Shown in pieces: positions 1-53,404 of a stretch of DNA of 53,404 nucleotides. The stretch comes from Duncaniella sp. (lineage in GTDB: Bacteria > Bacteroidota > Bacteroidia > Bacteroidales > Muribaculaceae), in the NCBI GenBank assembly GCA_023664955.1, contig JAMPEV010000001.1:1529824-1583227 (forward strand). Reading direction: 5' to 3'. The notes beneath the pieces were generated by a model. It was not told the DNA's origin. It made no database searches and saw only the letters and a program-made list of their open reading frames with translations. The translations under genes were made by a program, and so were the position numbers. Positions within the stretch are counted from its first letter, which is position 1; the number at the start of each line of letters is the position of its first letter.

Positions 1-1
1 T

Positions 2-74
2 GGCGATTTAGTGTAGAGGCCTAGCACGCCACCCTCTCACGGTGGAGACCCGGGTTCGAGTCCCGGATTCGCTA
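2..74 (+). tRNA. tRNA-Glu (anticodon CTC)
   Basis: A complete cloverleaf can be folded by eye. The anticodon stem CCACC/GGTGG encloses the loop CTCTCAC, giving anticodon CTC, which reads GAG (Glu). The T arm CCGGG-TTCGAGT-CCCGG is perfect (50-66). The acceptor stem pairs 2-8 with 67-73; the first pair is G·U and the pair at 7/68 is a U·U mismatch, so the stem is slightly weak. CCA is not encoded: the discriminator A74 is followed by CGA. A strong terminator follows directly. Confidence 0.93.
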
Positions 75-81
75 CGATTTT

Positions 82-117
82 AGATAGACAGGTTTTTTTA
101 ACCTGTCTATCTTTTTT
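82..117 (+). terminator. Rho-independent terminator after tRNA-Glu
   Basis: A perfect 12-bp stem (82-93 with 101-112) with a 7-nt T-rich loop is followed by a run of T. It sits 8 nt after the tRNA and ends that transcript. Confidence 0.9.
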
Positions 118-210
118 ATCCTATGCAGAATTTCTCCTTGAACCAACTTTTATCTAAATTTGTTTAAAATAAAAATGCCGAAATTGAGATACTTATTGTG
201 GAATTTTTTT

Positions 211-218
211 TAACTTTG
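211..218 (+). promoter_or_regulatory. Bacteroidetes -7 box for rsfS-ftsH
   Basis: TAACTTTG matches the TAnnTTTG consensus of the Bacteroidetes primary sigma factor. No good TTTG lies at the ideal distance upstream; ATTG at 183-186 is the nearest candidate. The predicted start site lies about 70 nt before rsfS. Confidence 0.5.
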
Positions 219-297
219 TGTCTTAATTTGTCGCATAATGTTTATGCACTAATTTTTAGTTTATATATTGAAAAGTTTCAACATAGTTTAGAAATAA

Positions 298-660
298 ATG
301 ACTCAAACCACTACTGAGATTCTTCCCTTTATTATTGATGGGATTCGTGAAAGAAAAGGCCGACATATCACCACTGTGGATATGAGTGATATTGACACCG
401 CAGCTGCTCGCCGGTTTGTGATTTGTGAAGGCACTTCCACACAGCATGTAGCCGCTGTCGCTGATAGCGTCAGAGAGTATCTACTCGAAAATGCAAAAAT
501 TAAGCCCTACAATTATGATGGATATAGCAATTCACAATGGATTGTAATAGATTACGGAGATACTCTCGTACACGTTTTCCTACCTCAGACAAGACAGCTC
601 TATGACTTGGAGGATCTCTGGAGTGATGCTGTGATCACTGATTACCCCGACGAAGATTAA
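298..660 (+). CDS. rsfS: Ribosome silencing factor RsfS
   Basis: This 120-residue protein has the compact Iojap/RsfS (DUF143) fold, recognisable from its central stretch VICEGTSTQHVAAVADSVRE, the segment NYDGYSNSQWIVIDYGD and the VHVFLPQTRQLYDLEDLW motif typical of the family. RsfS binds ribosomal protein uL14 (L14) on the large subunit and blocks subunit joining under starvation. Length is normal. The ATG at 298 is the first in frame after a promoter-like box at 211-218. It lies 93 nt upstream of ftsH in the same direction, an arrangement I know from other Bacteroidetes, so the two are probably co-transcribed. Function is assigned by family; nothing odd is visible. Confidence 0.93.
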   Translation: MTQTTTEILPFIIDGIRERKGRHITTVDMSDIDTAAARRFVICEGTSTQHVAAVADSVREYLLENAKIKPYNYDGYSNSQWIVIDYGDTLVHVFLPQTRQLYDLEDLWSDAVITDYPDED

Positions 661-753
661 TGAATTATTCACGCCGTTAATTTTACGGATGAAATACTAA
701 CCTAATTCGACACTAAGTGCTTTTTGCTTTCGTGTCACAAATTTTTAATGTAA

Positions 754-2730
754 ATGGAATCTCCACTCAATCAAAACCCAAAGAAAAAAGGTGGCATCAA
801 GTTCAGTATGTATTGGGCTTATGCCATTATCATAATTTTTCTTTTGGGTATGTTGTATATTGATGGCAACTCTCTAAGCAAAGATGTAAGCTTCACTAAA
901 TTTGAAGAGTTGGTGGCTACCGGTGGCGTTGATAAAATCACTGTATTCACTAATACAAATAGGGCTGAAGCTGTGTTGTCTGACTCCCTTGCGAAAAGTG
1001 TGTTTCACGAAAGTCAATACCAGTCAGGTAAAGGTATGTTGGCCAAAGTTGAAACTGATATCCCTTCGGCCGATAAACTTCAAGATCAAATCGATGTGTG
1101 GCGTCAGGAAGGTAAGTTTGATGGGGAGGTTAATTATGAAAAGTCATCTGATTACTCTACTCTTTTTTGGACTTTCGGTCCCATCATCCTTCTTGTGGGC
1201 TTCTGGTTTATAATGATGCGCAAGATGTCTGGCGCAACCAACGGCGGTGGTCCGGGTGGAGTGTTCAATGTTGGTAAGTCAAAAGCGAAGGTTTTTGACA
1301 AAGGGGAAGGATCGGATGTGACTTTCAAGGATGTGGCAGGTCTTTCCGAAGCGAAAACAGAAATTCGTGAGATTGTGGAGTTCCTTCGCAATCCTCAACG
1401 TTACACTGACCTTGGCGGTAAGATTCCTAAGGGTGCTCTTCTCGTTGGTCCTCCCGGAACTGGTAAAACTCTCTTGGCAAAAGCAGTGGCCGGTGAGGCT
1501 AATGTGCCTTTCTTCTCAATGTCGGGTTCCGACTTTGTGGAGATGTTTGTGGGCGTTGGCGCTTCCCGGGTGCGCGACCTTTTCCGTCAAGCTAAGGAGA
1601 AAGCTCCTTGTATAGTGTTTATTGACGAGATTGATGCCGTGGGCCGTGCCCGTGGTAAGAATCCGAATATGGGTGCAAATGATGAGCGTGAAAATACTCT
1701 CAACCAGTTGCTTACCGAGATGGACGGTTTCGGGACTAACAGCGGTGTCATCATTCTTGCCGCTACTAACCGTGCCGATATTCTTGACAAGGCTCTCATG
1801 CGAGCCGGGCGTTTTGACCGTCAGATTAATGTCGATCTTCCGGAGTTAAAGGACCGGAAGGAGATTTTCGAGGTACATCTTCGTAAAATAAAGAAGGATG
1901 ACTCTGTTGATGTCGATCTTTTGGCTCGTCAGACTGCTGGTTTCTCTGGTGCGGATATTGCAAACGTTTGTAATGAGGCCGCCCTAATCGCTGCTCGAAA
2001 CAACAAGAAGAGTGTAGACCGTGACAGCTTCATGGCTGCAATTGACCGAATAATCGGCGGTTTGGAACATAGCTCGAAGGTTATTTCCGCAGAGGAGAAA
2101 AAAGCAATAGCAATCCATGAAGCCGGTCACGCAACAGTGTCATGGTTCCTTGAATATTCAAATGAAATGGTAAAGGTGTCCATAGTGCCACGAGGTATGG
2201 CTCTTGGAGCTGCTTGGTATATGCCAGAGGAACGCCAGATTACTCCTCTTCAGGCTCTACTAGACCAGATTTGTATGACTCTTGGCGGTCGTGCCGCTGA
2301 GGAATTGACTTTGGGACAAGTTTCCACAGGGGCCCTTAACGACCTTGAAAAAGTGACCAAGATGGCTTATGCGATAGTGGTATATTATGGTATGAGCGAC
2401 AAGCTTCCTAACGTTTGTTATTATGATTCTACCGGAAATAGTTATGGCTTCTCCAAACCTTATGGTGGTGAACGTGCCCGTCAGATTGATGAGGAGGTGT
2501 CACGTATCATCGCAGAGCAATATGAACGAGCTAAGCAGATTCTCACTGATCACAAGGAAGGTCATGCAAAACTCGCTGAGACTCTACTTTCTAAGGAAGT
2601 CATGTATGCTGAAGATCTTGTTAACATCTTTGGTAAACGTCAATGGCGGTCTCGTACTGAAGAAATCATGGAGTTACAGGCTAAACGTGATGCAAAACGG
2701 TTTGAAGAAGGAAGCAAGGGACAAGAATGA
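754..2730 (+). CDS. ftsH: ATP-dependent zinc metalloprotease FtsH
   Basis: FtsH is a membrane-anchored AAA+ protease that degrades misfolded membrane proteins and short-lived regulators. This 658-residue copy has a first transmembrane helix (about 20-37), a periplasmic domain, a second helix (about 136-157), then the AAA module: Walker A GPPGTGKT at 232-239, Walker B IVFIDEID at 287-294 and arginine-finger region MRAGRFDR near 349-356. The protease zinc site is HEAGH at 455-459, with Asp530 in STGALND as the likely third ligand. All catalytic residues are present and length is normal. It follows rsfS by 93 nt and is followed by a terminator-like hairpin at 2871-2910. The usual cdsA gene is not found downstream. 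Confidence 0.97.
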
Positions 2731-2800
2731 CTTCTTGGAGTTCATGGAGGATAATAAATTCGACCTCACATACGTCAATCAAGAAATCGAAAACATCAAA

Positions 2801-2840
2801 ATCAATTGACAATTGATTATTGACAATTGGTAATTGACAT
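2801..2840. repeat. Short AT-rich repeats (ATTGACAATTG)
   Basis: ATTGACAATTG occurs at 2805-2815 and 2819-2829, with a degenerate third copy starting near 2833. The first copy is part of a 17-nt palindrome (2801-2817). Function unknown. Confidence 0.6.
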
Positions 2841-2870
2841 TTAACAATCGATATTTGATAGTTACGATGT

Positions 2871-2910
2871 AGCGATCCTGCAATATACTAAATTGTAGGG
2901 TCGCTTTTTT
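2871..2910 (+). terminator. Terminator after ftsH
   Basis: A 14-bp stem (2871-2884 with 2892-2905) containing two G·U pairs and a 7-nt loop runs into TTTTTT at 2905-2910. It is 140 nt beyond the ftsH stop and points along the plus strand. Confidence 0.75.
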
Positions 2911-2942
2911 CTGCCAAGTTATAAAATAATGCTTAAGATAAG

Positions 2943-2977
2943 GAGAGAGGAATGGTTACGGCTTCCATTCCTCTCTC
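2943..2977. repeat. Perfect 13-bp inverted repeat without T-run
   Basis: GAGAGAGGAATGG (2943-2955) pairs perfectly with CCATTCCTCTCTC (2965-2977) across a 9-nt loop. Neither side has a T-run, so it is not a canonical intrinsic terminator for either ftsH or nifJ. It could be a Rho-dependent or protecting 3' structure for nifJ mRNA. Confidence 0.6.
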
Positions 2978-3115
2978 GGCATCAAAATCAACGTCAAAAC
3001 TATTGTTATGTTGCGCCGTAGTTTTTGAACTTTCGTTTTTCTATTACCTCAATGGATGTGTTGAGTTGATCAGACATGACGTCAATTCGTAGTATAGTTT
3101 ATCAATTGATATTTA

Positions 3116-6100
3116 TTACTTTATATCGTTTAGCATATTCTTGATTCGGTCACAGTCTTTTTGAAGTTCAGGCTGTAAGATGCCTGCCTCTTTACTTTCA
3201 ATCATCTTGAGGTCGGCATATCGATCTTCGTTCATGATATAGTCCCCGACCCGTGTCACAGGCTCCGGATTAGGGTATCTTGGTGAAGCGGTTTCCGGTA
3301 TAGAACCATTCGTGCCGCTGTTATCTCTTCCGGGGATGGGAAAGTCGATGGTAAGTGGCTCCTCTCCTCGGTTGATTGCCTGCGGATTGAATCGGTAAAG
3401 ATTCCAGTATCCACTTTCCACGGCTCTACGTTCTTCTACGATTGAATGACCAAGTCCAGGTCGGATTCCATGGGTGATACATGGACAGTAAGCTATCACA
3501 ATTGCCGGTCCGGGATAATTCTGGGCTTCTACGAGAGCATTGATGGTCTGCTGGTAGTTAGCACCAAGGGCAACCGATGCTACATATACGTTACCATAAC
3601 TCATCATCATTACACCAATGTCCTTCTTTTGAGTTCTCTTCCCGTCAGGAGCATATTTCACAACAGCACTTCGTGGGGTTGCTTTAGAGCTTTGGCCACC
3701 GGTGTTGGAGTAACATTCAGTATCCATGACAAGAATCTTAACAGGATCACCTGATGCAAGGACATGGTCTAAACCTCCAAAGTCAATATCATATGCCCAA
3801 CCATCACCTCCGATTGTCCATACTGTCTTATTTACCAAAATATCCCACATTTCGAGAAGCTCGGCATATTTAGGATTTACATTTTCCATTGGTGAAAGCA
3901 CTGGAAGTAATTGACTGATAATTCGCTTTGATTCTGTGATTGAATCCCGATTGGAATAGAACGCCTCGAGGGGTGTCTTAAGGAATGGCGATGTCTTTGG
4001 ATCATCTATCAGTTCCTTAATTAGTTCCATGGCTCGTTCTCGTCTGTGTCTCAAAGCCAATAGCATACCGTATCCATATTCCGCATTATCCTCGAATAGC
4101 GAGTTACCCCAAGCCGGTCCCTTCCCGTCAGGATCAGAGCAATAGGCGTTTGAAGGATAGTTTGCTCCCCATATTGAACTGCAACCGGTTGCATTGGCTA
4201 TGATTAAATCCTGACCGAAGAGCTGGGTAAGTAGTTTGACGTAGGGTGTCTCACCGCATCCGGCGCAAGCACCTGAAAATTCCAAATATGGAGGTTGTAA
4301 CTGTGATCCCTTGATGGTATCTGCTGAAAGTAGGTCACGTTTCAGAGATATGTTACCTTTGACCCAATCAATGATAGGTAATTCAGTGGGAAGAACTTCT
4401 TCGATTGGAGTCATAGTTAATGCGTGGCCCGGGCAAATTATAGAACATGAAGAACATCCAAGACAATCCTCAGTGAAATTCTGTATATGGAACATATAGC
4501 CATTCAGCTCAGGAACCCCCTTCGCAGCTTTCATCTTAAATTCCTTAGGTGTGGCTGATGCTTCTTCATTATTAAGAATATATGGGCGGATTGCAGCATG
4601 AGGGCATACCAAAGAACACTCGGTACATTCGATACACTTATTGACGTCCCATACGGGCACTCGTGTGGCAATCCGTCGGTGCTCGTATGCCGATGTTCCC
4701 ATCGGCATAGTACCATCCGGTGTGAATGCAGACACAGGAATTGAATCACCCTTACCTTCGATACATGGAGTATGAACCTCCTCAATGAATTTTTGGAGTT
4801 GGGGAGTAGCATATTTAATCTCTCGTTTGAGGATTTGTTCGGGGGTGGAAGTCCATCCCTCAATCGAGTTATAATCAATTTCTTTGAGAGCATCGACGAC
4901 CATGGAAATAGCTTTTAGATTCATTTCCACCACAGCACCTCCCTCGTGAATGTAAGTTGCTCGGATAGTGTCCTTTAATGAGTCGTAGGCTGTATTGAAA
5001 TCTATTATTTCACTGAGGTATAGGAACACTGTTTCCATCGGCATATTAATACGTGGAAGTAGCCCTACCTCTGACGCGATTTTATCGGCATCAATATTGT
5101 AGAATTTTATTTTCTTTTCGGCCATTGTTTTGCGCATTTCAAGAGGTAATCTTGTAACCATCTGGTCAGGAGTCCATGGCGAATTTAATACGAAAATACC
5201 TCCTTCTTTTACTTTGTCAACCATTGAGAATCGATTGACGTAAGAAGTTTTATGACATGCCACATAATCAGCCTCATAAATAGAGTAGGCCGACGTTACG
5301 GGTTTGTCGGAAATGCGAAGTTGCGATATAGTGTAACCTCCTGATTTCTTAGCGGAATAGCTGAAATAGGCTTGGGCATAGAGTGACTCAGTGCCTCCAA
5401 GTATAGAGGCAACTTGCTTTGTTCCACCAACTGTGCCATCATTGCCTATTCCGTAAAAAATACTTTGATACATTCCCTCGGCCGCATTTGTGTCAATCTC
5501 CTCATTGACATCAATTGACAAGTGGGTGATATCATCGTTAATACCGACTGTGAATGTGTTCTTGATAGTCCCGGCTTGCATTTCGTCAAATATAGCCTTT
5601 ACCATTGACGGATTAAACTCCTTGCTCGATAAGCCATATCGCCCACCTGCCACCTTGATACTCCTACCTGTGATGGTTGCTACAGCGGAGATTACGTCCT
5701 GGCAGAGCGGTTCGTGTTGTGCCCCCGGTTCTTTAGTACGGTCAAGTACGGCTATTGTTTTTACGTTTTCAGGAATTGCCTTAACGAAATCCGATACCGG
5801 GAACGGACGGTAAAGTCTTACAACGATTATACCGGCCTTGTAATTTCTTGTTTTATTTAGATAATCAACGGTTTCTTTAACCACTTCAGCACCTGATCCC
5901 ATAATCACAACGATAATTTCGGCATCAGCGTCACCGAAGTAATCGACGGTGTGATATTGTCGCCCGGTTATCGAAGCTACCTTGTCCATAGCATTTTGAA
6001 CTATGGCAGGAAAAGCATTGTAAAATTTATTGGGTGCTTCGCGGTTTTGAAAATACACATCGGGATTTTGGGCTGAACCCCTAAGGTCAGGATGCTCTGG

Positions 6101-6721
6101 ATTCATGGCCCGTTTTCTGAACTTTGCAACATTGTCCCAATTGACAAGACCACGCATTGACTCGTAGTCAATCACATTAATTGTGTCCATCTCGGAGGAA
6201 GTGCGCCATCCGTCAAAAAAATGTAACACAGGTAATGAACCATCAATAGCTGCGAGATGAGCCACAAGTGCTAAGTCCATTGTCTCCTGAACAGAAGCAG
6301 AGACCAGCATAGTAAAACCGGTAGCCCTGCAAGCCATCACATCCTGATGGTCGCCGAAGATAGATAGTGCGTGAGTGGCGAGGGACCGACATCCCACATG
6401 AATTACTCCGGGAAGCAATTCACCTGCTATTTTGTACATATTTGGTATCATGAGCATAAGCCCTTGGGATGCTGTAAAAGTGGTGGCAAAAGAACCTGCG
6501 GCGAGTGCTCCGTGCATTGCACCGGCAGCTCCGAGCTCACTTTCCATCTCGTGTATATCAAGTGCTTGACCCCACAGGTTGTTTCTTCCTTGCATTCCCC
6601 ATTTCTTGGCCGTTTCACCCATTGAAGCTATTGGTGTAATGGGGTATATTGTTGCAACCTCACTCAAAGCAAAAGCCACATGGGCGGCGGCTGTGCATCC
6701 GTCAAGAATCTGTTTACTCAT
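3116..6721 (-). CDS. nifJ: Pyruvate:ferredoxin (flavodoxin) oxidoreductase, single-chain
   Basis: This 1201-residue enzyme oxidatively decarboxylates pyruvate to acetyl-CoA and CO2, passing electrons to ferredoxin. The N-terminal YPITPIASMGE segment marks the pyruvate-binding domain I. Two ferredoxin-type 4Fe-4S motifs follow (CIECTECSLVCP near residue 690 and CLGCSSCSIICP near 755). Next come the cluster Cys of ACAGCGETPY near 817 and the TPP/Mg motif GDGWAYDIDFGG near 970. I chose ATG 6721 (MSKQILDG) because it matches the family start and has AGAAGGA just upstream; a longer reading from 6760 adds 13 unlikely residues. It is the last gene after frc-oxc-permease, 82 nt after the permease stop, but a strong hairpin lies between them, so expression may be partly uncoupled. 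Confidence 0.96.
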   Translation of the reverse strand: MSKQILDGCTAAAHVAFALSEVATIYPITPIASMGETAKKWGMQGRNNLWGQALDIHEMESELGAAGAMHGALAAGSFATTFTASQGLMLMIPNMYKIAGELLPGVIHVGCRSLATHALSIFGDHQDVMACRATGFTMLVSASVQETMDLALVAHLAAIDGSLPVLHFFDGWRTSSEMDTINVIDYESMRGLVNWDNVAKFRKRAMNPEHPDLRGSAQNPDVYFQNREAPNKFYNAFPAIVQNAMDKVASITGRQYHTVDYFGDADAEIIVVIMGSGAEVVKETVDYLNKTRNYKAGIIVVRLYRPFPVSDFVKAIPENVKTIAVLDRTKEPGAQHEPLCQDVISAVATITGRSIKVAGGRYGLSSKEFNPSMVKAIFDEMQAGTIKNTFTVGINDDITHLSIDVNEEIDTNAAEGMYQSIFYGIGNDGTVGGTKQVASILGGTESLYAQAYFSYSAKKSGGYTISQLRISDKPVTSAYSIYEADYVACHKTSYVNRFSMVDKVKEGGIFVLNSPWTPDQMVTRLPLEMRKTMAEKKIKFYNIDADKIASEVGLLPRINMPMETVFLYLSEIIDFNTAYDSLKDTIRATYIHEGGAVVEMNLKAISMVVDALKEIDYNSIEGWTSTPEQILKREIKYATPQLQKFIEEVHTPCIEGKGDSIPVSAFTPDGTMPMGTSAYEHRRIATRVPVWDVNKCIECTECSLVCPHAAIRPYILNNEEASATPKEFKMKAAKGVPELNGYMFHIQNFTEDCLGCSSCSIICPGHALTMTPIEEVLPTELPIIDWVKGNISLKRDLLSADTIKGSQLQPPYLEFSGACAGCGETPYVKLLTQLFGQDLIIANATGCSSIWGANYPSNAYCSDPDGKGPAWGNSLFEDNAEYGYGMLLALRHRRERAMELIKELIDDPKTSPFLKTPLEAFYSNRDSITESKRIISQLLPVLSPMENVNPKYAELLEMWDILVNKTVWTIGGDGWAYDIDFGGLDHVLASGDPVKILVMDTECYSNTGGQSSKATPRSAVVKYAPDGKRTQKKDIGVMMMSYGNVYVASVALGANYQQTINALVEAQNYPGPAIVIAYCPCITHGIRPGLGHSIVEERRAVESGYWNLYRFNPQAINRGEEPLTIDFPIPGRDNSGTNGSIPETASPRYPNPEPVTRVGDYIMNEDRYADLKMIESKEAGILQPELQKDCDRIKNMLNDIK

Positions 6722-6753
6722 GATAATCCTTCTATATTTTTTTATTAGATAAG

Positions 6754-6791
6754 AACACATAAGTGACAGCTATCGCTATCACTTATGTGTT
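6754..6791 (-). promoter_or_regulatory. Intercistronic hairpin between permease and nifJ
   Basis: A 17-bp stem (6754-6770 with 6775-6791) with one mismatch and a 4-nt loop fills most of the permease-nifJ gap. On the minus strand it is followed by CTTATCTAATAAAA, not a T-run, so mRNA processing or stabilisation is more likely than intrinsic termination. Confidence 0.7.
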
Positions 6792-6803
6792 GATAATTTT
6801 TAA

Positions 6804-7769
6804 TTAAAATGCCTTAAGACACAAATCGGTTATCCATATCCAAAGCGGACAGAAACCTATGAAAAGAATTACTGAAAGAGTAAGAGAAGAAGTACCTTCA
6901 GCTACATAAGTATCGTACTCGTCGGCGATAATAATACCGGAGAATGCAGGTGGAAGAGCAGCGGCTACAACCAACATCTTAAGATTCAACGGATCCATGT
7001 GGAATACGAGACCGAGGATAAGGATGACTGCCGGCATGAAGACCATCTTTAAGATAGAACCCAATATAACCTGCCAATCAATGTTAATCTTAATTGCAGA
7101 GAGTGTGATACCTGCTGAGAATACTGCCATTGATGCATTCGCACCCTTAATAAGATCAAATGATGGACTTGCCCAGTCTGGCCAAGGTATCCCCACAACG
7201 ACCCAGATCACGGCGAGAATTGGCGCCCAAGCCACCGGTTGTTCCAATGCATGGATCACCGGTGCCCACGCACTCTTGTTCTTTGCAGATCCTGGCTGTT
7301 GTTTTTCAAGAGAAGCGTTCAAAAGAGAAAGTCCCACAGGGATACCAACGGCATTAACCACGATACCAACGATAGCTACCACGAGAGCTACGGCCGGGGT
7401 TGTTCCGAAGATAGGCTCAAGTACCGCAAAACCAAGGAATCCGATAGTTGGTGAACCACTGATAAGTGCTGAGACTGCAGCATCGGCACCAGTGTTCTTC
7501 TTAAACATTAAGAATACCCAGTAAACCACCATGAAGCATAACATGATACCCACGAGTGAAATCAAGGAAAGTTTAATATCCTTTTCGAGCATTTCACGGC
7601 TCGCCTGTGCGATTGATACGAAAAGGGCTGCCGGTAAGGCGTAGTCAAGCACGACCTTATTAAATTTCTTAGCATCTTCACCGCTAAAAATCCCCTTTTT
7701 CCCTGATATGAAACCTGCCAACATCACAACAATGATAGGGACAATGGCATAAAGTATGATATGGCTCAT
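6804..7769 (-). CDS. AEC-family permease, probable oxalate/formate carrier (YfdV-like)
   Basis: A 321-residue integral membrane protein with about ten hydrophobic helices, starting MSHIILYAIVPIIVVMLAGFISGKKG and carrying the Gly/Pro-rich SGSPTIGFLGFAVLEPIFG loop typical of the auxin efflux carrier (AEC) family. The AEC carrier YfdV in E. coli lies in an operon with frc (yfdW) and oxc (yfdU). The same grouping here, with the gene 101 nt downstream of oxc, makes oxalate uptake, or oxalate/formate exchange, the best inference. Malonate or another dicarboxylate remains possible because AEC carriers are poorly characterised. No OxlT-type MFS antiporter is present in the window. Confidence 0.85.
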   Translation of the reverse strand: MSHIILYAIVPIIVVMLAGFISGKKGIFSGEDAKKFNKVVLDYALPAALFVSIAQASREMLEKDIKLSLISLVGIMLCFMVVYWVFLMFKKNTGADAAVSALISGSPTIGFLGFAVLEPIFGTTPAVALVVAIVGIVVNAVGIPVGLSLLNASLEKQQPGSAKNKSAWAPVIHALEQPVAWAPILAVIWVVVGIPWPDWASPSFDLIKGANASMAVFSAGITLSAIKINIDWQVILGSILKMVFMPAVILILGLVFHMDPLNLKMLVVAAALPPAFSGIIIADEYDTYVAEGTSSLTLSVILFIGFCPLWIWITDLCLKAF

Positions 7770-7802
7770 ATATAATTGTTTTTACGTTTTGATTATAAAT
7801 AT

Positions 7803-7852
7803 TATTTTAAAAGCTATAGGGTACGGCAACGTTTCGATGACGTACCCATAGC
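7803..7852 (-). terminator. Terminator-like hairpin between oxc and permease
   Basis: On the minus strand, GCTATGGGTACG (7852-7841) pairs with CGTACCCTATAGC (7825-7813), with one bulged base and a 15-nt loop, and is followed directly by TTTTAAAAT. It lies just after the oxc stop and could attenuate permease and nifJ expression. Confidence 0.65.
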
Positions 7853-7870
7853 CAGGTGCATGAGAGACCT

Positions 7871-9616
7871 TTATACGGTAATGTCCTGAAGCGGTGCTGG
7901 ATTCAAGTATCCGATGTGACCTGATTCTTTGCCAGAGTCAGCCGCCAGTTGAATATCGATGATACATGTCTTCTTGCTTGCTATACTCTCTTTAAGAGCC
8001 TTGTCCAAGTCTTCCGGTGTCTTGACATGATAGGACTGTGCACCGAAGGCTTGACCTATTAAGTCGTAACGTGCGTTGATGTCAAGAGTGGTAGGAGCTG
8101 GGTCGGTAGTCTTGTCAAGAGGTACACCGATACCATTGTAAATACCACCATTATTGAATATTACCACGGTAATTGGGAGGTGGAAGCGGCATGCTGTCTC
8201 GAAGTCCATACCAGAGAAGCCGAACGCTGAGTCACCCATGACAGCCACGACTGATTTGCCAGTAGCGACAGCGGCACCGATAGTAGAACCGATACCCATA
8301 CCCATGATAGCCCATGTAGCACAATCGATTCGTTTACGCGGGAGCGACATATTGATGGCATCACGTGTATCATCAAGAGTGTTTGCCCCTTCGTTAACGA
8401 GTATAATATCAGGGTTGGATTCGATAATAGGTTTGATAACGCCAAGGGCGGTCCAGTGAGTCATTGGCATTGCAGCCTTGGCAGCATCGATACGAGCGGC
8501 AAACTTGGCATCCTTCTCCTTAGTCTCAGCCTGGAGTGAGGCCACCCAAGTGGGATCAGTGCTCATTTTCGCACCCTTCATCTTTGCAAGTATGGCATCG
8601 AGTGAAAGACCCATATCACCAACCACCGGTGCTGCGATAGGACGGTTAACATCGATTTCCTGAGGCTCAACATCGACTTGGATATACTTCATTTCAGGAT
8701 TCCATTTACCCTTACCGAATGAAAGCATCCAGTTGAGACGCGCACCTATAATCATGACAACATCAGCCTTTTCCATAATGGTTGAACGGCAAGAAAGCGC
8801 GCTCAACGGACCGGCATCAGGCATCAGGCCCTTGGCCATTGACATCGGAAGATAAGGAATGTTGTAAGTTTCGATAAGAGTCTTAATCTTATCGTCAATC
8901 TGAGCGTAGGCCGCACCCTTTCCTAAGAGGATAGCCGGACGCTTAGCAGATGTAAGGATTTCGACTGCACGGTCAACGGCTGCATCGTTAGGAGCAACTG
9001 GTGAGTAAACATCAACCGGCTGGTATAGAAGTTTCTCAGCATCCTCACGGTTCATAATCTGACCGAGGGCGGGTGTTGTCATGTCGATATACACACCGCC
9101 TGGACGACCTGACACAGCAGCACGGTAAGCGCGTGTTACTGCAGAAGGAATATCTTCTGCTTTGGAGCAACGGAACACAGCCTTAACGAGTGGCTTAGCA
9201 GTGTTGAACTGGTCGAGCTGTTCGTATGTGCCCATGTTCATATCTACCATGTGTGGGTCACTTGCACCCGAGATTTGAATCATCGGGTAGCAATTAACTG
9301 TGGCATTGGTGGTTGCTGTAAGTCCATTCATGAATCCGAGTGAAGAAACTGTCATGAGCACACCCGGTTTCTTGGTTAAGTAACCATGAGTAGCAGCAGC
9401 CATACCGGCTTGCTGTTCATGACGGAAGCCAAAGAAACGAATATCTTGTTGTTGGATAAGATAAGCAGCCTCTGTGATTGGAATACCAACGAGACCATAT
9501 ACGCTGTCAATCCCTACGTTTTTTAAGGCTCTTGCAAGGACGTACATACCTGTTACTTGCTCAGGGAAATGAGGTGCATTATTAGTCGCTTGCGGAGTGG
9601 TAGTTGAAGTAGACAT
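7871..9616 (-). CDS. oxc: Oxalyl-CoA decarboxylase
   Basis: This TPP-dependent enzyme converts oxalyl-CoA to formyl-CoA and CO2, consuming a proton in the cytosol. At 581 residues it is close to the usual 560-570, with a short Thr-rich N-terminal extension. The N-terminal Pyr domain has GLVGIPITEAAYL and the catalytic Glu67 in RHEQQAG that activates TPP. The C-terminal PP domain has the Mg/TPP motif GDSAFGFSGMDFE near 461 and NNGGIYNGIG after it, whose Tyr belongs to the active site in characterised oxalyl-CoA decarboxylases. These features separate it from acetolactate synthase, the nearest alternative. It lies 129 nt downstream of frc, its partner in the oxalate cycle. Confidence 0.95.
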   Translation of the reverse strand: MSTSTTTPQATNNAPHFPEQVTGMYVLARALKNVGIDSVYGLVGIPITEAAYLIQQQDIRFFGFRHEQQAGMAAATHGYLTKKPGVLMTVSSLGFMNGLTATTNATVNCYPMIQISGASDPHMVDMNMGTYEQLDQFNTAKPLVKAVFRCSKAEDIPSAVTRAYRAAVSGRPGGVYIDMTTPALGQIMNREDAEKLLYQPVDVYSPVAPNDAAVDRAVEILTSAKRPAILLGKGAAYAQIDDKIKTLIETYNIPYLPMSMAKGLMPDAGPLSALSCRSTIMEKADVVMIIGARLNWMLSFGKGKWNPEMKYIQVDVEPQEIDVNRPIAAPVVGDMGLSLDAILAKMKGAKMSTDPTWVASLQAETKEKDAKFAARIDAAKAAMPMTHWTALGVIKPIIESNPDIILVNEGANTLDDTRDAINMSLPRKRIDCATWAIMGMGIGSTIGAAVATGKSVVAVMGDSAFGFSGMDFETACRFHLPITVVIFNNGGIYNGIGVPLDKTTDPAPTTLDINARYDLIGQAFGAQSYHVKTPEDLDKALKESIASKKTCIIDIQLAADSGKESGHIGYLNPAPLQDITV

Positions 9617-9629
9617 TTTGATGATTATT

Positions 9630-9695
9630 TAAGAAAAGAGGGGGACAATCACGGAGGATTATTTCAATTCCGACATCCGTTGATCATCCCCCCTC
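9630..9695 (-). terminator. Terminator-like hairpin between frc and oxc
   Basis: Reading the minus strand, GAGGGGGGATGATCAACGGA (9695-9676) pairs imperfectly with TCCGTGATTGTCCCCCTC (9655-9638), with an outer block of GAGGGGG/CCCCCTC, and then CTTTTCTT follows. It occupies the frc-oxc gap and may be an attenuator or a processing site. Confidence 0.55.
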
Positions 9696-9745
9696 ATGTG
9701 TGTTAATATAATACGTTGATAGTGAGTTAGTCTTTACTCTCGTGC

Positions 9746-11065
9746 TTATTTAGCGGGAGCAGCCGGTTTAGGCATTGGGGTAGTGGTGTGGTTAGCGGCG
9801 AAAGATGCTATCTGCTCATCGGTGTAACCGTAAGACTTCAGAATACTGTCGGTATCAGCTCCAAGTTCAGGTGCCGGACCGTAAGTTGGCTGGAAGTTGC
9901 TCATGGTGAACGGACATCCCACGGTCACGAATTCGCCTATCTTGCCACCTTGGTTTATCTTAACAAGGGTATTGCCGTCATATAGGCTTTCATCTGACAT
10001 TACTTCCTTGGTTGAAAGTACCGGTCCTACCGGTACACCGGCCTTTGAAAGGATATCGGTAACTTCATATTTAGTTTTGTCAGCTGTCCATGCGCCGATA
10101 CGCTGGTAGATTTCCGGTTTGTGACGGTCACGAGCATCGGCCGTGTTGAAGTCTGGATTTGTAAGCCAGTCCTCAAATCCGAATGCCTTACATGCGAGTT
10201 CAAAGTCCTTAGCGCCACGCTGCAAGATGATGTAAACATAGTTGTTGGCATCAATTGCTGAGTCGAGACCGCCTGCGGGTTTGCACTTATAAGTCCATCC
10301 AAGCACGCCACCGCCCTCTATATTTCCTGAACGAGGCACACAATCACCGAATTTACCATTTGGATACTGCGGGAACTGGGTAAGGTAACCGATTTTGTCA
10401 AGGGTGAGCTGGTCACGGGTCTTGATACGGCAGAGGTTCAAGCACGCATTGTGCATTGACTGATAAACGAAGCAACCTTCACCGGTGTGATTACGCTGCT
10501 GAAGAGCGGCAAGCAAACCGATAAGAAGGTGCATACCGGTGTTGGAGTCACCAAGTGCAGCACCTGACTGAGTTGGAATGTCATATTCACCATCATACCA
10601 ACCTGTGGTAGAAGCTGCTGCCGCTGTTACCTGGGCAACGGGCTCATAAGCCTTAAGATCTTTGTACTTTGATGAAAGAGGGAATCCCTTGATGGTTCCG
10701 TAGATACACTTAGGATTGAGTTGGTGGACAACTTCCCAGCTAAAGCCGAGCTTATCCATAGCACCCGGGTGAAGGTTCTCAATGAACATATCGCAATCCT
10801 TAATCAAACGAGTAAGGATCTCCTTGCCGTCGGGTGTCTTGGCATCGAGGGTAAGTGACTTCTTGTCACTATTAAGCTGGAGATAGTAGTAACTTGGTAA
10901 ATTAGGGTCGAACTGAAGTTCCTTACGTGTGGCATCGCCTACACCGGGACGCTCGATTTTAATAACATCGGCACCAAGCCACGCAAGCATCTGAGTACAT
11001 GACGGACCTGATTGTACTTCGGTGAAATCAATCACCTTGATTCCTTGTAAAGGAGCAGTATTCAT
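9746..11065 (-). CDS. frc: Formyl-CoA:oxalate CoA-transferase
   Basis: A 439-residue class III (CaiB/BaiF) CoA-transferase that moves CoA from formyl-CoA to oxalate, yielding oxalyl-CoA and formate. The N-terminus LQGIKVIDFTEVQSGPSCTQ and GADVIKIERPG are family signatures. Asp173, in ALGDSNTGMHL, corresponds to the catalytic aspartate (Asp169 in the Oxalobacter enzyme) that forms the enzyme-CoA mixed anhydride. The Gly-rich loop near 246-254 (GNIEGGGVLGW) also fits Frc. It ends in an Ala/Pro-rich tail (TTPMPKPAAPAK). It is the first gene of the locus and is divergent from the chromate transporter genes. Adjacent oxc makes the assignment specific rather than a generic CaiB transferase. Confidence 0.95.
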   Translation of the reverse strand: MNTAPLQGIKVIDFTEVQSGPSCTQMLAWLGADVIKIERPGVGDATRKELQFDPNLPSYYYLQLNSDKKSLTLDAKTPDGKEILTRLIKDCDMFIENLHPGAMDKLGFSWEVVHQLNPKCIYGTIKGFPLSSKYKDLKAYEPVAQVTAAAASTTGWYDGEYDIPTQSGAALGDSNTGMHLLIGLLAALQQRNHTGEGCFVYQSMHNACLNLCRIKTRDQLTLDKIGYLTQFPQYPNGKFGDCVPRSGNIEGGGVLGWTYKCKPAGGLDSAIDANNYVYIILQRGAKDFELACKAFGFEDWLTNPDFNTADARDRHKPEIYQRIGAWTADKTKYEVTDILSKAGVPVGPVLSTKEVMSDESLYDGNTLVKINQGGKIGEFVTVGCPFTMSNFQPTYGPAPELGADTDSILKSYGYTDEQIASFAANHTTTPMPKPAAPAK

Positions 11066-11193
11066 AATAGTAAATGGTTAAGTTTATGAATCGATGATTT
11101 ATTTAGTTTGCAGAATTTTAATTCACTCTTTATCCCTAAAACAACAGTAATCGTGAAAAGTTTCCAAAACGTTAAAAATTATCGCTTTTTTTG

Positions 11194-11201
11194 TAATTTT
11201 G
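11194..11201 (+). promoter_or_regulatory. Candidate -7 box for the chromate transporter genes
   Basis: TAATTTTG fits TAnnTTTG, about 110 nt before the first ORF; no clear -33 TTTG is seen at the right distance. I could not find an equally good box on the minus strand for frc within 11066-11310. Confidence 0.4.
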
Positions 11202-11310
11202 TGGACTGAAAATAACATTGATGTCATTGTAATGTATGTTTTTGTTTATCAAGTGAATGTATTGTGACCATCTATGGTGACTTACATCAAAATGTGAATA
11301 ATGTTACATT

Positions 11311-11913
11311 ATGAAAAATATTTTCTTTCAATTATTTATAACTTTTTTTAAGATAGGAGCGTTCACCTTCGGTGGTGGATGGGCGATGATTTCTATCATT
11401 GAGAAGGAGATTGTGGATAAACACCATTGGATTGAGAGAGACGAATTCCTTGACCTATTGGCAGTGGCTCAATCTCTTCCCGGTATTTTGGCTGTCAACA
11501 TTTCTGTGGCAGTTGGTGACAAGTTAAGAGGAATGAGAGGGTCGCTTGCGGCAGCGGCGGGCACAATACTACCTTCGTTTATTATTATATTATGTATAGC
11601 CATATTTTTGACACCCGACCTTATTAAGAATAATCATCTGCTTTCGTCGATATTCATGGGGATACGTCCGGCAGTTGTGGCATTGATTATAGCACCCGTT
11701 ATAACTACTGCTCGAACGGCCAAAATAGGTTGGAAGACGGTTGCGATACCTGTTGTGGTGGCTCTGTTAATATGGTCGAGACTGCCGGTGGTGTCTAATC
11801 CTATTATATATATCGTGTTAGGGGGTTTCTTCGGATGGTTGTGGTTCTCTCATCACCACAAGGCATTGAAAGATATTGAAAAAGAGATAAGAAAGGAGGA
11901 TGAAAAGTTATGA
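11311..11913 (+). CDS. Chromate transporter family protein, first half (short-chain CHR)
   Basis: A 200-residue hydrophobic protein with the CHR-domain signatures FKIGAFTFGGGWAMISIIE near the N-terminus and AVAQSLPGILAVN near residues 52-64. Long CHR proteins carry two such domains in tandem with opposite topology; here each domain is a separate gene, and the partner begins 4 nt before this one ends. The pair probably forms a heterodimeric membrane carrier. Characterised long CHR proteins export chromate; in gut Bacteroidetes the physiological substrate is unknown. The C-terminal tail is charged (KALKDIEKEIRKEDEK). Confidence 0.9.
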   Translation: MKNIFFQLFITFFKIGAFTFGGGWAMISIIEKEIVDKHHWIERDEFLDLLAVAQSLPGILAVNISVAVGDKLRGMRGSLAAAAGTILPSFIIILCIAIFLTPDLIKNNHLLSSIFMGIRPAVVALIIAPVITTARTAKIGWKTVAIPVVVALLIWSRLPVVSNPIIYIVLGGFFGWLWFSHHHKALKDIEKEIRKEDEKL

Positions 11914-12482
11914 TTTATCTGAGGCTAATATGGTCGTATCTTAAAATAGGTCTATTCGGATTCGGAGGTGGTTATGCAATGCTAGCGCTCATCGAACGAG
12001 AGATAGTGGGGCCAGGATGGATTACAGAACAGATGTTTACCGACATTGTTGCGATATCGCAAATGACACCGGGACCTATCGGAATCAATTCGGCTACTTA
12101 CATAGGATATGTGGCTCCGGGCGAATACTCTGCGGCATTTTCATCCCCGTTATTCGGGATATTAGGTTCGTTGGTGTGCACGCTCGTCGTTGTACTTCCG
12201 TCATTTCTTCTTGTGGCATATACCAGCCACCTTATTCAGAGACATAAGGATAGTGTGGTTATAAAAGGGATATTTGCTGGATTACGACCGATAGTGGTCG
12301 GGCTTATCGCTTCAGCAGCGTTGCTACTCATGAATGCAGCCAATTTTGGAGAAACCACTATGCAGATTTGCTGGAGCATCGCACTTTGTGTTGGGGCGTT
12401 TGTAATGGTATATTGGTTGAAATGGCATCCGATACTGATTATCTGCTTAGCAGGTGTGGCAGGATGTGTCATTTATTACTAA
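11910..12482 (+). CDS. Chromate transporter family protein, second half (short-chain CHR)
   Basis: A 190-residue membrane protein with the signatures LFGFGGGYAMLALIEREIV and AISQMTPGPIGINSATYIG of the CHR family. Its ATG overlaps the stop of the first CHR gene (ATGA), which implies translational coupling and a roughly equal ratio of the two subunits. Function is as for its partner: probable anion (chromate/sulfate-like) transport. folC follows after 19 nt, so all three may be one transcript. Confidence 0.9.
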   Translation: MIYLRLIWSYLKIGLFGFGGGYAMLALIEREIVGPGWITEQMFTDIVAISQMTPGPIGINSATYIGYVAPGEYSAAFSSPLFGILGSLVCTLVVVLPSFLLVAYTSHLIQRHKDSVVIKGIFAGLRPIVVGLIASAALLLMNAANFGETTMQICWSIALCVGAFVMVYWLKWHPILIICLAGVAGCVIYY

Positions 12483-12501
12483 ATTCTAAGGAGAAGATTT
12501 T

Positions 12502-13803
12502 ATGACATATTCGGAGTCAATTGACTATCTTTATAATTCCTTGCCGGTGTTTCAGCGTGAAGGAGCATCGGCTTACAAGCCGGGGCTATCTACCTCAATA
12601 GCCCTTGACAATCTTTTTGGTAACCCGCACAGGAATTATCCCACAATCCACATTGCAGGCACAAATGGCAAAGGTTCTACAGCCCATACACTTGCGGCTG
12701 TGTTACAGAGCGCAGGATATAAGGTGGGATTGTATACTTCTCCTCATCTTTTTGACTTTAGGGAGAGGATAAGAGTAAATGGTGAGAAGATTCCACATGA
12801 GAAGGTCGTATCTTTTGTTGTGAGATGGTTGGGGTATCATAGTGACTCAAGGTACAGGGAGTTGTCACCTTCTTTTTTTGAGTTAACATCGACTATGGCT
12901 TTTGAGTATTTTGCCAGGCAAAATGTTGATGTGGCAGTTATTGAAACCGGCCTTGGGGGCCGTTTGGATAGTACGAACATTATCACCCCGGTGTTAAGTG
13001 TCATTACAAATATATCACTTGACCATACTTCACTATTAGGAAATTCTCTTGAGAAGATAGCATACGAAAAGGCCGGAATAATCAAACCGGGAGTTCCTGT
13101 CGTGATAGGTGAGCGCCAGGAGGAAATCGCCCATATTTTTGAAGAAAAAGGAAATGAATGTCGTTCGGATGTGATTTTTGCAACAGCTTGCACAGGAGAA
13201 TTTAGGGAGGATGGTATTTACTACACCGCAACTCAATATGGGGATTTTACAGGAGAACTGAAAGGTGATTATCAGATAAAGAATACAGCGACTGTGTTAG
13301 AGTCTCTTCGAGAGCTTAAAAAAATCGGGTTTAAGATACCCTCAGCGGCGGTAAAAAATGGATTTGGTAATGTGACAGGTCTTACGCACTTGATGGGACG
13401 CTGGATGACTATTGCCAATCATCCCAAAGTAGTGATTGACACCGGGCATAACGAAGGTGGATGGCGCTATATCACTGAACAGTTAGGCCGTCGTGATACC
13501 GGCACGGTTCATCTGATAATCGGTTTTGCCGCTGATAAGGATATTGCTGCGGTACTACATCTAATAGCAGATCTTCCTATAAGCTTTAAGCTCTACTTCT
13601 CATCACCGTCAGTGAAACGCGGATTAAATGCGTATCAACTTGCCACTTTAGCGGCCGTATTAGGGTTGACTGGGGAAATCATTCCGGATGTGAACGAAGC
13701 TTTGGAATCCGCTCGACGGCATGCTACAAATGAAGATGACATGATACTCGTAGCCGGCAGTAATTTCCTTATAGCTGATCTGAGAGAGGCAATGACTATA
13801 TAA
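12502..13803 (+). CDS. folC: Bifunctional folylpolyglutamate synthase/dihydrofolate synthase
   Basis: FolC joins glutamate to dihydropteroate and extends polyglutamate tails on folates in the cytosol. The 433-residue protein has the Mur-ligase type P-loop GTNGKGS at 53-59, the following AVLQSAGYKVGLYTSPHL and RERIRVNG segments, the second ligase signature VDVAVIETGLGGRLDSTN and SLDHTSLLG, and a C-terminal domain with DTGHNEGGW. All are standard. The start follows the second CHR gene by 19 nt. Whether this copy has both activities cannot be read from the sequence. Confidence 0.95.
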   Translation: MTYSESIDYLYNSLPVFQREGASAYKPGLSTSIALDNLFGNPHRNYPTIHIAGTNGKGSTAHTLAAVLQSAGYKVGLYTSPHLFDFRERIRVNGEKIPHEKVVSFVVRWLGYHSDSRYRELSPSFFELTSTMAFEYFARQNVDVAVIETGLGGRLDSTNIITPVLSVITNISLDHTSLLGNSLEKIAYEKAGIIKPGVPVVIGERQEEIAHIFEEKGNECRSDVIFATACTGEFREDGIYYTATQYGDFTGELKGDYQIKNTATVLESLRELKKIGFKIPSAAVKNGFGNVTGLTHLMGRWMTIANHPKVVIDTGHNEGGWRYITEQLGRRDTGTVHLIIGFAADKDIAAVLHLIADLPISFKLYFSSPSVKRGLNAYQLATLAAVLGLTGEIIPDVNEALESARRHATNEDDMILVAGSNFLIADLREAMTI

Positions 13804-13870
13804 TCAAGCTATTCTCCTTGTTTTAAGTTATTATTTGAAGTTCACTAAATTAGGGTAAGCAGGACACTGA

Positions 13871-14338
13871 TTATATGGGCTGATTTTGGGATTTTGCGAG
13901 AACGGAGTTGTAGTATCTGGAGTCACCGGTGACTTCTTTGCCAATGAAAGATGGCAGCGAGGGATGACAATCAGAGGCAGGCATTTCAACTTCGGCAACT
14001 ATGAGCCCCTCATGATGACCGTGAAATTCATCGATCTCCCAAGTGTAGCCCATATATGGCACTTTGTACCTCGTTTTATCAATAGAAAATCCATGTGAGA
14101 GTTTTTCTGCCATCTCTTCAGCATCAGAAAGCGGTATCTCGTATTCCCATTCGTCCCTCTCACATCCCTTGTTGCGTCCCTTAACGGTGATATATGCTTT
14201 ATCATCAAGAATACGTATACGCACAGTTGCGTCGGGAGAGTCGGATAGGTAACATTGGCGTATTCGGGAGCAAGATGATGAAAGTTCGACGAATGTTCTG
14301 TCCCTAACGAGGAATTTTAGTTCTATTTCTTTTGCCAT
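13871..14338 (-). CDS. CYTH domain protein
   Basis: A 155-residue protein of the CYTH/triphosphate tunnel metalloenzyme family. The N-terminal ExExK motif is intact (Glu4-Ile-Glu6-Leu-Lys8), followed by alternating charged strands (TVRIRILDDKAYITVKGR, EWEYEIP, YTWEIDEFHG, LIVAEVEM) that line the tunnel. Members hydrolyse inorganic triphosphate or bind phosphorylated ligands; the natural substrate here is unknown. Its promoter TTTG-N20-TACCTTTG on the minus strand ends about 27 nt before the ATG, so the leader is very short. It is divergent from the DUF5686 gene and convergent with folC. Confidence 0.9.
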   Translation of the reverse strand: MAKEIELKFLVRDRTFVELSSSCSRIRQCYLSDSPDATVRIRILDDKAYITVKGRNKGCERDEWEYEIPLSDAEEMAEKLSHGFSIDKTRYKVPYMGYTWEIDEFHGHHEGLIVAEVEMPASDCHPSLPSFIGKEVTGDSRYYNSVLAKSQNQPI

Positions 14339-14396
14339 AGTGTTATATTTAATGACTACCTTTGCAAAGGTAAAAAAGATTTATGCCATTACCAAA
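14331..14396. promoter_or_regulatory. Back-to-back divergent promoters
   Basis: The palindrome TACCTTTGCAAAGGTA (14357-14372) contains a -7 box on each strand. For the minus strand, CAAA at 14393-14396 gives TTTG-N20-TACCTTTG, an excellent match, driving the CYTH gene. For the plus strand, TTTG at 14331-14334 with a 22-nt spacer drives the DUF5686 gene. The plus-strand start site would lie near 14371, after the 14340 ATG, which supports the 14445 start. Confidence 0.75.
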
Positions 14397-14444
14397 ACAT
14401 GCTCCTCGATAACCAATCAGACATTGACGAGAATATCTATCCTA

Positions 14445-17003
14445 ATGATACATAAATTTGGCGGAAAGCAATCATTATACGTTTTAATTCTTACTTTAAT
14501 TTTACCCTTTCTAAAGGTTGATGCACAAAATATTACGATAAGTGGCGTGGTGCGCGACTCGATAACGCATAACCCCATTCCGTTTGCATCGGTGCTTTTG
14601 TTGGGTACTGACCGTGGTGAACTTACAAATGACAAGGGTAAATTCTCAATTACTACAGGACTAAAGCCTAAAGCTGTAAGAGTATCAGCGATGGGTTATA
14701 CCACGAAAGATATTAATGTTAGTCCACGGAAAAATATTCAACTTACCATTGACCTTGTATCTACAGGGGTACTACTGAATGAGGTAACTGCGCACCCGAA
14801 AAAGGAACATTATTCTAAGAAGAATAATCCGGCGGTAGATTTCATGGAAAAAATCCGTGCCACACAGGATATGAATGATCCTCGTAGAATGACATATTAT
14901 AATTATGATAAATATGAGCGTATCACATTAGCAATTAACGACTATCACTTTAACGATTCGGCTAAAAGCGGTATTGACAAGAAGTTTTCATTTTTGAAGG
15001 AGTTTGTGGATACTTCAGATGTTTCCGGCAAACCGATATTAAATGTTGCGCTGAGGGAAAAGTCATCAAATGTGTATTACCGTCATGAACCTGAGCGAGA
15101 ACGGGAATATGTGACTGGGTTAAGGACGTCAGGTTTGGATGAAATTCTTGATAAGCAAAGTATGCAGACTTTCTATGAGGATGTGATGAGGGAAGTGGAT
15201 GTATATGACAACGATATTAATATACTTCAAAATCGTTTCGTAAGTCCTTTGTCACGAATAGCCCCTGACTTTTATAAATTCTATCTCACAGATACTGTGA
15301 CGGTTGATACGGTAGAATGTGTGGAACTGACATTTGTGCCACGTAATCCAAGCTCATTCGGATTTACCGGTAGATTCTATGTGCCGAAAGGGGATTCCAC
15401 AATGTTTATCAAGAAGATAATACTTCGGGCACCGCATGACATTAACCTTAATTTCATTGAGGAACTTGAGATAAGTCAAGAATATGTGAAATCTCCTGAT
15501 GGGACAAGACTTAAAGTCAATGATGATATGTCAATCGAAGCCAGCATAATTCCAGGCGCACAAGGGATTTATGCACGTCGTCACACTGCGTATGACAATC
15601 ATAATTTTAGCCCTACACCTGATCAGTCGATATTCAAACGCGGTTCATATCAAGTGTATGCGCCCGGAGCAGAATACAGGGATCTGAGTTTCTGGGATCA
15701 GAAACGCTTAATAAAAATATCAAAAGGGGCGAATTCAATGGAAAAGATGATGGCGAGGTTAAGGTCTGTGCCGGTTTACTATTGGTCAGAAAAAGTGTTG
15801 AAAATCCTTGTGTCGGGTTATATCAACACTGGAAATCCATCGAAATTTGACCTTGGACCTATGAACACCACAATGTCTTATAATTCAATGGAAGGATTGC
15901 GTCTCCGTGCCGGCGGAATGACAACGGCAAATCTTTCAAGACGTTGGTTCGCAAAAGGATATGGTGCTTACGGTACTCGCGACCACAAATGGAAATATTT
16001 AGGTGAATTGGAATATTCGTTCCGTGATAAGAATTACCACTCACGAGAGTTCCCGGTTCACTCCCTGAGGGCGACGCAAATGTATGACGTTGACATGCTT
16101 GGACAGCACTATCTTTTTACGAATGCTGATAACTTTGTGTTGTCACTGAAGCGAATGGAGGATTTGCAGATGACCTATCATCGTGTTTCAAAACTTGAGT
16201 ATATACTTGAATTGGAGAATAATTTCTCGGTTGAGGTCACCTTTAAGAATGAACGTCAGGATGCCACAAAGTATATGACTTTCCGAAATGGACTTGGTGA
16301 AAACTTTGGCCATTACACTATGAATTCGTTCAAATTGCAGTTGAGATATGCCCCGGGTGAGAAGTTCTATCAGATGAAGACAATGAGAATACCTATTAAT
16401 TTTGATGCTCCGATATTCGTATTGTCGCATACAATCGCCCCGAAAGGATTTATGGGTAATCCGTTTGCTGTCAGTACCACAGAGGCTTCAGTTCAGAAAC
16501 GATTTTGGTTTTCAGCTTTTGGATTTGTCGACATAATCGGGAAGGGAGGACATGTGTGGACTCGTTCACCATATCCCAACTTGTTGATACCTAATGCCAA
16601 TCTTTCATATATCATCCAACCTGAGTCGTTCTGCTGTCTTAACCCGATGGAATTTATCAATGATTCGTATGCACAGTGGGATTTGACGTACTGGGCTAAT
16701 GGTGCGATATTTAATCTGATACCTTATTTTAAGAAGCTAAAACTTAGGGAAGCTTTCATGTTCAGAGGGCTATATGGTCATCTTAGTGACAAAAATAAGC
16801 CATGGCTTAATAACAAGTTATATTCCTTTCCTGAGATTTCTGATACCCGCACTATGAGCGACCGTCCATATATGGAAGCTGGAGTGGGGGTCGACAATGT
16901 GTTTAAGGTACTCCGTGTTGACTATGTGTGGCGACTCACATATCGAAACAATCCGAACGCCTGCAAGGGTGGCGTCCGGATTGCTATGCATTTCACATTC
17001 TAA
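14445..17003 (+). CDS. DUF5686 / carboxypeptidase-regulatory-like domain outer-membrane protein
   Basis: I take the ATG at 14445 because it opens a clean signal peptide (GGKQSLYVLILTLILPFLKV, cleaved after DAQ) and because the longer reading from 14340 begins upstream of the likely transcript start. The 852-residue protein has an N-terminal carboxypeptidase D regulatory-like beta-sandwich (ISGVVRDSITHNPIPFASV...GELTNDKGKFSI) and a long DUF5686 region rich in aromatic beta strands, ending in VRIAMHFTF with a terminal Phe, typical of outer-membrane beta-barrels. Family members are widespread in Bacteroidetes and have no established function. It is convergent with the acyl-CoA synthetase gene. 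Confidence 0.9.
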   Translation: MIHKFGGKQSLYVLILTLILPFLKVDAQNITISGVVRDSITHNPIPFASVLLLGTDRGELTNDKGKFSITTGLKPKAVRVSAMGYTTKDINVSPRKNIQLTIDLVSTGVLLNEVTAHPKKEHYSKKNNPAVDFMEKIRATQDMNDPRRMTYYNYDKYERITLAINDYHFNDSAKSGIDKKFSFLKEFVDTSDVSGKPILNVALREKSSNVYYRHEPEREREYVTGLRTSGLDEILDKQSMQTFYEDVMREVDVYDNDINILQNRFVSPLSRIAPDFYKFYLTDTVTVDTVECVELTFVPRNPSSFGFTGRFYVPKGDSTMFIKKIILRAPHDINLNFIEELEISQEYVKSPDGTRLKVNDDMSIEASIIPGAQGIYARRHTAYDNHNFSPTPDQSIFKRGSYQVYAPGAEYRDLSFWDQKRLIKISKGANSMEKMMARLRSVPVYYWSEKVLKILVSGYINTGNPSKFDLGPMNTTMSYNSMEGLRLRAGGMTTANLSRRWFAKGYGAYGTRDHKWKYLGELEYSFRDKNYHSREFPVHSLRATQMYDVDMLGQHYLFTNADNFVLSLKRMEDLQMTYHRVSKLEYILELENNFSVEVTFKNERQDATKYMTFRNGLGENFGHYTMNSFKLQLRYAPGEKFYQMKTMRIPINFDAPIFVLSHTIAPKGFMGNPFAVSTTEASVQKRFWFSAFGFVDIIGKGGHVWTRSPYPNLLIPNANLSYIIQPESFCCLNPMEFINDSYAQWDLTYWANGAIFNLIPYFKKLKLREAFMFRGLYGHLSDKNKPWLNNKLYSFPEISDTRTMSDRPYMEAGVGVDNVFKVLRVDYVWRLTYRNNPNACKGGVRIAMHFTF

Positions 17004-17035
17004 TAATGTGCCTAACAATAGTGTGTCGGCAGATT

Positions 17036-18697
17036 TTATATATGCTGGTAAAGGTAACGCTTGATAGAACGTTTCGGGGTCTTTTCAAATTCTTCGTCGT
17101 AGATTTTAATACGTTGCACCTGTGAATAAGCTGGAAGATTAGAGTTGAGAGTTTTAATATTTTCCTCCATTAGCTCCATGATTTCACGTTCTCCAAGGCC
17201 TTGTGCTGTTGCATTCTCCAAGTCGGGGTATATAAGAGCCACAAGTCGGCCTTCACCACCATCAACGATAAGTGATTCAGCAACGTAGGGGAGGTTGTTG
17301 AGCTTGTCCTCAATTTCTTCGGGATAAATGTTCTGACCGGAAGCACCAAGAATCATATTCTTGTCGCGGCCACGTATGTATAGGAAGCCGTCATCATCCA
17401 GGTTGCAGATGTCGCCGGTGGTCATCCAGCCATGCTCATCGAATGTAGAATCAGTGGCTTCTTGGTTCTTGTAATAACCAAGCATGACATTGTCGCCCTT
17501 AACTTTTAGCACACCGGGGATTTTAGCAGGGTCAGGAGAGGTTATTTTAGCCTGGACACGGTCCACGATTCTGCCGCATGATGCTAATTTATTCTCATTA
17601 TGGCTTGCATATGAGATTAGGGGACCACATTCAGTCATACCATAGCCCACAGTGTAGGGGAACCCGCATTTGCGGAGGAATTCTTCGACTTCACGGTTTA
17701 AACCTGCACCACCGATAATAATCTGCTCGAGATTTCCGCCGAAAGTCTCTTTCAAGCGGGCAAGAATACGATTGAGAAGATGTTCATCAACAAATGGCAC
17801 TTTCATGAGAAGTTTCATGAGAGGCTTGTCAAGGAGCGGGAATACTCGTGTCTTGATAATCTTCTCGATAATCAAAGGAACGGTCACAATAATTTTGGGG
17901 TGGACTTTGGCAAATGCGTCCATCACAATGCGTGGTGACGGTGTGCGTGTCAATATGTAGATATGATTGCCACTTACAAATGGACGAATCAAGTCGATGG
18001 TAAGGCCATACATATGGGCTAAGGGAAGCATGCAAACTACACCATCGCCTGGTCCGGTATGGATATTGTCAAGGCAGTAAACTACGTTTGACCAAATGCT
18101 ACGGTAGGGTAACATTACTCCCTTAGAGAAACCGGTTGAGCCTGAGGTATAACTAATCATACAAAGTTCATCGCGGTTGTCGACATGATAATTTACATCT
18201 TCCTGCGTAAAGCGATCGGGGTAAGCCTTACCGAAAAGTTCGTTAAGATGCCCACGCGCTTTATCGAGTTTCTTATCGTTGCTGAAAATGAGGGAAAAAT
18301 CTTTTACAGAGAGAGCTCCGATAAGTTTTGGCATACTTTCAGGATTGAGGTCTTCCCACTTAGAGTCATCAATAATAGCGAGTTTGGAGTCACTGTGATT
18401 GATGAGGTGCTGTACATTATCAGCTTTAAAGTCGGGTAATATTGGGACAATAACAGTACCGTAGGTCATTGTGGCGATGAATGCGACGCACCATGTGGAG
18501 CTATTTTTGCCACAAAGTGAGATTTTATCACCGGGCTTTATGTCAACTTCTTTAAAGAGAAGATGGAGTTTCGCTATTTTTCTTGCGACATCTTTGTATG
18601 AAAAAGTACTTCCTCCTATGTCGGTCAGAGCAGGTAATTCCCAGTAGTTACGTATTGCGTTTTGGAAATATAAATTTATGCTATCCCTTTGTTGCAT
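17036..18697 (-). CDS. AMP-dependent acyl-CoA synthetase (long-chain fatty acid CoA ligase-like)
   Basis: A 553-residue ANL-superfamily ligase. The ATP/AMP signature YTSGSTGFSKG lies near 187-197, followed by GYGMTECGPLISY, the hinge region TTGDICNLDDDGFLYIRGRDKNMI and the C-terminal lysine region TPKRSIKRYLY. It would activate a fatty or other carboxylic acid to the acyl-CoA via acyl-AMP. The absence of a transmembrane segment and the similarity to bacterial FadD-like enzymes favour a long-chain fatty acid, but the substrate is inferred. It stands alone between a convergent DUF5686 gene and miaA, 181 nt away, with its own -7 box at 18750-18757. Confidence 0.9.
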   Translation of the reverse strand: MQQRDSINLYFQNAIRNYWELPALTDIGGSTFSYKDVARKIAKLHLLFKEVDIKPGDKISLCGKNSSTWCVAFIATMTYGTVIVPILPDFKADNVQHLINHSDSKLAIIDDSKWEDLNPESMPKLIGALSVKDFSLIFSNDKKLDKARGHLNELFGKAYPDRFTQEDVNYHVDNRDELCMISYTSGSTGFSKGVMLPYRSIWSNVVYCLDNIHTGPGDGVVCMLPLAHMYGLTIDLIRPFVSGNHIYILTRTPSPRIVMDAFAKVHPKIIVTVPLIIEKIIKTRVFPLLDKPLMKLLMKVPFVDEHLLNRILARLKETFGGNLEQIIIGGAGLNREVEEFLRKCGFPYTVGYGMTECGPLISYASHNENKLASCGRIVDRVQAKITSPDPAKIPGVLKVKGDNVMLGYYKNQEATDSTFDEHGWMTTGDICNLDDDGFLYIRGRDKNMILGASGQNIYPEEIEDKLNNLPYVAESLIVDGGEGRLVALIYPDLENATAQGLGEREIMELMEENIKTLNSNLPAYSQVQRIKIYDEEFEKTPKRSIKRYLYQHI

Positions 18698-18749
18698 GAG
18701 ATTTTGGTATTTTTGATATTGTTGAAACTGTGAAAGGACAAATTCTCAA

Positions 18750-18757
18750 CAAAGATA
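18750..18757 (-). promoter_or_regulatory. Candidate -7 box for the acyl-CoA synthetase gene
   Basis: CAAAGATA on the plus strand reads TATCTTTG on the minus strand, about 53 nt before the ATG. No -33 TTTG is seen at 19-22 nt. Confidence 0.4.
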
Positions 18758-18878
18758 GGTATAATTAACGGATTTTTAGGAAGTATAAATCTCAATAAAT
18801 CTTAAAAGGGCTTTGATTATAGATTTTGTTATGACGAATGTGGGTAAAATTGATTAATAATGATTCTGATTCAAAGTA

Positions 18879-19796
18879 TTATGAACCATCTTTCTTGCTA
18901 TATATAACGTCGATAGCTTGTGGAAGAAGGGGCTTGTGTGGATCAAGATAAATTACATTTGAATCCTTTGAAAGCCAAAGCAATTGTTTCTTGGCGTAGA
19001 CTCGTGTGTTTTTGGCTATGCGTGGAATGGCAGTGTCCCTATCCATAATTCCATCAAACATCGCGAATAATTCTTTGTATCCAACAGTGTTGAGGGAATT
19101 GCAATGTCGAAGGTGATAGACACTTTTAGCTTCCTCCTCCAGCCCGGCGGCAATCATTTTGTCGACGCGGCTGTTGATCCTATCGAAAATTTCCTCACGT
19201 GAATATCCTATGGCAAGTTTTATTACTTTAAATGGACGTTCTTTTTTCTTTCCGGTGCGAAGTAAAGAGCAAGGCACTCCGGCTTGCATGGTGATCTCAA
19301 TAGCGTGCATTAGCCGTCGGTGATTATTCTTGTCGGCCGTGGCGAGGTATTCCGGATCAATCCCTTGAAGCTTTTCGTGAAGAGCTTGCAGCCCTCCTAT
19401 GGCATATATGTCCATGACATGTTGGCGAATCTCATCGCTAATGGTTGGTAGTTCGTCAATTCCGTTGGTTATCGCATCGATATACATCATTGAACCGCCA
19501 CACATTACTACGTAATCATTTGTTTCCCAAAGTCGATTAAGAAGCGGGATGGCCTCCTCTTCGTATTTTGCTGCGCTATAATATTCGTCAAGATTTAAGG
19601 TGTTGACGAAGTGATGCTTGACTCTACTCAGTTCTTCAGGAGTGGGTGAGGCTGTGCCTATAGGTATGCCACGATAAATTTGCCGAGAGTCGGCTGATAC
19701 TATCTCAGTGTGCAGACTCTCGGCTATTTGTATGGCAAGTTCGGTCTTACCGCTTCCGGTGGGACCGGTAACTATGATCAGAGTTTTAGTCAGCAT
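18879..19796 (-). CDS. miaA: tRNA dimethylallyltransferase
   Basis: MiaA transfers a dimethylallyl group to A37 of tRNAs reading UNN codons. The 305-residue protein has the P-loop GPTGSGKT at 11-18, then the family segments IVSADSRQIYRGIPIGTA (catalytic Asp/Ser and DMAPP contact), VKHHFVNTLNLDEYYSA, CGGSMMYIDAITNGID and KNTRVYAKKQLLW. Length is typical. The start is 18 nt downstream of the pepT stop, so the two are likely one operon driven from upstream of pepT. Confidence 0.96.
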   Translation of the reverse strand: MLTKTLIIVTGPTGSGKTELAIQIAESLHTEIVSADSRQIYRGIPIGTASPTPEELSRVKHHFVNTLNLDEYYSAAKYEEEAIPLLNRLWETNDYVVMCGGSMMYIDAITNGIDELPTISDEIRQHVMDIYAIGGLQALHEKLQGIDPEYLATADKNNHRRLMHAIEITMQAGVPCSLLRTGKKKERPFKVIKLAIGYSREEIFDRINSRVDKMIAAGLEEEAKSVYHLRHCNSLNTVGYKELFAMFDGIMDRDTAIPRIAKNTRVYAKKQLLWLSKDSNVIYLDPHKPLLPQAIDVIYSKKDGS

Positions 19797-19814
19797 CGAT
19801 ACTAAGCAGCGATA

Positions 19815-21038
19815 TTATGCTTGTTCAGCTGTTAGTCGTGCAATTTCAACAATGACTTTAGTAGCCTTTTCCATAGAGGGAATAGGTACAAATTCGTATC
19901 TACCATGGAAATTAAGGCCACCGGCGAAAATATTGGGGCAAGGAAGTCCCTTGAACGATAGCTGGGCACCGTCAGTCCCGCCTCGAATTGGCTGCACTTT
20001 GGGTGTGACATCAACATTCTTCATGGCTTGAATCGCAACTTCAACGATGTGCATTACCGGCTCAATTTTCTCACGCATATTATAGTATTGGTCCTTGATG
20101 TCGATAGAAGCGCATCCGGGGAATTCGTTGTTGATTTTGCGGGTGAGGTGCTCAAGTTCCTTCTTGCGACGTTCGAAGCGGTCTCGGTCATGGTCGCGGA
20201 TAATATATGTCAGAATTGTTTCTTCAACTGTACCTTCGATATTCACGAGGTGGTAGAATCCTTCATAGTCCTGGGTGTGTTCAGGAGTTTCCCAGCGTGG
20301 AAGCATTATGACAAATTGGTTGGCGACACGGATTGAGTTAAGCATCTTATGCTTAGCGTATCCGGGATGGACATTGCGGCCTTTGAAGGTGACTTTGGCA
20401 ACTGCAGCGTTGAAGTTTTCATACTCGAGCTCGCCTACATCGCCACCATCCATGGTGTAAGCCCAATCGGCGCCGAAGTGTTCAACGTCAAACTTATGAG
20501 CACCCTGTCCAATTTCCTCATCGGGATTGAAAGCTATGCGGATGTCCCCGTGCTTGATTTCGGGATGATGCATTAGATAATCTATTGCCGTGATGATTTC
20601 GGCTATACCGGCTTTGTCATCAGCGCCAAGAAGAGTATTACCATCAGTGACAATTAAATCTTCGCCTACGAATTCGAGCAATTCAGGGAACTGAGATGGG
20701 GAGAGGATTATTCCTTTATCTTTGTTGAGGATGATATCCTGCCCATCATATTTTTCTACTATTCTGGGTGAAACGTGTTTACCACTCATGTCAGGCGATG
20801 TGTCCAAGTGAGCGATGAATCCGATAGTGGGTACATTCATGTCGACATTCCCTGGGAGTGTGGCCATTAGGTAGCCATTCTCGTCAAGAGAGATGTTTTG
20901 GAGACCCATTGTTCGCAGCTCTTTTTCCAGATGCTGTGCAAATATCATCTGCCCGGGTGTGGAGGGTGTCATGTTTGTAAGTTCATCACTCTGAGTGTCG
21001 AACTTCACATACTGTAAAAATCTGTCTACTACAGTCAT
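19815..21038 (-). CDS. pepT: Peptidase T (tripeptide aminopeptidase)
   Basis: A 407-residue M20-family metallopeptidase that removes the N-terminal residue from tripeptides. Zinc-site motifs are in order: [14 protein letters not shown] (His/Asp), [13 protein letters not shown] (bridging Asp), [11 protein letters not shown] (catalytic Glu pair), [11 protein letters not shown] and [18 protein letters not shown] near the C-terminus with NFHGRYEF supplying a late ligand. Length is normal for PepT. It starts the pepT-miaA unit; a TAACTTTG box lies 45 nt upstream. Confidence 0.96.
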
Positions 21039-21082
21039 GCTTTTATTGATAGTTGAGGTTAAATCAATTGTTTAAGGTTTTG

Positions 21083-21090
21083 CAAAGTTA
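21083..21090 (-). promoter_or_regulatory. Candidate -7 box for pepT-miaA
   Basis: CAAAGTTA on the plus strand reads TAACTTTG on the minus strand, 45 nt before the pepT ATG. A second similar box (CAAAATTA, 21093-21100) lies just upstream. No clear -33 element. Confidence 0.45.
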
Positions 21091-21141
21091 AACAAAATTA
21101 GTGAGTTTTATAGATTTTGAGAAATTATTTTTTGTGATATA

Positions 21142-21177
21142 TCAATGACTGGAATGGAATCAATGACCGGAATGGGA
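21142..21177 (-). repeat. 18-bp imperfect tandem duplication at the anSME stop codon
   Basis: Two adjacent 18-nt units (21142-21159 and 21160-21177) differ at two positions. The unit contains the stop codon, so a second in-frame copy of the last codons and stop follows the real one. It is probably replication slippage and has little effect on the protein. Confidence 0.7.
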
Positions 21178-22395
21178 TTTAAGAATGTTCATTATATTGG
21201 AAGGAGGACGACCATTCAAGTATTCTTCTTTCATTATTTCCATGTAGGGGGCAACGTGTTGAAAAAATTTAAAGTATCCATCGCAGAGGTAGTTTAGCCT
21301 ATGGCCTTCTGTTTCTGTTTGAATAATACGGTTTTTGGGACATTCACCATTGCATGCGAATAGATATTTACATTCAAGGCATTTATGTGGGAGTGTGGTG
21401 CGTTTCTTGTTGCCAAATTCGATTTGGCGGCTTAGTAGTTTGGTATATTCAATGTCAGTTACATTGCCTATCAAGTAATCGGGGTAGACAAAGTGGTCAC
21501 ACATATAAATGTTACCATTGTGTTCGATTACGGGTGAAGTACCGCATTTCGGCGCAAGTGTGCATACCGCAGGCGTAACTCCAACCCAGTTGGCAAGCGT
21601 TGCGTCAAATATCTGTACAAACATTTCTCCCACATCGTGACGCACCCATTCATCAAATATTTCACAAAGAAAATTCCCCCATCTTTCGGGTTCAACTGAG
21701 AAAGGGGCGAGGGATCCCTCTACAATGTCAGGAGATGCGAATTCTTGACCATGGAATCTTTCAACAATAGGGGCAAACTGCAAGAACCGACATCCGAGTT
21801 TATCACGAAAGAAGCGGTAGAATTCCATGGGGTGATGTGAATTGTAGTCGTTGACCACTGCCATGGCATTCCATTCTACGTCATGCTTGTTGAGTAGTTG
21901 GATACCCTTCAACACCTTTAGAAAGGTAGGATGGGCAAATTTGTCACGGCGATATTCGTCGTGGAATCTACCGGGCCCGTCAATGGAGACACCAACGAGA
22001 AAATTGTTGTCGTGAAAGAAACGGCACCAGTCATCTGTGAGGAGCAGGCCATTGGTTTGGATGCAGTTATCAATCTTGTGACCCTCGGCATATTTTGCCT
22101 GTAGCTCCAGAGCGTGTTCGTAAAAAGAGCGTTTACGAAGCAGTGTTTCACCACCGTGCCAAATGAAAAGGATGTTTTCCTGTGGTTGAGAAGCGATGTA
22201 TTTTCTAATGAATGTTTCGAGCACCTCCTCGCTCATATACTGAGATAAGTTTCCCGGTGCTACAACATTGTTTTTATCGAGATAATAGCAATACTCGCAG
22301 GAGAGATTGCACATCGCTCCTGCGGGTTTTGCCATGAAATGTAATGGGGATATAAACGGCGATTCAATGAAGCCGGTGTTCAATTCATCGTTCAC
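21160..22395 (-). CDS. Anaerobic sulfatase-maturating enzyme (radical SAM)
   Basis: This enzyme converts the active-site Ser or Cys of sulfatases to formylglycine without oxygen. It has the radical SAM motif CNLSCEYCYYLDK just after the family start MAKPAGAM, and SPASM-type cysteine clusters near the middle (CTLAPKCG, YMCDHFVYPDY) and end (CLECKYLFACNGECP) for auxiliary 4Fe-4S clusters. The start is uncertain: an ATG at 22434 overlaps the sulfatase by 50 nt, while the GTG at 22395 overlaps by 11 nt and leaves the usual length of N-terminus, so I prefer it (about 411 residues). It directly follows the sulfatase it presumably matures; its stop codon sits in an 18-bp tandem duplication. Confidence 0.93.
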   Translation of the reverse strand: MNDELNTGFIESPFISPLHFMAKPAGAMCNLSCEYCYYLDKNNVVAPGNLSQYMSEEVLETFIRKYIASQPQENILFIWHGGETLLRKRSFYEHALELQAKYAEGHKIDNCIQTNGLLLTDDWCRFFHDNNFLVGVSIDGPGRFHDEYRRDKFAHPTFLKVLKGIQLLNKHDVEWNAMAVVNDYNSHHPMEFYRFFRDKLGCRFLQFAPIVERFHGQEFASPDIVEGSLAPFSVEPERWGNFLCEIFDEWVRHDVGEMFVQIFDATLANWVGVTPAVCTLAPKCGTSPVIEHNGNIYMCDHFVYPDYLIGNVTDIEYTKLLSRQIEFGNKKRTTLPHKCLECKYLFACNGECPKNRIIQTETEGHRLNYLCDGYFKFFQHVAPYMEIMKEEYLNGRPPSNIMNILKSHSGH

Positions 22396-23833
22396 CTCTG
22401 TTAAAGTTGAAAAGATCTGAGTGAGTACGTACACTGTCCATTAGGAAATCCATGCGAGCTACAAGTTCGGTATTTTGGTCGGCTACGTTATTGTCCTCAT
22501 GGGTATCAGTGGCAAGGTTGTAAAGTTCGGTGATACGCTTGGTGCTGTCAGAAACATTCAGACGTACAGCCTTCCAGTCACCCATTCTCAGAGCTTGCTT
22601 ACCACCACCTTCGTGGAATTCCCAATAGAGATAGTCATGTTCTTTTTGTCCGTCCTTGCCTAAAAGGGTTGGCAGGAATGATATGCCGTCAGTGTTGGAT
22701 TTAAGCTCAGTACCGGTGAGTTCCGCGAATGTAGGCATCATGTCCCAAAATGCTAAAATATGGTCATTTGTTGAACCCTCTTTGATTTTGCCAGGGTAAC
22801 GGATAATCATGGGCATACGGATGCCGCCTTCATAAAGGTCGCGCTTTATGCCGCGGTATGGACCGTAACTGTCGAAGTAGTCGGGGTTAGCGCCGCCTTC
22901 GCGGTGAGGTCCGTTGTCGGAGGTGAAGATTACGATTGTATTATCGTCGATGCCTAATTCAGCAAGCAGGTTCATTACGTCGCCTACGTATGAGTCAAGG
23001 CGTGTCACCATTGAGGCAAATGACGCGAGAGGTCGATCGGTGGCACCATAGGCACCTCTACGGTTTGGATTCTCTTCAGCCCAGGCCTGGTCATCGGCTG
23101 CTGGGATTACATTGCAATAATAATCATATACAGAATCATGAGGGAGCACTAACTCGGCATGGGGAAGAGTGTAGGAGAGGAAGGTGAAGAATGGTTTATC
23201 AGCATTGGCACGAATAAAATCGAGGGCTTGCTGATGAATCATGTCGGCGGAATATTTTGATTCAGCTTGCTCATAATTCTCCGGGAGTTCAACTCGATTT
23301 AGACCGTCCCATAGGTGGTCGGGGTAATAATCGTGGGCGAGCGTCTGGCAGTTGTAGCCGAAGAAACGGTCAAAGCCCATTTTGGTTGGGTCAGATTCAG
23401 ACCCGGGATAGCCAAGGCCCCATTTGCCGAAGCATCCGGTGGCATATCCGGCATCTTTGAAAAGACGGGCCATAGTGTAGGTGCTGTCAGGCATGGCAAC
23501 TTGTCCTTCGGGATCATGACGCATATTTCCACGGATGTGAGTGTGGCCTGTGTGCTGTCCGGTCATAAGAGAAGCTCTTGAGGGGGCGGAAACGGCAGTA
23601 CCTGCGTACGACTGAGTGAATTTCATTCCCTCGCGTTCCATTCTGTCGAGGTTGGGGGTCTTAATCAGTTTTTGACCGTAAGGGGAAGTGTCGCCGATTC
23701 CAAGATCGTCGGCGAGGATGAAGATTACATTAGGAGAAGCCGGCTTGGATTCAGCGGCTTTATCTTTTGCGCAACCGGCGAGCATAAGCCCCGTGAGGCT
23801 GCCGGCGGCAAGAATTAAAGATTGACCTTTCAT
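22385..23833 (-). CDS. Lipoprotein sulfatase, Ser-type
   Basis: A 482-residue alkaline-phosphatase-fold sulfatase exported as a lipoprotein: the lipobox is LAGC with Cys21. Metal ligands are the Asp pair in ILADDLG (42-43) and FTSDNGPHREGG later. The nucleophile is Ser82 in SAPSR (82-86), so formylglycine must be made from serine by an anSME, which is the next gene. It removes sulfate esters from a glycan in the periplasm or at the cell surface; the substrate cannot be read from sequence. Its ATG overlaps the stop of the ancestral GH28 frame by four bases (ATGA), which indicates a tightly coupled GH28-sulfatase-anSME operon. Confidence 0.94.
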   Translation of the reverse strand: MKGQSLILAAGSLTGLMLAGCAKDKAAESKPASPNVIFILADDLGIGDTSPYGQKLIKTPNLDRMEREGMKFTQSYAGTAVSAPSRASLMTGQHTGHTHIRGNMRHDPEGQVAMPDSTYTMARLFKDAGYATGCFGKWGLGYPGSESDPTKMGFDRFFGYNCQTLAHDYYPDHLWDGLNRVELPENYEQAESKYSADMIHQQALDFIRANADKPFFTFLSYTLPHAELVLPHDSVYDYYCNVIPAADDQAWAEENPNRRGAYGATDRPLASFASMVTRLDSYVGDVMNLLAELGIDDNTIVIFTSDNGPHREGGANPDYFDSYGPYRGIKRDLYEGGIRMPMIIRYPGKIKEGSTNDHILAFWDMMPTFAELTGTELKSNTDGISFLPTLLGKDGQKEHDYLYWEFHEGGGKQALRMGDWKAVRLNVSDSTKRITELYNLATDTHEDNNVADQNTELVARMDFLMDSVRTHSDLFNFNRGER

Positions 23834-24063
23834 GGTAAGATATTTATATTATTTGAATGATTTGACGTTAAAGGATTGTCTTCCATATTAATGAATTTGA
23901 CATTTTTCAGTGTCACGTCAGTCGCATGATTAATCACACTCTTGTTACGGGCATTGAAAGTGGAATTGGCGATTGTGATTTGCTTTACATTCATTTCGGG
24001 AAGCCCTTTTACTACAATCGCCCTGTCGGCGTCAGTGCAGGTTATATTACTTATGTTTATCCC
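23830..24063 (-). pseudogene. Displaced C-terminal part of the upstream GH28 gene (after a frameshift)
   Basis: Reading the minus strand in the -1 frame relative to the GH28 ORF gives 77 codons without a stop (GINISNITCTDADRAIVV ... TLKNVKFINMEDNP), ending in a TGA that overlaps the sulfatase ATG. It aligns with the C-terminal strands of the plus-strand GH28 paralogue (IFINNVTSFDSGMALKF, LPEM versus IPEM, later repeats). One missing base near 24066, where GAAATT would have become GAATT, explains the break. The frame has no start of its own. Confidence 0.85.
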
Positions 24064-25274
24064 TTTAATTCAGGCGTATCCGGTGATAGAGGAGCGGCGG
24101 GAGCGTCGGCGGCATCACCGACTTTCTCCTGGTAATAGCAATCGAAAAGCACTGCTTCACCTGCGATATCACACATCACCACATCGTCAATCCATATATC
24201 GGTAATCATACCGCCACGGTCGCGCCCGCTTTTTAGTCGAAGTCCGGTGTCAGTGTCTATGAAGCGACATTTATTTACATATATGTTTTTCATGCCGCCG
24301 CTTGTGTCACTGCCGATAACAAAGCCTCCATGTCCATGGAACACAGTACAGTTTTGAATAACTATTTCCGAACAAGGTCCGCGGTCACGTCCCACTTCGC
24401 CGATTCCGCTTTTGAGGCATATTGCATCGTCGCCTGCATCTACAGAGCAGTTAGTGAGCAAAGCGTTATTGCAAGAGCTAAGGTCGATTCCATCGCCATT
24501 TTGAGCATTCCACGGACAACGGACAGTGATTCCGTCGATAATGAAATCGTGACTCAAAATCATATTGACATGGAAGCTTGGCGAATTTTGGATGACAACG
24601 CCTTGAATCAAGAAATTGCTACATTCAATAAAACGTAACAGTCTCGGTCGTTTCTTGGCTATTTTCCCATTCTCGTTGCCCAATGTGGGATACCAGACAG
24701 TGGAACCGTCCTCTTTGGTTTCGGTAAGATTGAGATATGACATCGATTTCCATTCCGCATCGCTTACTTTAAAACGCTTGACTGGTCGCCAGGCTTCGCC
24801 ATTACCGTCAATTATACCAGAACCGGTGATTGAGAAATTTTTAATACCGGAGGCGTTGAACGGAGCAGTGCAGAGGTCTCCGGAAGTGCCCTTATCGGCC
24901 GGAGTTACAGGGTAGAGGCTCTTGTCGTGGCTGAAAAGGATTATGCAGTTGTGAGATAGGTGAATATCTATGTTACTACGTAATCTGACAGGGCCGGTTA
25001 GCCATATTCCGTCAGTAACATCGAGGTGTCCGCCACCTGCTTTCTCCAAATAGTCAAGGGCTCGAATGAACGCATCGGTGTTGAGGGTACTTCCATCGGG
25101 GTTGCCACCAAAATCGAGGAGTGAAACCCTCGTTTCTGGTATGACGGGTAGAGCCGGTTGAGTCGCTTTAAAAGGTAGACTCTCGTACAAACTGTTATAT
25201 TGCGCCTTGATAGAGTGGCAGCAAATGTAGGAGAATATAATTGTGAGAATTAATTTTGAAAAATTAATTTTCAT
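24057..25274 (-). CDS. Glycoside hydrolase family 28 protein (polygalacturonase-like), truncated by a frameshift
   Basis: A 405-residue right-handed beta-helix enzyme with a signal peptide (SKLILTIIFSYICCHSIKAQ). The four GH28 catalytic motifs are present: NGDGIDLSS, DAGDDAICLKSG, FHGHGGFVIGSD and GLRLKSGRG. GH28 enzymes hydrolyse galacturonan-type pectin by inversion, using three Asp residues that are all seen here. The ORF stops soon after DAADAPAAPLSPDTPELKG, while its divergent paralogue continues for more than 80 further residues; the missing part is found in the -1 frame (23830-24063). With one base restored the gene would encode 481 residues. The catalytic core is intact, so the truncated product might fold poorly rather than be chemically dead. 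A sequencing error is possible. Confidence 0.88.
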   Translation of the reverse strand: MKINFSKLILTIIFSYICCHSIKAQYNSLYESLPFKATQPALPVIPETRVSLLDFGGNPDGSTLNTDAFIRALDYLEKAGGGHLDVTDGIWLTGPVRLRSNIDIHLSHNCIILFSHDKSLYPVTPADKGTSGDLCTAPFNASGIKNFSITGSGIIDGNGEAWRPVKRFKVSDAEWKSMSYLNLTETKEDGSTVWYPTLGNENGKIAKKRPRLLRFIECSNFLIQGVVIQNSPSFHVNMILSHDFIIDGITVRCPWNAQNGDGIDLSSCNNALLTNCSVDAGDDAICLKSGIGEVGRDRGPCSEIVIQNCTVFHGHGGFVIGSDTSGGMKNIYVNKCRFIDTDTGLRLKSGRDRGGMITDIWIDDVVMCDIAGEAVLFDCYYQEKVGDAADAPAAPLSPDTPELKG

Positions 25275-25318
25275 GGTAAAGAATTTAAATAGTTACTAAA
25301 CAGTTGTGAAAAATAGTA

Positions 25319-25367
25319 CAAATATACGATATAAATTTTTAAACTATGGTAAAAATTATTAATTTTG
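25319..25367. promoter_or_regulatory. Divergent -7 boxes between the two GH28 genes
   Basis: CAAATATA at 25319-25326 reads TATATTTG on the minus strand, and TAATTTTG at 25360-25367 lies on the plus strand; both fit TAnnTTTG and lie about 45 nt before their start codons. -33 elements are poor, which is common at promoters that need an activator. Both genes also share a TTTACCATG context at the start codon. Confidence 0.45.
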
Positions 25368-25411
25368 TGTCAAATATACCAATTATTTATCCATATTAAT
25401 TATTTTTTACC

Positions 25412-26959
25412 ATGAGAATCAAATCTTTATTGGCCGGAGCACTCCTTTTTTCAAGCGTTGCCGGTTACGGTGGTGAAAATGAATACGCTCATTTATATGA
25501 GGGATTGCCATTTGAAATGCCATTGATTGAACGTCCGTCATTTCCGGATAACACCGTTAGTGTATCAGACTTTGGAGGTGTAGGAGACGGCGTGACATTG
25601 AATACAAAAGCGTTTGCTGATGCGTTTGAAAGCCTTTCTCAAAAAGGTGGTGGAGTCTTGAATGTTCCTGACGGCATTTGGCTGACCGGTCCGATTGTGC
25701 TTGAATCAAACATTAATCTTCATCTCGAAGAGGGTGCGGTGATAGTGTTTGCGGCAGACGAAACCTTGTATGAAACAGTATACGTGGTTTATGAAGGCTT
25801 TGAGGCGTGGCGCACCCAGTCGCCTATTTCAGGTGTAAACTTGAAGAATGTCGCTATAACCGGCAAAGGTATTATCGACGGCAATGGAGGGATGTGGCGA
25901 CCGGTAAAAAAAGATAAGATGAATAATACAGAATGGAGTAATCTTCTGGCAAAGGGTGGAGTTGTGATAAACAATGTTTGGTATCCATCTCAGAGCTTTA
26001 TCGACGGTGGCGAAATCGCAAAGGGTGATCGCCGTGCGATGATGTCGAAGGAGGATGCTCAGAAAATCAAGAGATTCCTTCGTCCGGTGATGGTGCAACT
26101 AGTTGGATGTAAGAATGTGCTTCTCGAAGGTGTTACTTTCCAGAATTCACCTGCCTGGAATGTTCATCCGCTTCTTTGTGAGAATCTGATTGTTGATGGG
26201 GTGTATATTAAGAATCCTGATTATGCACAGAATGGTGATGGATTGGATGTAGAATCATGCAAGAATGTGATTGTTTATCGCTCGTTGTTGGATGTCGGTG
26301 ATGATGCTATCTGCATCAAGTCGGGTAAGGACGAGGCCGGTAGAAAGCGCGGTGTGCCGACTGAAAATGTGATTGTGAAAGATTGCCGAGTGTTTCACGG
26401 ACATGGAGGTTTCGTGGTAGGAAGTGAGATGTCGGGAGGCGTAAATAATGTCAGTGTGCGAGATTGCCAGTTCCTTGGCACGGATGTGGGTCTAAGATTT
26501 AAGAGCACCCGCGGTCGAGGCGGTGTGGTTAAGAATATCTTCATCGACAATGTAAATATGCTTAATATCACCAACGAGGCATTGCTCTTCGATCTATACT
26601 ACTTTGCTAAGAATCCTCCCAAGGAAATTCCGGCTGTTGACGAGACAACACCACGATTCTGCGATATTTTCATTAATAATGTGACCTCGTTCGATTCAGG
26701 TATGGCGTTGAAATTCAATGGTATTCCGGAGATGCCTATTGATAATATACGTGTTTCAAATTCTGTATTCACTGCAAAGACAGGCGGATTGCTTTCTGAG
26801 TCAAAGGATATAAAATTTGAGGATGTAACTATCCGTCCGATGGATGGACCAGCGATGACAATTAATAATGTTAGTGATGCAGTGCTGGTTAATTGCAAGC
26901 TTGAATCAAGTGAGCCGGTTAAGTATACCGGAAACAATAAGAATGTAAAAATCGACTAA
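25412..26959 (+). CDS. Glycoside hydrolase family 28 protein (polygalacturonase-like)
   Basis: A 515-residue exported beta-helix enzyme with an N-terminal signal peptide (RIKSLLAGALLFSSVAGYGG). GH28 motifs occur in order: NGDGLDVESC, DVGDDAICIKSG, FHGHGGFVVGSE and GLRFKSTRG, so the three catalytic Asp residues and the His and Lys are kept. The pectate-lyase-3-like N-terminal segment VSVSDFGGVGDGVTLNTKAF is typical. It is a full-length paralogue of the minus-strand GH28 next to it, with extra insertions (for example the segment around DKMNNTEWSNLL). It probably cleaves a galacturonan or related uronate-containing glycan in the periplasm. A strong terminator follows at once. Confidence 0.93.
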   Translation: MRIKSLLAGALLFSSVAGYGGENEYAHLYEGLPFEMPLIERPSFPDNTVSVSDFGGVGDGVTLNTKAFADAFESLSQKGGGVLNVPDGIWLTGPIVLESNINLHLEEGAVIVFAADETLYETVYVVYEGFEAWRTQSPISGVNLKNVAITGKGIIDGNGGMWRPVKKDKMNNTEWSNLLAKGGVVINNVWYPSQSFIDGGEIAKGDRRAMMSKEDAQKIKRFLRPVMVQLVGCKNVLLEGVTFQNSPAWNVHPLLCENLIVDGVYIKNPDYAQNGDGLDVESCKNVIVYRSLLDVGDDAICIKSGKDEAGRKRGVPTENVIVKDCRVFHGHGGFVVGSEMSGGVNNVSVRDCQFLGTDVGLRFKSTRGRGGVVKNIFIDNVNMLNITNEALLFDLYYFAKNPPKEIPAVDETTPRFCDIFINNVTSFDSGMALKFNGIPEMPIDNIRVSNSVFTAKTGGLLSESKDIKFEDVTIRPMDGPAMTINNVSDAVLVNCKLESSEPVKYTGNNKNVKID

Positions 26960-26981
26960 TGAATTGATAATCGTTAAACTG

Positions 26982-27036
26982 AATATATTGAGCCGTTTTG
27001 GTTTTTTATTTTCCGAAACGGCTCAATATATTTTGT
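26982..27036. terminator. Terminator after the plus-strand GH28
   Basis: A perfect 17-bp stem (26982-26998 with 27016-27032) with a 17-nt loop is followed by TTTTG on the plus strand. The AT-rich outer stem means it could also work for the minus-strand direction. Confidence 0.8.
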
Positions 27037-27124
27037 CTAATTCGGCATGCTGTGCAAATCGATTATGATATCTCTACATCGCCCCTCAGGGACGGATGGA
27101 GGGAGAAGATATCACATCACCAAC

Positions 27125-27403
27125 TTAGAAGTCAAATCTTTCGATAGTCATAGTGGCTAATTCTTGAAGTTTGGGGACGATGGTTTTGAAATGGACGGAA
27201 TTAGAATGGGCTTCCAGATCCTTGGCGTTTTCCCATGTTTCATAAATTAGCATGTGGTTGTCTACTGTAGTGGAGTCGTATAGGTCGTAGTCTATGCATC
27301 CCTTATCATGTTGTGATTTTTCTACGAGTTCGGTTGCTAAGAATTTTACTGCGTCTTTTCGCTGTGTGTCCTCGAGAAATAGGGTAACGTTTATTCTTAT
27401 CAT
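27125..27403 (-). CDS. Antibiotic biosynthesis monooxygenase (ABM) domain protein
   Basis: A 92-residue small ferredoxin-like-fold protein starting MIRINVTLFLEDTQR. The pattern KGCIDYDLYDS, followed by MLIYETWENAKDLEAHSNSVHFK, is the hallmark of the ABM/quinol-monooxygenase family (compare YgiN). The upstream extension to 27517 has no such similarity and I exclude it. Members often act as cofactor-free quinol or anthrone monooxygenases, but many are uncharacterised; in an anaerobe the role is unknown. It stands alone between the GH28 terminator and the unrecognised gene. Confidence 0.85.
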   Translation of the reverse strand: MIRINVTLFLEDTQRKDAVKFLATELVEKSQHDKGCIDYDLYDSTTVDNHMLIYETWENAKDLEAHSNSVHFKTIVPKLQELATMTIERFDF

Positions 27404-27607
27404 AGTTTGTGAAATTAGTTTCTTATTTATAAACGAGATTAATACTTTAATTGTTCGATAGGGTGTAAATAATCGAGGGGGGCTTGACGAGTAAAAATCA
27501 GCTTTTAATTGTGACAAAATGTCAATGTACGCTTGCCGTGCGAGTGATAGTGTGAGTCATTATTTTGTTGTTCAGACTATTTTTTAGGTGCGGAGCACGG
27601 CGTACCG

Positions 27608-28378
27608 CTATGTTCGTCGGGGATTTGATGTTTCGGTGATCCCGGACGGGGAGGATGCTCCATGGAGCGTCCCTACTGATTGATGGGTGCTGATTGCTCG
27701 TCCGATGGTTCGGAGGATGATGGGTATGGTTACTATTGTGACTGGGGGTGTCGGGTCGGGTGGTTTAGGACGGGTAGCGATGTGCCGCTGAATTGAGGAT
27801 GGAAGGTTACGGATGAGTTTTGTTTCGTGGTTAGCATTGGAGGAGAGAGCTATGTGAAGGATCAGGAAGCCAAAAGGGGATTGCATCGGGAAGAGGGTGC
27901 TACAGAGTTGACTAAACTTTCCAGGTGTACCATAGAGAGGGGAACATTCTTCGGCATCCTCGAGGTTAAGAAGGAGCATGAATCCGATATTCTGACCGCG
28001 AAAGCGACTGAGCTTTCGATAGTTGGAATGGCGGATTCGTTGTTTCTTCTTGGGATATGGGGCGAGATTTAGAATGGTATTTTGGGCGCCAGGAGTGAAT
28101 ACTACGGCTTGGATGTCGGGATTATCAAGTATGTCAAGGCTGTAATTCAAGTATTCGATGAGGAGGCGGGAGGAGTTTTGTCCAGGTGGATCGATGATGA
28201 GGATTGGGAGAGGTATTTTCTTGCCTATTTGCTGAAGGAAGTGCCGGCACTCTAATTTTGAGATGATGGCACGATCGCGATTGGAGAGTTTGCGTCCGAT
28301 GTGTTTCTCGAAATTAGCGATTGCGAGGAATGGGGTTTGATGGCGCTTGGAAGGGTTGGAAGTGATGAGTTTTTTCAT
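27608..28378 (-). CDS. Hypothetical protein, unrecognised
   Basis: I do not recognise this 256-residue protein. The ATG at 28378 (MKKLITSNPSKRHQ) lies just after a tandem promoter-like repeat; a longer reading to 28567 runs through that repeat and is unlikely. The central part (ECRHFLQQIGKKIPLPILII, SLDILDNPDIQAVVFTP) looks like a folded alpha/beta domain. The last 60 or so residues are Pro/Thr/Ser-rich and of low complexity, and the final part is read through a REP-like palindrome, so the true gene may once have ended earlier. There are no transmembrane segments or signal peptide. No function is proposed. Confidence 0.5.
   Translation of the reverse strand: MKKLITSNPSKRHQTPFLAIANFEKHIGRKLSNRDRAIISKLECRHFLQQIGKKIPLPILIIDPPGQNSSRLLIEYLNYSLDILDNPDIQAVVFTPGAQNTILNLAPYPKKKQRIRHSNYRKLSRFRGQNIGFMLLLNLEDAEECSPLYGTPGKFSQLCSTLFPMQSPFGFLILHIALSSNANHETKLIRNLPSSIQRHIATRPKPPDPTPPVTIVTIPIILRTIGRAISTHQSVGTLHGASSPSGITETSNPRRT
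27653..27676 (-). repeat. REP-like palindrome (GTAG + imperfect inverted repeat)
   Basis: On the minus strand GTAG (27676-27673) is followed by GGACGCTCCATGGAGCATCC, a 20-nt imperfect palindrome with a single mismatch pair. GTAG or GGAG next to such a palindrome is the hallmark of REP elements mobilised by RAYT transposases. A GC-rich tract continues to about 27585. No RAYT gene is in the window. Confidence 0.55.
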
Positions 28379-28386
28379 GGTTTTGG

Positions 28387-28432
28387 ATTGTATTTTTGAT
28401 GCAAAGATAATTGTATTTTTGATGCAAAGATA
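28387..28432 (-). repeat. Perfect 23-bp tandem repeat carrying promoter -7 boxes
   Basis: Two identical 23-bp units (28387-28409 and 28410-28432). Each reads TATCTTTG on the minus strand (28409-28402 and 28432-28425), a match to TAnnTTTG. The repeat ends 9 nt before the ATG of the unrecognised gene, so copy number could change its promoter. Confidence 0.75.
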
Positions 28433-28595
28433 AGGGTGTAGATGAGGGAGAAGGTGCGATAAAGTCGAAGTTAGATTATGATTTTTATATGAATAAGTCG
28501 TACATTGTCGGAAATTAAGTCGCGTTCCAAATATGGTGCAAATATAACGAAATTTAATCAATTTCACTCAATCTGTTTACGTTTATTAACAATTA

Positions 28596-28630
28596 AAACG
28601 GAGTGTAATCACCTGGACTACACTCCGTTT
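28596..28630 (-). terminator. Terminator after dnaK
   Basis: AAACGGAGTGTA (28596-28607) pairs perfectly with TACACTCCGTTT (28619-28630) across an 11-nt loop. Read on the minus strand it ends in TTTTAATT. It lies 32 nt after the dnaK stop. Confidence 0.75.
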
Positions 28631-28661
28631 ATATAGATTTAGATATTTCTAAATTGATGGA

Positions 28662-30566
<1,905 letters not shown>

Positions 30567-30780
30567 AACTTTATGTATTTATATGTTTCTTAATTAATGA
30601 TTATCTAATGTTTAAGCTCAGTATTGAGGTTTCACACCTTATCTGAACTATTTACAATCATTAGTGAAACAAATATTATGCCAAAATTGTTGAGAAAAAT
30701 CTAAATTATTAATGGTGAATAATTTAAAAATAATAAGAGGTATGACATTTTGTCTGACATGACTGACATAATATGTATAT

Positions 30781-30831
30781 AAAAAAGGTGATGAGCATCA
30801 ATTGTGTTCATCACCATTAAGGCTCATCACC
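30781..30831 (-). terminator. Terminator after asnA
   Basis: On the minus strand GGTGATGAGC (30831-30822) pairs with GCTCATCACC (30796-30787) and is followed by TTTTTT. The 25-nt loop contains another GGTGATGA, so an alternative shorter hairpin is possible. Confidence 0.8.
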
Positions 30832-30848
30832 GTTAATATGTAAGTCAA

Positions 30849-31883
30849 CTAAAGTAAATCGATACCAGCCTTAGTGCAAGCTTCAATCTGATCTTCGGGC
30901 CAAATAGAGGCCTGGACTTCCCCGATGTGTGCTTTGCGTAGAAGGAACATACATAAGCGACTTTGACCGATACCACCGCCAATGGAATAGGGGAGTTCTC
31001 CGTTTAGAAGCATCTTGTGGAAATTGAGATTGGCTTTTTCGGGGCATCCACGCTCTTCGAGTTGTAGGCGAAGAGATTCCGGGCTCACGCGGATACCCAT
31101 AGATGAAAGTTCAAAAGGAATTTCAAGGACCGGATTCCATACTATAAGGTCACCGTTAAGACCATTGTAACCCTCTTCATTTGGAGAAATCCAATCATCA
31201 TAGTCAGGGGCGCGTCCATCATGAGGCTCGCCGTCGGACAACTTGCCGCCAATACCTATAATGAATATAGCACCATATTCCTTCGCAGCCTGTGCTTCAC
31301 GTTCCTTCGGATACAAGGCCGGGTATTTTTTGACAAGTTCCTCAGCATGGATAAATACAATATCCTCAGGGAGCTCCGGGGTGATGTGGGGGAATTTTTC
31401 ATATACAATCTGCTCCACTTCACGAAGAGTGCGATATATAGTCCTTACTGTTTCCTTTAAGTATGTAAGGTTACGGTCACTTTCATTAATTGTTTTCTCC
31501 CAATCCCATTGGTCCACGTAAAGAGAGTGAAGATTGTCAAGGTCTTCGAAGGTTCGAATTGCGTTCATGTCGGTGTAAAGACCGTAACCGGGTGCGATAT
31601 CGTAGGCACCAAGTTTATATCTTTTCCACTTAGCCAGAGAGTGAACGACTTCAGCCTTCCGTCCATCCATAGCATCTATGTTAAATGAAACGGCATGTTC
31701 CACTCCGTTAAGATCGTCATTCAGTCCGGTGCCTGTAAGGAGGAAAAGAGGGGCAGTGACACGTCGAAGTTTTAACTCTTTGGCAAGTGTAGTCTGAAAA
31801 GCGTCCTTCACCATTTTGATGGCTACTTCAGTGGTTTCCGGAAGAAGTTTCTGACGATATTTTTTAGGGATGATTAATGACAT
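30849..31883 (-). CDS. asnA: Aspartate--ammonia ligase (asparagine synthetase A)
   Basis: A 344-residue class II aminoacyl-tRNA-synthetase-like enzyme that makes asparagine from aspartate, ammonia and ATP. Family segments include LFLLTGTGLNDDLNGVEHAVSF, AEVVHSLAKWKRYKL, DQWDWEK, FIIGIGGKLSDGEPHDGRAPDYDDW and GGGIGQSRLCMFLL near the end. I start at 31883 (MSLIIPKKYRQ); the ORF extends upstream, but its extra 42 residues overlap the promoter at 31945-31976 and are hydrophobic nonsense. It stands alone with its own promoter and terminator. Confidence 0.97.
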   Translation of the reverse strand: MSLIIPKKYRQKLLPETTEVAIKMVKDAFQTTLAKELKLRRVTAPLFLLTGTGLNDDLNGVEHAVSFNIDAMDGRKAEVVHSLAKWKRYKLGAYDIAPGYGLYTDMNAIRTFEDLDNLHSLYVDQWDWEKTINESDRNLTYLKETVRTIYRTLREVEQIVYEKFPHITPELPEDIVFIHAEELVKKYPALYPKEREAQAAKEYGAIFIIGIGGKLSDGEPHDGRAPDYDDWISPNEEGYNGLNGDLIVWNPVLEIPFELSSMGIRVSPESLRLQLEERGCPEKANLNFHKMLLNGELPYSIGGGIGQSRLCMFLLRKAHIGEVQASIWPEDQIEACTKAGIDLL

Positions 31884-31944
31884 AATGTAAATTGTTTTAA
31901 AGAGTCTAACATAAAATTTAGAAATTGTACCTAATTGATGGTGA

Positions 31945-31976
31945 CAAAGGTATAGTATTATTTTTGCATATGCAAG
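31945..31976 (-). promoter_or_regulatory. Promoter for asnA
   Basis: On the minus strand CTTG (31976-31973), then 20 nt, then TACCTTTG (31952-31945): a good match to TTTG-N20-TAnnTTTG with one substitution in the -33 box. The asnA ATG lies 61 nt downstream. Confidence 0.65.
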
Positions 31977-32054
31977 CAAAATGACAGAAAAATTTAAAAT
32001 TTCTGTCATTTTGTTAATATTTAAATGTATTTACTTTCTTTTTGGATATTTGAT

Positions 32055-32630
32055 TTAAAGTTTGTCGTCGTCAATTACACGAGTGGAGTGAAGATAACGC
32101 CGGGAATAATAGCCTCCGTCAGGGAAAGTAGTGATAACGACACCCTGGCTTGAAGATGAATGAATGAACTTGATGATTCCAGACACCTTGTCGACATCAA
32201 TCACCAAGCCAACATGTCCGACTGTATTTCCACCACGGCGACCGCTGAAAAACATTAAATCGCCAATCTGAAGTTCGTCGAGAGTAACCCTTTTGCCCTC
32301 CTTACCCTGTAGTCGGGAAGCAGGGCTAAGGGAGATGTCGAAATTATTGAAAACGAAACTTGTGAAGCCGGAACAGTCAAATCCTTTGGGTGTTTTTCCG
32401 CCGGCACGGTAGCGGCTTCCAAGATATTTCATGGCGAAATTTACAAGATCCGATTGGAAATTGCTAATATTGCAGAACGAGTCGCCCAAACCGTCATCCT
32501 CCCCAAGAAGTTCCCATGGGGTTAGAGCAATAACGTCACCAGACTCATTTCCAGGCTGTTGAGAATAAGCACAAGTGGGTATCGATAAAAGGATTAGAAT
32601 TGATATAGCTATTTCATGAAATCTTGCCAT
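32055..32630 (-). CDS. NlpC/P60 family peptidoglycan hydrolase
   Basis: A 191-residue exported cysteine peptidase, read from the ATG at 32630 (MARFHEIAIS), which begins a signal peptide ending about CAYSQQ. An ATG at 32666 adds 12 residues but adjoins a -7 box, so it is less likely. The NlpC/P60 triad is Cys86 in GFDCSGF, His139 in GHVGLV and His157 in FIHSSS. Such enzymes cleave D-Glu-meso-DAP or related bonds in peptidoglycan stem peptides. It lacks separate SH3 or LysM domains. It is divergent from tsaC. Confidence 0.92.
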   Translation of the reverse strand: MARFHEIAISILILLSIPTCAYSQQPGNESGDVIALTPWELLGEDDGLGDSFCNISNFQSDLVNFAMKYLGSRYRAGGKTPKGFDCSGFTSFVFNNFDISLSPASRLQGKEGKRVTLDELQIGDLMFFSGRRGGNTVGHVGLVIDVDKVSGIIKFIHSSSSQGVVITTFPDGGYYSRRYLHSTRVIDDDKL

Positions 32631-32667
32631 GGTGACGGATGGGAAATGTGGTTGATGGAATTGCATG

Positions 32668-32727
32668 CAAAGTTATAAAATTCCTTAAATAAAATAGGTG
32701 TAAATAAAAATAAAAAGGTTAAATTTG
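32668..32727. promoter_or_regulatory. Divergent -7 boxes between NlpC/P60 gene and tsaC
   Basis: CAAAGTTA (32668-32675) reads TAACTTTG on the minus strand, 38 nt before the NlpC/P60 ATG. TAAATTTG (32720-32727) on the plus strand is 21 nt before the tsaC ATG. Clear -33 boxes are lacking. Confidence 0.5.
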
Positions 32728-32748
32728 CATTAACATTCCTTAGGTGCT

Positions 32749-33333
32749 ATGCTTTCAAGAGATATTTCGTTAGAAGAAGATGTTATGACAGCCGTTACAG
32801 TGATGAAAAACGGTGGAGTAATCCTATATCCCACAGATACAGTGTGGGGCATAGGATGCGATGCTACATGTCAAGAAGCCGTAAGTCGGGTGTATCGAAT
32901 CAAACATAGAGCCGATTCAAAAGCCTTGATTTTACTTGTGGACAGTGTGCCATCAATAGAAAAGATTGTAGGAGCGATTTCAGGTGAATACCGCAATTTC
33001 ATATCTTCAACCGAAAGACCAACCACGATTATATTCCCGAAATGTCATGGAGTAGCTTCTAATCTTATAGCAGAAGATGGGAGTGTGGGAGTTCGAGTCA
33101 CCACAGAGAGATATTCGAAAGAATTGTGTAGCCGGATGGGAGGTCCAATAGTATCAACCTCGGCAAACATTAGCGGAGAACCCTCGGCATCAACATTTGC
33201 TGAGATTTCACAGGAAATAATTTCGGCAGTAGATTATGTGGCAAAATATCGCCAAGATGATGACAAAATGTCAGTCCCATCAAGAATAATCAAGATAGAA
33301 TCCGACGGTAAAATAGATATAATCCGTGAATAG
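32749..33333 (+). CDS. tsaC: L-threonylcarbamoyladenylate synthase (Sua5/YciO/YrdC)
   Basis: A 194-residue YrdC-fold enzyme that makes threonylcarbamoyl-AMP from threonine, bicarbonate and ATP, the first step of t6A37 tRNA modification. Signatures are GGVILYPTDTVWGIGCDA, YRIKHRADSKALILLV (the KxR-type nucleotide-binding region) and VSTSANISGEPSA. It is the short form without the Sua5 C-terminal domain. YciO-type paralogues share these motifs, so the symbol is probable, not certain. The sugar transferase starts 10 nt downstream. Confidence 0.9.
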   Translation: MLSRDISLEEDVMTAVTVMKNGGVILYPTDTVWGIGCDATCQEAVSRVYRIKHRADSKALILLVDSVPSIEKIVGAISGEYRNFISSTERPTTIIFPKCHGVASNLIAEDGSVGVRVTTERYSKELCSRMGGPIVSTSANISGEPSASTFAEISQEIISAVDYVAKYRQDDDKMSVPSRIIKIESDGKIDIIRE

Positions 33334-33343
33334 AGAGTGAAAA

Positions 33344-33949
33344 ATGTGTTGCGATTCACGTCCTGAAAGATATGTGATGATGAAAAGATGTTGTGATGTG
33401 ACATTGTCATTAGTCGGACTGGTGCTTTGCGCACCGGTCATGATTCTTTTAGGGTTGATTGTGAAAATGCAAACACCCGGACCGATGATATATTCGCAAG
33501 AGAGAGTGGGGCTTAGAGACAAACCCTTCACACTGTATAAACTTCGTTCAATGATTGACAATGCGGAAAGAGAGATGCCTCTCCTCGCAAGCAAAAATGA
33601 TGAAAGGGTAACACGAATAGGGCGGTTTATGAGGAGATATCGTCTGGATGAGTTACCAAATCTATGGAATGTGCTTAAAGGAGATATGTCGATTGTGGGA
33701 CCTCGTCCGGAGAGGCGTTATTTTATTGAACGACTAAAGGAGGTGTCACCACATTACACCACACTTCTTGATATGCGTCCCGGGCTTACATCGTGGGGAA
33801 TGGTCAAATACGGCTATGCATCCTCGATTGAAGGGATGGTGGAACGCATGAGATATGACTTAATGTATCGGGAAAAGTTTACACCTTCTCTTGATTTCAA
33901 AATCTTAATTTTAACGATTCGTACATTGCTGAAGGGAGAGGGAGTTTGA
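33344..33949 (+). CDS. Polyprenyl-phosphate sugar-phosphate transferase (small PGT)
   Basis: A 201-residue monotopic phosphoglycosyl transferase of the PglC/WcaJ catalytic-domain type. A single N-terminal hydrophobic re-entrant helix (about 19-41) precedes PGPMIYSQERVGL, FTLYKLRSM, RIGRFMRRYRLDELPNLWN and LKGDMSIVGPRPERRYF, which are the catalytic Asp-Glu and nucleotide-binding parts. It transfers a sugar phosphate to undecaprenyl phosphate to start glycan (capsule, O-antigen or protein glycan) synthesis. In-frame ATGs at 33377/33380 would give a start closer to the family norm. No glycosyltransferases surround it, which is unusual; it is squeezed between tsaC (10 nt) and the ClC gene (overlap). 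Confidence 0.9.
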   Translation: MCCDSRPERYVMMKRCCDVTLSLVGLVLCAPVMILLGLIVKMQTPGPMIYSQERVGLRDKPFTLYKLRSMIDNAEREMPLLASKNDERVTRIGRFMRRYRLDELPNLWNVLKGDMSIVGPRPERRYFIERLKEVSPHYTTLLDMRPGLTSWGMVKYGYASSIEGMVERMRYDLMYREKFTPSLDFKILILTIRTLLKGEGV

Positions 33950-35769
33950 AAAATCGGAAAAACGGTATGACAACATTCATAAAGAAAATAAGAGATAGCT
34001 TTGAGCGTGCATTCATGTCGCTATTAGTGTGGCGTGAGCACCATGTTAAAGAGAAGACATTCGTTATAGTCCTGGCATTGATAGTCGGGATACTTGCCGG
34101 AATTGCGGCATTGTTGTTGAAGACGCTTATTCATTTCATATCCAATCTGCTGACAGCACACATGTCAATTTCGAGCGGGAACTATCTATTCCTACTTTAT
34201 CCGGTGGCCGGTATATTGCTGTCGAGTTTGTACGTTAAATATGTGGTACGTGATAATATTTCCCATGGTGTCACCAGGGTACTGTATGCCATATCGCAGA
34301 ATAAGTCGCGATTGAAAAAGCACAATATGTATTCATCGGTGATAGCCAGTTCGATAACTATAGGATTTGGTGGTTCAGTAGGAGCTGAGGGACCGATTGT
34401 TTACACGGGAGCTGCCATAGGGAGTAATTTAGGGCGTGTGTTCCGTATGTCACCGCGAATCCTGATGATATTAGTGGGATGCGGTGCGGCGGCCGGTATT
34501 GCCGGTATTTTTAAAGCGCCGATTGCGGGAATGCTATTTACATTGGAAGTATTGATGCTTGACCTAACAACTGTGTCGGTCATGCCTTTGCTTATCGCCT
34601 CAATAACAGCGGCGACAATGGCATACGTCTTCACCGGTTATGATGTAGAATTCTTTTTCCTTCAAAGTGAGCAGTTTGTAACGGCAAGAATACCGTTTGT
34701 GGTGCTATTAGGAGTGTTCTTGGGCTTTGTATCATTATACTTCACTCGTACTATGAATATGATGGAGAAATTTTTCCGTTCGCTAGGCGCACAGTGGAAG
34801 AAGATAGTAGTGGGAGGTAGCATACTTGCGATGCTTGTATTTCTTTTCCCACCGCTATATGGAGAAGGTTACACATCTATAGTTAATCTATTAAGTGGGC
34901 AGACATCGTCAATCGTCAATAGTTCAATATTTTATAATGACAGAGACCAAGTGTGGTGGATTCTCGGGTTTATAGCAGCTTTGGTGATGCTGAAATCGTT
35001 TGCAACCTCAGCCACAAATGGAGGAGGCGGAGTAGGTGGTACATTCGCGCCGTCACTTTATGTGGGATGCATGGCCGGTTTCTTCTTTGCATATCTATTG
35101 AACACGATTTTCGATCTTGATTTATCAACTAAGAACTTTGCGCTAATGGGAATGGCCGGAGTAATGTCAGGTGTGATGCATGCACCACTGATGGGAATTT
35201 TCTTGACAGCAGAGTTGACGGGGGGATATGATTTATTCCTTCCACTTCTTATATCCTCAACCATATCGTATGGAACGATTAAATTCTTTGAGCCTTACAG
35301 TATCTACACTATGCGTCTTGCCCGTGAAGGCAAGTTAATAACACATCACAAGGATAAGGCAGTATTAACCCTACTTAAAGTTAATAATGTGATAGAGAAT
35401 GACTTCGTTTCGGTTAAACCGGAAATGAATTTAAAGGAGATGGTAAATGCTATTTCTAAGTCGTCACGTAATCTTTTCCCGGTGGTTAACGATGGAGGGG
35501 AACTTCTTGGAGTGGTGCTATTGGATGAGATTCGTAATATAATGTTCCGTCCGGATCTATATAAGCGTATGTATGTTAATCAGTTTATGTCTATCCCGCC
35601 GGCACGCGTGGAAGTTGGGGAGAGTATGGATGCCGTTATGAAGAAATTTGATGACACGGGTGCGTGGAATCTTCCGGTGGTTGAATGTGGAAAATATGTA
35701 GGGTTTGTGTCAAAATCAAAGATATTCAACTCATATCGCAGAGTGCTTCGCCACTATTCAGAGGATTAG
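33946..35769 (+). CDS. ClC-family chloride channel/antiporter with CBS domains
   Basis: A 607-residue membrane protein. ClC pore motifs are GGSVGAEGPIVYTG (with the gating Glu in AEGP, as in H+/Cl- exchangers) and GGVGGTFAPSLYVG. A cytosolic tail from about residue 480 holds two CBS domains (VSVKPEMNLKEMVNAIS..., MSIPPARVEVGESMDAV...), which usually bind adenine nucleotides. The start used is TTG at 33946, overlapping the sugar-transferase stop (TTGA); a purine-rich GGAGAGGGAG precedes it. An ATG at 33967 is the alternative. It ends seven bases before a 56-bp palindrome shared with the convergent fbp gene. Confidence 0.92.
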   Translation: MKNRKNGMTTFIKKIRDSFERAFMSLLVWREHHVKEKTFVIVLALIVGILAGIAALLLKTLIHFISNLLTAHMSISSGNYLFLLYPVAGILLSSLYVKYVVRDNISHGVTRVLYAISQNKSRLKKHNMYSSVIASSITIGFGGSVGAEGPIVYTGAAIGSNLGRVFRMSPRILMILVGCGAAAGIAGIFKAPIAGMLFTLEVLMLDLTTVSVMPLLIASITAATMAYVFTGYDVEFFFLQSEQFVTARIPFVVLLGVFLGFVSLYFTRTMNMMEKFFRSLGAQWKKIVVGGSILAMLVFLFPPLYGEGYTSIVNLLSGQTSSIVNSSIFYNDRDQVWWILGFIAALVMLKSFATSATNGGGGVGGTFAPSLYVGCMAGFFFAYLLNTIFDLDLSTKNFALMGMAGVMSGVMHAPLMGIFLTAELTGGYDLFLPLLISSTISYGTIKFFEPYSIYTMRLAREGKLITHHKDKAVLTLLKVNNVIENDFVSVKPEMNLKEMVNAISKSSRNLFPVVNDGGELLGVVLLDEIRNIMFRPDLYKRMYVNQFMSIPPARVEVGESMDAVMKKFDDTGAWNLPVVECGKYVGFVSKSKIFNSYRRVLRHYSED

Positions 35770-35775
35770 TGAGTA

Positions 35776-35831
35776 TATCGAATAATATAACGGGCAGGAA
35801 GTTAACTTCCTGCCCGTTATATTATTCGATA
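35776..35831. terminator. Perfect 56-bp palindrome, bidirectional terminator
   Basis: Positions 35776-35803 are the exact reverse complement of 35804-35831. The core GGGCAGGAAGTT/AACTTCCTGCCC is flanked by AT-rich arms (ATAATATAAC...GTTATATTAT), giving a U-rich side in both directions. It lies between convergent ClC and fbp stops, two bases from the fbp stop. The length and perfection of the stem are unusual. Confidence 0.85.
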
Positions 35832-35832
35832 G

Positions 35833-37860
35833 TTAGTAGGTATAAATGCTTGACGATTTGTCGAGGTTGCGCTCTTTGATAATTCCGTGGCGGAATGCGT
35901 AGAGGAGTTCGGTGAGTTCTTCAATCTGGCTTTGGATTATTTTGCCTTTGTCGGTATCCTTCACGCGAATGCGTTGTGAAGTCTGTTCAACCATTTTTGT
36001 TGTGCTAACAATGTCAGTACCGTTACGGATAGCTTCCTCAAGAGTTGTGAATGGCTCATGCTCCACGAGTTCGAAGTTAGTGCTGTGGTAAATAAGAGTG
36101 TAGCCGGCGATGCCTGTTGTCTTATGGTATGCTTTGGCAAAACCTCCATCGATGACCATCAGTTTGCCATTGGCTCGAATCGGGCTTTCGCCTTTGTGCG
36201 CTCTTACAGGCACATGGCCGTTAATAATGTGTCGCTGCTTCCCTTGGACTCCAAACTCGTCAAGAATCATGTCGCAAATTTTTTCATCTTGGCGAAGATT
36301 GTAGTAGTGTCCTTTTTCCTCCTTATGAGCTTCCGGGTCCTTTATGAAATAGCGTTCGAAAGTTGTCATTTTATTCTTGTCGAATAGGGGGGAGTCAGGT
36401 CCGCACCAAAGATACCAATAATAGTCGCGAGCATAAGCGCGGTCGTCGGGTGCTGTGTCATCGTTGAAAGCTGAGCGAACCAGCATGCCAATCCGGTGCA
36501 TTAATTCCCTGCCTTTATACTTTGTGCCGTAGACATCAACTTCCTTCAAAGAGCCGTCAGCATTAAGAGGCATGGAGGCGTGGAAAAGGAGGTTGGAATT
36601 GTATACGCCGTACATGCATCCGTGGCTGAAAAGACACTCCACGTGCTTCTTGAGGAGGGTGCTAACAGTGAAAGAGTGCTGGAGTTTATGTAAGAGGTGT
36701 AATTCCTCGTGGGTAAGGGTATAGGGGTCGTCAGGATTGATGGTTGGAAAATTAGTGTCGGAAAGAGGGTATGCTATTCCATCAAGATTGATTGTGCCCT
36801 CTTTTAAGTCCATCTTGTGGAGGAGGTTTCGATCGTTCATTTTCCATTCGGGATGACGATTGACCATAGCACCTTCGAGTTTGAACTGAATTATGGCGAT
36901 TGCTTTATGCATCTTAGAGACAAGACGTAGAGTTTTCTCTGAATGGGTGTGATCATCGGAATCGACGTGAGCCTGGAATTCTGTACAAGGATCATCGCCG
37001 TAGGTCTCCATTGCAAAAGTTGCGAGTGGGAGAAGATTTATTCCGTAGCCATCCTCAAGGGTTGCCATATTGCCATATCGGAGTGATATTCTTAGCACAT
37101 TGGCGATACAACATTCATTTCCGGCAGCCGCTCCCATCCACAGGATGTCATGGTTACCCCACTGGATGTCAAATCGGCCATATTGGCAAAGAATCTCCAT
37201 TATTTGGTGAGCGCCCGGTCCGCGGTCGTACACATCGCCCAAGATGTGCAGTTGGTCGATGCTTAAGCGCTGTATCACTTGGCACATTGCCACGATAAAC
37301 GCATCGGCCTGTCCAGTGGAGATGATTGTCTCGATTATTCGGTTGAAATATGCCTGTTTGTCGTAATCGGATGGAGATTCGTGAAGCAGTTCCTCAATAA
37401 TGTAGGCAAATTCTTTAGGAAGGGCTTTGCGAACTTTTGAGCGAGTATATTTTGAGGAAACGCTTTGACATACGTTCACTAACTGGTGAAGAGTGATGTT
37501 ATAGAAGTTTTCAAGGTTTTCCTCCGTGGCTTTTATAAGCTGAAGTTTTTCCTCAGGGTAATATATCAGGGCACACAATGCTCGTATTTCATTTTCTCTC
37601 AGAGAAGTGCCAAAAATGTCGGTGACTTTTCGTTTGATATTTCCCGAAGCATTTTTTAAAATGTGGCGAAAAGCTTCGTGCTCGCCATGAAGGTCCGCAA
37701 CGAAATGCTCAGTCCCTTTAGGGAGATTGAGAATTGCTTCAAGGTTGATTATCTCTGTGCTTGCGACACTGACGTTTGGGAATGTTTGAGCAAGGAGTTC
37801 TAGAATCCTGCGGTCACTCTCAACTTTATTAGTCAAGCTTTGGTTTCCGGATTGATTCAT
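35833..37860 (-). CDS. fbp: Fructose-1,6-bisphosphatase class III
   Basis: A 675-residue gluconeogenic phosphatase of the Firmicutes/Bacteroidetes class III type, related to metallophosphoesterases rather than to class I FBPase. Metal motifs are HFVADLHGEHEAF, ILGDVYDRGPG, WGNHDILWMGAAAGN and, late in the protein, INGHVPVRAHKGE and VIDGGFAKAYH. Start ATG 37860 (MNQSGNQSL) is chosen; an upstream ATG at 37920 would add 20 residues with no family support. Length is typical (about 640-680). A TAATTTTG box at 37968-37961 on the minus strand lies 100 nt upstream. Confidence 0.95.
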   Translation of the reverse strand: MNQSGNQSLTNKVESDRRILELLAQTFPNVSVASTEIINLEAILNLPKGTEHFVADLHGEHEAFRHILKNASGNIKRKVTDIFGTSLRENEIRALCALIYYPEEKLQLIKATEENLENFYNITLHQLVNVCQSVSSKYTRSKVRKALPKEFAYIIEELLHESPSDYDKQAYFNRIIETIISTGQADAFIVAMCQVIQRLSIDQLHILGDVYDRGPGAHQIMEILCQYGRFDIQWGNHDILWMGAAAGNECCIANVLRISLRYGNMATLEDGYGINLLPLATFAMETYGDDPCTEFQAHVDSDDHTHSEKTLRLVSKMHKAIAIIQFKLEGAMVNRHPEWKMNDRNLLHKMDLKEGTINLDGIAYPLSDTNFPTINPDDPYTLTHEELHLLHKLQHSFTVSTLLKKHVECLFSHGCMYGVYNSNLLFHASMPLNADGSLKEVDVYGTKYKGRELMHRIGMLVRSAFNDDTAPDDRAYARDYYWYLWCGPDSPLFDKNKMTTFERYFIKDPEAHKEEKGHYYNLRQDEKICDMILDEFGVQGKQRHIINGHVPVRAHKGESPIRANGKLMVIDGGFAKAYHKTTGIAGYTLIYHSTNFELVEHEPFTTLEEAIRNGTDIVSTTKMVEQTSQRIRVKDTDKGKIIQSQIEELTELLYAFRHGIIKERNLDKSSSIYTY

Positions 37861-38179
37861 AATTTCGATGGTATGTAGCTGGCTTAATAGTGGAGGTAGC
37901 GTGAACGGACTAAATAACACCGTTCAAATATCCCTATAAATCAGCTCGGATTTATGAAGGCAAAATTACAAATATTTTTCAATATAAATATATAAGAAGA
38001 AATTGTTGTTTAACTTTTTGCAAGAATTGCAAGATTTAATCACATAAATTTGCTTGATAGGGTTAAAAGTCGTAATTTTACAACCAAATTTCCGTTGCAT
38101 CATAAAGATGACGTCAGATTGCGTTTAAAACTAAATATTCAATTCTATACCTGAAAATATTCTCAAAACAAAAAGAAAT
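37861..38179. other. Divergent promoter region between fbp and kduD
   Basis: This 319-bp AT-rich interval carries no ORF worth naming. It contains a minus-strand -7 box for fbp (37961-37968) and a full plus-strand promoter for the uronate cluster (38049-38080). The 99 nt between the latter and the kduD ATG may be an untranslated leader; I see no strong hairpin in it. Confidence 0.6.
38049..38080 (+). promoter_or_regulatory. Promoter for the kduD uronate cluster
   Basis: TTTG (38049-38052), a 20-nt spacer, then TAATTTTA (38073-38080), which misses only the last base of TAnnTTTG. Expected start site near 38087, leaving a leader of about 93 nt. Confidence 0.6.
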
Positions 38180-38974
38180 ATGGTTAACTTTTCACTTGAA
38201 GGTAAAGTGGCCCTAGTAACAGGCGCTGCTTACGGAATTGGCCTTGCGATAGCTCAGGCATACGCAGAGGCAGGTGCAAAAATCGTGTTTAACTGCTCAC
38301 GTCAGGAGACAGTGGAACGTGGGATGAAGGCTTACAAAGAACTTGGCATAGACGCAAAGGGGTATCTCTGCGATGTTACTGATGAAGAAGCGGTGAAGGC
38401 AATGGTGGCAGACATCGAGGCTACAGTGGGCACAATCGATATCCTTGTCAACAATGCGGGGATTATCAAACGTATCCCCATGACAGAGATGGCAGTAGAG
38501 GATTTCCGACGTGTGATAGACGTTGACCTCGTGGCTCCCTATATCTGTGCAAAGGCAGTAATTCCCGGAATGATTAAGAAGGGACATGGTAAGATTATCA
38601 ACATCTGCTCAATGATGAGTGAGCTTGGCCGAGAGACAGTATCGGCCTACGCTGCGGCAAAGGGCGGATTGAAGATGCTCACCCGCAACATTTGCTCAGA
38701 ATTCGGTGAATACAATATCCAGTGCAACGGTATCGGTCCGGGCTATATCGCAACAGAGCAGACAGCTCCTCTTCGTGAGATCCAGCCTGACGGTTCACGT
38801 CATCCGTTTGACCAGTTCATTATTTCAAAGACGCCGGCAGCTCGATGGGGTACACCGGAGGATCTTATGGGACCTGCTGTGTTCCTCGCTTCAGATGCAT
38901 CTGACTTTGTAAATGGCCATGTGCTATATGTAGACGGTGGTATACTCGCTTACATCGGAAAGCAGCCCAAATAA
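38180..38974 (+). CDS. kduD: 2-dehydro-3-deoxy-D-gluconate 5-dehydrogenase / gluconate 5-dehydrogenase (SDR)
   Basis: A 264-residue short-chain dehydrogenase. It has the Rossmann motif TGAAYGIG (14-21), NNAG, the catalytic Ser/Tyr/Lys set in ICSMMSELG and SAYAAAKGG (Tyr near 157), and the PGYIATEQT segment found in KduD and gluconate 5-dehydrogenases. KduD reduces 3-deoxy-D-glycero-2,5-hexodiulosonate to KDG with NADH. The kduI and kdgK genes downstream favour KduD over gluconate 5-dehydrogenase. No signal peptide, so it is cytosolic. The EIIC-like gene starts 6 nt after it. Confidence 0.9.
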   Translation: MVNFSLEGKVALVTGAAYGIGLAIAQAYAEAGAKIVFNCSRQETVERGMKAYKELGIDAKGYLCDVTDEEAVKAMVADIEATVGTIDILVNNAGIIKRIPMTEMAVEDFRRVIDVDLVAPYICAKAVIPGMIKKGHGKIINICSMMSELGRETVSAYAAAKGGLKMLTRNICSEFGEYNIQCNGIGPGYIATEQTAPLREIQPDGSRHPFDQFIISKTPAARWGTPEDLMGPAVFLASDASDFVNGHVLYVDGGILAYIGKQPK

Positions 38975-38980
38975 TCAGAC

Positions 38981-40363
38981 ATGGAACAAGTTTTCTCATA
39001 TATCATAGGCTTAGGCGCAGCGGTGATGATGCCAATCATCTTCACTGTGCTTGGTCTTTGTATTGGCATAAAGTTTGGAAAGGCTTTGATGTGCGGTCTG
39101 AAGGTCGGTGTCGGTTTTATCGGTCTGTCAGTTGTTACCGCACTTCTCACGTCGAGCCTTGGTCCGGCGCTTAACGATGTAGTCGGCATTTATGACCTTC
39201 AGTTGCAAGTGTTTGACATGGGATGGCCTGCAGCAGCGGCAGTGGCATATAACACAGCGGTGGGTGCGTTTATCATCCCCGTATGCCTCGGAGTCAACCT
39301 ACTTTTGCTATTCGTAAAAGGCACACGCACAGTCAATATTGACTTGTGGAACTACTGGCATTTTGCATTCATCGGTGCCGTTGTATACTTTGCGTCCAAC
39401 TCAATCCTCTGGGGATTTTTCGCAGCGATAATTTGCTACATTATCACACTGGTTATCGCCGACCTTACTGCACATAAATTTCAGCATTTCTACAAGGATA
39501 TGGAAGGTATTTCGATTCCACAGCCCTTCTGTGCCGGTTTCGTGCCTTTCGCATGGGGAATCAATAAGATTCTTGACAAGACCCCGGGTATGAACCGCCT
39601 GGAGATTGATGCAGAGGGCTTGAAGCGCAAATTCGGTGTGCTTGGTGAGCCTCTTTTCCTTGGTGTAATCGTAGGAATCGTAATCGGTTGTCTCACATGT
39701 ACTTCTTGGAATGAGATAGTTGAGTCGATTCCTCGTATTCTTGGTTTAGGTATCAAGATGGGAGCGGTGATGGAGTTGATTCCTCGTGTGACAGTTCTCT
39801 TCATCGAAGGTTTGAAGCCTATCTCTGACCACACCCGCGAATTGATTGCACGAAAATTCAAAGGGGCAAAGGGTCTGTCAATCGGTATGAGTCCTGCGCT
39901 TGTGATTGGACATCCTACGACGCTTGTGGTATCGTTGCTCCTAATCCCTGTGACACTCGTTCTCGCTGTGGTTTTACCAGGCAACCAGTTCTTGCCATTG
40001 GCCTCACTTGCAGGTATGTTCTACATATTCCCTCTCGTTCTTCCGTTTACTAAGGGTAATGTGATAAAGACATTCATTGTGGGATTGGTGGTAATTATCC
40101 TTGCATTGTTCTCGGTTACTAATCTTGCACCATTCTTCACAGAAGCAGCGCGTGATGTATATGCCAACACCGGTGATGCAGCCGTTGCAATTCCAGAAGG
40201 TTTCTTAGGAGGTAGTCTCGACTTCGCCGGAAGCCCGCTCGCTTGGATTATCTTCCAGTGCTGCCATAACCTCGCCTATGTTGGTGCAGGCATTCTCACT
40301 ATTTGCACAGCGGCATTAGTGGTGTGGAATCGTCGCAAAATATCAAAGGAGGACCGTCCGTAA
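38981..40363 (+). CDS. Orphan PTS EIIC component, galactitol (GatC) family
   Basis: A 460-residue polytopic membrane protein homologous to GatC, the membrane subunit of the galactitol PTS. Matches to the E. coli protein that I can recall include the early VG..GF.GL segment, VNVDIWN-like TVNIDLWNYWHF, LEGI.IP (MEGISIPQPF), the KFG.LGEP segment (RKFGVLGEPLFLG), GLDPALLLGH-like MSPALVIGHPT and VPGNQ-LP (LPGNQFLPLASLA). No EIIA or EIIB gene is nearby, and Bacteroidetes generally lack PTS sugar uptake, so it probably works as a plain permease or proton-coupled carrier. Its place between kduD and kduI suggests a uronate or deoxy-hexulosonate substrate. This last point is inference. Confidence 0.9.
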   Translation: MEQVFSYIIGLGAAVMMPIIFTVLGLCIGIKFGKALMCGLKVGVGFIGLSVVTALLTSSLGPALNDVVGIYDLQLQVFDMGWPAAAAVAYNTAVGAFIIPVCLGVNLLLLFVKGTRTVNIDLWNYWHFAFIGAVVYFASNSILWGFFAAIICYIITLVIADLTAHKFQHFYKDMEGISIPQPFCAGFVPFAWGINKILDKTPGMNRLEIDAEGLKRKFGVLGEPLFLGVIVGIVIGCLTCTSWNEIVESIPRILGLGIKMGAVMELIPRVTVLFIEGLKPISDHTRELIARKFKGAKGLSIGMSPALVIGHPTTLVVSLLLIPVTLVLAVVLPGNQFLPLASLAGMFYIFPLVLPFTKGNVIKTFIVGLVVIILALFSVTNLAPFFTEAARDVYANTGDAAVAIPEGFLGGSLDFAGSPLAWIIFQCCHNLAYVGAGILTICTAALVVWNRRKISKEDRP

Positions 40364-40372
40364 TAGATGTTT

Positions 40373-40408
40373 GAAATTTAGGTCAGTCTAAAATCTGGCC
40401 TAAATTTC
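40373..40408 (+). promoter_or_regulatory. Hairpin between EIIC-like gene and kduI
   Basis: A 14-bp stem with one mismatch (40373-40386 with 40395-40408) and an 8-nt loop, with no T-run after it. It may mark processing or partial termination between the kduD-EIIC pair and kduI. Confidence 0.55.
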
Positions 40409-40485
40409 AGGCTCTTTCATAATATCGGCAGCGTTCAATTATTGAAGCCTGCCTAAAATCAGTTCATGTTTAATTACACAAAACA

Positions 40486-41406
40486 ATGAAAAAATTCTTT
40501 ATCACAGCATCTCTCGTTTTAGCTTCATTAACCGCTATGGCTCAGACTGAATATAAAGTTATGCGTGCATGTCATCCTGATGACGTGAAGCATTATGACA
40601 CCAACCAACTTCGCAGTCATTTTATGATGCCAAAAGTCATGGAACAGAATAAAATCAATCTTACCTACTCTATGTACGACCGTCTAATCTTTGGCGGAGT
40701 GATTCCCGTAGGGAAGGTTGTGGAACTCGAAACCATCGATCCGTTGAAAGCTGAATACTTTCTCGAGCGCCGCGAACTTGGCGTAATAAATATAGGTGGT
40801 GCAGGTATAGTGTCAGTGGATGGGAAGGACTACGAGCTCAATTTCAAAGATGCGCTCTATGTCGGACGTGGAAATAAGAATGTAACTTTCCGCAGCAAGG
40901 ATGATGCAAATCCTGCAAAGTTCTACATTAATTCAACACCGGCCCATAAAGCATATAAGACACAGCTTATCACAATCGATGGTCGTAAAGGAAGCTTGAA
41001 GGCTAATTCGTTCGCTGCCGGTACGATGGAAGAAAGCAATGACCGCGTAATCAATCAGCTCATAGTAAACAATGTACTTGAGGAAGGACCATGCCAGCTT
41101 CAGATGGGCTTGACAGAGCTTAAACCAGGCAGCGTATGGAACACAATGCCCGCCCATACTCACGATCGTCGTGTGGAAGCTTACTTCTATTTCAACGTTC
41201 CGGAGGGAAATGCAATATGTCACCTCATGGGAGAGCCACAGGAGAACCGTCTAATTTGGCTTCATAACGAGCAGGCAGTGATGGCTCCCGAATGGTCAAT
41301 CCATGCTGCAGCCGGTACCTCTAACTATATGTTTATATGGGGCATGGGTGGGGAAAATCTTGACTATGGCGACATGGACAAGATTACCTATCTTGAGATG
41401 AAATAA
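40486..41406 (+). CDS. kduI: 5-dehydro-4-deoxy-D-glucuronate isomerase with a signal peptide
   Basis: A 306-residue KduI that isomerises 5-dehydro-4-deoxy-D-glucuronate (from unsaturated uronates) to 3-deoxy-D-glycero-2,5-hexodiulosonate. The cupin zinc ligands are His224, His226, Glu231 (AHTHDRRVE) and His273 (WSIHAAAG); relative to the E. coli enzyme as I recall it (196, 198, 203, 245) all are shifted by exactly 28, so the core has no insertions in this part. The extra N-terminus, [20 protein letters not shown], is a textbook signal peptide (two Lys, hydrophobic core, AMA cleavage site). That predicts a periplasmic enzyme, which is unusual. The ATG at 40486 has a typical A-rich Bacteroidetes leader. 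An internal ATG at 40561 would give a near-normal cytosolic form. Confidence 0.94.
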
Positions 41407-41441
41407 ATACTGACAATGAATTGTACCCTCCTCTGTTAGAA

Positions 41442-42206
41442 ATGATTCAAATAAAGGATATAATACGACATTCCGAACACACTGCTGAAGTAGTGATTGA
41501 GTCACCCTCAATCGCAGCTTCGGCACGTGCCGGACATTTTGTCATTATCCGTTTTAACGAGGAATGCCCGCGAATACCATTCACAATTGTCGATACTGAC
41601 AAAGACAATGGCACATTCACCATCATAATACATAAAGGAGCACGCCTCACTGAGCTTATTAATTCACTCGAAGTCGGTTATGAAATTCTTGATTTGCTCG
41701 GTCCCTTAGGCCAAGCATTTGAAGTTAAGAACTACGGCAAAGTGCTTTGTTGCGGCGACGGAGCAGGTTTTGTTCCGCTTATCCCCATCATTAAGGCTTT
41801 GAAGAAGACCGGCAACAATGTCACAGCTATATTATCAGAATTCTCTGAAAAAACTTCATGCTTGAAAAGCAATGCGGAGAAGTACGCTGACGAGATTCTT
41901 CTCTCGGAGGATGAATCAGAGACTTTGTGTATAATCGATGATTTCACATCAACGAAGGGAGTGGATCTTGTCATAATGACCGGACCAACACACATGATGA
42001 AGAAAATTTCAGAGATTACGATGGCTAATCACACTTCTACATTGTGTATCCTTAATATGGTAATGCTTGATGGTGTAGGCCTTTGTGGTATTTGTCGTGT
42101 GATGGTGGACGGTGTTCGGAAACTTACCTGTATCGACGGGCCCATCTTCGATGCACATCATGTGGATTTCGATCAATTACAAAACCGACAAAGTTATTTC
42201 CTATGA
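41442..42206 (+). CDS. NfnA/SudB-like FAD/NAD-binding electron-transfer subunit
   Basis: A 254-residue ferredoxin-NADP reductase-like flavoprotein, like PyrK and NfnA. The N-terminal FAD domain has HFVIIRF and PFTIVDTDKDNGTFTIIIHKGA; the NAD domain has the GDGAGFVPLIPIIKALKKTG segment in place of the usual GGGxGxAP. The C-terminal [2Fe-2S] site is MLDGVGLCGICR...KLTCIDGP, with Asp210, Cys215, Cys218 and Cys230, the Asp-plus-three-Cys pattern known from NfnA. I use ATG 41442; the ORF also opens from TTG 41421. Its stop overlaps the next gene (ATGA). In NfnAB this subunit binds NADH or NAD+ and couples to ferredoxin. Confidence 0.88.
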   Translation: MIQIKDIIRHSEHTAEVVIESPSIAASARAGHFVIIRFNEECPRIPFTIVDTDKDNGTFTIIIHKGARLTELINSLEVGYEILDLLGPLGQAFEVKNYGKVLCCGDGAGFVPLIPIIKALKKTGNNVTAILSEFSEKTSCLKSNAEKYADEILLSEDESETLCIIDDFTSTKGVDLVIMTGPTHMMKKISEITMANHTSTLCILNMVMLDGVGLCGICRVMVDGVRKLTCIDGPIFDAHHVDFDQLQNRQSYFL

Positions 42207-43717
42207 ATATTGAGAATCTCATATCAAGAGATAGCAAATGGCGTGATGAATTGAGAAAACTCCACACCACTAAGGAACGCACTTCACTTCCCCGAGTTGT
42301 CATGCCTGAGATACCGGCGTCCTACCGTATAACTTGCAATGACGAAGTGAATCAGGGATTGTCAATTGACCAAGCAGTTCTTGAAGCCCGTCGCTGTCTT
42401 GACTGCCCTGATCCCGGTTGCATGAAAGGATGTCCGGTGGCCAACAATATCCCATCGTTCATCAAGAACATTGAACGACGTAACTTTACAGAAGCCTTGG
42501 AAGTACTCAATCTGACCACTGTCCTGCCGGCAGTGTGTGGTAGAGTGTGTCCTCAGGAGAAGCAGTGTGAGGCAGGTTGTATTTATAATAAGATGAAAAA
42601 GCCTGCCGTAGCAATTGGAAATCTCGAACGATTTGTGGCTGACTTTAATCGGGAAGTTGACCGCAACGTTTCACCGTCTGAGAAAAGGACTGAAAATGTC
42701 AAATCGTTTGCATCTCCATTTTTTGCTGGAATTAAGATAGCCGTTGTCGGATCCGGTCCTTCCGGATTGGCATTTGCAGGTGATATGGCCAAACGCGGGT
42801 ATGATGTGACTATTTTTGAAGCTTTAGACCGTTTTGGCGGAGTGCTGAAATATGGTATTCCTGAATTTTGCCTTCCCAACGATGTGGTAGATGCGGAAAT
42901 TTCAAAGCTTCATACCCTTGGAGTAAAGTTTGTAAAAAATGCATTCGTTGGAAAGACTATTTCCTACAATCAACTCCAAGAACAGGGCTTTAAAGGCATC
43001 TATGTTGCCACGGGAGCGGGCAAGCCGCGGTTCATGGGAATTCCCGGTGAAAACCTTCCCGGAGTGATGACTGCTAATGAGTATCTGATGCGTCTGAATC
43101 TAATGGGAGGAAACGAGATATATGGTCAGAACACCACTTCATTACGCCGAAAACGAGTGGCAGTCATCGGAGCCGGCAATACTGCCATGGATGCTGTAAG
43201 AGCCGCCCGTAGAATGGGAGCTGAACGTGCTATGATAGTCTATCGTAGAAGCGAAGAGGAAATTCCGGCACGAGCCGAAGAAGTGCGTCATGCACGTGAG
43301 GAAGGAGTGGAATTTCTCACATTGCATAATCCGGTGGAATATCTTGAGGATGAAAACGGGATACTTCGTGCGATGCGTCTTCAAAAGATGCAACTTGGAG
43401 AGCCAGACGAATCAGGGCGAAGAGCACCCATTGAGATTCCAGGCGCCATAGAGGATATCGATGTGGATCTCGTGGTAATTTGTGTAGGTTATCTTCCCAA
43501 TCCACCGGCACTGTTGGCCGATGTTGACAAATCACGTCAGGGTAATATTGTGGTTGATGGAGCATCGATGAAGTCCTCGTCGCCAGATATATACGCCGGA
43601 GGTGATATTGTACGCGGGGCAGCTACTGTAATCCTTGCAATGGGTGACGGTAGGAAGGCGGCAAAATCAATGTCGGAAGCATTCGAGAATATTATAAAAA
43701 ACAGTTCATTGACTTAA
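42203..43717 (+). CDS. NfnB/SudA-like (GltD-like) NADPH oxidoreductase
   Basis: A 504-residue flavoprotein of the glutamate-synthase small-subunit type. Two 4Fe-4S cluster motifs lie near the N-terminus (Cys65, 68, 73, 77 and Cys112, 116, 122, 126). Next are the FAD GxGxxG of KIAVVGSGPSGLAFAGD, the GVLKYGIPEF segment and the NADPH fold RVAVIGAGNTAMDAVRAARR. The start is ATG 42203, overlapping the upstream stop; a longer reading from 42083 is an artefact. No GltB large subunit is nearby. The NfnA-like partner with its Asp/Cys cluster indicates an NfnAB-type transhydrogenase (NADH, NADPH and ferredoxin) rather than glutamate synthase. Whether it bifurcates electrons is inferred. Confidence 0.9.
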   Translation: MNIENLISRDSKWRDELRKLHTTKERTSLPRVVMPEIPASYRITCNDEVNQGLSIDQAVLEARRCLDCPDPGCMKGCPVANNIPSFIKNIERRNFTEALEVLNLTTVLPAVCGRVCPQEKQCEAGCIYNKMKKPAVAIGNLERFVADFNREVDRNVSPSEKRTENVKSFASPFFAGIKIAVVGSGPSGLAFAGDMAKRGYDVTIFEALDRFGGVLKYGIPEFCLPNDVVDAEISKLHTLGVKFVKNAFVGKTISYNQLQEQGFKGIYVATGAGKPRFMGIPGENLPGVMTANEYLMRLNLMGGNEIYGQNTTSLRRKRVAVIGAGNTAMDAVRAARRMGAERAMIVYRRSEEEIPARAEEVRHAREEGVEFLTLHNPVEYLEDENGILRAMRLQKMQLGEPDESGRRAPIEIPGAIEDIDVDLVVICVGYLPNPPALLADVDKSRQGNIVVDGASMKSSSPDIYAGGDIVRGAATVILAMGDGRKAAKSMSEAFENIIKNSSLT

Positions 43718-43780
43718 CAGTAAGAGGATAAATATAATTGTACAAATTCAAAAATTAACCAATTAATTTACTATAAAATT

Positions 43781-44800
43781 ATGAAAGTAGTAACTTTAGG
43801 CGAAATCATGCTTCGCCTTTCACCCGAAGGTAACCACCGTTTCGTACAAGTAGATAACTTTGACGTTATCTGGGGAGGTGGTGAAGCCAACGTTGCAGTT
43901 AGCTGTGCTAACTATGGACTTGACGCTTATTTCGTGTCAAAACTTCCCAAGCATGAAATAGGTCAGGCTGCTGTAAATGCATTGCGTCGTTATGGCGTTC
44001 ACACTGATCATATCGCTCGCGGTGGTGACCGTGTTGGTATCTACTATTGTGAGACAGGTGCTTCAATGCGTCCTTCAAAGGTAATCTACGACCGTGCCAA
44101 CTCCGCAATCGCAGAAGCAAATCCCGAAGACTTCGATTTTGATAAAATTATGGAAGGCGCAGACTGGTTCCACTGGAGCGGAATCACACCCGCTATCTCT
44201 GACAAGGCTGCAGAGCTCACTCGTCTTGCCTGCGAAGCAGCGAAGCGTCACGGTGTTACAGTGTCAGTAGACCTTAACTTCCGTAAGAAGCTTTGGACAA
44301 AAGAAAAAGCTCAGTCAATCATGCGTCCTCTTATGCAGTATGTTGACGTGTGCATAGGTAACGAAGAAGATGCTGAACTATGCCTCGGCTTCAAACCTGA
44401 TGCTGACGTAGAAGGCGGCGAAACCAATGCAGAGGGTTACAAAGGTATTTTCACCGCAATGGCTAAGGAATTCGGCTTTAAGTATGTGATCTCCACTCTT
44501 CGTGAGTCATTCTCAGCTACTCACAATGGATGGAAGGCTATGATTTACAATGGCAAGGAATTCTACGAGTCAAAACGATACGACATCAATCCTATCATCG
44601 ACCGTGTAGGTGGTGGTGACTCTTTCTCAGGCGGTGTAATCTATGGTCTGTTGACAATGGACAATCAGGCCGATGCTCTTGAATTTGCCGTTGCTGCTTC
44701 TGCTCTCAAGCACACTATCCCCGGTGACTTCAATCTTGTAACAGTTGACGAAGTTAAGTCACTCGCAGGAGGTAACGCTAACGGACGCGTACAACGTTAA
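43781..44800 (+). CDS. kdgK: 2-dehydro-3-deoxygluconokinase (PfkB family)
   Basis: A 339-residue ribokinase-family sugar kinase that phosphorylates KDG to KDPG. The N-terminus VVTLGEIMLRLSPEGNHRFVQ and the substrate region WGGGEANVAVSCANYGL are typical of KdgK, as are the ATP/catalytic motif GGGDSFSGGVIYGLL with the base Asp near 281. It follows nfnB by 63 nt and is the last step of the cluster that is present; the KDPG aldolase is not in the window. A perfect 17-bp hairpin after it ends the cluster. Confidence 0.93.
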   Translation: MKVVTLGEIMLRLSPEGNHRFVQVDNFDVIWGGGEANVAVSCANYGLDAYFVSKLPKHEIGQAAVNALRRYGVHTDHIARGGDRVGIYYCETGASMRPSKVIYDRANSAIAEANPEDFDFDKIMEGADWFHWSGITPAISDKAAELTRLACEAAKRHGVTVSVDLNFRKKLWTKEKAQSIMRPLMQYVDVCIGNEEDAELCLGFKPDADVEGGETNAEGYKGIFTAMAKEFGFKYVISTLRESFSATHNGWKAMIYNGKEFYESKRYDINPIIDRVGGGDSFSGGVIYGLLTMDNQADALEFAVAASALKHTIPGDFNLVTVDEVKSLAGGNANGRVQR

Positions 44801-44833
44801 TAACCTGTTTGATTAGCAGACACGCTATAATAG

Positions 44834-44870
44834 TTATCGGGAGGAAATTCATTGAATTTCCTCCCGATAA
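44834..44870 (+). terminator. Terminator hairpin after kdgK
   Basis: A perfect 17-bp stem (44834-44850 with 44854-44870) with a 3-nt loop, 34 nt after the kdgK stop. The outer part is AT-rich, but there is no long T-run. Confidence 0.7.
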
Positions 44871-44919
44871 TAGTATATCGTCACTAAGCTGATGAGTAAG
44901 TTGAATTAAATGTTGATGT

Positions 44920-45189
44920 TTAGACAATAAGTTTTACATTACCACCGGCATTTATCCTATATCGATGGCATATTCCTGTGGCAGAATCACCAACACTATA
45001 AACATAGTCGGCCATTGGTCCTAAAAGTTCGGAATTGAACTCATAAGCCGCGTCAATCGCCTCCTCCACACGAGAGAATCCGGAGCCTTTGTAGGTGCTA
45101 ACAACATCTCCATTTACATTTTCAATTTCTACCCTGATTTTATCGTCCGGTCGGACTCTATTTATGTTTGTTGCTGTAGCTCGTCCCAT
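44920..45189 (-). CDS. Small hypothetical protein
   Basis: An 89-residue protein (MGRATATNINRVRPDD...), read from ATG 45189; a GTG at 45195 is the alternative. I do not recognise it. It is soluble, slightly acidic, with likely beta strands (KIRVEIENVNGDVVSTYKG) then a helix (SRVEEAIDAAYEFNSELLG) and a C-terminal strand pair (GICHRYRINAGGNVKLIV). The composition is protein-like and it does not lie over another gene. A weak TATTTTTG box lies upstream at 45249-45242 on the minus strand. It is convergent with kdgK. Confidence 0.65.
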   Translation of the reverse strand: MGRATATNINRVRPDDKIRVEIENVNGDVVSTYKGSGFSRVEEAIDAAYEFNSELLGPMADYVYSVGDSATGICHRYRINAGGNVKLIV

Positions 45190-45321
45190 AATCACATTAT
45201 TTAGAGTGTGTCTAATAATAAATGTTAGAAAGATACATTTTCAAAAATATTAACAAAATTCCTACAGTAAAAGTTGGAATTTATTGGATATAATCATAAA
45301 CATAATGCTAAAAAATCCAAC

Positions 45322-45357
45322 TTTGGTTTTAACATTGTAAAATTTAATGTAACTTTG
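45322..45357 (+). promoter_or_regulatory. Promoter for the DUF4301 gene
   Basis: TAACTTTG (45350-45357) with TTTG at 45322-45325 (24-nt spacer, longer than ideal). The expected start site lies about 30 nt before the ATG at 45394 and after the possible upstream ATG at 45274, which argues against the longer ORF. Confidence 0.55.
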
Positions 45358-45393
45358 GGGTGTAATAAATACAAAACCTTAATTTTTAAATTT

Positions 45394-46917
45394 ATGCTTA
45401 GACCTCAGGATCTTGAACTACTAAAACAGAAGGGTATAAGTGAGAGCGAAGTAGAAGCTCAGCTTCAACGTTTTGTCACCGGTTTTCCTTATCTCAAAAT
45501 TGAAGATGCCGCACGTGTGGGAAATGGAATTTTCCGACTCGATGACGAAGAAATAAACGCTGCACTTGAACGCTGGAAAGAGTATCTTAACCACGGTGGG
45601 GAAGTGTGTAAGTTTGTGCCGGCCTCAGGAGCTGCTTCACGTATGTTCAAGGCTTTGTTTGAATATGTGGATGGTGTAACTGACGAATTAAAAGAAGGAA
45701 CACCCGTGGCATCTCTTATTGCCAACATCCACAAACTCCCGTTTATCCCTGAACTCGAATCCGCAGTGAAAAAGCTCTATGGAAAGTCACTTGATGAACT
45801 TCTAAAAGAAGGTAAAAATCGTGACATAATCGCAGCGATTGTTAATCCTGACGGTATGAATTATGGAGGTCTTCCCAAGGGTCTTCTTAAGTTCCACAAT
45901 TATGCTGAAGGTTCAAGGACGCCGGTTGAGGAACATCTTATGGAAGGAGCCCAGACAGCCGCTAATTCTAAGGGTATAGTCAATCTCCATTTCACGGTAT
46001 CCTCCAACCATCGCAAACTCTTTGAAGAGAAATTGGCAGAAGTAATACCTGTCACAGAAAAGAAGACCGGAATGAAGTTCAATGTCACTATGAGTGAACA
46101 GAAGCCTTCAACTGACACTATCGCCGTCAATCCCGACAATACGCCATTCCTTGAGGATGGACATCTACTTTTCCGTCCCGGCGGTCACGGAGCATTGATA
46201 CAGAATCTCAACGATATTAATTCCGCTGTCGTATTCATCAAGAATATCGACAACGTGGTTCCTGACTCCAAGCGTGCGGATACTATCAAGTATAAGGAAG
46301 TGCTCGGAGGTCTCCTCCTTGAAATCCACGACCAAATAGAAGAGGATCTTATCGCAATCGAGGAAAAAGCTTACACGGCAGAAGATGTCAAGCGTATGCT
46401 CGACTATCTCCAGAATGTCCTCAATGTTAAGGATGCTTCACTCGAGAAGATGGATGATGAAAGCGTTGTGGAGTATATCAAGAATAAGCTTAATCGTCCG
46501 CTCAGAGTGTGCGGTATGGTAAAGAACGAAGGTGAACCCGGAGGCGGTCCGTATATCGCATATAATCCCGATGGTTCTACTTCTCCACAAATTCTTGAAA
46601 GTAACCAGATAGACCTAAAGAATGAGGAGTACAAAAAGATGATGGCAACAGCCACTCATTTCAATCCTGTGGATCTTGTTTGCTATATCAAGGATATTCA
46701 TGGCAAAAAGTTCGACCTGCCCTCACATGTAGATCCTGCCACAGGTTTCATTTCATCCAAGTCAAGCCACGGCAAAGAACTTCGTGCAATGGAACTTCCC
46801 GGCCTCTGGAATGGTGCTATGAGTGACTGGAACACGGTGTTTGTGGAAGTACCCATTTCGACTTTTAATCCGGTAAAGACTGTCAACGACCTTTTGCGTC
46901 CTGCCCATCAAGGTTAA
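45394..46917 (+). CDS. DUF4301 family protein
   Basis: A 507-residue protein matching the DUF4301 family of Bacteroidetes as I recognise it (MLRPQDLELLKQKGISESEVEAQL at the start; VCKFVPASGAASRMFKALFE; PKGLLKFHNY; LFRPGGHGALIQNLND). The PASGAASRMFK and PGGHGALI segments resemble nucleotidyltransferase-like sugar-1-phosphate binding loops, and PKGLLKFH recalls their Lys-containing motifs, so a nucleotidyltransferase-like fold is plausible. That is inference; no function is established. I start at 45394 because the promoter lies just upstream; the ORF can be read back to 45274. Confidence 0.88.
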   Translation: MLRPQDLELLKQKGISESEVEAQLQRFVTGFPYLKIEDAARVGNGIFRLDDEEINAALERWKEYLNHGGEVCKFVPASGAASRMFKALFEYVDGVTDELKEGTPVASLIANIHKLPFIPELESAVKKLYGKSLDELLKEGKNRDIIAAIVNPDGMNYGGLPKGLLKFHNYAEGSRTPVEEHLMEGAQTAANSKGIVNLHFTVSSNHRKLFEEKLAEVIPVTEKKTGMKFNVTMSEQKPSTDTIAVNPDNTPFLEDGHLLFRPGGHGALIQNLNDINSAVVFIKNIDNVVPDSKRADTIKYKEVLGGLLLEIHDQIEEDLIAIEEKAYTAEDVKRMLDYLQNVLNVKDASLEKMDDESVVEYIKNKLNRPLRVCGMVKNEGEPGGGPYIAYNPDGSTSPQILESNQIDLKNEEYKKMMATATHFNPVDLVCYIKDIHGKKFDLPSHVDPATGFISSKSSHGKELRAMELPGLWNGAMSDWNTVFVEVPISTFNPVKTVNDLLRPAHQG

Positions 46918-47030
46918 GAGAATATTCAAAAACGTCATGACACACTTTGGTGTGTGGGTCCGGATGAACTAATTTTAGTCATAAACAGTTTTTAACGTTC
47001 ACTTGTTATAGGGATAGTTAAAGTTTCATT

Positions 47031-48140
47031 ATGAGCAAGAGAGACGATATAAAACGAATATGGCAGGAAAGTTTTTCCGACACGCGGGAATATGTCAGAA
47101 TGTATTTTGAACAGGTGTATCGCGATGACGAGGCGCTCCTTCTGAATGATGAAGAGGGAACGCCCGTCAGCAGCCTGTTGTTGCAACATTATACCATGAC
47201 ATTCCATGGAGAGACACCTGATGTCAGTTATATAGCAGGTGCGGCAACACGTCGCAGTCAGCGTGGTAAAGGCTACATGAGTCAACTTATCAGTATGGCT
47301 CTTCAGGAATCAGTAAGCAGAGGGGATATGCTGTGTGCTCTGATTCCGGGGAACGAGGCTCTTTATTATTTTTACCAGCGTTATGGATTTACGACAGTGT
47401 TCTACATGAAAGAGCAAAGGTTTACTGCCCTTCATCCCTTTAATGTTGAAAAGCCATACCATGCGCTAAAGGATGTGTCAGATCCAAAGGTGTGGGAGGC
47501 ATTTGACCGTATGCAAAAGGAAAGGGAATGCTATATTCTACATTCTGAGAGGGATTTCTATAACATTTTGTCGGATTTGAAAGTTTCGGGAGGCGATTTT
47601 GTCGTTATGACGCATTCATATGATGATGCGGAAACTGACAGCAATGGCCAACAGACTGAAATGCCCAGGATTGCATCAATGGCATGGGCAGAAAAACGAG
47701 ATGATCTTCTTGTGATAACCGATGTTATGGGTGACACTCGTGACTCTCGAATGGCGGCATTAAGGCAGCTTAGGGGTATTCATGGTGACACTCCGTTCCT
47801 TCTTTATGGTGTCCCCACTGATAAGATGGGTGGCCGATTGATGCCTCGTGGAATGTGCAGGGTTGTAAATGTTGAAAAGGCGTTGAGCATAATAGCGGAG
47901 TCGCATCCGGATTTTGGTTGTAAAATACGTGTTACCGACCCTATACTGAGTGATGTTAACTCTCACACATTCCATATTAAATCAGGAAGATGTGAGATAA
48001 TTGATGAAGTGAAGCCCGAGAAACTTGATTTTGACGTAGATATCAGAGTGTTCACTGACATTCTGTTCAGCGCGCCAGAGACAGGCGAGCTTATTCATTT
48101 CCCGTCCGTCAGACCAATGATAAGTCTAATGCTTGACTGA
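47031..48140 (+). CDS. GNAT-family N-acetyltransferase (Eis-like)
   Basis: A 369-residue protein whose first 150 residues form a GNAT domain with the acetyl-CoA pyrophosphate loop RRSQRGKGYMSQLI and a following NEALYYFYQRYGF strand-helix typical of this fold. The rest resembles the second GNAT-like and SCP2-like parts of Eis-type acetyltransferases. The substrate is unknown. It ends 18 nt before engB, so the two are likely co-transcribed. Confidence 0.85.
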   Translation: MSKRDDIKRIWQESFSDTREYVRMYFEQVYRDDEALLLNDEEGTPVSSLLLQHYTMTFHGETPDVSYIAGAATRRSQRGKGYMSQLISMALQESVSRGDMLCALIPGNEALYYFYQRYGFTTVFYMKEQRFTALHPFNVEKPYHALKDVSDPKVWEAFDRMQKERECYILHSERDFYNILSDLKVSGGDFVVMTHSYDDAETDSNGQQTEMPRIASMAWAEKRDDLLVITDVMGDTRDSRMAALRQLRGIHGDTPFLLYGVPTDKMGGRLMPRGMCRVVNVEKALSIIAESHPDFGCKIRVTDPILSDVNSHTFHIKSGRCEIIDEVKPEKLDFDVDIRVFTDILFSAPETGELIHFPSVRPMISLMLD

Positions 48141-48158
48141 ATAATTAAATTTGTTATT

Positions 48159-48773
48159 ATGATTATCAATTCAGCTCGATTCGCTATATCCAATTCCAAT
48201 CCGAATAAATGTCCGAAGGATCAGAGGCATGAATATGCTTTTATCGGTAGAAGTAATGTGGGTAAATCATCCCTCATAAATATGCTTACCGGTAACAATA
48301 AACTCGCCAAAACTTCATCAACTCCAGGTAAGACATTGTTGATAAACCATTTTTTGGTAAATGATGAATGGTATATTGTAGACCTGCCGGGCTATGGATT
48401 TGCGAAAAGAGGTAAGGAGCAGCGTGAAGCACTTGAGAAAATGATTAGGGGCTATATCCTCAATCGAGAGGAGATGACTACGCTTTTCGTACTTATAGAT
48501 TCACGTCACGCCCCAATGAAAATTGACCTCGATTTCATAAACTGGCTGGGTGAAAACGGTGTGCCATTTGCAATTGTGTTTACTAAGCTCGATAAACTTG
48601 GGCCGGTGGCAGGTAAAAGAAATGTACAAGCATATTGCGAAAAGCTATTGGATGAGTGGGAAGAACTGCCCCCTATCTTTGAGACTTCGAGTGAGAACAA
48701 AAGGGGTAGGGAAGAACTACTCAACTACATAGAACAGCTTAACAAGTTGCCGATTGCATCATGTCAGGAATAG
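48159..48773 (+). CDS. engB: Ribosome biogenesis GTP-binding protein YihA/YsxC
   Basis: A 204-residue TrmE-Era-EngA-EngB-Septin family GTPase needed for large ribosomal subunit assembly. GTPase motifs: G1 GRSNVGKSS at 30-38, G2 region SSTPGKT, G3 [16 protein letters not shown] and G4 FTKLDKL. The G5 region is in [10 protein letters not shown]. Length is normal. It follows the GNAT gene by 18 nt. Confidence 0.96.
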
Positions 48774-48874
48774 TTGTAATTTGGTAAAATCTTTATTTGT
48801 TTTTTGAACTCTTAGACGTGAGATTTGTTTACATAGTATAAATTATGATTATGTACTACTAAAAAAATCATATC

Positions 48875-49027
48875 ATGGATAAGAAAACAAAAAAGAGCGA
48901 TATTGAAAAGGATGCTCAATACAGAGGGGCTGATATAAATTTGGCTGACGATTGCAAGGTGTCAGAGAAACTTGTCAAAGAGGACACAAAAACACTGAAC
49001 AATAATCCTCGCAACGACGATATGTAA
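48875..49027 (+). CDS. Small 50-residue hydrophilic protein
   Basis: An ORF of 50 residues, MDKKTKKSDIEKDAQYRGA to the end NNNPRNDDM, with its own terminator 24 nt after the stop. It is rich in Asp, Lys and Asn, lacks hydrophobic segments and has a single Cys. I do not recognise a domain. The isolated position, the sense codon use and the strong terminator point to a real gene. A disordered or small regulatory protein is possible. Confidence 0.6.
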   Translation: MDKKTKKSDIEKDAQYRGADINLADDCKVSEKLVKEDTKTLNNNPRNDDM

Positions 49028-49051
49028 TCGCCACATTAATCCTACCTCATA

Positions 49052-49099
49052 TTGAGATGCGTTAATCATCATGGTTTCCGCATCTCAATTCTTTTTTTT
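49052..49099 (+). terminator. Terminator after the 50-residue ORF
   Basis: TTGAGATGCG (49052-49061) pairs perfectly with CGCATCTCAA (49079-49088), with a 17-nt loop, followed by TTCTTTTTTTT. A classic intrinsic terminator. Confidence 0.88.
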
Positions 49100-49205
49100 A
49101 ACATTTATAGTCATTTATTTGAATTTATAGCATTGTTTTTCTTTTCGAGAATTAGTAACTTTGTAGTGGGGTTGAAAATATGATAACACATTTATGGAAT
49201 AGATT

Positions 49206-50183
49206 ATGAAATCGGAACGCACTACTATACTTTGTGCCAGTGTGGTACTTTTTATTATCGGATTAATTTCATCGGATGCCGAAGCGTCAACAGAGAGCCG
49301 TGATGAGCCATCGGTAGAGGTGGGGAATGTGTCACCGGTCATAAATCCCGTGATTCCTTCATCAATGACTTTTGCGGGTAAAAAGGTTGACCTTGATCCT
49401 ACACATATGTGGGAACGTCTTGACAGAGAATTGACAGCTATGAGTTATACCCACGGGAATACGTTGTTAGGTATCAAGCGCGCCAATAAATATTTTCCCG
49501 TCATGGCTCCCGTACTAAAGAAAAATAATGTGCCTGAGGATATTCTTTATCTCGCTGTAATTGAATCGACCTTGAATCCACGCGCACTTTCCGGCGCGAA
49601 GGCTGGCGGTATATGGCAGTTTATACCCTCTACGGCGAAGGAGTATGGACTGGAGGTCAATGACTATGTCGACGAACGTTACGACATTGAAAAAGCCACC
49701 GAAGCGGCATGTCGCTACTTGAAAAATGCTTATGCAAAATATGGCGACTGGGAGTCAGTAGCTGCAAGTTACAATGGAGGTATGGCAAGGATTACAAAAG
49801 AGTTGGATGCCCAGCAAGTAGATAGCGCATATGATTTATATCTAGCTGATGAGACGATGAGATATATGTTCCGTCTTCTTGCCATGAAACTTATTATGGA
49901 AAATCCGCAGAATTATGGCTTCATATTGAAAGCTGACCAACTTTATCAGCCTTCGGAGTATAAGATTGTTGAAGTTTCAATTCCTATAGATGACTGGGCT
50001 GTTTGGGCAAGGAAAGCTGGCATTGACTATATGACTCTGCGTGAACATAATCCATGGATTAGGGCAAAATCACTTCCCAATAAGACTGGTAAGACTTATA
50101 GCGTGAAAATACCGACAGAGAATTCATTATCACATTCTAAACAAAAGAAAAGCGTCTATAACCGTGCATGGGTCGTAGATTGA
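49206..50183 (+). CDS. Lytic transglycosylase (SLT domain)
   Basis: A 325-residue exported protein with an N-terminal hydrophobic signal (TTILCASVVLFIIGLISSDA). The SLT domain has the catalytic Glu120 in AVIESTLNP, then AGGIWQFIPSTAKEYGL and SYNGG, the usual order of MltD/Slt70-like enzymes. These cut the glycan strand of peptidoglycan with 1,6-anhydro product formation. The C-terminal 70 residues (DQLYQPSEYKIVEVSIPIDDW...) probably fold as a separate binding segment but contain no clear LysM repeat. It is 4 nt upstream of uvrA. Confidence 0.92.
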   Translation: MKSERTTILCASVVLFIIGLISSDAEASTESRDEPSVEVGNVSPVINPVIPSSMTFAGKKVDLDPTHMWERLDRELTAMSYTHGNTLLGIKRANKYFPVMAPVLKKNNVPEDILYLAVIESTLNPRALSGAKAGGIWQFIPSTAKEYGLEVNDYVDERYDIEKATEAACRYLKNAYAKYGDWESVAASYNGGMARITKELDAQQVDSAYDLYLADETMRYMFRLLAMKLIMENPQNYGFILKADQLYQPSEYKIVEVSIPIDDWAVWARKAGIDYMTLREHNPWIRAKSLPNKTGKTYSVKIPTENSLSHSKQKKSVYNRAWVVD

Positions 50184-50187
50184 AAAA

Positions 50188-53034
50188 GTGAGCAGAGAAA
50201 TGACTAATAACACAATAGACGGTAAAGACAAGTTAAGTGTGCTCGGCGCAAGAGTGCACAATTTAAAAAATATAGATGTTGAGATTCCTCATAATTCTCT
50301 CACAGTAATCACCGGCTTGAGCGGGAGTGGTAAGTCATCTCTCGCTTTTGACACGATTTTTGCTGAGGGGCAGAGGCGATATATCGAGACTTTTTCGGCT
50401 TATGCCAGAAATATGCTTGGCAACCTTGAAAGGCCTGATGTTGATAAAATAACAGGTCTTAGCCCTGTTATAGCGATAGAACAGAAAACAATCAACAAAA
50501 ACCCTCGAAGCACCATTGGTACCACAACTGAAGTTTATGATTTCCTTCGTCTTCTCTTCGCAAGGGTGGGTATTGCCTATAGTTATATGACCGGCGAGCC
50601 GATGATTAAATACACACAGGAACAAATCGTCAATCTTATTCTTGAGAAATACGACGGACATAAGGTTTACATACTTGCTCCACTTGTTAGGAACAGAAAA
50701 GGGCATTACAAGGAGCTTTTTGAGCAATTACGTAAGAAGGGTTTCCTTACCGTACGTGTCGATGGTGAGCTGAGGGAATTGACTCTTAACATGAAGGTGG
50801 ACCGATACAAAAATCATGACATCGAGCTTGTGATTGACCGCTTGAAGGTTTCGCCTAAGGATCTCACACGTTTGGAGTCTACGGTGGCTGATGCTCTCCG
50901 TCAAGGTGACAAGCAGGTGATGATTTATGATGTTGACGATAATAAGGTGGGATATTATTCCCAGACGTTGATGGATCCGGTAAGCGGTATTTCCTATCGC
51001 GAACCGGCTCCCCATAATTTCTCATTCAATTCCCCTCTTGGTGCATGCCCTTGCTGTAAGGGACTTGGATATGTAAATATTGTGGATCGTGAAAAGATTA
51101 TCCCAAATCCATCGCTTTCTATACATGAAGGTGGTATTCTGCCACTTGGCAAGTACCGTAATTCAATGATATTTTGGCAGATTGATGCTATCTGTAAGAA
51201 ATATGGAGCTACTATCAAGACACCTATCAGTAAATTGCCCGAAGAGGCAATGAACGATATACTCAATGGCACTAATGAGCGTCTGGTAATTGAAAATGAG
51301 ACTCTTGCAACGTATAATTATTTCCGCACCTATGAGGGGCTTGTGAAATACATCGAAATGCAACAGGCTGATGAGGCAACTGCTGCTGCTAAAAAGTGGA
51401 GTGAGGGTTTTTTCACACGTGGAGTATGCCCTGAATGTAACGGAGACCGCTTAAATAATGAGGCTTTGCATTTCCTTGTCGACGGAAAGAATATCGCGGA
51501 CCTTTGCCGTCTTGATATTTCGGACATATACGAGTGGTCGTGCGGAGTGGAGGAGCGTCTTTCCCCCACTCAGCGAATTATTGCTAAGGAGATTATGAAG
51601 GAAATCCGGTCAAGATTGAAATTCTTGGTAGATGTAGGTCTCGACTATCTGCAGCTTAACAGAGCCTCGGCCACTCTTTCGGGTGGTGAAAGCCAGCGAA
51701 TAAGGCTTGCAACTCAGCTTGGAAGCCAATTAGTCAATGTCCTGTACATCCTTGATGAGCCATCGATAGGTCTTCATCAACGTGACAATCGCCGGCTTAT
51801 TGATTCTCTGAAAAATCTTCGTGATGCATCCAATTCAATTTTAGTAGTTGAACACGATAAGGATATAATGCTTGAGGCTGACCATATTGTCGACATCGGT
51901 CCCAAGGCAGGCAGGAAAGGAGGAGAGGTGGTGTTTTCGGGTACACCAAAGGAAATGCTATCGACTCAGACATTGACCGCCCGGTATCTTAATGGGACAT
52001 TAAATATCCCGGTCAGAAAGGATGCGCGAAAGGGTAACGGTAAAAAAATCGTACTAAGTGGAGCAACGGGAAATAACCTGAAAGATATAGATTTAACAAT
52101 TCCATTGGGAAAACTTGTGTGTGTTTCCGGAGTGTCGGGAAGTGGGAAATCTTCACTAATCAACGGCACACTACAGCCCATCATCAGTCAGAAATTTTAT
52201 CGCTCGCACACATCACCTCTCCCATATAAAAAAATTGAGGGAATCGAAAATATCGATAAAATTGTGACTGTCGACCAGTCTCCACTCGGTAAGTCCCCAC
52301 GCTCTAATCCTGCTACTTACACCGGGGTATTTACTGCTATCCGCGATCTTTATTCTAATCTTTCAGAAGCAAAAATCCGCGGGTATCGTCCAGGAAGATT
52401 CTCGTTTAATGTCGCAGGGGGAAGATGTGAAGCGTGTAGCGGAAATGGTTATAAAACTATTGAAATGAATTTCTTGCCTGATGTGCTCGTCCCGTGTGAG
52501 GTGTGTGGCGGAAAGCGTTATAACAGAGAAACTCTCGAAGTCCGTTTCAAAGGAAAGTCTATAGCCGATGTCCTTGACATGACTATTAACCAAGCGGTCG
52601 ATTTCTTTTCCGGTATTCCTAATATATTGAGCAAAATTAAAGTGCTTCAAGAGATTGGTCTGGGCTACATAAAACTTGGTCAACCTTCATCGACTCTTTC
52701 AGGCGGCGAAAACCAACGAGTGAAGCTTGCAACAGAACTTGCTCGACGCGACACCGGAAAGACACTCTTTATTCTCGACGAGCCTACCACCGGATTGCAC
52801 TTCGATGACATTCGTGTACTTCTAAATGTTCTCAACCGTCTTGTTGACAAAGGTAATACGGTTCTTGTAATCGAACACAACATTGATATGATTGCTGCTT
52901 CCGACTATATCATTGACATGGGACCGGGAGGAGGAAAAAATGGAGGACACATAATCTCCACAGGGACACCCATCCAAGTTGCAAAAACAGATTCCCCAAC
53001 AGCACAATTCATACGCGAAGCTATAGCGAAATGA
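50188..53034 (+). CDS. uvrA: Excinuclease ABC subunit A
   Basis: UvrA recognises bulky DNA lesions and loads UvrB in nucleotide excision repair. The 948-residue protein has two ABC ATPase modules: Walker A GLSGSGKSS near 43-51 and GVSGSGKSS near 649-657, with ABC signatures LSGGESQRI and LSGGENQRV and Walker B ILDEPSIGLH and ILDEPTTGLH. Zinc modules are CPCCKG and CPECNG in the first half and CEACSGNG...CEVCGGKRY in the second. The first codon here is GTG 50188, 4 nt after the transglycosylase stop; an ATG at 50200 is equally possible and gives a more common N-terminus. Confidence 0.97.
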   Translation: MSREMTNNTIDGKDKLSVLGARVHNLKNIDVEIPHNSLTVITGLSGSGKSSLAFDTIFAEGQRRYIETFSAYARNMLGNLERPDVDKITGLSPVIAIEQKTINKNPRSTIGTTTEVYDFLRLLFARVGIAYSYMTGEPMIKYTQEQIVNLILEKYDGHKVYILAPLVRNRKGHYKELFEQLRKKGFLTVRVDGELRELTLNMKVDRYKNHDIELVIDRLKVSPKDLTRLESTVADALRQGDKQVMIYDVDDNKVGYYSQTLMDPVSGISYREPAPHNFSFNSPLGACPCCKGLGYVNIVDREKIIPNPSLSIHEGGILPLGKYRNSMIFWQIDAICKKYGATIKTPISKLPEEAMNDILNGTNERLVIENETLATYNYFRTYEGLVKYIEMQQADEATAAAKKWSEGFFTRGVCPECNGDRLNNEALHFLVDGKNIADLCRLDISDIYEWSCGVEERLSPTQRIIAKEIMKEIRSRLKFLVDVGLDYLQLNRASATLSGGESQRIRLATQLGSQLVNVLYILDEPSIGLHQRDNRRLIDSLKNLRDASNSILVVEHDKDIMLEADHIVDIGPKAGRKGGEVVFSGTPKEMLSTQTLTARYLNGTLNIPVRKDARKGNGKKIVLSGATGNNLKDIDLTIPLGKLVCVSGVSGSGKSSLINGTLQPIISQKFYRSHTSPLPYKKIEGIENIDKIVTVDQSPLGKSPRSNPATYTGVFTAIRDLYSNLSEAKIRGYRPGRFSFNVAGGRCEACSGNGYKTIEMNFLPDVLVPCEVCGGKRYNRETLEVRFKGKSIADVLDMTINQAVDFFSGIPNILSKIKVLQEIGLGYIKLGQPSSTLSGGENQRVKLATELARRDTGKTLFILDEPTTGLHFDDIRVLLNVLNRLVDKGNTVLVIEHNIDMIAASDYIIDMGPGGGKNGGHIISTGTPIQVAKTDSPTAQFIREAIAK

Positions 53035-53352
53035 TATTTACCTTGCATAACAACAATGTACTTACCTAAGCCGGAATTTTAGATGTTAGTTGGACAAAAG
53101 GACTTTTTGAGTGTTAGTATGTGACTTTATCTTTTTTATTATTTAATCGGATAAAATAAATTAAACTACGGTAAAACAGTATATTACAAATTAAAAATAT
53201 AAATGTGCATAAATTAATTCTAAAAATATTTGGAAAGTATGAATTAAACTCTTAACTTTGCAAAGCTTTTCAGGAAAATAAGAAGATAAAAAAAATTCCA
53301 TTAACCGGAAAAGCTGACATGGACTTTTGTTAAACAAAAGATACACCTCAAA
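53035..53352. other. AT-rich gene-free interval before tRNA-Ser
   Basis: This 318-bp stretch after uvrA contains no ORF of note. It holds a strong Bacteroidetes-type promoter (53229-53260) presumably serving the tRNA, and a short inverted pair TTTGTTAAACAAA near 53327-53339. No terminator for uvrA is obvious. Confidence 0.6.
53229..53260 (+). promoter_or_regulatory. Promoter upstream of tRNA-Ser
   Basis: TTTG (53229-53232), a 20-nt spacer and TAACTTTG (53253-53260): a full match to the consensus and the cleanest promoter in the window. Predicted start about 85 nt before the tRNA. Confidence 0.75.
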
Positions 53353-53404
53353 GGAGAGGTGGGTGAGTGGCTGAAACCACCAGTTTGCTAAACTGACGTA
53401 GGAG
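53353..53404 (+). tRNA. tRNA-Ser (anticodon GCT), cut by the window end
   Basis: The 5' part of a Ser tRNA: acceptor strand GGAGAGG, a long D arm (GGGTGAGTGGCTGAAACC), an anticodon loop TTGCTAA giving GCT (reads AGC/AGU), then the start of the long variable arm. The remaining half lies beyond 53404. Confidence 0.88.

Follow-up and report, generated by a model that had tools for sequence, protein, structure and literature searches.

A predicted signal peptide on the uronate isomerase KduI of Muribaculaceae and its close association with an EIIC-GAT permease

In the use of glycosaminoglycans by Bacteroides, monomers are imported first and the unsaturated uronate is then metabolised in the cytoplasm, an order set out in passages of a review (PMC9067506) and of work on B. 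thetaiotaomicron (PMC6994673). The 53,404-nucleotide stretch of Duncaniella sp. DNA analysed here (the window) holds a gene for the isomerase KduI whose product appears to begin with an export signal, and thus raises the question of the side of the inner membrane on which isomerisation takes place and of the intermediate that is carried across. An earlier note on this DNA had predicted a periplasmic enzyme and the import of a later intermediate of the pathway.

The gene occupies positions 40486-41406 of the forward strand, opens with an ATG and comprises 306 codons. Its product scored 399.7 bits with the NCBIfam model for 5-dehydro-4-deoxy-D-glucuronate isomerase (NF002091; cut-off, 250) and 82.5 bits with Pfam PF04962 (cut-off, 23.9), and the family scores and the zinc-site alignment place the cupin isomerase itself in the predicted mature protein, residues 20 to 306 (40543..41406, forward strand). 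Four residues of the zinc site, H224, H226, E231 and H273 (codons at 41155, 41161, 41176 and 41302 of the forward strand; positions 205, 207, 212 and 254 of the mature protein), were invariant across 45 aligned KduIs. We take them to be the counterparts of the zinc ligands H196, H198, E203 and H245 of the Escherichia coli enzyme. They align with the corresponding sites of the E. coli structures 1xru and 1x8m (EC 5.3.1.17), to which the match is nearly full length, and judged by its sequence the reading frame encodes a KduI whose zinc-site residues are intact. The E. coli protein has no leader, whereas that of the window has a predicted 19-residue signal peptide and a net six residues inserted internally. 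The earlier note had ascribed a 28-position shift of the zinc ligands to an added N-terminus; assuming native E. coli numbering, the total of 28 stands, but the alignment offset is 22 at the start and reaches 28 only through the net internal insertions of six, so that the added N-terminus amounts to about 22 residues.

Residues 1 to 19 (40486..40542, forward strand) have the n-, h- and c-regions of a signal peptide under a pattern rule of our own, with A-x-A before the mature residue and a predicted signal peptidase I (SPase I) cut before Q20, a +1 residue typical of Bacteroidetes. Signal-peptide calls throughout combine this rule with reading by eye and are not equivalent to SignalP; in a control on other N-termini the rule fired on 23 of 145 KduD proteins, where it responds to the Rossmann motif, on 0 of 56 KdgK proteins and on 0 of 9 others, and because of the KduD result it is no substitute for that program. 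A PF04962 search of 297 Muribaculaceae genomes gave 91 matches over the cut-off in 89 genomes, and 89 of the 91 had a readable N-terminus once fragments in two genomes (G059 and G254) were excluded. Every one of these 89 copies has an upstream ATG and a leader that passes the rule, with the ATG 24 to 26 codons before the Met26 position in 83 of them, and no leaderless copy was found among them. The earlier reading of the first residues as a signal peptide is thus borne out, as one of the Sec/SPase I type, by the rule and by family-wide conservation.

Translation could instead begin at Met26, which is present in the window as an internal ATG (40561..40563, forward strand), with the upstream ATG unused and KduI cytosolic as usual. 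We regard this as very improbable and reject the internal start, since Met26 is kept in only 16 of the 89 Muribaculaceae copies against 89 of 89 for the upstream ATG and leader, and since the extension varies in the manner of coding DNA. Over its 75 nucleotides the differences at codon positions 1, 2 and 3 were 32, 17 and 52 percent, against 33, 33 and 34 percent over the 75 nucleotides that precede it, a count made on 136 non-independent pairs among the 46 of 67 loci with an ATG exactly 25 codons upstream. A solved relative (PDB 9kd0) also argues against Met26: residue 2 of its chain aligns with Q20, as if the protein had been cut at the predicted site.

Glutamine directly follows the cut in 64 of the 89 Muribaculaceae proteins by the strict rule, and a looser pattern, applied to 135 distinct KduIs with a leader, placed it after a small-x-small site in 119; the Bacteroidetes mean for glutamine after an SPase I cut is given as 71 percent in a passage of PMC5837995, and Q20 of the window fits the rule stated there. 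Two other export routes were considered for the window protein and rejected by eye, the lipoprotein route for want of a lipobox cysteine and the Tat route for want of a twin arginine; a comparison of cysteine content, considered as a mark of export, showed no clear difference (3.4 versus 3.2). Export of the leader-type KduI is strongly supported by these sequence features, and from it we infer the location of the enzyme.

The loci nearest to 9kd0 carry leaders (L155 at 88 percent and that of Bacteroides mediterraneensis at 87 percent); a second deposited KduI, 9kcz, comes closest to leaderless proteins (L157 at 91 percent). As 9kd0 begins at the predicted cut and is closest to leader-bearing proteins, its depositors may have known of the leader. 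Literature searches found no paper naming either entry, and no description of a periplasmic KduI was found in the open-licence literature.

The gene immediately before kduI (38981..40363, forward strand) encodes a permease of the EIIC-GAT family, a candidate importer of the KduI product, which scored 262.2 bits with PF03611 (cut-off, 24.2) and matches the galactitol IIC permeases of the phosphotransferase system (PTS) represented by PDB 9u82 with an E value of 4e-76. It differs from them in that its score with the galactitol IIC model TIGR00827 (380.7) lies under the cut-off of 542.2 and in that its genome has no HPr or EIIB match. HPr (PF00381) gave no match in the genome of the window (G000, 83 percent complete) or in any of 12 other Bacteroidota genomes, and matched in both Kiritimatiellae/Verrucomicrobia-type genomes tested; EIIB (PF02302) gave no match in G000 or in any of the 14 others, 12 of them Bacteroidota. 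Given these absences, PTS-driven import was rejected for the Bacteroidota tested, and the EIIC is probably a stand-alone carrier here.

Upstream of the permease lies a KduD/DhuD-type short-chain reductase (38180..38974, forward strand), predicted to be cytosolic as no leader was seen by eye; NCBIfam names it gluconate 5-dehydrogenase and its score falls under the kduD cut-off. A PfkB sugar kinase at 43781..44800 (forward strand), assigned by family profiles, is a KDG kinase (KdgK) by context. Between KduI and KdgK, within the uronate cluster, stand two flavoprotein-related genes on the forward strand, one for an NfnA-like FAD/NAD-binding protein resembling dihydroorotate dehydrogenase B (41442..42206; NF004862, 236.1 bits, cut-off 220) and one for an NfnB-like, GltA-like flavoprotein (42173..43717; TIGR01316, 476.4 bits, cut-off 471.75). 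The pair (41442-43717) resembles the two subunits of NfnAB, an electron-bifurcating transhydrogenase, and related pairs were found in some other Muribaculaceae loci.

The order of genes in the module varies, with EIIC-KduI, EIIC-KdgK-aldolase-KduI and KduD-EIIC-KduI arrangements. In one locus a DUF4861 protein whose leader is lipoprotein-like lies between KduD and EIIC (L095:2101-3258), and several Muribaculaceae loci have a gap of about this size at the same place; no paper on DUF4861 was found. The space between EIIC and KduI in the window contains a long hairpin (40365-40415; -26.6 kcal/mol, z of -7.9). When the same gap was folded in 12 relatives, without z-scoring, a comparable long stem appeared in L104 and the others were weaker or broken, so the hairpin does not appear to be conserved with the module.

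The partnership of leader and permease was followed through 393 sampled Bacteroidales genomes, of which 103 have a PF04962 match. A leader-bearing KduI occurs in 10 of the 393, two of which also hold a leaderless copy, and EIIC-GAT scored over the cut-off in exactly the same 10 genomes; an eleventh EIIC-GAT match (G586) was under the cut-off and came from a genome with no PF04962 match. Only leaderless-type KduI was found in 90 genomes, none with EIIC, a number that includes G528 (L045), in which there is no in-frame ATG and the N-terminus is unreadable. Unclassified among the 103 were G398 (only an IolB-like match), G508 (at a contig edge) and G595 (an open frame of 284 amino acids). Most leaderless KduIs begin 5 to 7 residues ahead of the Met26 position, often with MKTNYE, and at leaderless Bacteroidales loci a KduD-like gene lay in the stretch in 82 of 95 cases and EIIC in 0 of 95. 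In a phylum sample outside Bacteroidales, with a match in 123 of 392 genomes, those loci that were read yielded 31 leaderless KduIs and no leader-bearing one.

Across the 297 Muribaculaceae genomes, KduI and EIIC occur together in 87, KduI alone in 2, EIIC alone in 4 and neither in 204, EIIC matches under the cut-off (G035 and G063) being left out of the count. The exceptions are one leader KduI without EIIC (G121), one genome without EIIC in which the KduI N-terminus is unreadable (G254) and four genomes with EIIC and no KduI match (G163, G206, G220 and G293), and all six are incomplete assemblies. The pairing, in which the isomerase almost always appears to travel with this permease, seems to be a new finding.

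Among the matches listed from named genomes, leader KduIs were present in Bacteroides clarus, B. fluxus, B. heparinolyticus, B. caecigallinarum, B. mediterraneensis, Phocaeicola sartorii, P. intestinalis and Paraprevotella xylaniphila. The best 80 loci listed comprised 47 with leader and EIIC, 26 with neither, 3 with a leader but lacking EIIC within the stretch (L271, which lies at a contig edge, L296 and L300) and 4 with EIIC and no normal KduI leader (L310, L311, L313 and L314). L296, L300 and these last four, together with L315, whose KduI has no normal leader and whose genome has EIIC, are Verrucomicrobia/Kiritimatiellae records or near kin; a genome-wide search at these two leader loci found EIIC for L296 and none for L300, the latter from a Verrucomicrobia genome. 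The KduIs of L310, L311, L313, L314 and L315 are close to the leader group and start with a short hydrophobic segment that carries no positive charge and looks like a decayed signal peptide, in genomes that retained EIIC.

Thirteen Bacteroidota genomes were reached through the named loci, of which 6 have the leader type only and 7 have both types, and in all 7 EIIC stands beside the leader copy and KduD beside the leaderless copy, L298 being the leader copy in P. sartorii. One locus has two copies: on the strand opposite the leader KduI of L297, beside a KduD-like gene, lies a second KduI (L297:11728-12585) that is 68 percent identical to the core of the window protein and has no in-frame upstream ATG. 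In L288 (Bacteroides reticulotermitis JCM 10512) EIIC is split in two and the C-terminus of KduI is unlike that of its relatives, which may reflect decay or sequencing error.

A quick IQ-TREE phylogeny of 153 KduI cores placed the leader KduIs and their Verrucomicrobia/Kiritimatiellae kin in one group of 40 rows with SH-aLRT support of 96, and this tree requires a minimum of 3 changes in the leader and 2 in EIIC. L274, which the rule missed because of an M at position -3, was scored leader-positive by eye in the tree and the tallies, and L003, L017, L020 and L126 were scored EIIC-positive from the genome-wide search, their stretches lacking EIIC (that of L126 is on another contig). A tree-aware pair test of leader against EIIC could draw on only 2 pairs, both on starred branches (p of 1), and was powerless. 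Since the leader KduIs form one clade, the link with EIIC reads as a single event retained rather than a repeated co-gain, and it has outlasted changes of gene order and probable transfer between families. Repeated gain of the leader was considered for the f74 loci, which seemed separate by identity, and was not borne out by the tree, which puts them at the base of the leader group.

These observations lead us to propose, with a probability of roughly 0.7, that a periplasmic KduI isomerises DHU, that a PTS-free EIIC imports DK-II and that a cytosolic KduD reduces it. Exported unsaturated-uronyl hydrolases of families GH88 and GH105 would release the unsaturated uronate in the periplasm, where it would open to DHU (5-keto-4-deoxyuronate); exported KduI would convert DHU to DK-II (3-deoxy-D-glycero-2,5-hexodiulosonate) there; the EIIC-GAT permease would carry DK-II into the cytoplasm without a PTS; and KduD would reduce it to KDG, to be followed by the kinase KdgK and an aldolase. 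The location of KduI, its reaction at that location and DK-II as the cargo of EIIC are the conditional parts of the scheme. Four PF07470 (GH88/105) proteins score over the cut-off in the genome of the window, and all have export signals by eye, three of them SPase I-like and one lipobox-like, which makes it probable that the substrate of KduI arises on the outer side of the inner membrane. In B. clarus the module adjoins pectinesterases and a leader-bearing GH88 protein.

A different cargo would change this picture: KduI would still be periplasmic, and EIIC would import DHU or another uronate rather than DK-II, with KduI merely balancing DHU and DK-II or rescuing leaked substrate. An MFS transporter that could carry a uronate adjoins the B. 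clarus module, and import precedes isomerisation in the passages of PMC9067506 and PMC6994673 cited above. Yet DHU imported into a Muribaculaceae cell would be unlikely to meet a cytosolic KduI homologue, as none of the 89 readable copies is leaderless, and the 90 sampled genomes that have the leaderless type only are without EIIC, which together make this reading unlikely. A change of substrate, with a periplasmic KduI acting mainly on other hexuronates such as galacturonate and glucuronate and EIIC importing ketohexuronates, would accord with a report, as given in part of PMC3578941, that E. coli KduI aids the conversion of both acids; we consider it improbable, for the cluster of a KduD-type reductase and a KDG-type kinase, with a KDPG/KHG aldolase in L095, is that of the DHU route.

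The preferred reading, isomerisation outside and import of DK-II, keeps both predictions of the earlier note. Two outcomes that the note had named as refuting it did not appear in Muribaculaceae, where the orthologues have the extension and show no conserved start at the internal ATG. Periplasmic isomerisation is supported at the level of sequence by the leader on every readable Muribaculaceae copy, and import of a later intermediate by the adjacent EIIC-GAT permease, a candidate importer that scores over the cut-off only in leader-KduI genomes among the 393 sampled Bacteroidales. In its broader form, which we also favour though a little less firmly, the uronate pathway would be split between compartments, isomerising outside and reducing inside, with DK-II rather than DHU imported by a former PTS EIIC-GAT turned uronate carrier; the KduI-EIIC module would be common to Muribaculaceae, Bacteroidaceae and Prevotellaceae, having probably spread by transfer, and would stand beside a cytosolic KduI or replace it. 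A possible reason for early isomerisation lies in the chemistry, the substrate having a reactive aldehyde and the product none.

The module resembles the type E kduI-dhuD clusters of Bacteroidota surveyed by Nishimura and others (PMC12838403) in its isomerase family, its reductase step and its occurrence in gut Bacteroidota, and differs from them in that kduI is there paired directly with the reductase and here with EIIC; a term search of the main text of that survey returned neither "signal" nor "EIIC" nor "permease". According to a portion of PMC3878776, the KdgR regulon of B. thetaiotaomicron includes some periplasmic or extracellular proteins, and a leader KduI may already be among them.

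KduI thus appears to be exported throughout Muribaculaceae and to have an unexpected transporter as its partner. The family-wide export tag and the near-constant EIIC suggest that a step in the breakdown of pectin and glycosaminoglycans, the isomerisation by KduI, has moved outside the inner membrane. The capacity to isomerise first appears to be shared by Muribaculaceae with named species, Bacteroides clarus and B. fluxus among them. The pairing offers a candidate inner-membrane importer for the pathway and a possible substrate for an orphan EIIC, and a periplasmic KduI would change what metabolic models should place in the periplasm.
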